Source: a virus. Taken from it: 38,800 nt of DNA. The stretch covers positions 1 to 38,800 of IMG/VR virus record IMGVR_UViG_3300021061_000035, one strand, 5' to 3'. This document shows, piece by piece, positions 1 to 38,800 of the stretch. Position 1 is the stretch's first letter; every line of letters begins with the position of its first letter. The notes under the pieces were generated by a model, which did not search any database, was not told where the DNA came from, and was given only the letters and a program-made list of their open reading frames with translations. Both the position numbers and the translations under genes were made by a program.

Positions 1-9
1 TCCAAGAAT

Positions 10-135
10 ACGAATTTGGGGAGTTACAGAATCGTGATTTCTAATAATTATGTGAATTTCATTTCAAATGACGGTCCGGGAATGATGATGACGATAGCTC
101 CAACGGATTCTACATATTACAAGATTCCATTTGAA
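10..135. repeat. Terminal direct repeat, left copy
   Basis: These 126 bases recur exactly at 38675-38800. The six bases before them (1-6) also match 38666-38671, but bases 7-9 differ (aat against cgg). The repeat shows that the contig closes on itself at about 38,665 bp. It falls inside coding sequence, so it is more likely an assembly overlap of a circular or circularly permuted molecule than a functional terminal repeat. Confidence 0.9.
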
Positions 136-195
136 GCAACGTCAGCTGTGGTGTCTGGAACCGTTAAAAATCTTTTACTTTTAGGTGTCGGATGA
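34..195 (+). CDS. Small protein at end of tail-appendage cluster
   Basis: This 53-aa protein starts at GTG 34, which overlaps the stop of the preceding gene (the gene ending at 38702, equivalent to position 37 across the circle junction). It is short and mixed polar, with a run of three Met near residue 17 and a hydrophobic end (NLLLLGVG). Its position directly after three paralogous appendage genes and the GTGA coupling suggest a minor virion or chaperone-like protein. No family is recognised. The start lies within the terminal repeat, so a truncated copy also sits at the right end. Confidence 0.6.
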   Translation: MISNNYVNFISNDGPGMMMTIAPTDSTYYKIPFEATSAVVSGTVKNLLLLGVG

Positions 196-245
196 ACTGG
201 AACATTTCAAATCAAGGAGAATGGGATTCTACGAGTGATTTATGA
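192..245 (+). CDS. Possible 17-aa coupling peptide
   Basis: A 17-codon frame begins at an ATGA overlap with the upstream stop and ends at an ATGA overlap with the next gene at 242. It would read MNWNISNQGEWDSTSDL. The double overlap matches the coupling used throughout this genome, so it may be translated mainly to carry ribosomes from one gene to the next. Its very short length makes it uncertain. Confidence 0.35.
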   Translation: MNWNISNQGEWDSTSDL

Positions 246-475
246 ACGGTGAAAACATTCCTAGATGGTTTTTAATGCTGGTTATGTCAGGTGCTTTTAT
301 CGTTGTCGGGTTTGTGATTAAAAAGGCCTATTCAGATATTGAAATTACACAAACTCTTGCCGAAAAACACGATCTTTTAATTCCTATTATTGAAGACGAC
401 ATCCGAGAGATTAAGGACAGTCAAAAACTGATGGACCAAAAGCTAGAGAAAATCTGGCAGGCTGTGAGGCGTTAA
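242..475 (+). CDS. Single-span membrane protein with coiled-coil tail
   Basis: This 77-aa protein has one hydrophobic segment (about residues 10-27) followed by a charged helical region rich in Asp, Glu, Lys and Gln that looks like a coiled coil. It overlaps the next gene by one base (TAATG). The following gene is also coiled-coil, so the two may interact. The location beside a holin-like gene suggests lysis or a membrane-anchored tail accessory. No specific family is recognised. Confidence 0.7.
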   Translation: MNGENIPRWFLMLVMSGAFIVVGFVIKKAYSDIEITQTLAEKHDLLIPIIEDDIREIKDSQKLMDQKLEKIWQAVRR

Positions 476-660
476 TGGACAAACTCACAAAAATTGAAAA
501 TGCTGTTGAAAACTTAAAAAACCAGCAGACTCGAGATATGGCAAGCCTCGGGGAATTAGCTAAAAGAATCATGGAACTTCATAGAAGAATCAATGAGCAG
601 GACATTGAAATCCTAGAACTCCAAAAAGGGCACTGTTCTGAACATTGTGACCACGGTTAA
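475..660 (+). CDS. Small coiled-coil protein
   Basis: This 61-aa protein is almost entirely heptad-like (IENAVENLKNQ, ELAKRIMELHRRI, EIEILEL type spacing) and ends in a short Cys/His tail (CSEHCDHG) that could bind a metal. It starts on the last base of the upstream stop, so its translation is probably coupled to the membrane protein before it. The function is unknown; a partner of the upstream coiled-coil protein is an inference. Confidence 0.65.
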   Translation: MDKLTKIENAVENLKNQQTRDMASLGELAKRIMELHRRINEQDIEILELQKGHCSEHCDHG

Positions 661-717
661 TGCCGCTGAGTAGGAGGCCACCCTGTGGGGGGTTGCAATG
701 CTGACTGAAAGGCGGCA
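661..717 (+). other. Intergenic RNA hairpin
   Basis: The 66-base gap after the coiled-coil gene is closed by TGCCGC (661-666) pairing with GCGGCA (712-717). A smaller internal pairing, ACCC with GGGT, lies around 680-693. There is no U-tract, so this is not an ordinary intrinsic terminator. It could be an mRNA processing or stability element. Confidence 0.4.
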
Positions 718-726
718 CTTTAAATT

Positions 727-873
727 ATGAGTAAATTTTTAGACTGGATTAAAAAAGCAAAAGTAAGGCCTGTCACTGATGTTCCTTTTAAGCAAGAAAA
801 AGAAAAATTTAAAGGAATAAAAATTACATTGCCCTCATTTTTTGAGTGGTGGTTTAAGCCAAAAGGAGAATGA
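727..873 (+). CDS. Small basic amphipathic protein
   Basis: This 48-aa protein is rich in Lys and aromatic residues, with W8 and a C-terminal FFEWWF motif. It has no clear transmembrane span but could associate with membranes. Its stop overlaps the start of the holin-like gene (ATGATGA), whose SD lies inside its last codons. Coupling to that gene suggests a lysis or membrane role, but no family is recognised. Confidence 0.6.
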   Translation: MSKFLDWIKKAKVRPVTDVPFKQEKEKFKGIKITLPSFFEWWFKPKGE

Positions 874-1067
874 TGAACGAGTCCAAATTTTTTGGAATAT
901 CAATTCGTGGTTGGCTTGCTGTTCTGACGGTTCTTACGCTTTGCGTAATGGCGTTTCTTGGCAAAAAAGTCGAGGAGCCATTTTATACCGTTGTTATATC
1001 AATCGTTTCTTTCTATTTCGGACAAGCTCAAAAATCAACAGGAGATAAAAACAATGTCCCTAGCTGA
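870..1067 (+). CDS. Holin-like two-span membrane protein
   Basis: This 65-aa protein has two hydrophobic segments (about residues 13-30 and 38-54) separated by a short charged turn, and a polar lysine-containing tail. Size and layout match small class II holins, which form the inner-membrane lesion that starts lysis. An AGGAG box lies just upstream; either ATG 870 or ATG 873 could be used. It overlaps the start of the phospholipase-like gene by 14 bases. The wall hydrolase of this phage is encoded about 3.5 kb away, so the lysis genes are not in one block. Confidence 0.65.
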   Translation: MMNESKFFGISIRGWLAVLTVLTLCVMAFLGKKVEEPFYTVVISIVSFYFGQAQKSTGDKNNVPS

Positions 1068-1371
1068 AAAAATGCGTGGTCTTGGATACTTCACCCCTAC
1101 TTATGGAGTATGCGGGGGATCTAGAAAAGTATGCGGAATTAAAAGGGAAGAACTTGACCCAATCGACAGGCTATTTTATGACCATGACAATATTCGGTTT
1201 GCCTCTAGCGAAGCTGAGCGTAGAGCCTATGACGAAGCCTTGGTGAACGGACTTAAAAATCTATCGGAAGCTGATTTTGAAAAAGTTCCATTCTTTCAGT
1301 TGAAATGGCCATTTTTTAAAAGATGGTACGCAAAAAGTTACGTTGAGGCTTGCAAGAAAATATTCGTCTAA
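1054..1371 (+). CDS. Phospholipase A2-like protein
   Basis: This 105-aa protein carries a pattern typical of the PLA2 fold. A Gly/Cys-rich segment (YGVCGG, residues 17-22; second Cys at 27) is followed by DPIDRLFYDHDN (residues 35-46), which matches the D-x-x-D-x-x-x-x-HD helix containing the catalytic His-Asp pair (H44-D45). Such enzymes hydrolyse the sn-2 acyl ester of phospholipids; small PLA2-like domains are known in parvovirus capsids and some phages. The start at ATG 1054 follows a good SD (AGGAG at 1040-1044) and overlaps the holin-like gene. The neighbourhood suggests a role in lysis or membrane damage, though entry is also possible. Assignment rests on motif spacing only. Confidence 0.6.
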   Translation: MSLAEKMRGLGYFTPTYGVCGGSRKVCGIKREELDPIDRLFYDHDNIRFASSEAERRAYDEALVNGLKNLSEADFEKVPFFQLKWPFFKRWYAKSYVEACKKIFV

Positions 1372-1385
1372 CCAAAGCGGAGATT

Positions 1386-1403
1386 TATAGCTTAAAAGCT
1401 ATA
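1386..1403 (+). promoter_or_regulatory. Hairpin directly before a start codon
   Basis: TATAGCT (1386-1392) and AGCTATA (1397-1403) form a perfect 7-bp stem with a TTAA loop, ending two bases before the ATG at 1406. No SD is visible between the hairpin and the start, so the structure could affect ribosome access. Confidence 0.4.
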
Positions 1404-1405
1404 TT

Positions 1406-1570
1406 ATGGAACCTGTAATAGATTTATCCTTGAAATCTATTGGGATTCCTTTCTCTGTTCCCACCTATTGCCCTGTCTGTAAAGCGAGAATGTGTGACGA
1501 CGGATGGGATCTATTTGATAGAAGTCGTAAATGCACCTGTAGGGCGTGCCGCTGCACGTTTGAGCTATGA
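1406..1570 (+). CDS. Zinc-ribbon protein
   Basis: This 54-aa protein has a CPVC knuckle (residues 22-25), C30, and a dense C-terminal cysteine group (CTCRACRC, residues 43-50), consistent with a zinc-binding fold. It overlaps the phosphoesterase gene by ATGA, implying coupled translation. Small zinc ribbons are frequent in this genome. A nucleic-acid or protein-binding role is plausible but unproven. Confidence 0.65.
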   Translation: MEPVIDLSLKSIGIPFSVPTYCPVCKARMCDDGWDLFDRSRKCTCRACRCTFEL

Positions 1571-2454
1571 GCGACTCATTATTCACGGTGCATCGGTTCG
1601 ATATTAACCTTCCCAAATTCAACGAAGACTATTACCTCGCCATATTCTCAGACGTTCACCGCTTCGCGCATAACTGCGACGTGAAAGGCTGGAAGGACTA
1701 CCTTCAATATTGTAAGTCACTCGAAGAGCGAAACCCTGGTAGGGTCTACTATCTTGGAGTTGGGGACTATGACGACATGGCCTCAACCTCGGAAAGAGAG
1801 GCTTTTAAATACGCGAAACTTCACGATACAACGGTTAGGACATTAGACGATATTGCCCAAAAACGGGTAGTTGAGTTTTGCGAAGAACTTTCCTTCATGA
1901 AAGGCAAGCTTTTAGGGCTCATCGAAGGGAACCATTATTACCAGTTTGCCTCCGGCCAGACATCGACCATGAAAATGTGTGATGCCTTAGACTGTAAGTA
2001 CCTCGGCGGCGTCTCGATCATCCGCCTAGCCTTTCATCATGAAGTTAGCAACCGAAATGTCAGTCTTGATATTTATGCCCACCATACCGCAGGGTCTAAA
2101 GGAGGAGGAGGCCGACGGGCAGGCTCAAGCGTCAATAAACTAGAAGATATGACCCACACCTGGGACGCTGATATATATGTAGCCGGGCATGACCATCAGT
2201 TTAATACTTCTTACCCGACCTACCTCTATCTGGACCAACACATGAAGGTCAAGGAGAAGGACCGCCTGCTGATCCGTACCGGGAGCTTCCAAAAGGGATG
2301 GCTTCCAGGGGAAGAAGGCTATGTACCGACCTTTAACGGGAAGGGTAACTTCCTGGGGGCTCCAATAGTGATGCTTCGCCCCACCCGTGACCGTTCCAAT
2401 GACATGGAGCGTGTATATATAAAGAAGAGCGTATTGACTGGCCATTTCTTCTAG
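1567..2454 (+). CDS. Calcineurin-like metallophosphoesterase
   Basis: This 295-aa protein shows the metallophosphatase motif series in order: D-x-H (D29, H31), GD (66-67) with YDD following, GNH (121-123), a histidine pair (HH, 172-173) and GHDH (207-210). These residues bind two metal ions and hydrolyse phosphoester bonds; relatives include SbcD/Mre11 nucleases and cyclic-nucleotide phosphodiesterases. A Gly/Arg stretch (GGGGRRAG, about 179-186) lies before the last motif. The phage substrate is unknown; DNA ends or nucleotides are both possible. It is coupled to the zinc-ribbon gene before it and is the last gene before the lysogeny module. Confidence 0.9.
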   Translation: MSDSLFTVHRFDINLPKFNEDYYLAIFSDVHRFAHNCDVKGWKDYLQYCKSLEERNPGRVYYLGVGDYDDMASTSEREAFKYAKLHDTTVRTLDDIAQKRVVEFCEELSFMKGKLLGLIEGNHYYQFASGQTSTMKMCDALDCKYLGGVSIIRLAFHHEVSNRNVSLDIYAHHTAGSKGGGGRRAGSSVNKLEDMTHTWDADIYVAGHDHQFNTSYPTYLYLDQHMKVKEKDRLLIRTGSFQKGWLPGEEGYVPTFNGKGNFLGAPIVMLRPTRDRSNDMERVYIKKSVLTGHFF

Positions 2455-2471
2455 GGGATGTTGTAACCATT

Positions 2472-2486
2472 GATTACATTGTAATC
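2472..2486. promoter_or_regulatory. Palindromic operator before the first RHH gene
   Basis: GATTACA (2472-2478) and TGTAATC (2480-2486) are perfect inverted halves around one central base. A related half site (TTGTAA) lies at 2461-2466. Read on the other strand, the centre is TACAATGTA, which is also the core of the element in the promoter at 3829-3857. This suggests one regulator controls both RHH genes. Confidence 0.55.
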
Positions 2487-2514
2487 CGTGCAAACATTGC
2501 CGATAATTCTCCGC

Positions 2515-2673
2515 ATGGAGAAGGAAAAAGTCGGCCCCACTCGTGCCGTTCGACTCCCGGAAAGTTTAGACAAAAAGATTTTAGAAGAGTCTGATTTCTT
2601 GGATCGTTCAATGGCCTACGTAATTCGTAAACGACTTGAACTCTCCTATAAAGTTCAGAAGCGTATAAAATAA
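2515..2673 (+). CDS. Ribbon-helix-helix (CopG/Arc-type) regulator
   Basis: This 52-aa protein has the RHH layout: a short beta strand (TRAVRLP, about residues 9-15) that reads bases in the major groove, then two helices (LDKKILEES and DRSMAYVIRKRLEL). The hydrophobic spacing and the second-helix SMAYVIR pattern match CopG/Arc repressors, which act as dimers on inverted repeats. ATG 2515 is preferred because it gives the normal family length; an in-frame GTG at 2488 would add nine residues. Neither start has a clear SD. A palindrome ends 28 bases upstream, so autoregulation is likely. With the integrase nearby, a role in lysogeny control is inferred. Confidence 0.75.
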   Translation: MEKEKVGPTRAVRLPESLDKKILEESDFLDRSMAYVIRKRLELSYKVQKRIK

Positions 2674-2912
2674 GCGCACACTTTTTAGGATCTGCTCAAT
2701 AGCATGGGCGATCTTGCCGCTATTCGTCTGCACTGTTTCTAAAATCTGCCCACTTTTTGCCACCTTAGATAAAATACGCAATCTGCCGTAGTGACTTTTC
2801 TAGCATAGTTTATATAATCCGCTTCCCTTCAGGTTTCCCCCGATGCCGTTTTGAGGGATTTCCCTAGAAGCCATCCCACGCAAAATCGCATTAATCGGGT
2901 ATAAGATAGCTG
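2674..2912. other. Non-coding gap before integrase
   Basis: About 240 bases lie between the RHH gene and the integrase. No plus-strand gene is supported. On the minus strand one frame from about 2874 into the RHH gene is open apart from a single TAG near 2802-2804, but it lacks a convincing SD and a known domain. The sequence may hold the integrase promoter and integrase-binding sites; none can be named firmly. Confidence 0.4.
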
Positions 2913-3785
2913 ATGAAAGACGAAATCCTAGCCAGATTTGTAGAGTATTTGAAGCTTGAAAAGTCAGGCGGACTCTGTGAAGGGACGATCAGGCGCTACT
3001 TATTAAGCCTAAAATACGTCACCGCCGACAATAGTTGCGACCTGTTAACGGCTAAATCCTATAAAGACGCTGCAGGGCTTATTCGGCTATCGAGAGCCAA
3101 GCGTAACTGGAAGAGCGCAACGACCAAGCACGCCGCTGACGCTATATCGGTATTCTATACCTGGGCCTGCCGGGAGGGTATTATAGAAGACTCGCCGATG
3201 AGGCTAGGGCATGAGTTTAAGAATAACGACCCACGCCAGATGGACTTCTTTGATTGGGGTTCTCCAGAGTTTCAAAAGATCCTACACGACCCTAATAATT
3301 CTGTGCGGTTTACAGCCATCCTGCATACTCTCCGATCATCGGGTATGAGATCGTCCGAGCTTTGCAACCTCAAGAAAACAGATCGACGGGACAAGCGCTG
3401 GTTTCGGATTTCAAAAGGCAAAGGCGGGGCCGAGCGTTTTGCGCCCATAGATGAAGAGTGTTCTAATTGGCTGGATATATATGAACGGAGAAGAGATCTG
3501 CATTATAGCGGGGAATGGTACTTTACAACCGAGCAATATAAACCGTTATCCCCCCACACCCTTTGGAAGAACATCTACAAAAGAGGCAAAAAACTAGGCT
3601 TCCGGGCTTACCCTCATAAGTTCCGCAAATCCTTGGGCGGGGAGCTCATTAAAAGGGGAGCGGATATTAGTGTGGCGCAGCAGGTTTTGGGCCATGCCGA
3701 CGTTAAAACAACCGCTAATTATTACACTGGATTTACCAAAAAGACCCTCCTTGATATATACGACAAGACACTAGAAACCGCATAG
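2913..3785 (+). CDS. int: Tyrosine recombinase (phage integrase)
   Basis: This 290-aa protein catalyses site-specific recombination between attP and the host attB. The N-terminal part (about 1-110) resembles a SAM-like core-binding domain. The catalytic domain shows R146 (SSGMRSSELC), the beta-turn lysine region (KGKGG, 168-172), H235-K-F-R238, then LGH (259-261) and the nucleophile candidate in NYY (Y270 or Y271). All required residues are present, so the enzyme looks intact. There is no strong SD before ATG 2913. A tRNA 3'-half about 420 bases downstream is the probable attP core, which is the standard int-attP arrangement. Confidence 0.95.
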   Translation: MKDEILARFVEYLKLEKSGGLCEGTIRRYLLSLKYVTADNSCDLLTAKSYKDAAGLIRLSRAKRNWKSATTKHAADAISVFYTWACREGIIEDSPMRLGHEFKNNDPRQMDFFDWGSPEFQKILHDPNNSVRFTAILHTLRSSGMRSSELCNLKKTDRRDKRWFRISKGKGGAERFAPIDEECSNWLDIYERRRDLHYSGEWYFTTEQYKPLSPHTLWKNIYKRGKKLGFRAYPHKFRKSLGGELIKRGADISVAQQVLGHADVKTTANYYTGFTKKTLLDIYDKTLETA

Positions 3786-3828
3786 TAGAGCCATTTCTGA
3801 GGCCTTAAAAAAATAGTTAAAGAATTAT

Positions 3829-3857
3829 TTGACATTTGCCGTACAATGTACTACAAT
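3829..3857 (+). promoter_or_regulatory. Sigma70 promoter with embedded operator
   Basis: A consensus -35 TTGACA (3829-3834), a 17-bp spacer and a near-consensus -10 TACAAT (3852-3857) form the best promoter seen in this window. The spacer contains the palindrome GTACAATGTAC (3841-3851), sharing the TACAATGTA core with the operator at 2472-2486. A repressor bound there would block RNA polymerase. The start codon at 3863 is only 6 bases past the -10, so the transcript would be leaderless or nearly so. Confidence 0.75.
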
Positions 3858-3862
3858 AAGTT

Positions 3863-4000
3863 ATGCAGTTGAATGAAAGACTTGAAGTTAGACTTAAAAA
3901 GACGACCAAAGAGAACCTTAAAAAGGTCGCTAAAAAGCAGTTTAGAAAGCCTTCCGAAATGGCGAGAATTATCATCGAGAAGGCTGTTGACAAGAAGTAA
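3863..4000 (+). CDS. Second ribbon-helix-helix regulator
   Basis: This 45-aa protein reads as a minimal RHH protein: strand NERLEVRLKK, helix one TKENLKKVAKKQ, turn FRKPS, helix two EMARIIIEKAVDKK. The length equals the bare family core. Its ATG lies about 6 bases after a consensus -10 and lacks an SD, suggesting leaderless translation. The promoter carries a palindrome shared with the other RHH gene. It lies between integrase and attP, where excisionase or Cro-like regulators are usual. Whether it is repressor, antirepressor or excision factor cannot be told from sequence. Confidence 0.75.
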   Translation: MQLNERLEVRLKKTTKENLKKVAKKQFRKPSEMARIIIEKAVDKK

Positions 4001-4022
4001 TTCAGGAGTAAAATCTAGCATC

Positions 4023-4208
4023 ATGAATCAGGCAAATGTGCAGCCTAGCAAAGATTATCCCGGAAAATCAGTTTTCTACCAGCTCCGCTCACGAGGCGAA
4101 GCCTTCCTATCCGGGATGATCGCGGCCTGCACACCGCTTGCCCGCTTCGTGAGCTTGTTTGCTCCCTCAAATTGGGCTATTAACCAATCTAGTTCACTGA
4201 CCTCCTGA
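4023..4208 (+). CDS. Possible small protein ending in attP
   Basis: A 61-aa frame starts at ATG 4023, 14 bases after an AGGAG box, and stops inside the tRNA-like attP core. It contains a basic stretch (YQLRSRGEAF) and a hydrophobic central part. No family is recognised. The same DNA holds inverted repeats (4057-4064 with 4110-4117; 4087-4094 with 4147-4154) that could be integrase or excisionase sites, so the frame may be fortuitous. If real, integration would change its 3' end. Confidence 0.3.
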   Translation: MNQANVQPSKDYPGKSVFYQLRSRGEAFLSGMIAACTPLARFVSLFAPSNWAINQSSSLTS

Positions 4209-4246
4209 TCCAGTGTTTGCGGGTTCAAGTCCCGTCGGGTCCGCCA
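4202..4246 (+). other. attP: attP core: 3' half of a tRNA-Arg(CCU)-like gene
   Basis: The sequence supplies an anticodon loop (CTCCTGA, anticodon CCT), the 3' side of the anticodon stem, a 5-base variable loop, a T arm (GCGGG, TTCAAGT, CCCGT), the 3' acceptor strand CGGGTCC, a G discriminator and an encoded CCA ending at 4246. The 5' half is missing: no upstream GGACCCG exists to pair with the acceptor. Temperate phages with tyrosine integrases commonly carry such a 3' tRNA end so that the host gene is rebuilt on insertion. The integrase gene lies next to it. Confidence 0.85.
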
Positions 4247-4273
4247 TTTTGGTCATAATTAGATAGTGTTAAT

Positions 4274-4309
4274 AGCCCAACCAGGGTGACTTGGTTGGGC
4301 TTTTGTTTT
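4274..4309 (+). terminator. Intrinsic terminator after attP
   Basis: AGCCCAACCA (4274-4283) pairs perfectly with TGGTTGGGCT (4292-4301) around an 8-base loop, followed by a T-rich tail (TTTGTTTT). It lies 28 bases after the tRNA end, so it could terminate the rebuilt tRNA transcript after integration and isolate the prophage from host read-through. Confidence 0.9.
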
Positions 4310-4398
4310 CTAAGGCTCGTTCCAGCCCCCTGGGACGGGCCTTTGCTGTTTCTGGCCCCTAAACACACCCAAATAAGGGAAAGGCGAGGGAATATGAA

Positions 4399-4629
4399 AT
4401 GGCAGGAAAACATGGGCTTAAAACGTTGTTTCAAGACTACAAAATCCAAGTGGAGATCGAGCGAGCCAGAATCCTCCAGCTTATTAATGAGTTTAAGAAG
4501 ACGGGGGATCAGTCTTGTATCGCCAGAATCGAAGAAATCAATGGCTTGGCAGAATGCCGATTTTGGCAAGAGGTGGTTCGGGCTGGCGATTACTCTGCTG
4601 ATGCTTTGGAGCTCATCGGCTCACGCTGA
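4399..4629 (+). CDS. Small helical protein overlapping the wall hydrolase
   Basis: This 76-aa, largely helical charged protein starts at ATG 4399, eight bases after an AGGG box; another ATG at 4394 is in a different frame and too close to that box. The middle (EIERARILQLINEFKKTG) looks amphipathic. Its last 89 bases are shared, in another frame, with the start of the SleB-type hydrolase gene, an unusually long overlap. No family is recognised; it may control translation of the hydrolase. Confidence 0.6.
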   Translation: MAGKHGLKTLFQDYKIQVEIERARILQLINEFKKTGDQSCIARIEEINGLAECRFWQEVVRAGDYSADALELIGSR

Positions 4630-4951
4630 GATCGATCCAAATATAGCAATTAAAGCAATCGTAGGGGAAGCGGAGGGCGAGTCTTACCGCGGCAAATTAG
4701 CCATTGCTGAGGCTCTTCGTAATCGAGGTCATGTCCGTGGTGTTTATGGCGTCTCTTCGCCGCGTCTTTCTAAAGCCCCTAAATGGGTATGGGTAGAAGC
4801 GGAAAAGGCCTGGAAGGAGTCAGCCAATACCAATTTGGTTAAAGGAGCCGACCACTGGGAATCCACTGATTTTAAAGTCCCTACCTGGGCCAAGAAGATG
4901 ACTAAGACAGCGATCATCGGAAAGCACGTTTTCTATCGAGGTGGAAAATGA
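4541..4951 (+). CDS. Exported SleB-type cell-wall hydrolase (endolysin)
   Basis: This 136-aa protein has an N-terminal Sec-type signal (KR at 10-11, hydrophobic core about 13-23, AHA at 27-29 before Glu30) and then a compact hydrolase_2/SleB domain: AIKAIVGEAEGE with the conserved Glu residues, GKLAIAEALRNRG, and a C-terminal AKKMTKTAIIG-HVFYRG segment. Family members cleave peptidoglycan glycan strands. Export by Sec or a signal-anchor would place it in the periplasm without a holin. The reading frame is open well upstream, but ATG 4541 gives a standard signal peptide. It begins inside the preceding gene and is coupled to the next by ATGA. It is the probable endolysin. Confidence 0.8.
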   Translation: MAWQNADFGKRWFGLAITLLMLWSSSAHAEIDPNIAIKAIVGEAEGESYRGKLAIAEALRNRGHVRGVYGVSSPRLSKAPKWVWVEAEKAWKESANTNLVKGADHWESTDFKVPTWAKKMTKTAIIGKHVFYRGGK

Positions 4952-5175
4952 AATTCAGACATCTTCCGGTCATAAAACTCAATTACCTCTTAACCTCTGT
5001 CAAGGTTTCTCATGGCTTCCTACAAAGAGCAACCGCGGATGGCGCTAACAAGGAAACGCTTAAATACTACGCTAACCTCGCCAAGCTAGAGCTTGAGAGC
5101 GCCATTCAATACCTTCGCGAGTTACAAGCTGAGGAACGTCTAGAAGAGATATTTTTTAGCGGAGGTGGTAAATGA
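4948..5175 (+). CDS. Conserved-looking helical phage protein
   Basis: This 75-aa protein is basic at the N-terminus and has a long amphipathic C-terminal helix (KLELESAIQYLRELQAEERLEE). It overlaps both neighbours by ATGA, so it is part of a coupled operon. No domain is recognised. Association with lysis (upstream gene) or with DNA metabolism (downstream genes) cannot be decided. Confidence 0.6.
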   Translation: MKFRHLPVIKLNYLLTSVKVSHGFLQRATADGANKETLKYYANLAKLELESAIQYLRELQAEERLEEIFFSGGGK

Positions 5176-5336
5176 ACCGCCTCATTATCAGCCAGTGCCC
5201 TCAATGCGGACACTATAACCAACAAGTGGTCTATTCCTGCGGGTCGGTGTGCGCTGTAGAGCTTGATTGTGAAAATTGCAGGTCTTCCTGGTCTGAAGAT
5301 CCGGTTGATGCTGCGGAATGTGCGGGTGACCGATGA
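5172..5336 (+). CDS. Zinc-ribbon protein
   Basis: This 54-aa protein has two cysteine knuckles, CPQC (residues 9-12) and CENC (33-36), with extra Cys at 23, 27 and 50. This is the arrangement of a small zinc ribbon. ATGA overlaps at both ends place it firmly in the operon, and an SD (GGAGG) lies about 6 bases upstream of ATG. A nucleic-acid-binding adaptor role is plausible; nothing more specific is visible. Confidence 0.7.
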   Translation: MNRLIISQCPQCGHYNQQVVYSCGSVCAVELDCENCRSSWSEDPVDAAECAGDR

Positions 5337-5533
5337 ACGACGAAGAAAAGCTAGAACTCATTACGGAAGCTTTTACCAAAGCTTTGATCGCCAACAAATT
5401 TGATAACGTAAAAATGTACGTGACTTTAGCTTTTAGATTAGCTGCTTTGATGGATGCTGAGATTTTGTGGCAAATGAAATGGGACAAGGACCAAGATTTA
5501 ATGGGTTTTTGGCCAAAGGAGATGATGCAATGA
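5333..5533 (+). CDS. Small helical protein
   Basis: This 66-aa all-helical, acidic protein (ITEAFTKALIANKFDNVK, LAFRLAALMDAEILWQMKW) is coupled by ATGA to the zinc ribbon before it and to the nuclease after it. No family is recognised. The tight coupling to the nuclease suggests participation in the same DNA-processing step. Confidence 0.6.
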   Translation: MNDEEKLELITEAFTKALIANKFDNVKMYVTLAFRLAALMDAEILWQMKWDKDQDLMGFWPKEMMQ

Positions 5534-6411
5534 AACCAGCACATCAAGTTATCGAAATAAAAATGATCCAGTGGTTTGATGACCATTTTTACAAGATCAC
5601 TTACACGGTTGATGGCTTTGAAATGACGGATTATTTCCCCTCTGCGACGACCAAGTTAGGCGTGGTGGCCAAGCCATTCCTTGCTAAGTGGCGCGGGGAT
5701 ATTGGAAACCGTGAAGCTGATCTTCGGATGTTTGAGGCATCTGAGCGAGGCGTTCGTCTTCATCATGCATGGTACGTGCTGACCACCGGCGGGGCGGTTG
5801 TTTACAACCCATTCCAACGTCCTAATTACAACGAATACGAATTGGAAAAGATCATGGCTGATAATTTTGGAAATGTGGCTGTGATTCGTTATCAAGACGA
5901 AATGTACGAACTTTATAAGCTCCAAAGATGGCTGCAGGTTGTCAATCCTACGATTATCGCCTCAGAAATGATTGTTTATTCAATCCCAAACAGAGACGCA
6001 GGCACTACGGATAACGTCATGTCCATCAAAGAAGGCGAGTACATGATTAACGGCGCCAAGCCATTAAAGCTTCCCGGTGGCGTTTATATCGTGGACCTTA
6101 AAACTGGTAACGTGGTTGATGATGACGCCTTTATGCAGACCGCTTGCTATGCCAAGTGTTACCAAGAAATGGTGAAAACAGAAATTGTCGGGACCTTGAT
6201 CCTTCATACCGGCTCAAAAGTAAGAAGTGCAATCGAAGGATTATCAACGCTGTACCGCTCTAAAGAGCAAATGGAGCAGGATTATCAAGACTATCGCCTC
6301 GCTGCCGCCTTGTGGGAACGCAAGAACGGCGACTCGAAACCGAAAGTCTTTGAATTTCCATCTCTATTAAATTTCAGAAAGGATGAAAGCAATGACAAAG
6401 ACTCTAAATGA
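5530..6411 (+). CDS. PD-(D/E)XK nuclease (Cas4/RecB-like)
   Basis: This 293-aa protein has the nuclease signature in order: G-x-x-x-H-type helix (RGVRLHH, 73-79), E146, D161, the catalytic D-L-K (D189, K191, followed by TG) and Q203 in MQTACYA. This order matches RecB/Cas4-type and phage exonuclease domains, which process DNA ends for recombination or replication. ATG 5530 is chosen because it overlaps the upstream stop as ATGA; an in-frame ATG upstream would lie inside the neighbour. The next gene may be a single-strand-binding-type protein, a common partner. Confidence 0.85.
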   Translation: MKPAHQVIEIKMIQWFDDHFYKITYTVDGFEMTDYFPSATTKLGVVAKPFLAKWRGDIGNREADLRMFEASERGVRLHHAWYVLTTGGAVVYNPFQRPNYNEYELEKIMADNFGNVAVIRYQDEMYELYKLQRWLQVVNPTIIASEMIVYSIPNRDAGTTDNVMSIKEGEYMINGAKPLKLPGGVYIVDLKTGNVVDDDAFMQTACYAKCYQEMVKTEIVGTLILHTGSKVRSAIEGLSTLYRSKEQMEQDYQDYRLAAALWERKNGDSKPKVFEFPSLLNFRKDESNDKDSK

Positions 6412-6742
6412 TTTTGTAAAGGACAACTCGAAGTTTCTAAGGCTCTCGAACGGCGAGACCTTTGAAGGGACTTACGTCGGCTACAAGGTAGTCGGTAGCA
6501 AGTTTGACCCGGAAAAAGAAACCGTGATTTACAAGCTTCGCTATCAGGACGGAAAAGAAATCTATTTCCAGACCGCCTCTGTGGCTGTAGCGCGTGTTTT
6601 TGGAAACTTTAAAGGCGGCGAGAGAATTAAGATCAAGCGCGAAGGTGAAGGAACAAACACGAAGTATTTAATCTCTAGTCCAGAGATTCATATTTCGCCG
6701 GAAGAAATGAACCCTGACGAAGACGTGGATTTTATCTCGTAA
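6392..6742 (+). CDS. Possible OB-fold ssDNA-binding-type protein
   Basis: This 116-aa protein is beta-rich (SNGETFEGTYVGYKV, KETVIYKLRYQDGKEIYFQT, GERIKIKREG) and ends in an acidic tail (PEEMNPDEDVDF). Such a tail is typical of single-strand-binding proteins, where it recruits partners. Its place directly after the exonuclease fits a recombination pair. ATG 6392 is preferred because AGGA sits at a suitable distance; ATG 6383 is also possible. The fold call is an inference from pattern. Confidence 0.5.
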   Translation: MTKTLNDFVKDNSKFLRLSNGETFEGTYVGYKVVGSKFDPEKETVIYKLRYQDGKEIYFQTASVAVARVFGNFKGGERIKIKREGEGTNTKYLISSPEIHISPEEMNPDEDVDFIS

Positions 6743-6978
6743 TGAAAACTTCTAAGGAATGGCAGATGATTGAAGAATTACTAAAGCTTAGGGATGAGCT
6801 ATATGACGACCATCTGTCTTTCTTAGAAGAGCTTAATCAGTATATGGACCCTCATACTCCAATGATCGATCAAAGAAATGAAAAAGACATTGTTAAGCTT
6901 CATTGGCTGTATGAATGGAAATGTAACGAAAGCTACATGCCTCTCTCGGAGTTTTGGGAAGAGTGGAGGCAGTCATGA
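6742..6978 (+). CDS. Acidic helical phage protein
   Basis: This 78-aa protein is rich in Glu, Trp and Tyr, with two predicted helices around a proline-containing turn (YMDPHTPMID). It begins on the last base of the preceding stop. Its own stop lies at the foot of a strong hairpin, so it ends this transcription segment. No family is recognised. Confidence 0.6.
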   Translation: MKTSKEWQMIEELLKLRDELYDDHLSFLEELNQYMDPHTPMIDQRNEKDIVKLHWLYEWKCNESYMPLSEFWEEWRQS

Positions 6979-7020
6979 CCGGGGACCTTACCCGGGCGCA
7001 ATCTAAGGCCCCGGTCTTTC
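6977..7020 (+). terminator. Strong hairpin, probable terminator or attenuator
   Basis: GACCGGGG (6977-6984) pairs with CCCCGGTC (7009-7016), and CCTTA (6986-6990) with TAAGG (7004-7008); one A is bulged. The 13-bp stem is followed only by TTTCTAT, so termination may be partial. It separates the recombination genes from the replication genes. Confidence 0.6.
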
Positions 7021-7021
7021 T

Positions 7022-7375
7022 ATGATGCAAAAAGAATTTTTTGATCAAGATTTGAATTTAGCAGAGTCCTTGCGAGATCACGGAATAAATAAGGCTTTGG
7101 AATCCGCAAATGAGACTCATGACGACTGGTCTGAAAAAGCACTACAGGCTTTGATTCAGTTTGCTAATGAAGTAAATGACGAATTCATGGTGGAAGACGT
7201 AAGAAATTGGGCGTCTTGGGTGCCAGAGCCACCGAGTAAGCGGGCCTGGGGAGCTGTAGCTGTAAAGGCGGCTAAAGCTGGAATCATTAAAAAGACAGGT
7301 TACGGGCTCACAACGAATCCAAAGGCTCATAGAACACCCGCCACATTGTGGCAGCGCAATAAATTAGCAGCATAA
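7022..7375 (+). CDS. Phage replication-region protein
   Basis: This 117-aa protein has a helical N-terminal half (DDWSEKALQALIQFANEV, EFMVEDVRNW) and a basic C-terminal half (KRAWGAVAVKAAKAGIIKKTGYG, then a TLWQR ending). This type of protein is common upstream of phage replication initiators, and the C-terminal part looks like a small winged helix. ATG 7022 or the second Met could start. DNA binding is inferred, not shown. Confidence 0.6.
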   Translation: MMQKEFFDQDLNLAESLRDHGINKALESANETHDDWSEKALQALIQFANEVNDEFMVEDVRNWASWVPEPPSKRAWGAVAVKAAKAGIIKKTGYGLTTNPKAHRTPATLWQRNKLAA

Positions 7376-7391
7376 TTTTTTTGTTTTTTAA

Positions 7392-7424
7392 CCCTTAGGG
7401 GCAATTTTACCCCTCAACTAAGGG
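7392..7424 (+). promoter_or_regulatory. SD-sequestering hairpin before replication gene
   Basis: CCCTTAG (7392-7398) pairs with CTAAGGG (7418-7424), and inside it GGGG can pair with CCCC (7410-7413). The 3' arm contains the AAGGG used as SD for the ATG at 7435. Folding would hide the ribosome site, giving translational control of the replication protein. Confidence 0.6.
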
Positions 7425-7434
7425 AAAGTAGTAA

Positions 7435-8202
7435 ATGTCAAAGTTTCACGGAATTGACGCAGATATTTGGGAAGAACTATTAGGAACCCCGCCGAAAGAA
7501 ATGCTGCTTTATATCTATTTTTTCTCCAATCCTTTTTGCCGTCCGAGCGGCTTATACAAGATACGGCTAGAGACAATAGAACATCATACTGGCCTCGGGA
7601 AAAAGTACGTTGAGGCGATTAACGGAAAAATCATTGATTACGATTTCGAGACATCGGAAGTCTTTGTGCGCGGCAAAATGAAACGCATTTTAAGCGGTTT
7701 TTCTAATAACTCTTCGATGCGTAAGGCTGTTAAGGCAGATTACGAGGCTTTAAAGAGCGTTTTCATAAAGCATTCATTTTATTACAAGTACGAGGGGGCC
7801 TTGGAGGGGCTTGTAAGCCCTCCTATACATATACCTTTACCTTATCCTTTACATTCTGAAAAAGAGAAGGTTAAGGAAGAGAAAAAACATACCTCATCGG
7901 CGAAAGAATTTTTTGATCTCTATAACGCAACTGTAACAAATCTACCAAAAGTGCGTGAACTGACAGACGACAGGGAAAGCAAAGTGCGGCTCCGCTTGCG
8001 AGAGCGACCTTTAGCTGTCTGGAAAGACATCTTTGAGCGTATGGATCGGACACCGTTTTTGAATGGGGAAAACAACCGAGGATGGCGAGCGACCTTTGAC
8101 TGGATTATTGCCAATCAAACTAATGCCGCGAAAGTCCTAGAAGGCAAGTATGACAGTGGAAAACCTGAAGACAGAAACCGCGAGCTTATTAAGCAAATAT
8201 GA
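7435..8202 (+). CDS. Phage replication initiator/organiser-like protein
   Basis: This 255-aa protein begins with a winged-helix-type region (residues about 1-80; EMLLYIYFFSNPFCRPSGLYKI, TGLGKKYVEAI). A Lys/Glu linker (about 143-155) follows, then a C-terminal domain with the pattern W-x-x-IF-R-M-x-x-TPFLNG-x-x-x-RGWRATFDWII and LEGKYD. This layout is typical of phage replisome organisers (O-type or DnaD-like) that open the origin and load the helicase. No helicase is encoded nearby, so a host enzyme is probably recruited. A hairpin covers its SD. Confidence 0.7.
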   Translation: MSKFHGIDADIWEELLGTPPKEMLLYIYFFSNPFCRPSGLYKIRLETIEHHTGLGKKYVEAINGKIIDYDFETSEVFVRGKMKRILSGFSNNSSMRKAVKADYEALKSVFIKHSFYYKYEGALEGLVSPPIHIPLPYPLHSEKEKVKEEKKHTSSAKEFFDLYNATVTNLPKVRELTDDRESKVRLRLRERPLAVWKDIFERMDRTPFLNGENNRGWRATFDWIIANQTNAAKVLEGKYDSGKPEDRNRELIKQI

Positions 8203-8572
8203 GCCGAATGAATGGCTGAAAATTATGCGCGAATCTTCAACGGTTGAAGAGGGAATTACAGCCACTTATATCCGGGCTATGCAGCCGGATTGCTTTAATC
8301 ACTATCGCTGGATCAGAGACCCATTTCCGCCTCAGGGATGGCATCAAAGCCATGAAGTCTATCTCAAGGTATCCGGAAAAGGTTCTGAGAAATCCGAGGC
8401 TTGGAGAAAACTGGAAGAGAAATACAGCGGTTATATCAAAGCTTGTGACGGTGTAAGAGCTGCTAATAGATCGAATAAAAAGTTCCTCGAGGACATGAAG
8501 GCTCATTTTGAAAAGCTTGGGATGCTCAGTTACAAACAGATCGTGGAAGAAAGATTACAGGAGTTTTCGTGA
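8150..8572 (+). CDS. Helicase-loader-position protein of unknown family
   Basis: This 140-aa helical protein overlaps the replication gene by 53 bases in another frame, a position often occupied by helicase loaders. It has a Trp/Pro-rich middle (HYRWIRDPFPPQGWHQ) and a charged C-terminal helix. No Walker motif is present, so it is not an AAA+ loader of the DnaC type. The role is unknown. Confidence 0.6.
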   Translation: MTVENLKTETASLLSKYEPNEWLKIMRESSTVEEGITATYIRAMQPDCFNHYRWIRDPFPPQGWHQSHEVYLKVSGKGSEKSEAWRKLEEKYSGYIKACDGVRAANRSNKKFLEDMKAHFEKLGMLSYKQIVEERLQEFS

Positions 8573-9003
8573 TGTTTTACGGACGCAAAGCCAAATCATA
8601 CCCTAACGACAAGCTGTACTCTGAGATTATCAGGATGCCTGGATATTGTTTTCGCTGCGGGAAAACCTCAAACCTAACATGTGCCCACATCATGAAGCGG
8701 AGGCATTATCACACGCGGTTTTTACTCAAGCCGAAGCCTAACGCGATCCCGCTCTGTACGAACTGCCATAGCTGGTTCGATACGCACATGATTATGGCCG
8801 TATTACTTGACCCAAAGAAAAGAGTTTTCAACCACACGGAAGAGTCATTTACGTTTCTGGTTGAGAAATGCGGATATTCATGGGGCGAGCTTTTAACGCT
8901 GCTTGCGAAATCAAAAGAAACTTTCACCAACTACAAAGGCAAAAAAGACCAGATTAACATTCAGCTCAAAGAGGCAAGGGCTGAGATATTGGGTGAATCA
9001 TGA
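8572..9003 (+). CDS. HNH-type nuclease
   Basis: This 143-aa protein has a zinc-supported HNH layout: CFRC (26-29), CAH (37-39), H45 and H47, then N57 and LCTNCHSWFDTH (C62, C65, H66). The AH and the later N and H match the beta-beta-alpha-metal core of HNH endonucleases. In phages such enzymes act in recombination, packaging or as resolvase-like factors. An SD (AGGAG) lies nine bases before ATG 8572; a GTG at 8569 overlapping the previous stop is an alternative. Confidence 0.8.
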   Translation: MFYGRKAKSYPNDKLYSEIIRMPGYCFRCGKTSNLTCAHIMKRRHYHTRFLLKPKPNAIPLCTNCHSWFDTHMIMAVLLDPKKRVFNHTEESFTFLVEKCGYSWGELLTLLAKSKETFTNYKGKKDQINIQLKEARAEILGES

Positions 9004-9122
9004 CGGACCGCCGCAAGATACAGAATGACTACTATCCGTGGGTGAAGGAGCTTACGGAGGAGGAGAAACAGGAACTAGAGAAGAAGGATAGAAGAAGAGA
9101 CTGGGTAGAAGATCCTAAGTAA
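9000..9122 (+). CDS. Small highly charged protein
   Basis: This 40-aa protein consists mainly of Glu, Lys and Arg (ELTEEEKQELEKKDRRRDW). It overlaps the HNH gene by ATGA and is probably translated by coupling. No family is recognised. Its 3' end converges with a minus-strand membrane gene, overlapping it by 8 bases. Confidence 0.55.
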   Translation: MTDRRKIQNDYYPWVKELTEEEKQELEKKDRRRDWVEDPK

Positions 9123-9483
9123 CAACCCTGAGAACCTGAACTGCTACTCGGAGCATAAAGGCAACATTTATAACGGTGACAATGAAATTGAAAACAAAAT
9201 TACCGACACTAAATTTGCCTTTGTGGACATAAACCAGCATAGAAGCTGAAACATAAAAACTGCACATAAAAATTATAAGAGTTAACCCGAATGAAAAAAA
9301 TGTCAGCGCGGTTATATCTAGCAGCAATCGCATTACTTTTGTGTCTTTTGGCAGCTGATGTAGCCAATGGAAGATATGACCAGGTTGGTATAAGGTGTCT
9401 ATTCTCGTTAGGATGTCAAATATCAGCAATATGGCTAACAGTATTAATAACGGTTTTGACTTTGGTTGATGAATCTCAATCAT
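9115..9483 (-). CDS. Putative three-span membrane protein
   Basis: This 122-aa minus-strand frame encodes hydrophobic segments at about residues 11-28, 53-80 and 94-115, with basic residues at the ends. It fills a stretch where no plus-strand gene covers 9123-9290, and it meets the upstream gene tail to tail with an 8-base overlap, as the minus-strand membrane genes at 32650 and 34859 do. No SD precedes ATG 9483. A plus-strand frame at 9291-9515 competes for the same DNA. If real, a prophage-expressed membrane function such as superinfection exclusion is one possibility. Confidence 0.45.
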   Translation of the reverse strand: MIEIHQPKSKPLLILLAILLIFDILTRIDTLYQPGHIFHWLHQLPKDTKVMRLLLDITALTFFSFGLTLIIFMCSFYVSASMLVYVHKGKFSVGNFVFNFIVTVINVAFMLRVAVQVLRVVT

Positions 9484-9515
9484 GTTCAAAGTACGGCAAG
9501 AACAAGAAAAACTAA
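9291..9515 (+). CDS. Competing small two-span membrane frame
   Basis: This 74-aa plus-strand frame has two hydrophobic stretches (about 8-24 and 36-58) and a basic tail. Its orientation agrees with neighbours, but it has no SD and leaves 170 bases uncovered before it. It overlaps the minus-strand membrane frame at 9115-9483, so at most one is likely to be the main product. Confidence 0.3.
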   Translation: MKKMSARLYLAAIALLLCLLAADVANGRYDQVGIRCLFSLGCQISAIWLTVLITVLTLVDESQSCSKYGKNKKN

Positions 9516-9566
9516 AGAGTGAGCAATCAGCGGTTATTAACAAAGAATAAATAAAAAGGAGAATTT

Positions 9567-9863
9567 ATGCCAGGTGATACGGGTCCACAAACTAGCGCAC
9601 CAACGGGGTATTTTACACTAGACAACCAACCCGCCGTTCCAATATCGCACTTCGACATTATTTTGAAGAAGGTTGAGAATGGTTTTATTGTGAATATCGG
9701 ATGTAAAACTTTCGTATCTCAGAAATGGGATGAAGTAGCCGATGGTTTGAAATTGCATTTTGAAGATCCTCAGGCTGCATACAAGAAATACGTTGATGTG
9801 AAGAAAAGCCAGGTTGAGGCGGCGCGTCTGTTTGATGGTCACAGTTCAGCGAGCGGTTATTAA
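9567..9863 (+). CDS. Small protein with strong SD
   Basis: This 98-aa protein starts six bases after a consensus AAGGAG box, which restarts the plus-strand operon. It has a beta-rich centre (FDIILKKVENGFIVNIGCKTFV) and a helical C-terminal half. The pattern fits small phage proteins of the accessory region, with no recognised family. Confidence 0.65.
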   Translation: MPGDTGPQTSAPTGYFTLDNQPAVPISHFDIILKKVENGFIVNIGCKTFVSQKWDEVADGLKLHFEDPQAAYKKYVDVKKSQVEAARLFDGHSSASGY

Positions 9864-9873
9864 GGGGGAATAA

Positions 9874-10041
9874 ATGTTTGTTTCTCTCGATGGATTATTA
9901 AAGAGATTAAAAGGACGCAAAGACCAGATGTTTATGGTTGATGAATTGATTCGGCATTACAGAATGGCAAAAAAAGCACATCTAGCCGGAGAAAAAGAAA
10001 CAGTAGATCAGTTGCGTGAAGGAAACCCACCCCAAGGATAG
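9874..10041 (+). CDS. Small basic helical protein
   Basis: This 55-aa protein (LLKRLKGRKDQMF, ELIRHYRMAKKAHLAGE) follows an AGGGGG SD. Its basic helices suggest nucleic-acid contact, which is an inference. No family is recognised. Confidence 0.55.
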   Translation: MFVSLDGLLKRLKGRKDQMFMVDELIRHYRMAKKAHLAGEKETVDQLREGNPPQG

Positions 10042-10047
10042 GGAGTT

Positions 10048-10263
10048 ATGAAAATTGAACGTCTTGAAATATCAGGAACGGATGAAATCTTTGAGGAAGA
10101 TTTTGGAATAGAGAAGGTTAAAGACCCTTATATGCTGAAGCTTTTAAGGTTTGCAAATGAGGCTGGATTAAAAGGGCGCAGGATAAAAGAAGTTGTGCGA
10201 ATAGAAGCGACAAACAAAACAGCAATCTACTACGACTTTGTTTGTGAGGAGTCCTCAGTATGA
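10048..10263 (+). CDS. Small acidic protein
   Basis: This 71-aa protein combines a short beta hairpin-like start (IERLEISGTDEIF) with a helix (DPYMLKLLRFANEAGLKGRRIKEVV) and a final strand. GGAG lies four bases upstream of ATG. It overlaps the next gene by ATGA. The function is unknown. Confidence 0.6.
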   Translation: MKIERLEISGTDEIFEEDFGIEKVKDPYMLKLLRFANEAGLKGRRIKEVVRIEATNKTAIYYDFVCEESSV

Positions 10264-10535
10264 AGGAATGGGAGAAGAAAGTTAATTTAGCCTGGGAGAA
10301 GTTACGCTATTCGTCTGAGGATAACGGCACATTTACTTACGGTGTTAAAGCTGGTCAGTTTAAGAGAATAGCTAAAGAATTAATGCGCTATGCATACGTC
10401 AAAGGATTAGAAAGGGCTGCAAAGATAGCAATGGACTGGGATGGAGAGTCGCATTATTGCCAAATGGAGATTGTTGAAGCAATTGAAGAAGAAGCGAAGG
10501 TTAGGGGGACGGAATATGGAACAAAGAATCGGTAG
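10260..10535 (+). CDS. Small helical accessory protein
   Basis: This 91-aa protein is helical with a basic centre (FKRIAKELMRYAYVKGLERAAKIA) and an acidic end. It is coupled to the previous gene by ATGA, and its 3' end overlaps the next zinc-ribbon gene by 20 bases. No domain is recognised. Confidence 0.6.
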   Translation: MKEWEKKVNLAWEKLRYSSEDNGTFTYGVKAGQFKRIAKELMRYAYVKGLERAAKIAMDWDGESHYCQMEIVEAIEEEAKVRGTEYGTKNR

Positions 10536-10665
10536 CTGTAGTTTATGTGGCGGTGATGTTTTAGGCTTTGTTGGTGTTTGGATGGCGACTGTACCGCCTC
10601 CACCGCCAAGATGTTCCGGATGTGGAGCCAGGCCAGCGGCGGATGTAATACAAATGGTTAAATAA
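10516..10665 (+). CDS. Zinc-ribbon protein with polyproline
   Basis: This 49-aa protein carries two knuckles, CSLC (residues 8-11) and CSGC (33-36), separated by a segment with five prolines in a row. ATG 10516 follows an AGGGGG SD; the frame is open further upstream but lies inside the neighbour there. It is the last protein gene before the structured RNA region. Confidence 0.65.
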   Translation: MEQRIGSCSLCGGDVLGFVGVWMATVPPPPPRCSGCGARPAADVIQMVK

Positions 10666-10669
10666 CTTA

Positions 10670-11180
10670 CGAGCCTTGTCTGCGTGGCTGAAATTAACAG
10701 CACGTATTCCTAAGCAGATCACCGAGGGTAATGCTAGGAAGCGGTTGGGTCGACTCGGTCAATTACTTGCAGGTATGGCCAATCCTGCCGTAGACAGGCT
10801 CAGAGATATGCTGGATGAGTTAAGGACAAAATCCGAGACACTCTGGAAACAGGTGAAGCTGTGGTGGTTTTACAAAAACTCGGAACAAAACTTAGCCATC
10901 CGGCGCAAATTGAGGTTGAGAGCGTATCAAGGCGTAACTCTGTTTCGTAAAGACACGATTAAGACATTGGACGGACAATGTGGTCGGCGGAACAGTTTAG
11001 ATTCCGAAATGGGATAGTTTCCCTACCTCAACCTCTCCTTATGGGGGCTAAGGGCGATAGAAGCCCTAAATCTGAAGCAATAGGGGAACTTGCGGGTCTT
11101 GCAGGACGGGGACGCAAAGTAAGTAGCTCGAGACAATGCTTACTACCGAGTTGACAGATTAACACCTGCTAGCCCCCTAA
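10670..11180 (+). ncRNA. Large structured non-coding RNA (about 510 nt)
   Basis: No convincing protein gene lies here, but local stems follow each other almost without gaps. H1 is 10681-10690 with 10698-10706 (9 bp, one bulge). H2 is 10707-10716 with 10732-10740 (9 bp, one bulge) and stacks directly on H1. The H2 loop ACCGAG (10721-10726) can pair with CTCGGT (10754-10759), giving a pseudoknot. Further stems are 10769-10773/10784-10788, 10832-10837/10879-10884, 10964-10969/10976-10981 and 10988-10992/11002-11006. The 3' domain is closed by GGGGGCTA (11043-11050) with TAGCCCCC (11170-11177). It contains 11051-11055/11063-11067, 11069-11074/11155-11160 and 11118-11123/11139-11144, with a second pseudoknot 11127-11130/11147-11150. 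Two tRNA-like elements follow. Size and setting resemble phage GOLLD and ROOL RNAs, but membership is not shown. Confidence 0.7.
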
Positions 11181-11188
11181 CTTATCAA

Positions 11189-11254
11189 TGGGCCATAGCT
11201 CAAAAGAAAGAGTCGGATTATTCCGAGGTTGCTGGTTCAAGTCCAGCTGGCCCC
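11189..11254 (+). tRNA. tRNA-like element with reduced anticodon arm
   Basis: Acceptor strands GGGCCA (11190-11195) and TGGCCC (11248-11253), T8-A9, a D arm GCTC/GAGT and a perfect T arm (GCTGG, TTCAAGT, CCAGC) are all present. The anticodon arm is collapsed: CGGA (11214-11217) and TCCG (11222-11225) enclose only TTAT, leaving no 7-base loop. CCA is not encoded. It is either a decayed tRNA or a tRNA mimic. Confidence 0.55.
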
Positions 11255-11262
11255 TTTAACAG

Positions 11263-11335
11263 TGTGGCCTTAGTGTAAATAGTCAGCATATCAGGTTGTG
11301 ATCCTGAAGGTCTGGTGCAAATCCAGAGGCCACCC
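11263..11335 (+). tRNA. tRNA-His(GUG)-like gene
   Basis: The anticodon arm is canonical: TCAGG (11291-11295), loop TTGTGAT with anticodon GTG, and CCTGA (11303-11307). The T arm is TCTGG/CCAGA with loop TGCAAAT, and the acceptor pairs GTGGCC with GGCCAC. The D stem is weak (about three pairs), the variable loop has only three bases and CCA is incomplete, so function is uncertain. Confidence 0.65.
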
Positions 11336-11361
11336 ATAAATTGTAAAGGAGATTGTAAGGT

Positions 11362-11400
11362 ATGAAGGAACGAGTAATTGTAAGGGAAGGTGCGAGATGA
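11362..11400 (+). CDS. Possible 12-aa leader peptide
   Basis: A 12-codon frame starts after a strong SD (AAGGAG about 10 bases upstream) and ends at an ATGA overlap with the gene at 11397. The SD is better placed for this frame than for the downstream gene, so the peptide may bring ribosomes to the next start. Confidence 0.4.
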   Translation: MKERVIVREGAR

Positions 11401-11600
11401 AGCGTAAGGTGAAGGCGTGGTTAATAACTTTTAATGGAAAACCGTGGAGCTATTTTAGACACGAAGAAAATTCTTTGATTAAGAATGTGTACGCTGTCTA
11501 TAAAGATAAAAAAGATATAGAGCATCAAAACGTAGGAACTCTGGTTCCATGCACAATCGAATATTCCCTCCCCGCCAAGAAGAAAGGGAAGAAGAAGTGA
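11397..11600 (+). CDS. Small basic protein
   Basis: This 67-aa protein has a beta-rich start (KVKAWLITFNGKPWSYFR) and ends in a Lys run (AKKKGKKK). It is coupled by ATGA to a 12-aa leader frame and overlaps the next GTG-started gene. It is the first protein gene after the RNA region. The function is unknown. Confidence 0.6.
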   Translation: MKRKVKAWLITFNGKPWSYFRHEENSLIKNVYAVYKDKKDIEHQNVGTLVPCTIEYSLPAKKKGKKK

Positions 11601-11854
11601 GAGATAGAAAACCTATTTTGCTTAACCGTTATACAGTTGCTTTGATATTTCTTTATAAGCGGGAAGGCGGTTTCGACGAGATGTGTCTCTCTGATTATGA
11701 AGCGCAAGATATGATTGAATTGCAGAAGAAAGCAGCGAAAGAATTTATAGATCAGCTTGAAGACGAATGGTGTTTGGATTTTATGAAGACATTAAGAGAT
11801 GAGATTAATACTAGGATTGATAAGGGGCTATATGAACCTAAAACAGCGGATTAG
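11597..11854 (+). CDS. Small acidic helical protein
   Basis: This 85-aa protein starts at GTG 11597, overlapping the previous stop as GTGA, with an AAGGGA box upstream. It has a long acidic helical region (EAQDMIELQKKAAKEFIDQLEDEW). An open frame continues upstream, but the GTG agrees with the coupling style of the operon. No family is recognised. Confidence 0.55.
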   Translation: MRDRKPILLNRYTVALIFLYKREGGFDEMCLSDYEAQDMIELQKKAAKEFIDQLEDEWCLDFMKTLRDEINTRIDKGLYEPKTAD

Positions 11855-12086
11855 AGAGATTCTTTTTCAACATGGCAAATTGGCTAATATGAGAAAAGAT
11901 GGCAGCCGTCCGAGCGTTTGCGACAAGATCACTGAAGATACAGATCAAATCCTGAAAGCGGTGCGGGAGTGGATCAATAGCAAGAATGAAGATCATGGTG
12001 CAAAGAATTGTGTTTGCAGTGCTCATCAGTTAATCAGAGATATGTCTAAAGACCTAGGAGAAAGCGCAGGTGAATCAAATGGATGA
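11832..12086 (+). CDS. Small helical protein
   Basis: This 84-aa protein starts at ATG 11832 with an AAGGGG box about six bases upstream and overlaps the previous gene by 23 bases. It has a basic N-terminal helix (LKQRIREILFQHGKLA) and three Cys, two of them adjacent to a His (CVCSAH). No domain is recognised. Confidence 0.6.
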   Translation: MNLKQRIREILFQHGKLANMRKDGSRPSVCDKITEDTDQILKAVREWINSKNEDHGAKNCVCSAHQLIRDMSKDLGESAGESNG

Positions 12087-12507
12087 AGAGAGATTGAAAG
12101 CGTTAAAAACTGCACTCGGTGATGGTGGTTATGCCTCTGGTTGGGGTGAAGACATCCGCTACCTACTGGATGTGATTGAGTCTTTGAAGTACGAGAAAAA
12201 AGAAACTACAGAGGCTTTGATCTCTACATCCAATGAGGAAATAGAAAGACTCCAAGCCGAAGTTGTTCGTCTGAAAGAGATTATAGCTATTGCTCATCCT
12301 TGGATTGAACGCTGCCCTCATGATGGGTTGGCGCAACAAAAGCAAGATTTATTGAGGCGAGTGGACCAAGCCCTCTCCAAAGACAGCGAGACTCGGTGCG
12401 AGCATTGCGGGTGGCCTCTTAAAGAGCGCATCGAAGATGGATGTGTGAAAGGCAATTGTTCTATGCGCCCGATTCCGAAGAAGCAAGACAGCGAGGGAAA
12501 GGTATGA
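12079..12507 (+). CDS. Coiled-coil protein with C-terminal zinc knuckles
   Basis: This 142-aa protein has a central coiled coil (TSNEEIERLQAEVVRLKEII) and a C-terminal CEHC...C...C group (residues about 113-134) that resembles a small zinc ribbon. ATG 12079 is about eight bases after AGGTG; a GTG at 12070 is an alternative. It overlaps the next gene by ATGA. The function is unknown. Confidence 0.6.
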   Translation: MDEERLKALKTALGDGGYASGWGEDIRYLLDVIESLKYEKKETTEALISTSNEEIERLQAEVVRLKEIIAIAHPWIERCPHDGLAQQKQDLLRRVDQALSKDSETRCEHCGWPLKERIEDGCVKGNCSMRPIPKKQDSEGKV

Positions 12508-12719
12508 AGCACCTTTGTCATTGGCCTGGATGTAAAGCGGAAGTGCCACCTAGACTATGGGGATGCAAAAAACACTGGTATCAGCTGCCAAAGGTTATTC
12601 GTGAAAACATTATGCTTCATTACAGGCCAGGGCAGGAAATTGATAAGAAACCGTCCAAAGAATATTTGGAAGTTGTGCGTAATGTAAGGCAATGGATAGG
12701 AAAGGATGAGAAGGTATGA
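12504..12719 (+). CDS. Small Cys/His phage protein
   Basis: This 71-aa protein has the pattern C-x-W-x-GC...W-GC-x-x-HW-x-x-LP-x-x-IRE, seen in many small phage accessory proteins; C5, C10, C21 and H24 could bind zinc. It starts after an AGGGAAAGG box and couples to both neighbours by ATGA. The role is not known. Confidence 0.65.
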   Translation: MKHLCHWPGCKAEVPPRLWGCKKHWYQLPKVIRENIMLHYRPGQEIDKKPSKEYLEVVRNVRQWIGKDEKV

Positions 12720-12958
12720 GCTTAATTTATCCAGAACATAAACACCCACACGGACCTGAAAATACTAAAGAAGATGAGCATAGAATTTGGATTTGCTCTG
12801 AGTGTGATTGCATTAAAACCGACGAGGAAATTAAAGCTGAATTAACCTCTGGAAAATGGGGCTATTTGTGCAAAGCGCGAAATTACAGGAAAGAAGTTCG
12901 CTGCGAAGCCCATTTTGAGCCGTATACGCCAGATTTAAACTCTGTTCAAGTTAGTTGA
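12716..12958 (+). CDS. Small zinc-binding-type protein
   Basis: This 80-aa protein has several His near the start (HKHPHG), a CSEC knuckle (27-30) with C32, and a later C52/C62 pair. It is coupled to the previous gene by ATGA. A metal-binding fold is likely; the function is unknown. Confidence 0.55.
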   Translation: MSLIYPEHKHPHGPENTKEDEHRIWICSECDCIKTDEEIKAELTSGKWGYLCKARNYRKEVRCEAHFEPYTPDLNSVQVS

Positions 12959-12962
12959 TGCA

Positions 12963-13124
12963 ATGAAATTTAAAAAAAGATCAGATGCTATCGAAGAGGC
13001 TATGAAGGAAATGAGTGTTGGAGATAACCTGATTATTCACGCACCTGATGGAAGAACAGAGTTTATCTTTGAATTGAAAGCAATCGAAATAAGTAAAGCC
13101 GAGCTGGATAAAGGTGAGAAATGA
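12963..13124 (+). CDS. Small mixed-charge protein
   Basis: This 53-aa protein has an N-terminal helix (SDAIEEAMKEM) followed by a beta hairpin-like segment (DNLIIHAPDGRTEFIFEL). It overlaps the next gene by ATGA. No SD is clear, so reinitiation after the preceding stop is likely. The function is unknown. Confidence 0.55.
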   Translation: MKFKKRSDAIEEAMKEMSVGDNLIIHAPDGRTEFIFELKAIEISKAELDKGEK

Positions 13125-13315
13125 AGATTTTCAAAAACAGATACAATACTTGGCATAAAAAGTTTGCATTCTTTCCTACTTATTTAACAGACACTCTGGA
13201 ATGGATATGGCTTGAATGGTATGAGCGAAGATTAAGAGCGATTGATGGAGTTACTTGTTATGAGCGGACAAGAAGATTCGAGCTGGATAAGGGATGGAAA
13301 GATGCGGGAAATTAA
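13121..13315 (+). CDS. Small aromatic-rich protein
   Basis: This 64-aa protein has many Trp, Tyr and Phe residues (FAFFPTYLTDTLEWIWLEWYERR) and a basic start. This style is seen in small phage accessory proteins. It is preceded by AAAGG and overlaps the YopX-type gene by 14 bases. The function is unknown. Confidence 0.6.
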   Translation: MKIFKNRYNTWHKKFAFFPTYLTDTLEWIWLEWYERRLRAIDGVTCYERTRRFELDKGWKDAGN

Positions 13316-13682
13316 ATTCAGGGCGTGGGACAAAGAAAACAAGCGGTTTGGCTACTTTCATCTTAATCCGCAGTCTATTAGTTGGCCGTCAAACGAATAT
13401 ATGTTTGGAGACATCTTGTACGGAATGCATGGCTTTGCTGAGGGACATAAGTTCTTCGACATCGAAGGATTTCAGCAATACACCGGACTGAAGGACAAGA
13501 ACGGGGTTGAAATCTTCGAAGGAGACATTCTAAAGCATGATTTATGGGGACCAACAACGGTCATTTGGGACAATGAAGGAGCTTGTTTTCGAGGAAACAG
13601 CGAAGAACGAGACATGACGCTTGCTCATCATCAACTAGAACGCAGTCGAGTTATTGGGAATATTTATGAAAACCAAAGGTAG
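13302..13682 (+). CDS. YopX family protein
   Basis: This 126-aa protein matches the YopX pattern closely: MREIKFRAWDKENKRF at the N-terminus, QYTGLKDKNGVEIFEGDIL in the middle (about 63-81) and VIGNIYENQ at the end. YopX proteins are widespread in phages and form beta-rich oligomers, but their role is not established. ATG 13302 gives the usual family start. The 3' end overlaps the HNH gene by 17 bases. Confidence 0.85.
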   Translation: MREIKFRAWDKENKRFGYFHLNPQSISWPSNEYMFGDILYGMHGFAEGHKFFDIEGFQQYTGLKDKNGVEIFEGDILKHDLWGPTTVIWDNEGACFRGNSEERDMTLAHHQLERSRVIGNIYENQR

Positions 13683-14016
13683 TAGGAATAAAAAAGGCGT
13701 TTCAAAGATTGTTACAGTTGGCGGTTACCTAGAAATTTTTCAGCCGTCTCACCCGTTAGCCAAGAAGAATGGTTATGTTTTAGAGCATAGAATGATCGCT
13801 TATGATGCCGGACTCATCAGAGACCCAAAGATGCAAGTCCATCATAAAAATGGCAACAAACAAGATAATAGATTAGAAAATCTCGAAGTGACAACTTGCG
13901 CTGAACATACCAAGCATCATTGGAAAGGCGCAAAAAGGAAACCATTTTCTAAGGAACGTTGCGAAGCAATAAGCAAAAGAATGATGGGAAATAAAAATTG
14001 GGCTGGCAATAAATGA
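13666..14016 (+). CDS. HNH homing-type endonuclease
   Basis: This 116-aa protein has an HNH core: HR (44-45), HHKNGNKQDNRLENLEV with the catalytic His and Asn, and C/H/H residues after it. A basic C-terminal helix-turn segment (FSKERCEAISKRMMGNKNW) resembles the NUMOD DNA-binding motif of homing endonucleases. Such enzymes spread by cleaving alleles that lack them. It overlaps YopX and is not inside a visible intron, so it is probably a free-standing homing gene. Confidence 0.8.
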   Translation: MKTKGSRNKKGVSKIVTVGGYLEIFQPSHPLAKKNGYVLEHRMIAYDAGLIRDPKMQVHHKNGNKQDNRLENLEVTTCAEHTKHHWKGAKRKPFSKERCEAISKRMMGNKNWAGNK

Positions 14017-14069
14017 ACATTTACGAGAACCCCGACCTACTCAATCAGCCAGACGGGAGGAAGTCATGA
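14013..14069 (+). CDS. Possible 18-aa peptide
   Basis: An 18-codon frame overlaps the HNH stop (ATGA) and the next start (ATGA). Its 3' end carries GACGGGAGGAAGT (14052-14064), which is also the SD of the next gene and is repeated exactly at 14210-14222. It may act only as a coupling peptide. Confidence 0.35.
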   Translation: MNIYENPDLLNQPDGRKS

Positions 14070-14224
14070 CGGAAAATAAAATATTTAAACTTGGCACTAA
14101 GACATTTCAAAAAATAGACAAAGTGCTAAGCGAAGCTGGTGTTGAATTGGGCATGGGTGATGCATCTGAGATCATAGAAATAATTATAGCTGCCCTCAAG
14201 AAAGTCCGGGACGGGAGGAAGTGA
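14066..14224 (+). CDS. Small helical protein between short direct repeats
   Basis: This 52-aa protein has an N-terminal basic segment (FKLGTKTFQKIDKVL) and a hydrophobic helix (SEIIEIIIAALKKV). It lies between two exact copies of a 13-base SD-containing repeat (14052-14064 and 14210-14222), which would let it be inserted or deleted as a unit. No family is recognised. Confidence 0.6.
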   Translation: MTENKIFKLGTKTFQKIDKVLSEAGVELGMGDASEIIEIIIAALKKVRDGRK

Positions 14225-14473
14225 ATGAAGCTTGTCTTGATTGACTGGATCGACTCTCATTCGGGAAGAGGATGGCAAGCAGTAGAACAGCTTGAAACAA
14301 CCGCTGAGCCGCTCTACTGCCGTTCTGTGGGATGGCTACTCAAAGAGAGTAATGGTTGTAAGGTGATCGTCCCACATTTAGCCGGAGAAAAGCAGGGGTG
14401 CTTTCAAGGTTGTGGGGACATTACGATACCGAATAAGGCCATCTTAAAAACTACCATCTTGAGGGGTAAATGA
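14225..14473 (+). CDS. Conserved-type small phage protein
   Basis: This 82-aa beta-rich protein (VLIDWIDSHSGRGWQ, LYCRSVGWLLKESNGCKVIVPHL) is of the kind found often in phage accessory regions. An AGGAAGTGA box precedes ATG. It ends at 14473, two bases before the stop of the minus-strand gene at 14475. The function is unknown. Confidence 0.65.
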   Translation: MKLVLIDWIDSHSGRGWQAVEQLETTAEPLYCRSVGWLLKESNGCKVIVPHLAGEKQGCFQGCGDITIPNKAILKTTILRGK

Positions 14474-14474
14474 A

Positions 14475-14612
14475 CTATTTACGTCCTTTACCTGGGAGCG
14501 GCACTCTCTCAACAGTTGTCGTGTTGGGTCGATTACGGGCTTCTTTCACTGGAATGAATTGGCCCGTTCTAGCGTCACGACCTTTAAGACTAGTTTCAGG
14601 CTTCTTTGGCAT
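14475..14612 (-). CDS. Small basic GQFIPV-type protein on the minus strand
   Basis: This 45-aa protein is read against the surrounding operon. Its ATG at 14612 follows an almost perfect SD (AAAGGAGGTGA, spacing about 5 bases). The sequence contains KGRDARTGQFIPVKEA and TTTVERVP, a pattern I know from small uncharacterised proteins of proteobacteria and their mobile elements. A plus-strand frame over the same bases has unusual composition and is judged to be its shadow. A perfect TATAAT lies 30 bases upstream on the same strand, so it probably has its own promoter and may be expressed from the prophage. Confidence 0.8.
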   Translation of the reverse strand: MPKKPETSLKGRDARTGQFIPVKEARNRPNTTTVERVPLPGKGRK

Positions 14613-14641
14613 TCAATCACCTCCTTTGGATGAGATATCTA

Positions 14642-14647
14642 ATTATA
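14642..14647 (-). promoter_or_regulatory. Minus-strand -10 element
   Basis: Read on the minus strand this is a consensus TATAAT, 29 bases before the ATG of the gene at 14612. No good -35 lies 16-18 bases further upstream (CGGGTT is the nearest), so the promoter may be weak or need an activator. Confidence 0.4.
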
Positions 14648-14682
14648 ACAAATTAAATGAGATAACCCGAGAAGAGGAATGA

Positions 14683-14835
14683 ATGATAGACCCAATATTA
14701 TTTGCATCAAGCGTAACAGTGCCCGTTGTGCAAGCCAAAAATCAAAATTTCAGCACATTTAAGCCCAAACCAGAAACGCTTCAAAAGCAAGAGGATTATT
14801 TCTGGTTGATGTGGTTATTTTTTTTAACTAAGTAA
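14683..14835 (+). CDS. Small protein with hydrophobic C-terminus
   Basis: This 50-aa protein has a mixed N-terminal part and a strongly hydrophobic end (YFWLMWLFFLTK), suggesting a C-terminal membrane anchor. An AGAGGA box lies five bases before ATG. It restarts plus-strand coding after the minus-strand gene. The function is unknown. Confidence 0.55.
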   Translation: MIDPILFASSVTVPVVQAKNQNFSTFKPKPETLQKQEDYFWLMWLFFLTK

Positions 14836-14852
14836 AAATTAAAAGAGGGTAA

Positions 14853-15029
14853 ATGAACTGTCAGAAGTGTCACGGCAAAGTTAGGATCTACCGCACCGAA
14901 AGAATCAGATCGTTGCTTTTTAAAAGGTATTACCGCTGCACCACCTGCCATCATAAGTTTCAGACCATCCTTGAAGAATCATATTTTCCGCCCGCGGAAC
15001 ACTCCGCATTGAATAAGCCTGCAGCCTGA
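14853..15029 (+). CDS. Ogr/Delta-like zinc-finger protein
   Basis: This 58-aa protein has CQKC (residues 3-6) and, 23 residues later, CTTC (29-32), around the segment RTERIRSLLFKRYYRC and followed by HHKFQT. The spacing and the RYYRC...F-x-T pattern resemble Ogr/Delta zinc fingers, which activate phage late promoters. It is the last gene before the palindrome and terminator that precede the virion operon, a fitting place for a late activator. The family call is tentative because the canonical CP-x-C-G start is not exact. Confidence 0.55.
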   Translation: MNCQKCHGKVRIYRTERIRSLLFKRYYRCTTCHHKFQTILEESYFPPAEHSALNKPAA

Positions 15030-15043
15030 TTTAAACTATTCCC

Positions 15044-15117
15044 GCTTAGGAATAAAGTGTGTCTAAACACTTAACATAGGGGATTATCCTATTTATTCCT
15101 GGGCTTTATTCCTAAGC
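15044..15117. repeat. Long palindrome with two inner hairpins
   Basis: GCTTAGGAATAAAG (15044-15057) and CTTTATTCCTAAGC (15104-15117) are perfect 14-bp inverted repeats. The 46 bases between contain GTGT/ACAC (15059-15062, 15067-15070) and ATAGG/CCTAT (15076-15080, 15088-15092), giving a cloverleaf-like fold. TTTATTCCT occurs twice (15092-15100 and 15106-15114), so the left arm has two possible partners. Confidence 0.8.
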
Positions 15118-15131
15118 AAAATAAAGCATGC

Positions 15132-15171
15132 AAGACCCGTTTGGTCCTAACCGGATCAGCGGGTCTTTTTT
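15132..15171 (+). terminator. Intrinsic terminator between accessory and virion genes
   Basis: AAGACCCG (15132-15139) pairs with CGGGTCTT (15160-15167), with an inner GGTCC/GGATC stem, and a T-run follows. It marks the end of the early/accessory transcription unit. Confidence 0.9.
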
Positions 15172-15174
15172 ATT

Positions 15175-15444
15175 ATGGCCCCATCCAACTGGAAAGACAA
15201 TCCTTGGAGTGTAAAGAAAGAATGGGCCAAGAGATATTACGACGAACTCTTTTACAGCAATATCGAGATAAGGTCCCTGATGTACTGGGCGACCGGGAAA
15301 TATCCGAGACCTTTAGAGCGGACAGAAAATGATTACCAAAAACCGCATCCTCAGGGCGAAGTTGAGACAGACGCGGTTGAGCCTGAAGAGGGCTTTAAAG
15401 CTGGGAACGCTTATAGAGAAAGAGAAAGTTATCCCGATCTATAG
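15175..15444 (+). CDS. Hypothetical protein before terminase
   Basis: This 89-aa protein is Trp/Tyr-rich at the N-terminus (NWKDNPWSVKKEWAKRYYDELFY) and acidic later. It starts four bases after the terminator T-run and has no SD, so it may be leaderless or start further in. It is the first gene of the virion region. No family is recognised; a terminase-associated role is possible by position. Confidence 0.55.
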   Translation: MAPSNWKDNPWSVKKEWAKRYYDELFYSNIEIRSLMYWATGKYPRPLERTENDYQKPHPQGEVETDAVEPEEGFKAGNAYRERESYPDL

Positions 15445-15550
15445 GCTGTGCTGGATGGTGATCAAGTTATCGGGCGGCGTAACAGTCTTTACGGCATTGA
15501 TCGTTTTATTCATGTTTTTATACATATTTAGCTACCGGGTGATCCCATGA
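15329..15550 (+). CDS. Small basic protein with C-terminal membrane span
   Basis: This 73-aa frame has a basic N-terminal half and one strong hydrophobic segment (about 50-70; TVFTALIVLFMFLYIF). It overlaps the previous gene by 116 bases, so a shorter start at the in-frame ATG 15455 is possible. It couples by ATGA to another small membrane protein. A membrane role is supported; the full length is not certain. Confidence 0.5.
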   Translation: MITKNRILRAKLRQTRLSLKRALKLGTLIEKEKVIPIYRLCWMVIKLSGGVTVFTALIVLFMFLYIFSYRVIP

Positions 15551-15645
15551 CCTTATTAATCGGGATAGTGATCGGAATCGCTCTTACGATTTTCTTTGTT
15601 AGGGTAGTGATGGACGACGCAAGCGACCGGGACCTGATGTGCTGA
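15547..15645 (+). CDS. 32-aa single-span membrane protein
   Basis: This short protein is one hydrophobic helix (LLIGIVIGIALTIFFVRVV) with an acidic tail. ATGA coupling to the preceding membrane gene supports translation. The function is unknown. Confidence 0.5.
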   Translation: MTLLIGIVIGIALTIFFVRVVMDDASDRDLMC

Positions 15646-15813
15646 ATGCTCTTGGGGACTGTAAGAAGTTCATTCTTGAAGACATCGGTATCTATAGCGC
15701 GGTCATTGTTATTGATCTTGGGCTTGATTTTTTCCCTGATCTATTTCGGTTCGTTGTTTCTAATGTCGGGAGTGATGGCCATCCTCGAGATTTTGGAATC
15801 CTCCAGGGCCTAG
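15646..15813 (+). CDS. Putative two-span membrane protein
   Basis: This 55-aa frame begins directly after the preceding stop (TGA then ATG) and encodes a basic N-terminus and two hydrophobic stretches (about 21-34 and 35-49). A competing frame at 15639-15938 (99 aa, GTG start) overlaps it and ends with a span plus a basic, His-rich tail (RKIHFLKHYHRLNHW). Composition favours the shorter frame as a membrane protein, but the longer one covers the gap to 15895 better. Confidence 0.4.
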   Translation: MLLGTVRSSFLKTSVSIARSLLLILGLIFSLIYFGSLFLMSGVMAILEILESSRA

Positions 15814-15894
15814 TACTTGGGTTCGCCGTAATCCAATTAGTAAGAAAGATTCATTTTTTAAAGCATTACCACCGGCTGAACCATTGGGACAAAG

Positions 15895-16023
15895 ATGGCG
15901 GCATACTGTATAGCCTGCGAAAAGGAATTAAAAGGTAAAGCGTACCTCTTAACTGGGATTTATTACTGTTGGAAGTGCCGGCAGGAAGAATTGAAGATTC
16001 AGGGAATGACGGAGAATGAGTAA
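15895..16023 (+). CDS. Small zinc-ribbon protein
   Basis: This 42-aa protein has two knuckles, CIAC (5-8) and CWKC (25-28), spaced as in minimal zinc ribbons. It overlaps the next gene by eight bases. Its place just before the terminase suggests an accessory role in packaging, but this is only positional. Confidence 0.6.
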   Translation: MAAYCIACEKELKGKAYLLTGIYYCWKCRQEELKIQGMTENE

Positions 16024-16135
16024 CGAGTTGCATTATGTTTCAGGACAAATGCTTCAATTATTAGAACCGATGATAGTTTTTCTAATTCTTGGTATTGCAA
16101 TAATTTGCGTAATTTATTATGCCAAAACTAAATAG
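16016..16135 (+). CDS. 39-aa single-span membrane protein
   Basis: This protein has a polar N-terminus, one hydrophobic helix (about 19-34; MIVFLILGIAIICVIYY) and a short basic tail (AKTK). A GGAG box precedes ATG, and the 3' end overlaps the putative small terminase by 17 bases. The function is unknown; holin-like size is noted. Confidence 0.55.
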   Translation: MSNELHYVSGQMLQLLEPMIVFLILGIAIICVIYYAKTK

Positions 16136-16364
16136 TCTCGAATTAAAACATAAAAGAAAGATTTTAAATTGGGCCGGCACTAACTGGCATAAGCTCAAAG
16201 AGGCGAGTAAGGTAAAGATTTGGTGTGCTTTGATCTCGAAGGAGTTACCTTCAAAAATTGAGGGAACTGGTGAAGGTGGCGAAATTGTGATTCGAGTGGA
16301 GAAAGCAGAGACGAATGGAAATCAGTTACAAGCTCCACGATTTGCAGTACCAAATTTACAGTGA
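16119..16364 (+). CDS. Putative small terminase-type protein
   Basis: This 81-aa protein is helical and basic (LELKHKRKILNWAGTNWHKLKEASKVKIW), with a short beta-like end (GEIVIRVEKAE). It lies immediately before and overlaps the large terminase by 50 bases, where the DNA-recognition subunit is normally encoded. It is shorter than most small terminases, so the call depends on position and composition. Confidence 0.5.
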   Translation: MPKLNSLELKHKRKILNWAGTNWHKLKEASKVKIWCALISKELPSKIEGTGEGGEIVIRVEKAETNGNQLQAPRFAVPNLQ

Positions 16365-17604
16365 CCCATCCAGGTTTGTAGTGGTATCTGCCGGACGGCG
16401 GTTTGGTAAGACCGTGCTGGCAGTAGTGAAGATGATTACGAGGGCAATGGAGAGCAAAAAGGCTCTCATATGGTACATCGCTCCGACGTATAAGCAGGCG
16501 AAAATGATCGCCTGGAAAATGCTCCTTGAAATGACGCCACAGAAATTAGTGGCGAAAAAGAACGAAGTAGACCTAGAGCTGACCATGATTAACGGATCTT
16601 CGATCTGCCTTAAAGGCGCAGATAACGAAGACTCATTAAGAGGAGTGGGATTAGATTTCGCGGTCTTAGATGAATATGCCTCAATGAAGCCAAACGTATG
16701 GCAGGAGATTATCCGGCCAATGTTGTCAGATCGTCAGGCTCCAGCGTTATTCATTGGTACGCCAAAAGGTAAAAATCATTTTTGGGAGATTTGGCTTAAA
16801 GGTCAGCGTAAAGAGAGCGGGTTTTCAAGCTATACGGCAAAGACAGAGCAGAACCCGTATATCCCTAGAAGCGAAATAAAAGACGCGAAAGACATTTTAA
16901 ATGACCGGTACTTCAAGCAGGAATACGAAGCCAGTTTCGAAGACTATACGGGGCTTATCTGGCCTGAGTTTACGCCAGAATTACACGTTATTGAACCGTT
17001 TGAAGTACAGCCTTGGTGGGAGACGGTATCGTCGATTGATACAGCGCTGTCTGGCACTACTGCTTGTCTCAATGCTTGCGTTGATGACAACGGCACTATT
17101 TATATTACGAAAGAGTTTTACGAGCAAAACAAGCGGGTCTCAGAGGTTGCAGACGCTGTAAGAGACTGGAATCCTGGCATGTGGTTGATTGATCCTGCAG
17201 CCAAGATCAAGAACGTGAATAAGCTCGGCAGTCTTTATTCGCTCTTTGATGAGTACAACGATAACGGGATCATGGCTTATCCGGCTGAGAATGATGTGAA
17301 TGCCGGGATTAACCGAGTAGCGGAATATTTCAAGCTAAACAAGCTCAAGATATTTAGTAACTGTAAGAACCTGATCCATGAGATTGAACGATACCATTGG
17401 GCTGAGGAGCGCGAGACGGTCCAAGGGATAGTCGTTCCGAAGCCTTTTAAGAGTTTAGACCATGCCTGCGACGCGATGCGGTATTTAGTGATGTCCAGGC
17501 CTCAAGCTGCGAAGCTAGAACAAAAGATCGTGAAGGGCTCCTTTGAAGATTGGGAGCGACGGGAACAAGCGCAGCGAGAAAACAGGATAGAATTTGATGA
17601 GTGA
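16315..17604 (+). CDS. terL: Large terminase (packaging ATPase/nuclease)
   Basis: This 429-aa protein drives DNA into the prohead and cuts it. The ATPase has Walker A SAGRRFGKT (25-33), Walker B FAVLDE (115-120) and coupling motif GTPKG (148-152). The nuclease domain has acidic residues at D242 (SSIDTA), D293 (WLIDPA) and in LDHACDAMRY (D382, D386). All motifs are intact and the length is normal. ATG 16315 begins inside the putative small terminase. The 3' end overlaps the portal start. Confidence 0.95.
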   Translation: MEISYKLHDLQYQIYSDPSRFVVVSAGRRFGKTVLAVVKMITRAMESKKALIWYIAPTYKQAKMIAWKMLLEMTPQKLVAKKNEVDLELTMINGSSICLKGADNEDSLRGVGLDFAVLDEYASMKPNVWQEIIRPMLSDRQAPALFIGTPKGKNHFWEIWLKGQRKESGFSSYTAKTEQNPYIPRSEIKDAKDILNDRYFKQEYEASFEDYTGLIWPEFTPELHVIEPFEVQPWWETVSSIDTALSGTTACLNACVDDNGTIYITKEFYEQNKRVSEVADAVRDWNPGMWLIDPAAKIKNVNKLGSLYSLFDEYNDNGIMAYPAENDVNAGINRVAEYFKLNKLKIFSNCKNLIHEIERYHWAEERETVQGIVVPKPFKSLDHACDAMRYLVMSRPQAAKLEQKIVKGSFEDWERREQAQRENRIEFDE

Positions 17605-19627
17605 AAACCAAGAGCAGCAAAATAATACGATTCCTTTAAAGCAGCCTGTTATGGATGAAAAACAGGTGTCGCTTTGGCGAAACCGCTGTAACACGGCCAA
17701 TAAATACCACCGCAAACAGTTCATCGAGAAGTATAAGACCGCCAAGAAACGATACAACTCTGAGAACCACGGCTTTCAGAAGAACCCTAGCAAATATACG
17801 CATGAGTCATTCAATTTTCTATACAAGGACATCGAGGACTTTAACGGCTCGATTTACTACAAGAACCCTGAGATAGACCTGATCTGCCGGAACACGGAAG
17901 ACGAGAACGAGATCCGGAATATTGAGAACTTAGAGCAGATCGTTAACGACGATATCAAGGACAACCGTGAGCTGAAGTCATTAATTCGGGCCGGATTAGT
18001 GGATGAAGGGCTTGCGGGACTTGGGGTATTTTATATTGACTATGACTACCGGACCCAGGACTCAACTGAGTTAGTTGATCCAAATATCCCCGATCAGTAC
18101 AAGCAAATCCCGGTAGCGAACAAAGTTAGGCCGGTCAAGATCCTTCCTGAGAACTTAATCCGCCCTCCGTACCAAAGTTTATACAACTACCAAAAAGGCC
18201 CGTATTTGGGCTATATCGACATTGTTTCCTTGGAGTGCTTAAAGAGTGACCCGACCTTAGATCAGAGTGTTGTGGCGCAGTTAAAAGGCAAGCAGTACGC
18301 GGATCTGATGGACGTGGATGCAGCGGAAGCTAAAAAAGATAAGGTCGAGCTTCAAGACGATTTACTCTACGAAAAAATCTATGTGGTCTTTATTAAAGGT
18401 GATGACAATACCCCTTTAAAAAGACTGGTGATCGCCGAAGACTCGAAGATTAAACAGCCCTTAGTCTATGAGGACTATGAACGCGGCAACGGTCCTGATG
18501 ACCGTGGATATCCAATCCATATCCTTGCGTTAAACGACCCTTGCGAAGGCTTTGTCCCACCGTCCGAGGCCTGGATTTTAGAAGGTATTCTTTGCATCAT
18601 TGATTATTTGATGTCGAAGATGCTGAAGCATATTAAAAAATCTAAATCCCGTACGATTGTTAAGGCTGGAAAAGACGGGATGGATAAAAACAACATCTCG
18701 AAGTGGATTGATAACGATGATATGGAGCTATTGGCGCTCTCGAATTTAGCTCCAGGGATTGATATTCGCTCGCTTGTGTTACAGCTTACCGACCAAGAAC
18801 TCTCCGCAAGCCATGAGGCGATGTTTGCACTCGCTAAAAGGGTTTTTGATGAACTCTCACGTAAACCAGCCCTTGCTCAAGCAGCGGTTCAGGAAAAGAA
18901 AAAGACCGCTGAAGAGACACGAGAGATTGCGAATACCGATAACACACAGTCAGCGTACAAAGTAGACAAGTTTAAAGACTTCCTGCTCGGATTCTTTTAT
19001 GACTGGTGCAAGCTCACGCAAAAGAATATGCGCGGAACCAGGAATATCTCGGTTGCAAACCGTGACACGGGTGAAAAAGAACCTCGCGAAGTGATCATGA
19101 GCGCAGAGCAAAACGATTTAGCAGGATCATTTAATGCGGACATCAATATCGAGACCTTTATCACCCCGAATAAGGAATTAAAGCGCCGGATTATCAAGGA
19201 AACGATCCTGGATCTTCAAGGGATGGTTCCTTTACTCGGTGGAAGAAAGAAGCTAAACGGGGAATACCTCACGCAGCAGATGCTCCAGAACGTGAACATG
19301 CGAAACCCTGAAGAGGCCTTAATTGATATCCCTGTCCGCAACGTGGATCAGCAGGTGATGGACCTTGCAACGAAGGGTATCCCGATGAGTATTGAGGATT
19401 TGGGAGACTCTGGACCTCAAGCCATTCAGCGGTTAATGGAGATTTTCCAGGACCAAGAAATGCTTGCGCGTTTAGAGGCATTATCGCCTGGGATTAGTGC
19501 GGAAGATTCACCAATTGTTTTAATGGCCAAAGACTTAGAGGCACAGATGCAGCTGAAGAATCAGCAAAAGCCGTCCAAAGCTAAGTCTGATGTTGGAATG
19601 GAATCCGCAATGATGGGGGCTTTGTGA
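17597..19627 (+). CDS. Portal protein
   Basis: This 676-aa protein follows the large terminase directly and has the size of podovirus portals. It has an acidic N-terminal region, a long mixed central region (EGILCIIDYLMSKMLKHIKKS; about 330-350) resembling the portal wing-to-stem part, and a Gln/Met-rich C-terminal helix region that could be the barrel. Portals form a dodecamer at one capsid vertex for DNA entry and exit. ATG 17597 overlaps the terminase stop. The call rests on size, order and composition. Confidence 0.75.
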   Translation: MSENQEQQNNTIPLKQPVMDEKQVSLWRNRCNTANKYHRKQFIEKYKTAKKRYNSENHGFQKNPSKYTHESFNFLYKDIEDFNGSIYYKNPEIDLICRNTEDENEIRNIENLEQIVNDDIKDNRELKSLIRAGLVDEGLAGLGVFYIDYDYRTQDSTELVDPNIPDQYKQIPVANKVRPVKILPENLIRPPYQSLYNYQKGPYLGYIDIVSLECLKSDPTLDQSVVAQLKGKQYADLMDVDAAEAKKDKVELQDDLLYEKIYVVFIKGDDNTPLKRLVIAEDSKIKQPLVYEDYERGNGPDDRGYPIHILALNDPCEGFVPPSEAWILEGILCIIDYLMSKMLKHIKKSKSRTIVKAGKDGMDKNNISKWIDNDDMELLALSNLAPGIDIRSLVLQLTDQELSASHEAMFALAKRVFDELSRKPALAQAAVQEKKKTAEETREIANTDNTQSAYKVDKFKDFLLGFFYDWCKLTQKNMRGTRNISVANRDTGEKEPREVIMSAEQNDLAGSFNADINIETFITPNKELKRRIIKETILDLQGMVPLLGGRKKLNGEYLTQQMLQNVNMRNPEEALIDIPVRNVDQQVMDLATKGIPMSIEDLGDSGPQAIQRLMEIFQDQEMLARLEALSPGISAEDSPIVLMAKDLEAQMQLKNQQKPSKAKSDVGMESAMMGAL

Positions 19628-19899
19628 AGTCGTTATATCAAGAAGAGCAGGGCCGGTCCAGAGGTCGTGTATATACATCGATTTGCGAGCATAACAAGAT
19701 CGTGATTAGTCAGGGAAAAGAAACGAACGAATGCACGATCTGCTCAAAACATAAAGAAAAGGTCCAGGCCCCGTTTGTGCCGAACATGACGCCGTTTTTT
19801 AATCACGGCCTTGGATGCGTGACGAACGGAACACGCCATGCGGAACATATCGCTAAAAAACGCGGCTTAATTCCGCTCGGAAAGGAACGACTGAAATGA
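19624..19899 (+). CDS. Small Cys/His protein after portal
   Basis: This 91-aa protein starts at GTG 19624 overlapping the portal stop (GTGA). It has a possible metal site (CEH, CTIC) and a typical phage segment (FFNHGLGCVTNGTRHAEHIAKKRGLIPLG) of which the HGLG and RHAEHIAK parts recall FmdB-like or capsid-adjacent phage proteins. Its role is unknown. Confidence 0.65.
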   Translation: MKSLYQEEQGRSRGRVYTSICEHNKIVISQGKETNECTICSKHKEKVQAPFVPNMTPFFNHGLGCVTNGTRHAEHIAKKRGLIPLGKERLK

Positions 19900-20066
19900 G
19901 TATTGAGAGATTAACCGAACCAGGTAATGCCTTTGACAGCGGTTTAAGACTGACGAACGATCATTTTAAGGCTATCAGAGATTTATTGATTGACCTATTA
20001 AACCGCCTTGAAAAACTGGAATCGAAACTCGCAGATAAAGAAAAGAAAAAGAAAAAAGATGAGTGA
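19896..20066 (+). CDS. Small coiled-coil protein
   Basis: This 56-aa protein has a short polar start, then a helix with heptads (AIRDLLIDLLNRLEKLESKLADKEK) ending in a Lys run. ATGA and SD support translation. The function is unknown; a virion-assembly role fits its location. Confidence 0.6.
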   Translation: MSIERLTEPGNAFDSGLRLTNDHFKAIRDLLIDLLNRLEKLESKLADKEKKKKKDE

Positions 20067-20157
20067 AGTATTACGGCATTTAGTCGGGCTGATTAAGGCC
20101 TTAGCCAAGGTATACCCCGAATTTGACCGGATGGTAAAAGAAAAACTAGAAAAATAA
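20059..20157 (+). CDS. 32-aa amphipathic protein
   Basis: This short amphipathic helix (LRHLVGLIKALAKVYPEFDRMVKEKL) starts within the Lys-run codons of the preceding gene, overlapping it by 8 bases. It is the last gene before a strong terminator. The function is unknown. Confidence 0.5.
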   Translation: MSEVLRHLVGLIKALAKVYPEFDRMVKEKLEK

Positions 20158-20189
20158 TTTAGAACGGTTCGCGGCTTAGTAAAGCACCC

Positions 20190-20230
20190 AACCACATTTG
20201 AGGACTCACGTCCTTGGATGTGGTTTTTTT
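20190..20230 (+). terminator. Intrinsic terminator between portal and scaffold genes
   Basis: AACCACAT (20190-20197) pairs with ATGTGGTT (20218-20225), with an inner AGGAC/GTCCT stem around TCAC, followed by a run of seven T. It lies inside the virion gene series, so either a promoter follows or antitermination or partial read-through sets the ratio of portal to capsid products. Confidence 0.9.
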
Positions 20231-20283
20231 ATTTTAACTACGGGAACAATCCTACGGAACTCCCCTCAACAAAGCAGGAACAA

Positions 20284-21324
20284 ATGGAAGACATCGAGCA
20301 AGTAACGCCGGAAGTGGAAGAAACAATTCAGCCGGAGGCCAGCGCAGCCACGGATGAAATTTCTGACATTTTTAGCAATGCACTCAAGGACAAGGCTGAT
20401 AGTCCGGAAGTAATCGGCCAAACGGAAGAAGACAAGCCTGAGGAACAACCCGAGACCGAACAGGTTATCGAGACTCCTTACGGCGAAATCACGTTAGACG
20501 AAGCGAAGAAGATCGCTTTTAAGGATGAGAAAGAGTTCCAAGCATTTTTGGACAAAAACCCATTCTTAAAAGAGGGCTTTCTTAGACAGTCTGACTATAC
20601 CCGAAAGACGACTCAGGTCGCAGAAGAAAGAAAGAAGTTTGCAGAAGAGAAACACCAATTTGAGGAGCTGAAAGCGAAAGAAGAACAAGCCTGGGGTCAG
20701 GTAAAGCCGACAGAGCATGACAGGGAATTTTTTCAAAATCTTTGGCATGTGTATCAGTACGGCTCTGAACCGTTAGCTAATCAGATTTCGTCTTTTGCTC
20801 GTGATATTTCTTTAATTGCTCAAGGGAAAAACCCAGTCGGACCACTTGCAGGTCAAAACGGACAGACGGTTGACTATGCACGCGATTCTCAGGTGATCGG
20901 GGTGAAACGTGAACTCGATCAACTGAAGCAGGACCAGGCTCGAAAAGAGCAGGAATTTCAAGCTAAAGAGCGTGAAATTCAGATCCAGGAAGCAAAGCGT
21001 GAAGTCAATACCTGGCTTTCTGAAAAAGAGAAGGCTGGGGTCAAGATTACACCGGAAGAGCGGCAAGTAATGGCCTTGTTCTCTGGAATCAGGGACGAGG
21101 ACGGCAACCGCATTTCGCTTGACGAGATGTACCGTTTAGCGCTCGCGAAGCTTGGACGTACCGAGAAAGAAGCAATCAAGAAAGTATTCACGGACAGCAA
21201 AAGCCAGAGTCGCAAGACTCCGAACCAGCCGAACTCAAAAGTGCCATCCCATGCAAAGCCTGAAGCGTCCACGATTGATGAAATTTTTCAACAAGGACTA
21301 GAACGATTAAGTTCTGAAAGGTAG
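20284..21324 (+). CDS. Scaffold-like protein
   Basis: This 346-aa protein directly precedes the capsid gene. It is very acidic at the start (EDIEQVTPEVEET), has a central coiled coil (VAEERKKFAEEKHQFEELKAKEEQ; LDQLKQDQARKEQEFQ) and a basic C-terminal region (GLERLSSER end), as in scaffolding proteins that bind capsid subunits through a basic C-terminus. ATG 20284 is preferred because AGGA lies close upstream; an open frame continues back into the terminator but would translate its T-run. Confidence 0.75.
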   Translation: MEDIEQVTPEVEETIQPEASAATDEISDIFSNALKDKADSPEVIGQTEEDKPEEQPETEQVIETPYGEITLDEAKKIAFKDEKEFQAFLDKNPFLKEGFLRQSDYTRKTTQVAEERKKFAEEKHQFEELKAKEEQAWGQVKPTEHDREFFQNLWHVYQYGSEPLANQISSFARDISLIAQGKNPVGPLAGQNGQTVDYARDSQVIGVKRELDQLKQDQARKEQEFQAKEREIQIQEAKREVNTWLSEKEKAGVKITPEERQVMALFSGIRDEDGNRISLDEMYRLALAKLGRTEKEAIKKVFTDSKSQSRKTPNQPNSKVPSHAKPEASTIDEIFQQGLERLSSER

Positions 21325-21326
21325 AC

Positions 21327-22340
21327 ATGGCAAAGCCATCTGATAATTCATTACGAGCTCTTTGGGCCGTAACGAAAGAACAGATTGCTGACAGCATTAA
21401 GAACTCTATCGTCGCCAACAACGCCCTTTTGTCTGAAATTAAGGAAAAAGGTAGCTTGCTTGAAGTTGAGGACGGCGGTCGTGATTTTAATGAACCGGCA
21501 ATCATCGGGGATTCTGCTGCAGTTGGTGGATTTACCCGCGGTCAAGTATTAAACGTCGATGAACAGCAAGGAATTGATGCATTCGCATACAGCCCTGCTC
21601 GTTTCTACGGCACAACCCACATCTACAAAGATGATCTGGCTATGAACGCTGGATCTGCTCGCGCTGTGAGCCTCTTAAAGGCCCGCATCGAACAGATGAA
21701 AGAATCGATCTTTAACAAGCTCGATGAATATCTTTGTGGATCAAACCTCGTCAGCGGCTCTTCTAGCGAATCTACGGCTGGATCTCAGCAAGGCTGGCTC
21801 GGTCTTCGGGATCTCATCCCGGACGTCGCAACCCAGGACATCCCTGGAACTGGTATCTCCAAGACGACCTACACAAAAGCTCGCAGTCAAGTGGTTTCGA
21901 CTTCGATCGCTTCTGCAACGGCCTGGAATACCTCCAATGCTGGACGCACCGTTGTGCAGCAATTGTACAACGCATGCTCTTTCGGCATGAACCGCCCGAA
22001 TCTCTCGATCATGACCCGTTCGATCTGGGATGCTTTCCAGATTTCTCTCCAAGCGAACGAACGGTTCACTGAACCCGGAGATAAAAAGGTTGGTTATCCG
22101 CACCTAATGTACATGGCAGATTGCCGTGTAACTTGGGGCGACAACATTCAGCAAGGACATTTCTACATGCTGAACACGAAGTTCCTCAAGTTTAAGGTTC
22201 TCAAGGAAGCGAACTTTAAAATGGGCGATTTCATTGAGGGTTATGACGTGTTCCAAGAAGTGGCCAAAATGTTAATCATGGGTCAGCTGTGCGTTTCTGG
22301 CCCCAAATTCAACGGCGTCTACACAGGCGGCGGATTCTAA
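21327..22340 (+). CDS. Major capsid protein
   Basis: This 337-aa protein follows the scaffold by two bases. It contains a segment typical of HK97-fold capsids in this phage group (EDGGRDFNEPAIIGDSA, then GGFTRGQ), with an N-terminal helix and a Gly-rich C-terminus (FNGVYTGGGF). Fixed order terminase-portal-scaffold-capsid supports the call. A strong SD (AAAGGAGG) after its stop serves the next gene. Confidence 0.85.
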   Translation: MAKPSDNSLRALWAVTKEQIADSIKNSIVANNALLSEIKEKGSLLEVEDGGRDFNEPAIIGDSAAVGGFTRGQVLNVDEQQGIDAFAYSPARFYGTTHIYKDDLAMNAGSARAVSLLKARIEQMKESIFNKLDEYLCGSNLVSGSSSESTAGSQQGWLGLRDLIPDVATQDIPGTGISKTTYTKARSQVVSTSIASATAWNTSNAGRTVVQQLYNACSFGMNRPNLSIMTRSIWDAFQISLQANERFTEPGDKKVGYPHLMYMADCRVTWGDNIQQGHFYMLNTKFLKFKVLKEANFKMGDFIEGYDVFQEVAKMLIMGQLCVSGPKFNGVYTGGGF

Positions 22341-22357
22341 GAAAGGAGGATAACAAT

Positions 22358-22852
22358 ATGAAGAATTTTAAAATTTTAGTTCTGATGATTGCGGTCCTCC
22401 TCGTGGCTTCTCCGGCATTTGCTTTTCAATGCCAGACTGGTCGCGATATCGAGGGATCAAGTGATTCATGCTGGACGTCAGTGAAGGTTGCTTCAAACGA
22501 AACCACGCTCGTTTCTCAGGGAACTGTTTTAGTGTTCGATATTGCGAACGCTGAACGGGATGCTGATAACGGTGCGTTCCAAGTTCGTACGACAACCTCA
22601 ACTGCTGCGTCAGCTTATGTCGCCGGTGTTGCTCAATCGAGCATCACGAGCGGTTCTACTGCGCTGGTTTTGGTTCGCGGTAAAGGCAAGATCAAGGTCC
22701 AAGGTGCTGTGACCTCTGGTAATGCTCTTTTCGTGTCCTCAACAGCCGGTCGGGCAGCTACAACTGGCGGTGAAACTCAATATAAGCCCGTAGCCTTTGC
22801 GTTAGCAAACGGTACTACGACTGATGTTGATGCTTACATCACGGTAGTCTAA
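22358..22852 (+). CDS. Capsid-adjacent protein with Sec signal peptide
   Basis: This 164-aa protein begins with a textbook Sec signal (K2, K5, hydrophobic 6-17, SPAFA ending at 22). The mature part is beta-rich, low in Cys (two early Cys at 25 and 38) and Gly/Ala/Thr-rich, with patterns such as VRGKGKIKVQGAVTSGNALFVSS that resemble capsid-decoration proteins of the DUF2190 type. In phages these are cytoplasmic and lack signals, so an exported version directly after the capsid gene is unusual. The strong SD AAAGGAGG fixes ATG 22358. A terminator follows, giving it a capsid-like expression level. Confidence 0.75.
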   Translation: MKNFKILVLMIAVLLVASPAFAFQCQTGRDIEGSSDSCWTSVKVASNETTLVSQGTVLVFDIANAERDADNGAFQVRTTTSTAASAYVAGVAQSSITSGSTALVLVRGKGKIKVQGAVTSGNALFVSSTAGRAATTGGETQYKPVAFALANGTTTDVDAYITVV

Positions 22853-22859
22853 ACAAATT

Positions 22860-22887
22860 GGGGCGGGGGAAACCTCGCCCCTTTTTT
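22860..22887 (+). terminator. Intrinsic terminator after capsid genes
   Basis: GGGGCG (22860-22865) pairs with CGCCCC (22876-22881), followed by six T. It closes the capsid segment ten bases before the next gene. Confidence 0.9.
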
Positions 22888-22897
22888 AAAGGAAACT

Positions 22898-24064
22898 ATG
22901 ATCTTTGGTTTGTTGATTAGACAGGCATTACGAAAAGCTGGACTTGACGCGGACGCGGCTCATTTAGACCTCGCCAAGACCGAATGCAATTTTATTATTC
23001 AAGATTATTGGTACATGACGGACTCCAAGTTCCGTCAGTCTCGCGGGACGATCAATACTGTCTCTGGATCAGATGAGTACGTCCTTAATAAACACTTTGA
23101 TGAGTTTGTGAAAAACACTCTTCAAGGCCCGAACTCGAATCCACGCTTTTTTACTTATTTAGGAACTGAGGAGTTTTTCGGTCAAATTCAACTCCAAAGC
23201 CAGACCTCAGGTGAACCTTCATTTTACACTTATGGAGATACCGTCGGTTATGACGCACAGCTTACAGCCGCATCCAAGATCCGGGTCAATTCCGCGCTTG
23301 CCTCAAAGACCACAGGGACGGTCAATCTTGCTGCAGGCTCAGATATTGTTACTTCTAGCACTGATATTTTTACTCTTAACGATGTTGGCCGGATGCTCAA
23401 GAAATCGGGCGACTCAAGAGCTTACAAAATTGGAAAGTTCATCTCTAGCCGTAAGCTTCAGCTTTTAGAAAAGTACCGAGGAACCTCACAAACCGGCGCA
23501 AGTTACGAGATTGGGGATGTTGGAATCCACGTCAACATCATGGGTTATGTCGGAGGAGAGATTGATTCTGAAGACATTGTTTTAGAAGGTGATAACTATG
23601 TGGTGACGACGAAAACCTTTAATTCTGTTATCAGTATATCCAAGTCTGATAAAACCGGCGGCAAGATCAATATCCAAAATGAATCGGGAACTCAGACTAT
23701 CGGAACTTTGGGTCCCGGTGAGACTGAAATTGAACGTCAGACGGTTCTTTTCTGGCCAAAACCGAACGGTTCTGAATCCTTAAAGTACCGCTTTTACATG
23801 AAACACCCTGCTTTATGGCTTGAATCGGACCGTTTACTCATACCTGAAAAATGGCATCGATTGATTTGCTACAAGCTCGAGAAAAGGCTCCGTGAGTTTT
23901 CCGGAAAAGAAGTGCCTCAAGGATTAATTGATGACATCTCCCGATTTGAGCTGGATTTTGAAAACGAGGCCCAGGACCTAAGTCTTTCTAACACGGTCCC
24001 AGGAGAAGACGGAAAAATTGGTGGTGAGTTTTGGTACGACAAAATAGATGAGAGGGGCGTTTGA
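22898..24064 (+). CDS. Head-tail connector (gp4-like) with internal insertion
   Basis: This 388-aa protein starts with a helical part typical of podovirus head-completion adaptors (LIRQALRKAGLDADAAHLDLAKTEC; about 5-30). The C-terminal half returns to helices (WHRLICYKLEKRLREFSGKE). Between them lies a long beta-rich section (about 100-300; for example GTVNLAAGSDIVTSS). It is over twice the length of P22 gp4, so the middle is probably an added domain. It binds beneath the portal in the model phage. An AAAGG box precedes ATG. Confidence 0.6.
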   Translation: MIFGLLIRQALRKAGLDADAAHLDLAKTECNFIIQDYWYMTDSKFRQSRGTINTVSGSDEYVLNKHFDEFVKNTLQGPNSNPRFFTYLGTEEFFGQIQLQSQTSGEPSFYTYGDTVGYDAQLTAASKIRVNSALASKTTGTVNLAAGSDIVTSSTDIFTLNDVGRMLKKSGDSRAYKIGKFISSRKLQLLEKYRGTSQTGASYEIGDVGIHVNIMGYVGGEIDSEDIVLEGDNYVVTTKTFNSVISISKSDKTGGKINIQNESGTQTIGTLGPGETEIERQTVLFWPKPNGSESLKYRFYMKHPALWLESDRLLIPEKWHRLICYKLEKRLREFSGKEVPQGLIDDISRFELDFENEAQDLSLSNTVPGEDGKIGGEFWYDKIDERGV

Positions 24065-25152
24065 TCTTCGATCTTTTTTTAAAAGTTTTCCTGATCGGAT
24101 GCACGGTTTTTTTCATACCCGGTCAAGAGTTTTACGGGCCCCAGGAAGTTTTCTTTCAGTATGGAGCCATGGCTTTGCTTGCGATCTCTTATGCGACGAA
24201 AAGGGAGCGCGAGGTAACGAACAAGTTTTTAGGAATGTTTTTTTTGTACGCATTAGCGAACACGATTTTATTTCATTTTAATCCGGTATCCAGAATCAAG
24301 GTCTTAAACCTATTTTTAGGCATGTTTTTAATCAAGGAAACCTCAGAGAGAATGACGCTGAATTTTGAGATGGTTGGTAACTTGCTGGCTTTGTTTTGTG
24401 CGCTTAATGTGGCTTGGATCGGGCTCCAGTTGAACCAGATAGACCCTATTTTTTCGTCCATGAATCCTCAGAATATGCCACAAGTGGATACGGTTGGATT
24501 TATGGGCTTAAAAGCGAATCTTGGATGCCTTGCGGCCTTAGCGTTCCCGTTTATTTTTGAAGCAAGCCCACTCGCATCAATTATTTGCCTGCCGCTTTTG
24601 TGGTTTGGGCAGTCATCGACGGCGGTTTTAGCGTTCATGATTTCGTTTTTGTTTCTGATGTGGTTCAAGAACCGAAAGCTTTTCTGGATACTTGCTGGAA
24701 TCTGTCTCGCTGGCGGGATTTATTATATTTTTTGTAAGGACCTGCCTACTGGTGAGTTTCCTAAGCGGATTAAGGTCTGGATGGCTGGAATTTCCTATTT
24801 AGCCGGCACTAAACCCTGGTTCGGGCATGGTCTAGGGGCTTGGGCGGTGACTGGGTTTACTACGCTTCAGCAAAACGGAGAACCTCAACAATGGGTCTGG
24901 GCGCATAACGAGTTTATCCAGCTTGCATTTGAGATCGGTGTTGTCGGAATGGTTTGTCTTTATGCCTATTTCAAGGATTTATTTAAGGTCATTAATCTCA
25001 AGTACGGAAATCACCGGCTCGCAATCTCAATTTTGATCCCTTTAGTCATTATCTCGTTTTTCCATTTTCCAGCGCATCTTGGCCGGTTTGCTGGCCTGGT
25101 GTGCTTCATGATCGCAGCCGTTGAGGCCCTAATCTCAGAGGATAAGGTATGA
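24061..25152 (+). CDS. O-antigen ligase/polymerase-like (Wzy_C type) membrane protein
   Basis: This 363-aa protein has about ten hydrophobic spans and, between late spans, a soluble loop with the Wzy_C pattern: GHGLGAWAVTG (about 256-266) and WAHNEFIQLAFEIGVVG (about 279-295). Such proteins join or polymerise O-antigen or similar glycans in the inner membrane. The start is TTG 24061, overlapping the previous stop and seven bases after GAGGGG. It sits between a connector gene and a fibre-like gene, not in a sugar locus. Phage serotype-converting polymerases alter the host surface to block superinfection; this is a plausible role. Confidence 0.8.
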   Translation: MIFDLFLKVFLIGCTVFFIPGQEFYGPQEVFFQYGAMALLAISYATKREREVTNKFLGMFFLYALANTILFHFNPVSRIKVLNLFLGMFLIKETSERMTLNFEMVGNLLALFCALNVAWIGLQLNQIDPIFSSMNPQNMPQVDTVGFMGLKANLGCLAALAFPFIFEASPLASIICLPLLWFGQSSTAVLAFMISFLFLMWFKNRKLFWILAGICLAGGIYYIFCKDLPTGEFPKRIKVWMAGISYLAGTKPWFGHGLGAWAVTGFTTLQQNGEPQQWVWAHNEFIQLAFEIGVVGMVCLYAYFKDLFKVINLKYGNHRLAISILIPLVIISFFHFPAHLGRFAGLVCFMIAAVEALISEDKV

Positions 25153-26213
25153 AAAAAATTATCGCACTTTTAATTTTAATAGGAGTCTCAACGAACGCAT
25201 TCGCTTGGGATAGCGAAACAGGCAGCGGGGTAGTTTCGAGCAATGAAACGATTGTCCGAACCTCACTTGAAGCAACCCAAGTTTTACAGTCGGACACGCT
25301 CACGAATTTATACGGAGTCACGATCTTGGGCGGAACGACCAATTATGCCTCGTTTAACTCAGGCGGTGTTCTGAGTTTTAAAAACGTGGTGTCCTCTCGG
25401 GACGTGGTTCGGTTCAATAATGATATGTATATACAGATGCAGAAAACCGACGGAACCTTTTCTCGGCTTGGTATCTCTGCTGATAACTCGTTTGTCCTGC
25501 CTGCATTTACGACGACTAACGCCTCGTTTGATAACGTCAGAATTTCCGGGACTTTAGCGGTGAGCGGTAATACGACTTTAGTAACCGTGAAGGCTGGCAA
25601 TGTTTCAGCAGATGCGGTATCGGCCACCTCGACCCAGGTTTCATCTCTCAATAACTCAGGCGCAACTTATTTAAGCGGAAACGTGGCAACGGTTGCGACA
25701 GCAATTTTAGATATGCAGGGAAATGAACGCATCCAGTTCTCGGCTGCGACATCGCCGGTCAATCAAGTAAATCTGCATAACTCAGCCACCGGGAGCCCGG
25801 TTAAGGTTGTCGCCTCAGGCGATGATACGAATATCGGGATTTCTTTAGATGCTAAAGGAACCGGGGTTGTATCCGCAAACCACGCCTTTATCACGAAGAA
25901 AGTCACGTTAACAGACGCAGCGACCATTGCAACGGATGCCTCACAAGGGAACCATTTCGCTGTGACCTTGGGTGGAAACCGGACTCTTGCGCGACCAACG
26001 AACCCAACAAACGGTCAGCGTGCAATCTGGGAGATTCGGCAGGACTCAAACGGCACAAGAACGATCTCTTTTGATGATGCGTTTATTTTTGGAACGGATG
26101 TTACGCGGCCAACATTGGGAACCGGTGAAGGAAAGCGCGGATTCGTCGGAGCTATTTATAACGGAACATCATGGGATGTGGTCGCAGTCTCCCAAGGATA
26201 TAACCGGGTATGA
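25149..26213 (+). CDS. Exported fibre-like protein
   Basis: This 354-aa protein has a Sec signal (K2-K3, hydrophobic 4-13, NAFA ending at 19). The mature part is Ser/Thr/Asn/Val-rich and repetitive, like trimeric tail fibres or spikes. The C-terminal region (GNHFAVTLGGNRTLARP, FVGAIYNGTSWDVVAV; about 265-350) resembles the knob part of many phage fibre and spike proteins. A signal peptide on a fibre is unusual. ATGA couples it to the ligase-like gene before and the lectin-like gene after. Confidence 0.75.
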   Translation: MKKIIALLILIGVSTNAFAWDSETGSGVVSSNETIVRTSLEATQVLQSDTLTNLYGVTILGGTTNYASFNSGGVLSFKNVVSSRDVVRFNNDMYIQMQKTDGTFSRLGISADNSFVLPAFTTTNASFDNVRISGTLAVSGNTTLVTVKAGNVSADAVSATSTQVSSLNNSGATYLSGNVATVATAILDMQGNERIQFSAATSPVNQVNLHNSATGSPVKVVASGDDTNIGISLDAKGTGVVSANHAFITKKVTLTDAATIATDASQGNHFAVTLGGNRTLARPTNPTNGQRAIWEIRQDSNGTRTISFDDAFIFGTDVTRPTLGTGEGKRGFVGAIYNGTSWDVVAVSQGYNRV

Positions 26214-26959
26214 GGATTTTAAAGTTTCTTTTAATTTTGATTTTGATCTCGACTCCTGCATATGCAGTAAGCGGAACGACTTGCTACGACTTAACCGAGC
26301 TGGTCAGCTTGCTCCATTTTAACGGGACGAACGGCTCAACGACTTTCACGGACGAAAAAACGATCACTTGGACTGCGGTAGGGAACGCTGCTTTAACAAC
26401 CACTTCCCCGAAGTTTGGAAGTGCGTCTTTAGGAGTGGATGGGACCGGGGACTATATCACAGCAGCAGACAACGCCCGGTGGGATATCGGAACCAGTAAT
26501 TATACGGTGGAGTTTTGGATTAACTTTGCAGCGGATACCAGTATCTATGCCTTTAGTCACGGAGCCGGGCCGAATTTCGGGATTCAGTACAACACGACCG
26601 GAAACGTATGGGAAAACTACCATAACGGGGCGTCTGTGGTTACAAGCGGGGTTTGGTCTCCCGTGGTCGGGACTTGGTATCACATCGCTTTAACAAGGTC
26701 TGGATCAAGTGTGCGGTTTTTTATCGACGGGACCCAGAGCGGATCAACCGGAACGAGCGCGGCGGATATCACAGGAGGAGCAACGGTGTTTTCAATCGGG
26801 GCCTTTAATGATGGATCAAATACTTTAAACGGAAAGATTGATGAATTTAGCTTAATTGATGGATTTGCTAGATGGACAGGAAACTTTACAGCTCCAACAG
26901 CGGAATATACCGAATGCGTGACCACTAATGCGGCAAAATTTATGGGGTTTTTTGAATGA
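26210..26959 (+). CDS. Exported LamG/concanavalin-like lectin protein
   Basis: This 249-aa protein carries a Sec signal (hydrophobic 3-14, TPAYA ending at 19). The rest is a LamG-3-type jelly roll: LLHFNGTNGSTTFTDE, FGSASLGVDGTGDYIT, YTVEFWINF, GTWYHIALTRSGSSVRFFIDG and LNGKIDEFSLIDGFARW are all standard strands of the family. LamG domains bind carbohydrates. Non-exported versions occur on phage tails. The combination with export and a neighbouring glycan ligase points to action at the host surface. It is coupled to both neighbours by ATGA. Confidence 0.85.
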   Translation: MRILKFLLILILISTPAYAVSGTTCYDLTELVSLLHFNGTNGSTTFTDEKTITWTAVGNAALTTTSPKFGSASLGVDGTGDYITAADNARWDIGTSNYTVEFWINFAADTSIYAFSHGAGPNFGIQYNTTGNVWENYHNGASVVTSGVWSPVVGTWYHIALTRSGSSVRFFIDGTQSGSTGTSAADITGGATVFSIGAFNDGSNTLNGKIDEFSLIDGFARWTGNFTAPTAEYTECVTTNAAKFMGFFE

Positions 26960-28545
26960 TTATTAAACCAAAAGGCGGGGTTAATTTAAGGTTGCCTGCG
27001 TATGAGACGCCAGAGAATCAATTCTTTTTAATGCAAAACTTCGACATGACGCATCAAGAAGAGTTTCATCAGATCAAGGGCTCTGTGAAGTATCACGGCG
27101 CAACGATAGGTACAAACGCTCCAACGGCGATTATTGTCAATTACAACCAGACCGAGGACCGGCAAGACGTGTTAGTGGCGGTTGATGACAAGATCATGAA
27201 AAAGAACTTTGGCTCGAACGAGTTTGAGACTCTTTACCAAGGCTTAACTCCAGGATCAGTTCGGTTTGCGGTCAATATCGATGATAAGTCTTATATCGCA
27301 AGCCCAAAGGACGGGCTCTTTGAATTTGACGGTATCTCAAAGATCAGAAAGTTGACGACGAACACGAGTCTTGGAACCTCGATCATGTTGAAAGACATTA
27401 TTTATTCCAAAGAGACAAACCGCTGTTTTGGGATCACGACAGAGAATGAGTTGGTTTGGACGGATGCTTTATCAAGCTCCAATTTAGGTGGGGTCCCGAT
27501 TGTATGGGCTGGTGCGAACGTCGATACCCAAGCCCCGACATTGGGTGACGTACCTGAAAAGCTCGCGATTCTGGACGGTCGGCTTGTGATTCTCCGGACG
27601 AACTCGATTTACTTTTATTACATTTTAGGCGGACCAACTGACTGGAGGCCTGAGAAACTGAATTTTACTGGCGGCTGCATTGCTCCAAAAACTGTAAAGC
27701 AGGTCGGGAAGGAAATATGGTTTTTAGGTTACTCACCAGAGAACGGACGAGGGGTTTACGGCTTAGACGGCGGAGGAAATGTCAGACTGCTTTCGTACGA
27801 CATTGAACCATTTTTGGACCGGATCAATGAATCGCAGATGACCGAGGCCTGCGCAGAGTACGTGGATAATCTTTATAAACTCTCAGTCGCCGCGGACTCG
27901 TCATCTGAGAATAACTACACCTTTCATTTTGACACTATCAATGTGAACACCGATACCGGAGTCCCCAATATCTACGGTCCGCATACTTACGGGTTTAGTG
28001 CCTCAGCGGTTTTGAATACCCGTCGGTTTAAAGGCGAGCATTTATTCGCTAAAAAACACACGGATGGAGCCAGGGTGTTTAAGGTTGCCAATTACCGTAC
28101 CCAGCACTCAGACGAAATGCAGGATAACGGTGATTTGATTCCGACGGTTTTAATGAGCGGGATTATTGCCAAAGAAACTTACGGTAAATCACTTGTTGAT
28201 GAGACCTGGTTTAAACGGTACTCGAATATTTTCGTGGACTTTCCTCCTCAAGGAACTTGGTCTGGACAAATTGAAATCTTAAAAGGTTATGAAAACGAGA
28301 CCTTTCTCACTTATGACCAGTATTTAGAGGACTCTAATTATTCTGTGGAGGCCTTAGATTTAGACTCTGATCCTGTGGAGTTTAAAGCGCTTGGATCAAG
28401 CCAGATCCTTGCGGATTTTGAAAGCGATTCGATTCAGTTGAAATTCAGCAATTACAACGTCAATACCCGGGCCGCGTTTCGGTCCATGCGGTATGAGGTA
28501 ACACCGAGCCGGAGAAAAAAACATGTGGACATCCTTTCGTTATAG
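26956..28545 (+). CDS. Tail nozzle/hub-like protein
   Basis: This 529-aa protein begins with a pattern typical of podovirus tail-nozzle proteins (GGVNLRLPAYETPENQFFLMQNFDM) and is followed by repeated beta blades, with a C-terminal RAAFRSMRYEVT segment recalling P22 gp10 and T7 gp12 relatives. It has no signal peptide, unlike its neighbours. This is the protein that would close the short tail beneath the connector. The 3' end overlaps the next gene by 23 bases. Confidence 0.7.
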   Translation: MIIKPKGGVNLRLPAYETPENQFFLMQNFDMTHQEEFHQIKGSVKYHGATIGTNAPTAIIVNYNQTEDRQDVLVAVDDKIMKKNFGSNEFETLYQGLTPGSVRFAVNIDDKSYIASPKDGLFEFDGISKIRKLTTNTSLGTSIMLKDIIYSKETNRCFGITTENELVWTDALSSSNLGGVPIVWAGANVDTQAPTLGDVPEKLAILDGRLVILRTNSIYFYYILGGPTDWRPEKLNFTGGCIAPKTVKQVGKEIWFLGYSPENGRGVYGLDGGGNVRLLSYDIEPFLDRINESQMTEACAEYVDNLYKLSVAADSSSENNYTFHFDTINVNTDTGVPNIYGPHTYGFSASAVLNTRRFKGEHLFAKKHTDGARVFKVANYRTQHSDEMQDNGDLIPTVLMSGIIAKETYGKSLVDETWFKRYSNIFVDFPPQGTWSGQIEILKGYENETFLTYDQYLEDSNYSVEALDLDSDPVEFKALGSSQILADFESDSIQLKFSNYNVNTRAAFRSMRYEVTPSRRKKHVDILSL

Positions 28546-29908
28546 TCTTTTATTGTTATTAATCATCATATCTAGTCAAAATATAGCGTATTCTGACGTG
28601 GTGTCTCTCGACTCCAATTACGTGGCCGGTCAGACGGATTTAGTTACTAAGCTCAATAACGACCGGACTGCTTTAGTGAACGGAGTCAATAACGTCCGGG
28701 GTTGTGTCGCCGGTGGAGTGCAGACGGCAGGCCAGATTAAAGCGGATACGGTCTGTGAAGAAAATTTAGCAGACGATGCCAACCCTAGGCTTCGTACTTA
28801 TGAAGGTGCTAGCTGTAGCGATTTTGTGTACTCCGGGTTTTTGATGTCCTCTTATTCTGGGCTTACCGGAACTGTGCCGACGGGTATCGCGTACCCAGAA
28901 GGATACCGGGTTGAGAAAACCTCAAGCACCTCTAAACTTTTTACCGCGAATAAATGGACCTATGTTTATATCTTAAATTCTGGAAGCCTGGACTATCAGG
29001 AAGTGGCGATTGATGCGAACCGTCCAAGCGATCCGTCAAACTCTGCTCCCTTATTTCGAGTTTCAACAGATGCCTCTGGAATCATTGCGATTCAAGACCT
29101 TAGAAAAACAACCTGCGCCTCAGGGCCTTTTGAAGCGATTGCTGACGTGACTGGTGAAGCTACGCTCGATGATCTTTTAACTAATGGGGCTTACGTAAGA
29201 CGCTTTTCACAGGCTGGTCGAACACCGATGGGGTTTGCTCAAGGGGCGTTTCTATCTTGGGACACAACCACGACTTTCAAAGTCACGCCTGGATGTTTGA
29301 ACATTAACGGTAAATTCCGTTGCGTGAGTACGGATACCTCTGTCCCTCAAACCGCTGACAACCCTGCTTCTGGGGTTTCGGGTATGGATACCGGAACCGT
29401 TACAGGCGGCCCGAAAAGATATTACGCATACGGCGTTGCAGATCAAGATTCGGTAAAGACGTACTCGGTCTCCATATCAGAGTCAGGAGCAACTCCGACG
29501 GGTGTTACCAATTACCGCCTGATTGGAAGCGTGACGACGGATATTAATAATAACTTCACATCGAGAGATCTAGTGACTGTTCACGGGGTCTCTGAACGGG
29601 AATTAGTTGGAGCGTACGCGGTATTTAACGGTGCGGCCTCAGTTTTAGGGGTCTCGGATGCCTTTAACGTAAGCGGTCTTGTTGACAACGGAACCGGCGA
29701 TTATACGGTCACGATCGATCGAGATTTTAATACCGCCGATTTCGTTTCGATTATGAACGGAAAGCGAAGCGGTGCGACGACGATGCTTTCTTGCATGCCT
29801 CAAACTCTGACTGCTGGAACTGCAAGACATAACTGCGTCAACCAATCTGATGCCGCTAACGACGGAAACCCGATTATGTACATTGCATTAGGAGACAATA
29901 GACAATGA
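28523..29908 (+). CDS. Exported fibre-like protein with many cysteines
   Basis: This 461-aa protein has a Sec-type signal (R6, hydrophobic 8-17, IAYS ending at 24). The mature part is beta-rich, Thr/Ser/Gly/Asp-rich and fibre-like (VRGCVAGGVQTAGQIKADT; VTGGPKRYYAYGVAD). Its cysteines, unusual in cytoplasmic phage fibres, would suit disulphides in the periplasm. A GGAG box lies ten bases before ATG. It overlaps the nozzle gene and is coupled by ATGA to another exported protein. Confidence 0.7.
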   Translation: MWTSFRYSLLLLLIIISSQNIAYSDVVSLDSNYVAGQTDLVTKLNNDRTALVNGVNNVRGCVAGGVQTAGQIKADTVCEENLADDANPRLRTYEGASCSDFVYSGFLMSSYSGLTGTVPTGIAYPEGYRVEKTSSTSKLFTANKWTYVYILNSGSLDYQEVAIDANRPSDPSNSAPLFRVSTDASGIIAIQDLRKTTCASGPFEAIADVTGEATLDDLLTNGAYVRRFSQAGRTPMGFAQGAFLSWDTTTTFKVTPGCLNINGKFRCVSTDTSVPQTADNPASGVSGMDTGTVTGGPKRYYAYGVADQDSVKTYSVSISESGATPTGVTNYRLIGSVTTDINNNFTSRDLVTVHGVSERELVGAYAVFNGAASVLGVSDAFNVSGLVDNGTGDYTVTIDRDFNTADFVSIMNGKRSGATTMLSCMPQTLTAGTARHNCVNQSDAANDGNPIMYIALGDNRQ

Positions 29909-30294
29909 GAAAATTTTTAATTCTTTTGCTTTTAATTTCGTCCCCGGTTTTTGCGGAGATTTATGTTGTTGAGCGCGAAGACGGCGGTGTTTCTATCGTG
30001 AATTATTTTGAAGGTTCTGAAGACTCTTTGGCAGATGTTTTAAAAGATAACGGACTCCTAGGACGTCCTATCCGCAAATTAAATCCTGGTGATCTTCCAG
30101 AATCACGCGAAGACCGAAAATACTGGAAAGTTGATCTTGTAACCAAGAAAGTTGTTGTGGATCAAGCCAAAAAAACGGCTGATCAGGTGAAAAAAATAGA
30201 GGAAGAAGAAGAAAAACAGGTCATTTTAGACAAAATCGGGGTCACGGAAACCGAGATTGAAAAGGTTGTCAAAGATGTCATCCATAACGATTGA
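29905..30294 (+). CDS. Small exported coiled-coil protein
   Basis: This 129-aa protein has a Sec signal (R2-K3, hydrophobic 4-13, PVFA ending at 17), a short beta part (EIYVVEREDGGVSIVNYF) and a long charged coiled coil (about 85-125; VVDQAKKTADQVKKIEEEEEK). It follows the exported fibre-like gene by ATGA, so it may be its periplasmic partner or chaperone. The 3' end overlaps the next gene by 20 bases. Confidence 0.7.
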   Translation: MRKFLILLLLISSPVFAEIYVVEREDGGVSIVNYFEGSEDSLADVLKDNGLLGRPIRKLNPGDLPESREDRKYWKVDLVTKKVVVDQAKKTADQVKKIEEEEEKQVILDKIGVTETEIEKVVKDVIHND

Positions 30295-30412
30295 TAAGTG
30301 GACCAATTACGACCCGAGAAACAAGAATTTAGAAGAACTCGCAATTATTCTGTCAGCGATTATTGACTATATCAATGATTTAGACGAACGGATCACGGCA
30401 TTAGGTGGATAA
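30275..30412 (+). CDS. Small acidic helical protein
   Basis: This 45-aa protein has a polar start (DKWTNYDPRNKNLEE) and one amphipathic helix (LAIILSAIIDYINDLDERI). It overlaps both neighbours. A minor virion or chaperone role is possible by location; no family is recognised. Confidence 0.55.
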   Translation: MSSITIDKWTNYDPRNKNLEELAIILSAIIDYINDLDERITALGG

Positions 30413-30662
30413 GTTTTCAGATGACAACGGCAAGTGGCATTGCATTCAGTGCGGGGCCTGCTGCCGACATGAAAAGAGCATTAAAAGATTATTACCAAAT
30501 TATTGGAGTAACGAGAAAAGAAGCTGTAAATATCTGAATGAGAATAAATGTTCAATTTATGATTCAAGACCTGATATTTGCAGAACCAAATGGAAACCAG
30601 AAATTAACGAACTTATGATCTCAGCTTGTGAATATCTAAAAGGGGTACAAGATGCTATTTAA
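30405..30662 (+). CDS. YkgJ-type cysteine-cluster protein
   Basis: This 85-aa protein has the YkgJ signature: C13-x-x-C16-x-x-C19-C20, then C41-KYLNENK-C49-SIYDSRPDIC59-R. Family members are thought to bind zinc or iron. It starts at GTG 30405, overlapping the previous stop. The pattern is complete, so the site should be functional. Presence among tail and ejection genes is unexpected; a metal-linked modification of a virion or surface protein is one idea. Confidence 0.8.
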   Translation: MDKFSDDNGKWHCIQCGACCRHEKSIKRLLPNYWSNEKRSCKYLNENKCSIYDSRPDICRTKWKPEINELMISACEYLKGVQDAI

Positions 30663-31533
30663 CTTTTTGTTCTATAACTTTTTTCGTCCAATCTTTGGTT
30701 TCATGATCGATCCTTTAACTGCCGCGCTTATTGGTGGGGCCGCGATAGCTGGTGGCGGAGCCGGATATATGGGTGCAAATGCAAAGAATAAGAAATTAAA
30801 AGGACTTTCAGCTGCATTTCCAAAATATGAAGGCTATAAACCGCCCCCAACAACCTATCTACGGCCGGTAGAAACACAGGTTTACGAGACTCTATCTAAA
30901 AGATCTAAAGGTGAAGATGTTGGTTATGATCCTGCTCGCCGGGAAGCTTTACTTGAAAATTTTAACATTACCCAAGACCGAGATTTAGAAGAGCGTGAGC
31001 GGGATTTAACGAATCGTCTTTCAGGGATGGGGCTTTCTAGAAATGCGGCGGCCTATGATGATTTGATCGGTCGTGAATTAAGAGACGCGCAGCGCGAAAA
31101 GAATCTTTATACCAATCGAGTGGACGTTGAAGATTTGGCGCGTAGGAATGAAGAGCGTGATATTAACACTGCTCGTTTACAGGATCTAAATACATTTAAT
31201 TTTGGTCAGGAAAACCAACGCGCGGCATTTGATCTTGATGTCTTTAATGCAGAGAGCGGTAATGAGCGGGCAAGACGTGGGTATCAAGTTAAAGAAGCAG
31301 AATTATACGAAGATCCGATGGGATCAGGCTTAGAAAGTGGTTTCAATAGCGCAATGGCCGTTGCCGGTTTGAGTGGTAAAAAAGCTCCGACAATGTCAAC
31401 TGGAACGACAACTAGCCTCCCTAATCCTGCAGGGCACACTTATTCACCGTATAAAGGAACTAAAGAAGATTATATGTCGCAGGCTATCCGTCAAAGCTTG
31501 CTAGGCAAAGGTTATAACTTTCAAAGAGGCTAA
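30652..31533 (+). CDS. Ejection-type virion protein 1
   Basis: This 293-aa protein has a hydrophobic N-terminal part including a Gly/Ala-rich span (LTAALIGGAAIAGGGAGYMG; about 22-41), then a long Arg/Glu/Asn-rich helical region (DRDLEERERDLTNRLSGMGLS). This resembles podovirus internal proteins that leave the capsid first and enter the host envelope. An AAGGGG box lies before ATG 30652; a later Met (30703) is possible. It is the first of three ejection-type genes. Confidence 0.65.
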   Translation: MLFNFLFYNFFRPIFGFMIDPLTAALIGGAAIAGGGAGYMGANAKNKKLKGLSAAFPKYEGYKPPPTTYLRPVETQVYETLSKRSKGEDVGYDPARREALLENFNITQDRDLEERERDLTNRLSGMGLSRNAAAYDDLIGRELRDAQREKNLYTNRVDVEDLARRNEERDINTARLQDLNTFNFGQENQRAAFDLDVFNAESGNERARRGYQVKEAELYEDPMGSGLESGFNSAMAVAGLSGKKAPTMSTGTTTSLPNPAGHTYSPYKGTKEDYMSQAIRQSLLGKGYNFQRG

Positions 31534-31535
31534 AT

Positions 31536-32678
31536 ATGGCAAGATCATTCGTAGAAGCAACCAGAAACATAGCAGACCGCGCTTTACAGTTCAGGCAACT
31601 AAGGAACCAAGAAGAACAACAAGGTCTTGATAATATCGTAAAACGCGCCCAACTTGGAGAGCTTGGATTTACTTCAAGAACTCAGCCCGGTCAGCCGCGC
31701 TCATTTATGGGTTTAAATTTCGGAACAGGCCCATCGACTGAAGTCTTTGAGCGTGATCCGAATTATGTTAGCGCTAAAGCTTTAGAAGGTCAAAAAGTTC
31801 AGGCTGAAATTAACAAGATGAATCGTGAAGCTGAGGAATCTCAATTTATTAAAGATTATATGATGGGATCGATGCCTAGCAGTCAAGATAGCTCACCCCG
31901 GACGCTCGCTCCGCATGGACAAGCGCAACCTACCACTCAACCTGGACAAAGAAGTTTTAATCAAGGTGCTTTAACCGCTCCGCCATTTAAAACATTCAAA
32001 GTTGGTGGTCAGGAGATAGTAAATCCTGCATGGGAACAATACGAGATGGAGAAAAAAAGACAAGAAGAGCTGCAGAAACCTCTATCAGGTGAAGCATCGG
32101 CTAAATTGAGCGGAGGCCGTCAAGGCGTAGAAAACGTCAGAGACATTATTAAAATTGCAAAATTAAAAAAAGATTCCTCCGGTAATATTTCTGCAAGGGA
32201 AGATATGAAGGGTCTGATTGCTGGGCAAAAAGCGGCTAGTTTTCAAGAGCCAAGAATACCGATTATTGATGTTCCTATAACCGGAGGCATTACTGAAGGG
32301 ATTGTCCAAGCATTTGCAGGTAATGATGCAAGAAAATTTGATCTATATATCAACACTTTAGCAGAAAACATGGTGCGAGCGAGAACTGGGGCAACTGTAA
32401 CCAAGAAAGAAGAGGTCAATGAACAAAAAAGAACTTATCTCAGGTTGTTAGATAATCCGGAAGTAATGCTTGAAAGGATTAAGCAAGACGAAAAATACTT
32501 GCGCGGCGTTGCTGAAGGAATCAGGCCCGGCTCCACGGCAGATATTGATACGGAACTTCCTAGCGAGAGTCTTGTGCCGGAATGGGTTCCAAAAAATCTT
32601 ATGGAACAATACTCTTTTGCAAAAAATACTGGCTATTCTGACGAAGAAATCAAAGCTTTTTTGACTGCTCAAAAATAA
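31536..32678 (+). CDS. Ejection-type virion protein 2
   Basis: This 380-aa protein is helical and polar (RNIADRALQFRQLRNQEEQQG), with a Pro/Gln/Ser-rich unstructured stretch (about 110-150) and a helical C-terminal half. Composition and position between two similar genes fit internal virion ejection proteins. The last 29 bases overlap a minus-strand membrane gene. Confidence 0.65.
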   Translation: MARSFVEATRNIADRALQFRQLRNQEEQQGLDNIVKRAQLGELGFTSRTQPGQPRSFMGLNFGTGPSTEVFERDPNYVSAKALEGQKVQAEINKMNREAEESQFIKDYMMGSMPSSQDSSPRTLAPHGQAQPTTQPGQRSFNQGALTAPPFKTFKVGGQEIVNPAWEQYEMEKKRQEELQKPLSGEASAKLSGGRQGVENVRDIIKIAKLKKDSSGNISAREDMKGLIAGQKAASFQEPRIPIIDVPITGGITEGIVQAFAGNDARKFDLYINTLAENMVRARTGATVTKKEEVNEQKRTYLRLLDNPEVMLERIKQDEKYLRGVAEGIRPGSTADIDTELPSESLVPEWVPKNLMEQYSFAKNTGYSDEEIKAFLTAQK

Positions 32679-32814
32679 ACCAAAGAGGCGTTCGAGTTGG
32701 AGCAGAACCGTTATGTAATTTGTTGACTTGAAAACAAAGGTTTATGCAAATAAACAAAGTAACTATAGAAGCGGTTAGCGAAATTAAAATCGAGATTTTA
32801 TAAAATTTATCCAT
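32650..32814 (-). CDS. Minus-strand single-span membrane protein
   Basis: This 54-aa protein has one strong hydrophobic segment (about 8-27; ISILISLTASIVTLFICINL) followed by a short polar tail. The ATG at 32814 follows AAAGGAGTACGCA, a good SD. It overlaps the gene before it on the minus strand (32807-32941) by eight bases and the plus-strand ejection gene by 29. The pair fills a gap in the virion operon and reads against it. Superinfection exclusion, lysis control or another prophage function are options. Confidence 0.7.
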   Translation of the reverse strand: MDKFYKISILISLTASIVTLFICINLCFQVNKLHNGSAPTRTPLWFIFEQSKKL

Positions 32815-32941
32815 TGCGTACTCCTTTGTTGAAGAACCAAAAAAAAACAAACGCTGTTAAGAAAATTGTAAAAACTGAATTTGATTGAAAAAATGCAGCG
32901 TACAGGTAAGCAAATAGCAATGTTTGTAGTACTTTTCTCAT
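32807..32941 (-). CDS. Minus-strand small membrane protein
   Basis: This 44-aa protein is mostly hydrophobic (VLQTLLFAYLYAAFF; VFTIFLTAFVFFWFF) with a basic end, consistent with two short spans. The ATG at 32941 is seven bases after AGGAG. A possible minus-strand promoter (TTGTTC, 18 bases, TATTTT) lies further upstream at about 32975-33005. It is coupled to the next minus-strand gene. Confidence 0.7.
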   Translation of the reverse strand: MRKVLQTLLFAYLYAAFFQSNSVFTIFLTAFVFFWFFNKGVRNG

Positions 32942-33045
32942 AGACAGCTCCTAAATTGAGTTGAGAGAATCTACAATAAAAAAATATGTTTGTGGCGAAT
33001 AATTGAACAATGATAGGAATGTAAGGATTAAAGGTAAAAAATAAT

Positions 33046-34899
33046 ATGGCTGCTCCAAAACCGAGTCTAGCTGAAATCTTCTCTTCTAAAGCAACATCTC
33101 TTGAAAGGCCGTCAGTAGCTGTCTCAAACACATCAAGGCCAAGCTTAGAGGCTATATTTGCTCCATCAGGTGTAAATAGCGCAACTAAGATAAATAATTT
33201 TAACAGCCGAAAGCTTGTCAGAAAGCCAACGGCGATGGAAATGACGCTTACTCCAGTCCCATATCTTGCTGAAGTCGCCGGAAAAGGCCTACAGCGTTTA
33301 GAGGCTACCGTGGCAGAGCCAGCAATGAATTTTCTACGCACTAAGTATCCTCGTTTTGGTGAAACAACAGAACAATTTAACCCTTTAGAAGCCGCGAAGA
33401 GAGGATTCCAGGGGCGTTCCTTTTCATCTCGGAAAGAGGGTGAGCATGCGAGAATTGGAGATGTTGTTAAGGAAGCCGGAAGTCGTGTTTTTGGAGTTGA
33501 TATTCCAGATTTAGCCGCTGATGCTACAGGTTTTTATCTGTCCGGTGTAGGAATGAATAAGGCGATTAAAGGTGGTGCTCAAGCTGCAAAATTCGGTGGC
33601 AAAGTAGCGCGAAGATTTGGCCAAGAAATGGAAAAGCAGACCGTCCGCCGATTAGGTGGGGCAGAAGGTGTTTTAGATAAGGCTCAAAAGTTGACTACAG
33701 AAATTCTTAACCCTCCCATCAAAGACATGGCCAATGCTATGGATAAGGGAATAGAACTTCCAGCTATCAGGGAAGCGACTAAATACACCAAAGGCTCTCA
33801 ATCCTATAAGGATTTATGGAAAACATACCGTGATCAGGCACGTCAAAATATGGCGCGAAGAAACGCCATTATTGGTGAAAATGATTTTGAATTAAGCTCT
33901 GATTATGTGGACGATTTATTCAATTATATTAAAAGAGAGGCTAAGGCCGGAAGACTCACTGATGATGAGGTTGATGAGTTGAATAAATTAGCGCAAGAAG
34001 AACTAGACGTATTATCGAAGAACCCGAAATTTAAGCGAAGCGACGCCCAATCTCGAAAGGAATTTTTACAAAATAAGACAAAGCCGTTGCTCCAAAAAGC
34101 AAAGATGGGCATGTCCACAGCTCGCGAAACAGCAAGACAAAAGGGTCAAGATGTTTTAAGGTCTTCTTTGATGAAAAAAGTAGAAGGCGGCAATGAGGAA
34201 ATTAGGGCTTTGAATGACACTTATGAAGGTTTAATGACAGCTCGAAAGCTTGCTGCTAAACAATACGGGCTTATGCGAAAGTCTCCAGCCGTTAACCCCA
34301 TCATTGATGTGGTTGACGCGGTTAGGACAGGTGGTAGAAATATTCCCACAGAGATCGCAAAAGCCGCTCTCAGGCAGCAAGGATCGTTACCTAAAACGAC
34401 CAAAGAAATCGAAAAACTGATGAGTCTTTATGAAAAGTATGGACCAAAGCCACGAACTTTTAGACGTGGAGCAGACGAGATAGTTGATGTTCCTTATGAG
34501 GTTGTTAATGTTGGACGGCGCACATTAGGTCAAATTGAGCCGAGAAAGATGTTGGAGGCTCCAGCGAGTCCTAGAATGTTAACTGCTGAAAATTACAGTG
34601 AGTTTGGACCTGGATTTGAAATTGTCCCTAAATCTGAATCCAATAAAAGATTAGCACGTTCGTTTGAACACGCAAAAGCTGAGGCGACCAAATATTATAA
34701 GCCGAAAGAAGTTTCCAGTATCATTGCCCCAGAATCAGAGGTAAGTGGTACAAGCATTCGTCTCAATCCAAAAGACTTTGGTATAGACCCTTTTACAGGA
34801 AAATTGGACAAGAGAAAAACGGGAGTTACTCCAAGAAATAGAGTAAAAAAAGTAGCGCCTAAGACAGCTTTACAGATTGCTCTTGAGAGGGATGTTTAA
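33046..34899 (+). CDS. Ejection-type virion protein 3
   Basis: This 617-aa protein is rich in Ala, Lys, Arg and Glu, with a polar start, a central span-like Gly/Ala part (ADATGFYLSGVGMNKAIKGGAQAAKFGG) and long helices (RDQARQNMARRN; DEVDELNKLAQEELDVL). It is the largest of the three ejection-type proteins and would be released with the DNA. The start has AAGG 11 bases upstream. Its 3' end overlaps a minus-strand secreted-protein gene by 41 bases. Confidence 0.65.
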   Translation: MAAPKPSLAEIFSSKATSLERPSVAVSNTSRPSLEAIFAPSGVNSATKINNFNSRKLVRKPTAMEMTLTPVPYLAEVAGKGLQRLEATVAEPAMNFLRTKYPRFGETTEQFNPLEAAKRGFQGRSFSSRKEGEHARIGDVVKEAGSRVFGVDIPDLAADATGFYLSGVGMNKAIKGGAQAAKFGGKVARRFGQEMEKQTVRRLGGAEGVLDKAQKLTTEILNPPIKDMANAMDKGIELPAIREATKYTKGSQSYKDLWKTYRDQARQNMARRNAIIGENDFELSSDYVDDLFNYIKREAKAGRLTDDEVDELNKLAQEELDVLSKNPKFKRSDAQSRKEFLQNKTKPLLQKAKMGMSTARETARQKGQDVLRSSLMKKVEGGNEEIRALNDTYEGLMTARKLAAKQYGLMRKSPAVNPIIDVVDAVRTGGRNIPTEIAKAALRQQGSLPKTTKEIEKLMSLYEKYGPKPRTFRRGADEIVDVPYEVVNVGRRTLGQIEPRKMLEAPASPRMLTAENYSEFGPGFEIVPKSESNKRLARSFEHAKAEATKYYKPKEVSSIIAPESEVSGTSIRLNPKDFGIDPFTGKLDKRKTGVTPRNRVKKVAPKTALQIALERDV

Positions 34900-35131
34900 G
34901 CGATTTTAATTCAGCCCGGCACTCTGTGACATTTTGTTCGAGTCCGATGACGTAGCTATGAAAGTTTTTAATGATCTCATTTGGATCACTGGAATAGTAC
35001 ATGATTTCATAGGTTTCATCGTTCATGAGATATTTGGGCGGGATTTCAACAGAGCAGGATTCATGAGCAAAGGCAGGAACGCAAAAAAATAAAATTAAGA
35101 AAGCTAGGATAGGTGCCATAGCGAACAGCAT
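34859..35131 (-). CDS. Minus-strand secreted protein
   Basis: This 90-aa protein has a Sec signal (hydrophobic 7-19, VPAFA ending at 22). The mature part has Cys at 26 and a second Cys at about 70 within a helical C-terminal region (SYVIGLEQNVTECRAELKSL). Starts at Met1 (35131) or Met5 (35119) are possible; neither has a good SD. There is no clear lipobox, so a spanin lipoprotein is unlikely. It lies against the virion operon, as do the two membrane genes at 32650-32941. Confidence 0.7.
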   Translation of the reverse strand: MLFAMAPILAFLILFFCVPAFAHESCSVEIPPKYLMNDETYEIMYYSSDPNEIIKNFHSYVIGLEQNVTECRAELKSLKHPSQEQSVKLS

Positions 35132-35193
35132 TTTATATTAAAAATTAGGTTTTGTGGTGAATAAATAAAGGCTTCACACTGTAACAGTCTCAA

Positions 35194-35225
35194 GCTCATT
35201 CCCTTAGCGGGGAATGGGCTTTTTT
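35194..35225 (+). terminator. Intrinsic terminator before appendage genes
   Basis: GCTCATTCCC (35194-35203) pairs with GGGAATGGGC (35210-35219), with one G-T pair and a TTAGCG loop, followed by six T. It separates the ejection genes from the appendage module. Confidence 0.9.
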
Positions 35226-35245
35226 ACTTTAAAGGAGAAATCAAA

Positions 35246-35674
35246 ATGAGCGTCGAAATCGCGGTTAAATCGGAACACTTGAGAGCAATAAAGGCAGAGA
35301 TCGAAAAACTGGAGTCTGACAAATCCAAGATCCTGGATTGGGTCAGAGGTAAGGAAAGAGAAGCGGATGAGCTGAACCAGAAAGCTGACAAAATTCGGGA
35401 AGGATTGATCGAAGACTCGAAGAAAGTCGAAGCCAAGAAAAAGGATCTCGAAAAAATCATCGTCACGATTGCCGGACGAGAAAACAACGTCTCGCAAGCT
35501 GAAAAGACATTGGCAACTAAAACTGCCGGTCTTGAAGAACGCGAACGGCTTTTATCCATCCAAAACAAAGCTCTGATTGAAAAAGAAGAAGCCTTGAGAA
35601 CTCGCGAAATCGAGATTGATAAGCGCGAAGCTTTCATCAAGAACATTTTTGATGGAATCGAGGCCCTTAAATGA
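35246..35674 (+). CDS. Long coiled-coil protein
   Basis: This 142-aa protein is almost wholly coiled coil (LRAIKAEIEKLESDKSKI through EREIDKREAF), with many Lys and Glu and no Cys. A strong SD (AAAGGAG) lies before ATG. As first gene of the appendage module it may act as fibre shaft, adaptor or assembly chaperone. It overlaps the next gene by ATGA. Confidence 0.65.
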   Translation: MSVEIAVKSEHLRAIKAEIEKLESDKSKILDWVRGKEREADELNQKADKIREGLIEDSKKVEAKKKDLEKIIVTIAGRENNVSQAEKTLATKTAGLEERERLLSIQNKALIEKEEALRTREIEIDKREAFIKNIFDGIEALK

Positions 35675-36033
35675 TTGGGGCTTCTAGAACTGATTTTTTT
35701 TACGGCGAGCTTCCTGAGTACGTGAAGTTTGCAGTGATTGATTCGGCGTCTTCTGGAAACAACGAGATTATTGCTGCTAAGACAGGTACTAAGTTTCGGG
35801 TTTTGTCTTATGCGCTCGTATCCGCAGGAAGTGTGAACACTAGATTCGAGTCATCTGCAGATGGTACGGCTTTGACTGGACAAATGAATTTCGTTGCGAA
35901 CACAGGCATTTGCTGTAGCCACAACCCGCTTGGATGGTTTGAAACTAAAAAAGGCGAGTCTCTTAATTTAGAACTATCGGCAGCTGTCTCTGTGGATGGA
36001 CATTTAACCTACATCGAAGTTAATGATGAGTAA
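35671..36033 (+). CDS. Beta-rich virion protein
   Basis: This 120-aa protein has a pattern frequent in phage tail regions: AAKTGTKFRVLSYALVSAG, then ALTGQM, then WFETKKGESLNLELSAA and VDGHLTYIEV. The strands suggest a jelly-roll-like head-fibre or tail-tip domain. It is coupled by ATGA to the coiled-coil protein and precedes three appendage paralogues. Confidence 0.7.
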   Translation: MIGASRTDFFYGELPEYVKFAVIDSASSGNNEIIAAKTGTKFRVLSYALVSAGSVNTRFESSADGTALTGQMNFVANTGICCSHNPLGWFETKKGESLNLELSAAVSVDGHLTYIEVNDE

Positions 36034-36044
36034 AGATTGATTAA

Positions 36045-36830
36045 ATGGCTTTAACATCCATCAACTCTTTTATTAATCGGGCATCTGCTGGTTACACCCA
36101 AACCTTCCTTTTATGGGAAGAACGGCAAACGGCTAAACAAAACTTGTTCGCCACAATTTCCCCGGCCCTAGAGTACATTACATCTATTACCCTTCCGGCC
36201 CTACCAACCGGAGTAACTTCCTACATCCCTTTACACGCGACTTGGTTTTCAGGAAACGTCAGAACCCCGTTTTTTGCCAAGATGATCCATTTTGGGACGA
36301 TCGATATATCCGGTGCATCAGGAACTTGGACTGGAACTGGCAACACAATGGGAACCAGAACGGAACTTGGTGTTTCAAATAACGTATACGGGCCTCTAAT
36401 TGGAATCGTTAAGACTGCTTTAAACTCAGCACCTGGAAGCTTAAACGTAACCTATGTCGATGACGCTGGAAATGCAGCCGAAGCTGCGCCGGCTATAGCC
36501 TTGACAGCTTCTTCCGCGGTTAAATCGGCTGGATTGGTACGCTTAAACCGAACTGGAAACACAGGTGATCGAGGTGTCAGGTCCGTATCTACCGTTACAA
36601 GAACTTCTGGAACAACTCCAACCGGAGAAGTTGATCTTTACGGGCTTATTCCAATCGTCGGATTCGATAACGTCGGAACTGGAGTAGGCGGATTTGTTTC
36701 TTGCTTAACAACTAATTTTCATCCAATTCGTTTAACTGCGGGGGATGTCATCGGTGTTTTTTCTTACGGAACTACAACGCTAGCAGCTCAAGCAGGCCTT
36801 GGGCATTTCACAATTATAGGAGAAGACTAA
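36045..36830 (+). CDS. Tail-appendage protein, paralogue 1
   Basis: This 261-aa protein shares its C-terminal half with the genes at 37069 and 37860: a TYVDDAGNAAEAAP-type strand, then GDRGVRSVSTVTRTSGTTPTGEVDLYGLIPI, then a GDVIGVFSYG close. It is Gly/Thr-rich with no Cys cluster or signal. Tandem copies suggest an appendage built from related subunits. AT-rich spacing and no clear SD precede ATG. Confidence 0.65.
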   Translation: MALTSINSFINRASAGYTQTFLLWEERQTAKQNLFATISPALEYITSITLPALPTGVTSYIPLHATWFSGNVRTPFFAKMIHFGTIDISGASGTWTGTGNTMGTRTELGVSNNVYGPLIGIVKTALNSAPGSLNVTYVDDAGNAAEAAPAIALTASSAVKSAGLVRLNRTGNTGDRGVRSVSTVTRTSGTTPTGEVDLYGLIPIVGFDNVGTGVGGFVSCLTTNFHPIRLTAGDVIGVFSYGTTTLAAQAGLGHFTIIGED

Positions 36831-37069
36831 TGGCAAACATTAAAGCATTTCAAGGTTTTACAAGGGAAGTTCAGCCTAACGGTGAAGTGAAGTTTACTGT
36901 AACTGTCCAAGGTAAGGATTATGTCCAGCAGTTTATGGTCACTCCTCCTTCGATTGTTGTTTTTGATCCAGTTACTCAAAACATTGTGCAGATTCCAACA
37001 GCTTCTGGTTATGACGTAAGTAGCGGGTCGTTACTCCTTGAAATGAACTCGCAGGATAATCCAGTCTAA
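36830..37069 (+). CDS. Small beta-rich appendage protein
   Basis: This 79-aa protein is beta-rich (VKFTVTVQGKDYVQQFMV) and starts on the last base of the previous stop and ends on the first base of the next start. It separates paralogues 1 and 2 and is not related to them. A connector or assembly role is likely from its position. Confidence 0.6.
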   Translation: MANIKAFQGFTREVQPNGEVKFTVTVQGKDYVQQFMVTPPSIVVFDPVTQNIVQIPTASGYDVSSGSLLLEMNSQDNPV

Positions 37070-37860
37070 TGGGAAACGGCGCTCGGTCAGTTGACGATCA
37101 ATTAAGTTACGCATCAACCTATACGCCATTTGCTCGAAAATTTAATTTGAATTTTCCAGGCTCAACAGCGGCGGCAGCAGCAAGTGGGTATATCACCACA
37201 GCCAGAGCTTGTGAAACACTTGTTGTTCCGAGTATGAATGCAGCTTTGTCCGGGGCTTACATGTTTACTTTTTGGGCAAATGGTTACACCCAGTTATCAA
37301 ACATTCATCCATGTCTTGAGGTGGATCTAGGCACGTTAACTGTTGTCGGTAACTCATTCTCAGGATCAGCGTCAATGCCATCTCGCGTGTTTTTTGGAGC
37401 CGGGACGGATGCAATTACAATAGCTTCTTCTTTTGTTGTGATCACTTGTGAAACCACATCAGCTGGCCATTCTGGAGGCGCAACCCTTACAACCACTTAT
37501 ACAAACCAGGCTGGAACAGGAGGCAGAACCGCGACGATCACCATGCCAGCCGCCGCAATTACAAACTCAACTGTTTTCAATTTAACTCCATACTTCCAAG
37601 GCACAGATACTGGCGTAAGAACGGTAACAAATATGAGTGTGACATCCGGGACAGCTGGCGTCTTTAAATGTAAAGGACTAATTCCGCTTAGCGGAACGTA
37701 CAGCGGAGCAGGAACCGGGCATTCATCTACTCCGCCAATTTTCAGTATGCCAAATAGGATTCCTAAGCTTCAAACAGGTGATGTGATTGGATTTTACCGA
37801 ACTGGCGAAACAGCTAACCGAGACATTTTGTGTAATGTGATTTTAGGAGCAGATGATTAA
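37069..37860 (+). CDS. Tail-appendage protein, paralogue 2
   Basis: This 263-aa protein is related in its second half to the genes at 36045 and 37860: LTTTYTNQAGTGGRTATITM, then DTGVRTVTNMSV, then KCKGLIPLSG and GDVIGFYRTG. The N-terminal third differs and contains a few Cys (about residues 48 and 83). It begins on the last base of the preceding stop and overlaps the next start by one base. Confidence 0.65.
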   Translation: MGNGARSVDDQLSYASTYTPFARKFNLNFPGSTAAAAASGYITTARACETLVVPSMNAALSGAYMFTFWANGYTQLSNIHPCLEVDLGTLTVVGNSFSGSASMPSRVFFGAGTDAITIASSFVVITCETTSAGHSGGATLTTTYTNQAGTGGRTATITMPAAAITNSTVFNLTPYFQGTDTGVRTVTNMSVTSGTAGVFKCKGLIPLSGTYSGAGTGHSSTPPIFSMPNRIPKLQTGDVIGFYRTGETANRDILCNVILGADD

Positions 37861-38702
37861 TGGCTATCGCTGATAAACAGACAGCTTTTCAAAGACTCGC
37901 TCAAGGTAACGGATTTGAATCCTGGATGTATTCGGTTGCATCCGGTACAACAACCGCCGCGAATGCCGGATGCGGGTTTATCTCGGGGTCTTTGCAATTC
38001 TTAATCAATACCACAAGGCAGGGTTTTAGAGTCAACACCTCTGTCAATCAACGGATTGTCGGGGCGCAGCTTGGAATAACTGCCGCAACTCAAGGGTTTC
38101 TTGGCTGGCTCTATCATTTTGGGGACTGTGTTATTACGGCAACCGGCGATCAGTTTACTCGTGACGCTGGATGGACCGGACCGATTACTAGAACGGTGAT
38201 GGGTCAAGCGACACAACCGATTGATCTATGGCCTCTTTTATATGTCCAGACCACCACAGCTACAACCGCAGCAGTTCTTCAGCTTTCAAACGTAGCTGGA
38301 ACAAGCGGATACGTTGACCAAGACGGAAATACCGTGGTGGGCGCTAAAACGATGACGCTTCCTAGCGTCTCTACAGTCGCACAATCAACTTATGTCTGGA
38401 GACTAGAAGACGATGACCGAGCTGTCAGAGACATTATTTCTGTGAAGGTGAACACCGCAACTGCATCAGGAGGTCCGGTTAAAGTTTACGGTTTCGAACC
38501 CATTCTTTATCTCGGATCCATTGGAGCTGGTTTCAGCGTAAACCACGATTCTTTGATCTCGAATGTTGGGGTTGATCGTGCTTATCCAGGTAGTCCGACG
38601 ACCGGAAGTTTCACAACCGCCGCTGAGCTTGCTATTTACCGTCCTTTTGTTAACGGATCTTGCACTCCAAGCGGACGAATTTGGGGAGTTACAGAATCGT
38701 GA
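37860..38702 (+). CDS. Tail-appendage protein, paralogue 3
   Basis: This 280-aa protein has the same C-terminal plan as its two upstream relatives (YVDQDGNTVVGAKTMTLPSV, then DRAVRDIISVKV, then KVYGFEPILYLGSIG). Its N-terminal part is distinct and Trp/Gly-rich (GFLGWLYHFGD). The stop at 38702 is equivalent to position 37, so the gene order continues at the left end of the window. Confidence 0.65.
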   Translation: MAIADKQTAFQRLAQGNGFESWMYSVASGTTTAANAGCGFISGSLQFLINTTRQGFRVNTSVNQRIVGAQLGITAATQGFLGWLYHFGDCVITATGDQFTRDAGWTGPITRTVMGQATQPIDLWPLLYVQTTTATTAAVLQLSNVAGTSGYVDQDGNTVVGAKTMTLPSVSTVAQSTYVWRLEDDDRAVRDIISVKVNTATASGGPVKVYGFEPILYLGSIGAGFSVNHDSLISNVGVDRAYPGSPTTGSFTTAAELAIYRPFVNGSCTPSGRIWGVTES

Positions 38703-38800
38703 TTTCTAATAATTATGTGAATTTCATTTCAAATGACGGTCCGGGAATGATGATGACGATAGCTCCAACGGATTCTACATATTACAAGATTCCATTTGAA
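38675..38800. repeat. Terminal direct repeat, right copy
   Basis: These bases equal 10-135. The repeat spans the end of the third appendage paralogue and the start of the next small gene, so after circularisation the reading frames join without a break. Confidence 0.9.

Follow-up and report, generated by a model that had tools for sequence, protein, structure and literature searches.

Genomic setting

What fills the stretch of about 510 nt that separates a small zinc-ribbon-like gene from two tRNA-type elements in a phage genome? An initial annotation had read it as a large structured RNA, possibly GOLLD, ROOL or a new class, and had found no credible protein gene there. The window analysed here is a 38.8-kb virus record from IMG/VR. 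It is most likely the genome of a temperate tailed phage, judging from its integrase, replication and late gene content. Besides the integrase and an HNH nuclease (Table 1), it encodes a helicase loader of the DnaD type as well as an exonuclease, and the late region carries a large terminase as well as weak matches to portal, scaffold and head-closure proteins. No close relative of the window was present in the GenBank phage set. The nearest relative in IMG/VR, G001 (IMGVR_UViG_3300020202_000147), has late genes in common with the window, and its large terminase is 70% identical.

The zinc-ribbon-like protein, for which a Pfam search returned nothing significant, is 82% identical in G001 and 71% identical in L098, and the early genes around it are otherwise dissimilar in both relatives. 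The segment of interest, 10671-11177, is embedded in a run of genes on a single strand (+) and fills the gap available to it: it starts 6 nt past the stop codon of the zinc-ribbon-like gene (10665) and ends 12 nt short of the first tRNA-type element. The nearest open reading frame (ORF) on its 3' side lies at 11397, which is 220 nt past the RNA and beyond both tRNA elements. When the + strand was scanned for a promoter or terminator of the RNA, none was conspicuous.

Table 1. Coordinates of the features discussed in the text (positions in the window)
Feature	Position	Strand	Basis or remark
Tyrosine integrase	2913-3785
HNH nuclease	8569-9003
49-aa four-cysteine zinc-ribbon-like protein gene	10516-10665	+	GGGGGA 5' of ATG; stop just ahead of domain I
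RNA domain I, three-way junction	10671-10801	+	MFE; main-helix pair probabilities 0.9-0.98
113-codon ORF, TTG start (rival reading)	10676-11017	+	No Shine-Dalgarno
RNA domain II, long rod, helices 8+6+6+8 bp	10810-10904	+	Pair probabilities 0.90-1.00
RNA domain III	10912-11035	+	Perfect 9-bp closing helix GAGGUUGAG/CUCAACCUC
RNA domain IV, closing helix GGGGGCUA/UAGCCCCC	11043-11177	+	Main-helix pair probabilities 0.75-0.99
tRNA-like element	11189-11255	+	Rfam RF00005 35.9 bits, gathering 29
tRNA-His (GTG)	11264-11335	+	ARAGORN; Rfam 51 bits; cloverleaf

Predicted fold of the large RNA

The claim of a large structured stretch was borne out. The MFE structure of 10666-11188 contains 161 pairs, which are arranged in four consecutive domains spanning 10671-11177. 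Most helices have pairing probabilities of 0.85-1.0 and are retained when the RNA is folded in 1.1 kb of its natural context. The predicted MFE is -182.3 kcal/mol compared to -151.5 +/- 6.0 kcal/mol for dinucleotide shuffles (z -5.17), and none of the 100 shuffles was equally stable. In a tiling of the window at the same length (523 nt), the RNA reached a z-score of -7.2 (40 shuffles) and ranked best of 73 tiles; the 72 other tiles averaged -0.44 +/- 1.22, and the lowest of them scored -3.5. The opposite strand is less stable (-148 vs -182 kcal/mol on the + strand), and G+C content is 48.4% in the RNA vs 42.5% in its flanks. Structure at the RNA level is thus statistically well supported by these predictions, which concern one sequence; single-sequence folding can mislead, and good folding is also seen in some coding parts of the window.

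Domain I is closed by a helix of 6+7 bp (10671-10684/10789-10801) and bears two arms: 10685-10761, which consists of 7 bp and a long interrupted hairpin, and 10769-10788. The two 9-bp stems that had been described as abutting at 10706/10707 were not recovered: the MFE structure instead shows one interrupted hairpin (4+3+6+3 pairs) in which A10706 is bulged. Domain II folded by itself gave a z-score of -5.7 (20 shuffles). The closing helix of domain III, with a pair probability of 1.00 when folded alone and 0.96 in context, joins 10912-10920, inside the 113-codon ORF, to 11027-11035, past its stop codon. The 8-bp stem that had been assigned to the 3' end (11043-11050/11170-11177) is exact, with a probability of 0.99, and closes domain IV.

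Two pseudoknots had also been proposed. Their partners, ACCGAG/CUCGGU and CUCG/CGAG, are indeed complementary, but both pairings are disfavoured by stronger competing helices or by steric strain. In the first, the 3' strand is already engaged, as 10755-10761 pairs with 10685-10691 (probability 0.94). We judge both pseudoknots unlikely on steric grounds, as the loops would have to cross about 16 bp with 6 nt and 8 bp with 2 nt, respectively. Hairpin 11118-11144 of domain IV has an 11-nt loop that presents the palindrome CUCGAG. In total, three 6-nt palindromes are predicted to be unpaired in the RNA (GUCGAC, UGGCCA and CUCGAG) vs 1.3 expected, a difference that is not significant; they would suit self-association of the RNA.

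A degenerate tRNA-like element and a tRNA-His

Two tRNA-type elements follow the RNA, as had been annotated, and the second of the two Rfam matches covers 11264-11334. The first element was not called as a tRNA by ARAGORN. Its MFE structure is nevertheless a clean cloverleaf with a 6-bp acceptor stem, a perfect T arm and pairing in all four arms. The anticodon arm is truncated to a 4-bp stem and a 4-nt UUAU loop in place of the usual 7-nt loop, and the element is therefore unable to decode. Its D loop (AAAAGAAA) contains a single G and no GG, and CCA is not encoded. The element aligns to the tRNA-Asn of SPO1-like Bacillus phages at 75%, apart from a deletion within its D/anticodon region, and it is therefore probably the descendant of a phage tRNA. 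That its arms are predicted to stay paired despite the deletion suggests that it is still in use.

RNase P mainly needs the module formed by the acceptor and the T arm, which the tRNA-like element has kept. The enzyme has been reported to recognise D-loop guanosines at the elbow (PMC11693755); these are missing here, so that cleavage at this element may be poor. The tRNA-His that follows has two features that are unusual for a bacterial tRNA-His: a U rather than a G is encoded at position -1, and the T loop reads UGCAAAU, with G replacing U at position 55.

Searches for related RNAs

We searched for known families and for homologues of the RNA. A permissive scan of 4,227 families of Rfam 15, the covariance-model search that the initial annotation had called for, gave no credible match other than the tRNA elements. 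The models of GOLLD (RF02032, gathering 150 bits) and ROOL (RF03087, gathering 99.1 bits) were also searched directly and returned nothing at E<=10; the ROOL result rests on the standard Rfam model, which gave no match in 14 control genomes either. The original interpretation is supported as regards a large structured RNA beside phage tRNAs but not as regards GOLLD or ROOL. One further candidate was rejected: GGGGACGCAAAG resembles the core of the c-di-GMP-I (GEMM) riboswitch, but Rfam gave this no support.

At the DNA level, blastn of the RNA against phages yielded tRNA-level matches only, and against plasmids none. Only tRNA or chance matches were found by DNA search among 1,928 genomes (10 + 1,918; mostly from five phyla), one of them falling within a coding gene. 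Across IMG/VR, the exact 16-mer GGGGACGCAAAGTAAG had six matches, all unrelated, the 14-mer GAAGCAATAGGGGA had 120 matches whose flanks showed no similarity, and a motif pattern of the domain I junction had three, attributable to chance.

In G001, the zinc-ribbon gene is present, and neither a recognisable RNA nor any tRNA was found. Single-sequence covariance models were built from domains I and IV. The domain I model weakly matched a gap in G001 (L009 1061-1187, minus strand) with 11.6 bits and an E-value of 0.017 in 3 kb, and the junction and flanking bases lined up. We rejected this candidate: its E-value is 0.53 over 96 kb, unrelated sequence reaches 11.8-13.4 bits, and the alignment of the gap sequence to the RNA is no better than that of shuffles (p 0.25). 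The noncoding gap itself (L009 970-1200, minus strand) lies 1.2 kb past the zinc-ribbon gene and carries a repeated GCCAGCATTTAAT. Overall, the RNA gave no credible match to any catalogued family and was seen once.

Alternative explanations

The same DNA could encode a small protein of 113 codons whose mRNA is strongly folded by accident. Only 3% of composition shuffles contain an ORF of this length, and a separate coding test was therefore needed; the deduced protein moreover looks plausible, being amphipathic and rich in Trp and Leu. We used position-specific base composition, because a whole-codon log-odds test failed to separate genes from non-genes here. Read in its own frame, the ORF has no bias between codon positions (-0.04 bits/codon, with 2 of the 42 window genes scoring lower). 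The same absence of periodicity is seen in 3873-4208 and 15329-15550, which are likely genes. Shuffling of synonymous codons does not decide on coding, since the ORF (z -3.3) does no better than part of a genuine gene, that of the terminase (16315-16653, z -3.6). Against a gene stand the missing Shine-Dalgarno sequence and the lack of any PHROG or significant Pfam match. No relative was found by tblastn against phages (best E 0.7) or by back-translated patterns of the 5' and 3' parts of the frame in IMG/VR, and G001 has no similar stretch. Furthermore, the structure runs past the stop codon up to the tRNA-like element, with the 9-bp helix of domain III spanning the stop. We consider a protein gene rather improbable and the stretch much more likely to be noncoding. 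The structured-RNA reading is supported by the fold statistics, the placement from stop codon to tRNA, the weak coding signal and the helix that crosses the ORF stop.

If the stretch is noncoding, it might act in cis, as an operon spacer or leader that controls tRNA processing or translation of a neighbour, rather than as a free RNA. Its location directly 5' of the tRNA elements, within a same-strand gene run and with no clear promoter or terminator of its own, is compatible with such a role. However, it matches no riboswitch or leader family in Rfam, and the nearest downstream ORF is separated from it by the two tRNA elements. Known leader elements are much smaller than this RNA, which measures about 510 nt and consists of four domains, each closed separately, and we regard a cis-acting element as unlikely. 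Decay is a further explanation, in which a degenerate tRNA island and a broken gene would have a fold arising by chance. The degenerate first tRNA, the absence of a detectable island in G001 and the lack of any homologue in our searches all fit with this scenario. Against it stand z-scores of -5 to -7, beyond those of all other window tiles, and the pairing in all four arms of an element that has suffered a deletion, an outcome not favoured by random decay; we find decay improbable. Finally, the RNA could be a very divergent GOLLD or ROOL. These are of comparable size, likewise occur in phages and have tRNAs as neighbours (PMC12286853), but the failure of both models, in the direct searches as well as in the permissive scan, makes this very improbable.

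Comparison with known tRNA-linked RNAs

In phages, GOLLD and ROOL occur close to tRNA islands; they assemble into RNA-only cages whose function is unknown (PMC12286853). Both are large, ornate RNAs of phages and prophages, GOLLD lying near or within tRNA islands, a location that the window RNA has as well, and ROOL near them with a length of about 570-660 nt. The window RNA differs from both in having no match to their covariance models, and many GOLLD members exceed 800 nt. A second likeness is to phage K (Kayvirus), in which lnc001 and lnc002 are long RNAs in gaps beside phage tRNA genes. Of these, lnc002 (37679-38832, minus strand) is transcribed during infection (PMC9241854). In the phage K genome (KF766114), lnc002 ends at the base adjoining tRNA-Asp (37605-37678), an arrangement that would be expected if RNase P makes the lnc002 3' end. 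The final 523 nt of lnc002 are also more stable than shuffled sequences (z -4.2). In contrast to the window RNA, lnc001 and lnc002 are longer (635 and 1,154 nt) and AT-rich, belong to a large myovirus and are followed by normal tRNAs. They share no sequence similarity and no convincing domain-model match with it, and their transcription is known, whereas the window RNA is predicted from sequence.

We made two further observations on phage tRNA regions. A part of lnc001 beside tRNA-Met (L228 233-369) gave a match of 43.4 bits to the Rfam family DUF3800-I, whose gathering threshold is 44.2. The 237 nt that separate tRNA-Ser from tRNA-Asn in Bacillus phage phiNIT1 (L222 174-410) carry no gene annotation and include a strong, long hairpin; they are possibly another tRNA-linked RNA.

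The tRNA-like element itself recalls a different system. In MALAT1, cleavage by RNase P removes the tRNA-like mascRNA from the 3' end (PMC11693755), and in both MALAT1-mascRNA and MENbeta-menRNA the 3' end of a long noncoding RNA is produced by RNase P at a non-functional tRNA-like element, as we propose here. Like a mascRNA-type element, the element of the window has an intact acceptor and T arm and an altered anticodon arm. The mammalian RNAs, however, have no sequence kinship with it, and the two guanosines that the D loop of mascRNA retains for the elbow are absent from the phage element.

Proposed processing and implications

Taken together, we give a little better than an even chance to the following reading: the window encodes a stable, unclassified noncoding RNA of about 510 nt that is co-transcribed with tRNAs, released by RNase P and active as a free scaffold or regulator. 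Transcription would proceed rightward through a series of small early genes and tRNAs to which the segment 10671-11177 belongs. Having lost decoding and kept its acceptor/T-arm module, the degenerate tRNA would direct host RNase P to cut at about 11188/11189. This cut would free the large RNA at its 3' end and give a tRNA-like fragment its 5' end, and tRNA-His would mature by the same route. Once released, the RNA would most likely act as a free-standing scaffold or regulator in the infected cell, in the manner of GOLLD, ROOL and phage K lnc002. In kind, it is credibly a tRNA-linked phage long noncoding RNA, as are GOLLD, ROOL and the phage K lnc RNAs, of an unclassified family.

A bolder version, which we hold to be speculative and unlikely to be right, is that the RNA represents a new class of large phage RNA in which a decoding-dead tRNA serves as a dedicated RNase P device and self-assembly proceeds via UGGCCA and CUCGAG. 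If true, it would be a phage counterpart of MALAT1/mascRNA; GOLLD and ROOL assemble by other contacts.

Phages that are not related to one another repeatedly carry large structured RNAs next to their tRNA genes, and the function is known for none of these RNAs. An additional, sequence-unrelated case in a temperate phage of about 39 kb would strengthen the view that this is a convergent strategy over that of a single-lineage oddity. Furthermore, the broken tRNA alongside offers a hypothesis for why such RNAs adjoin tRNAs, namely that the tRNA machinery may cut them out.
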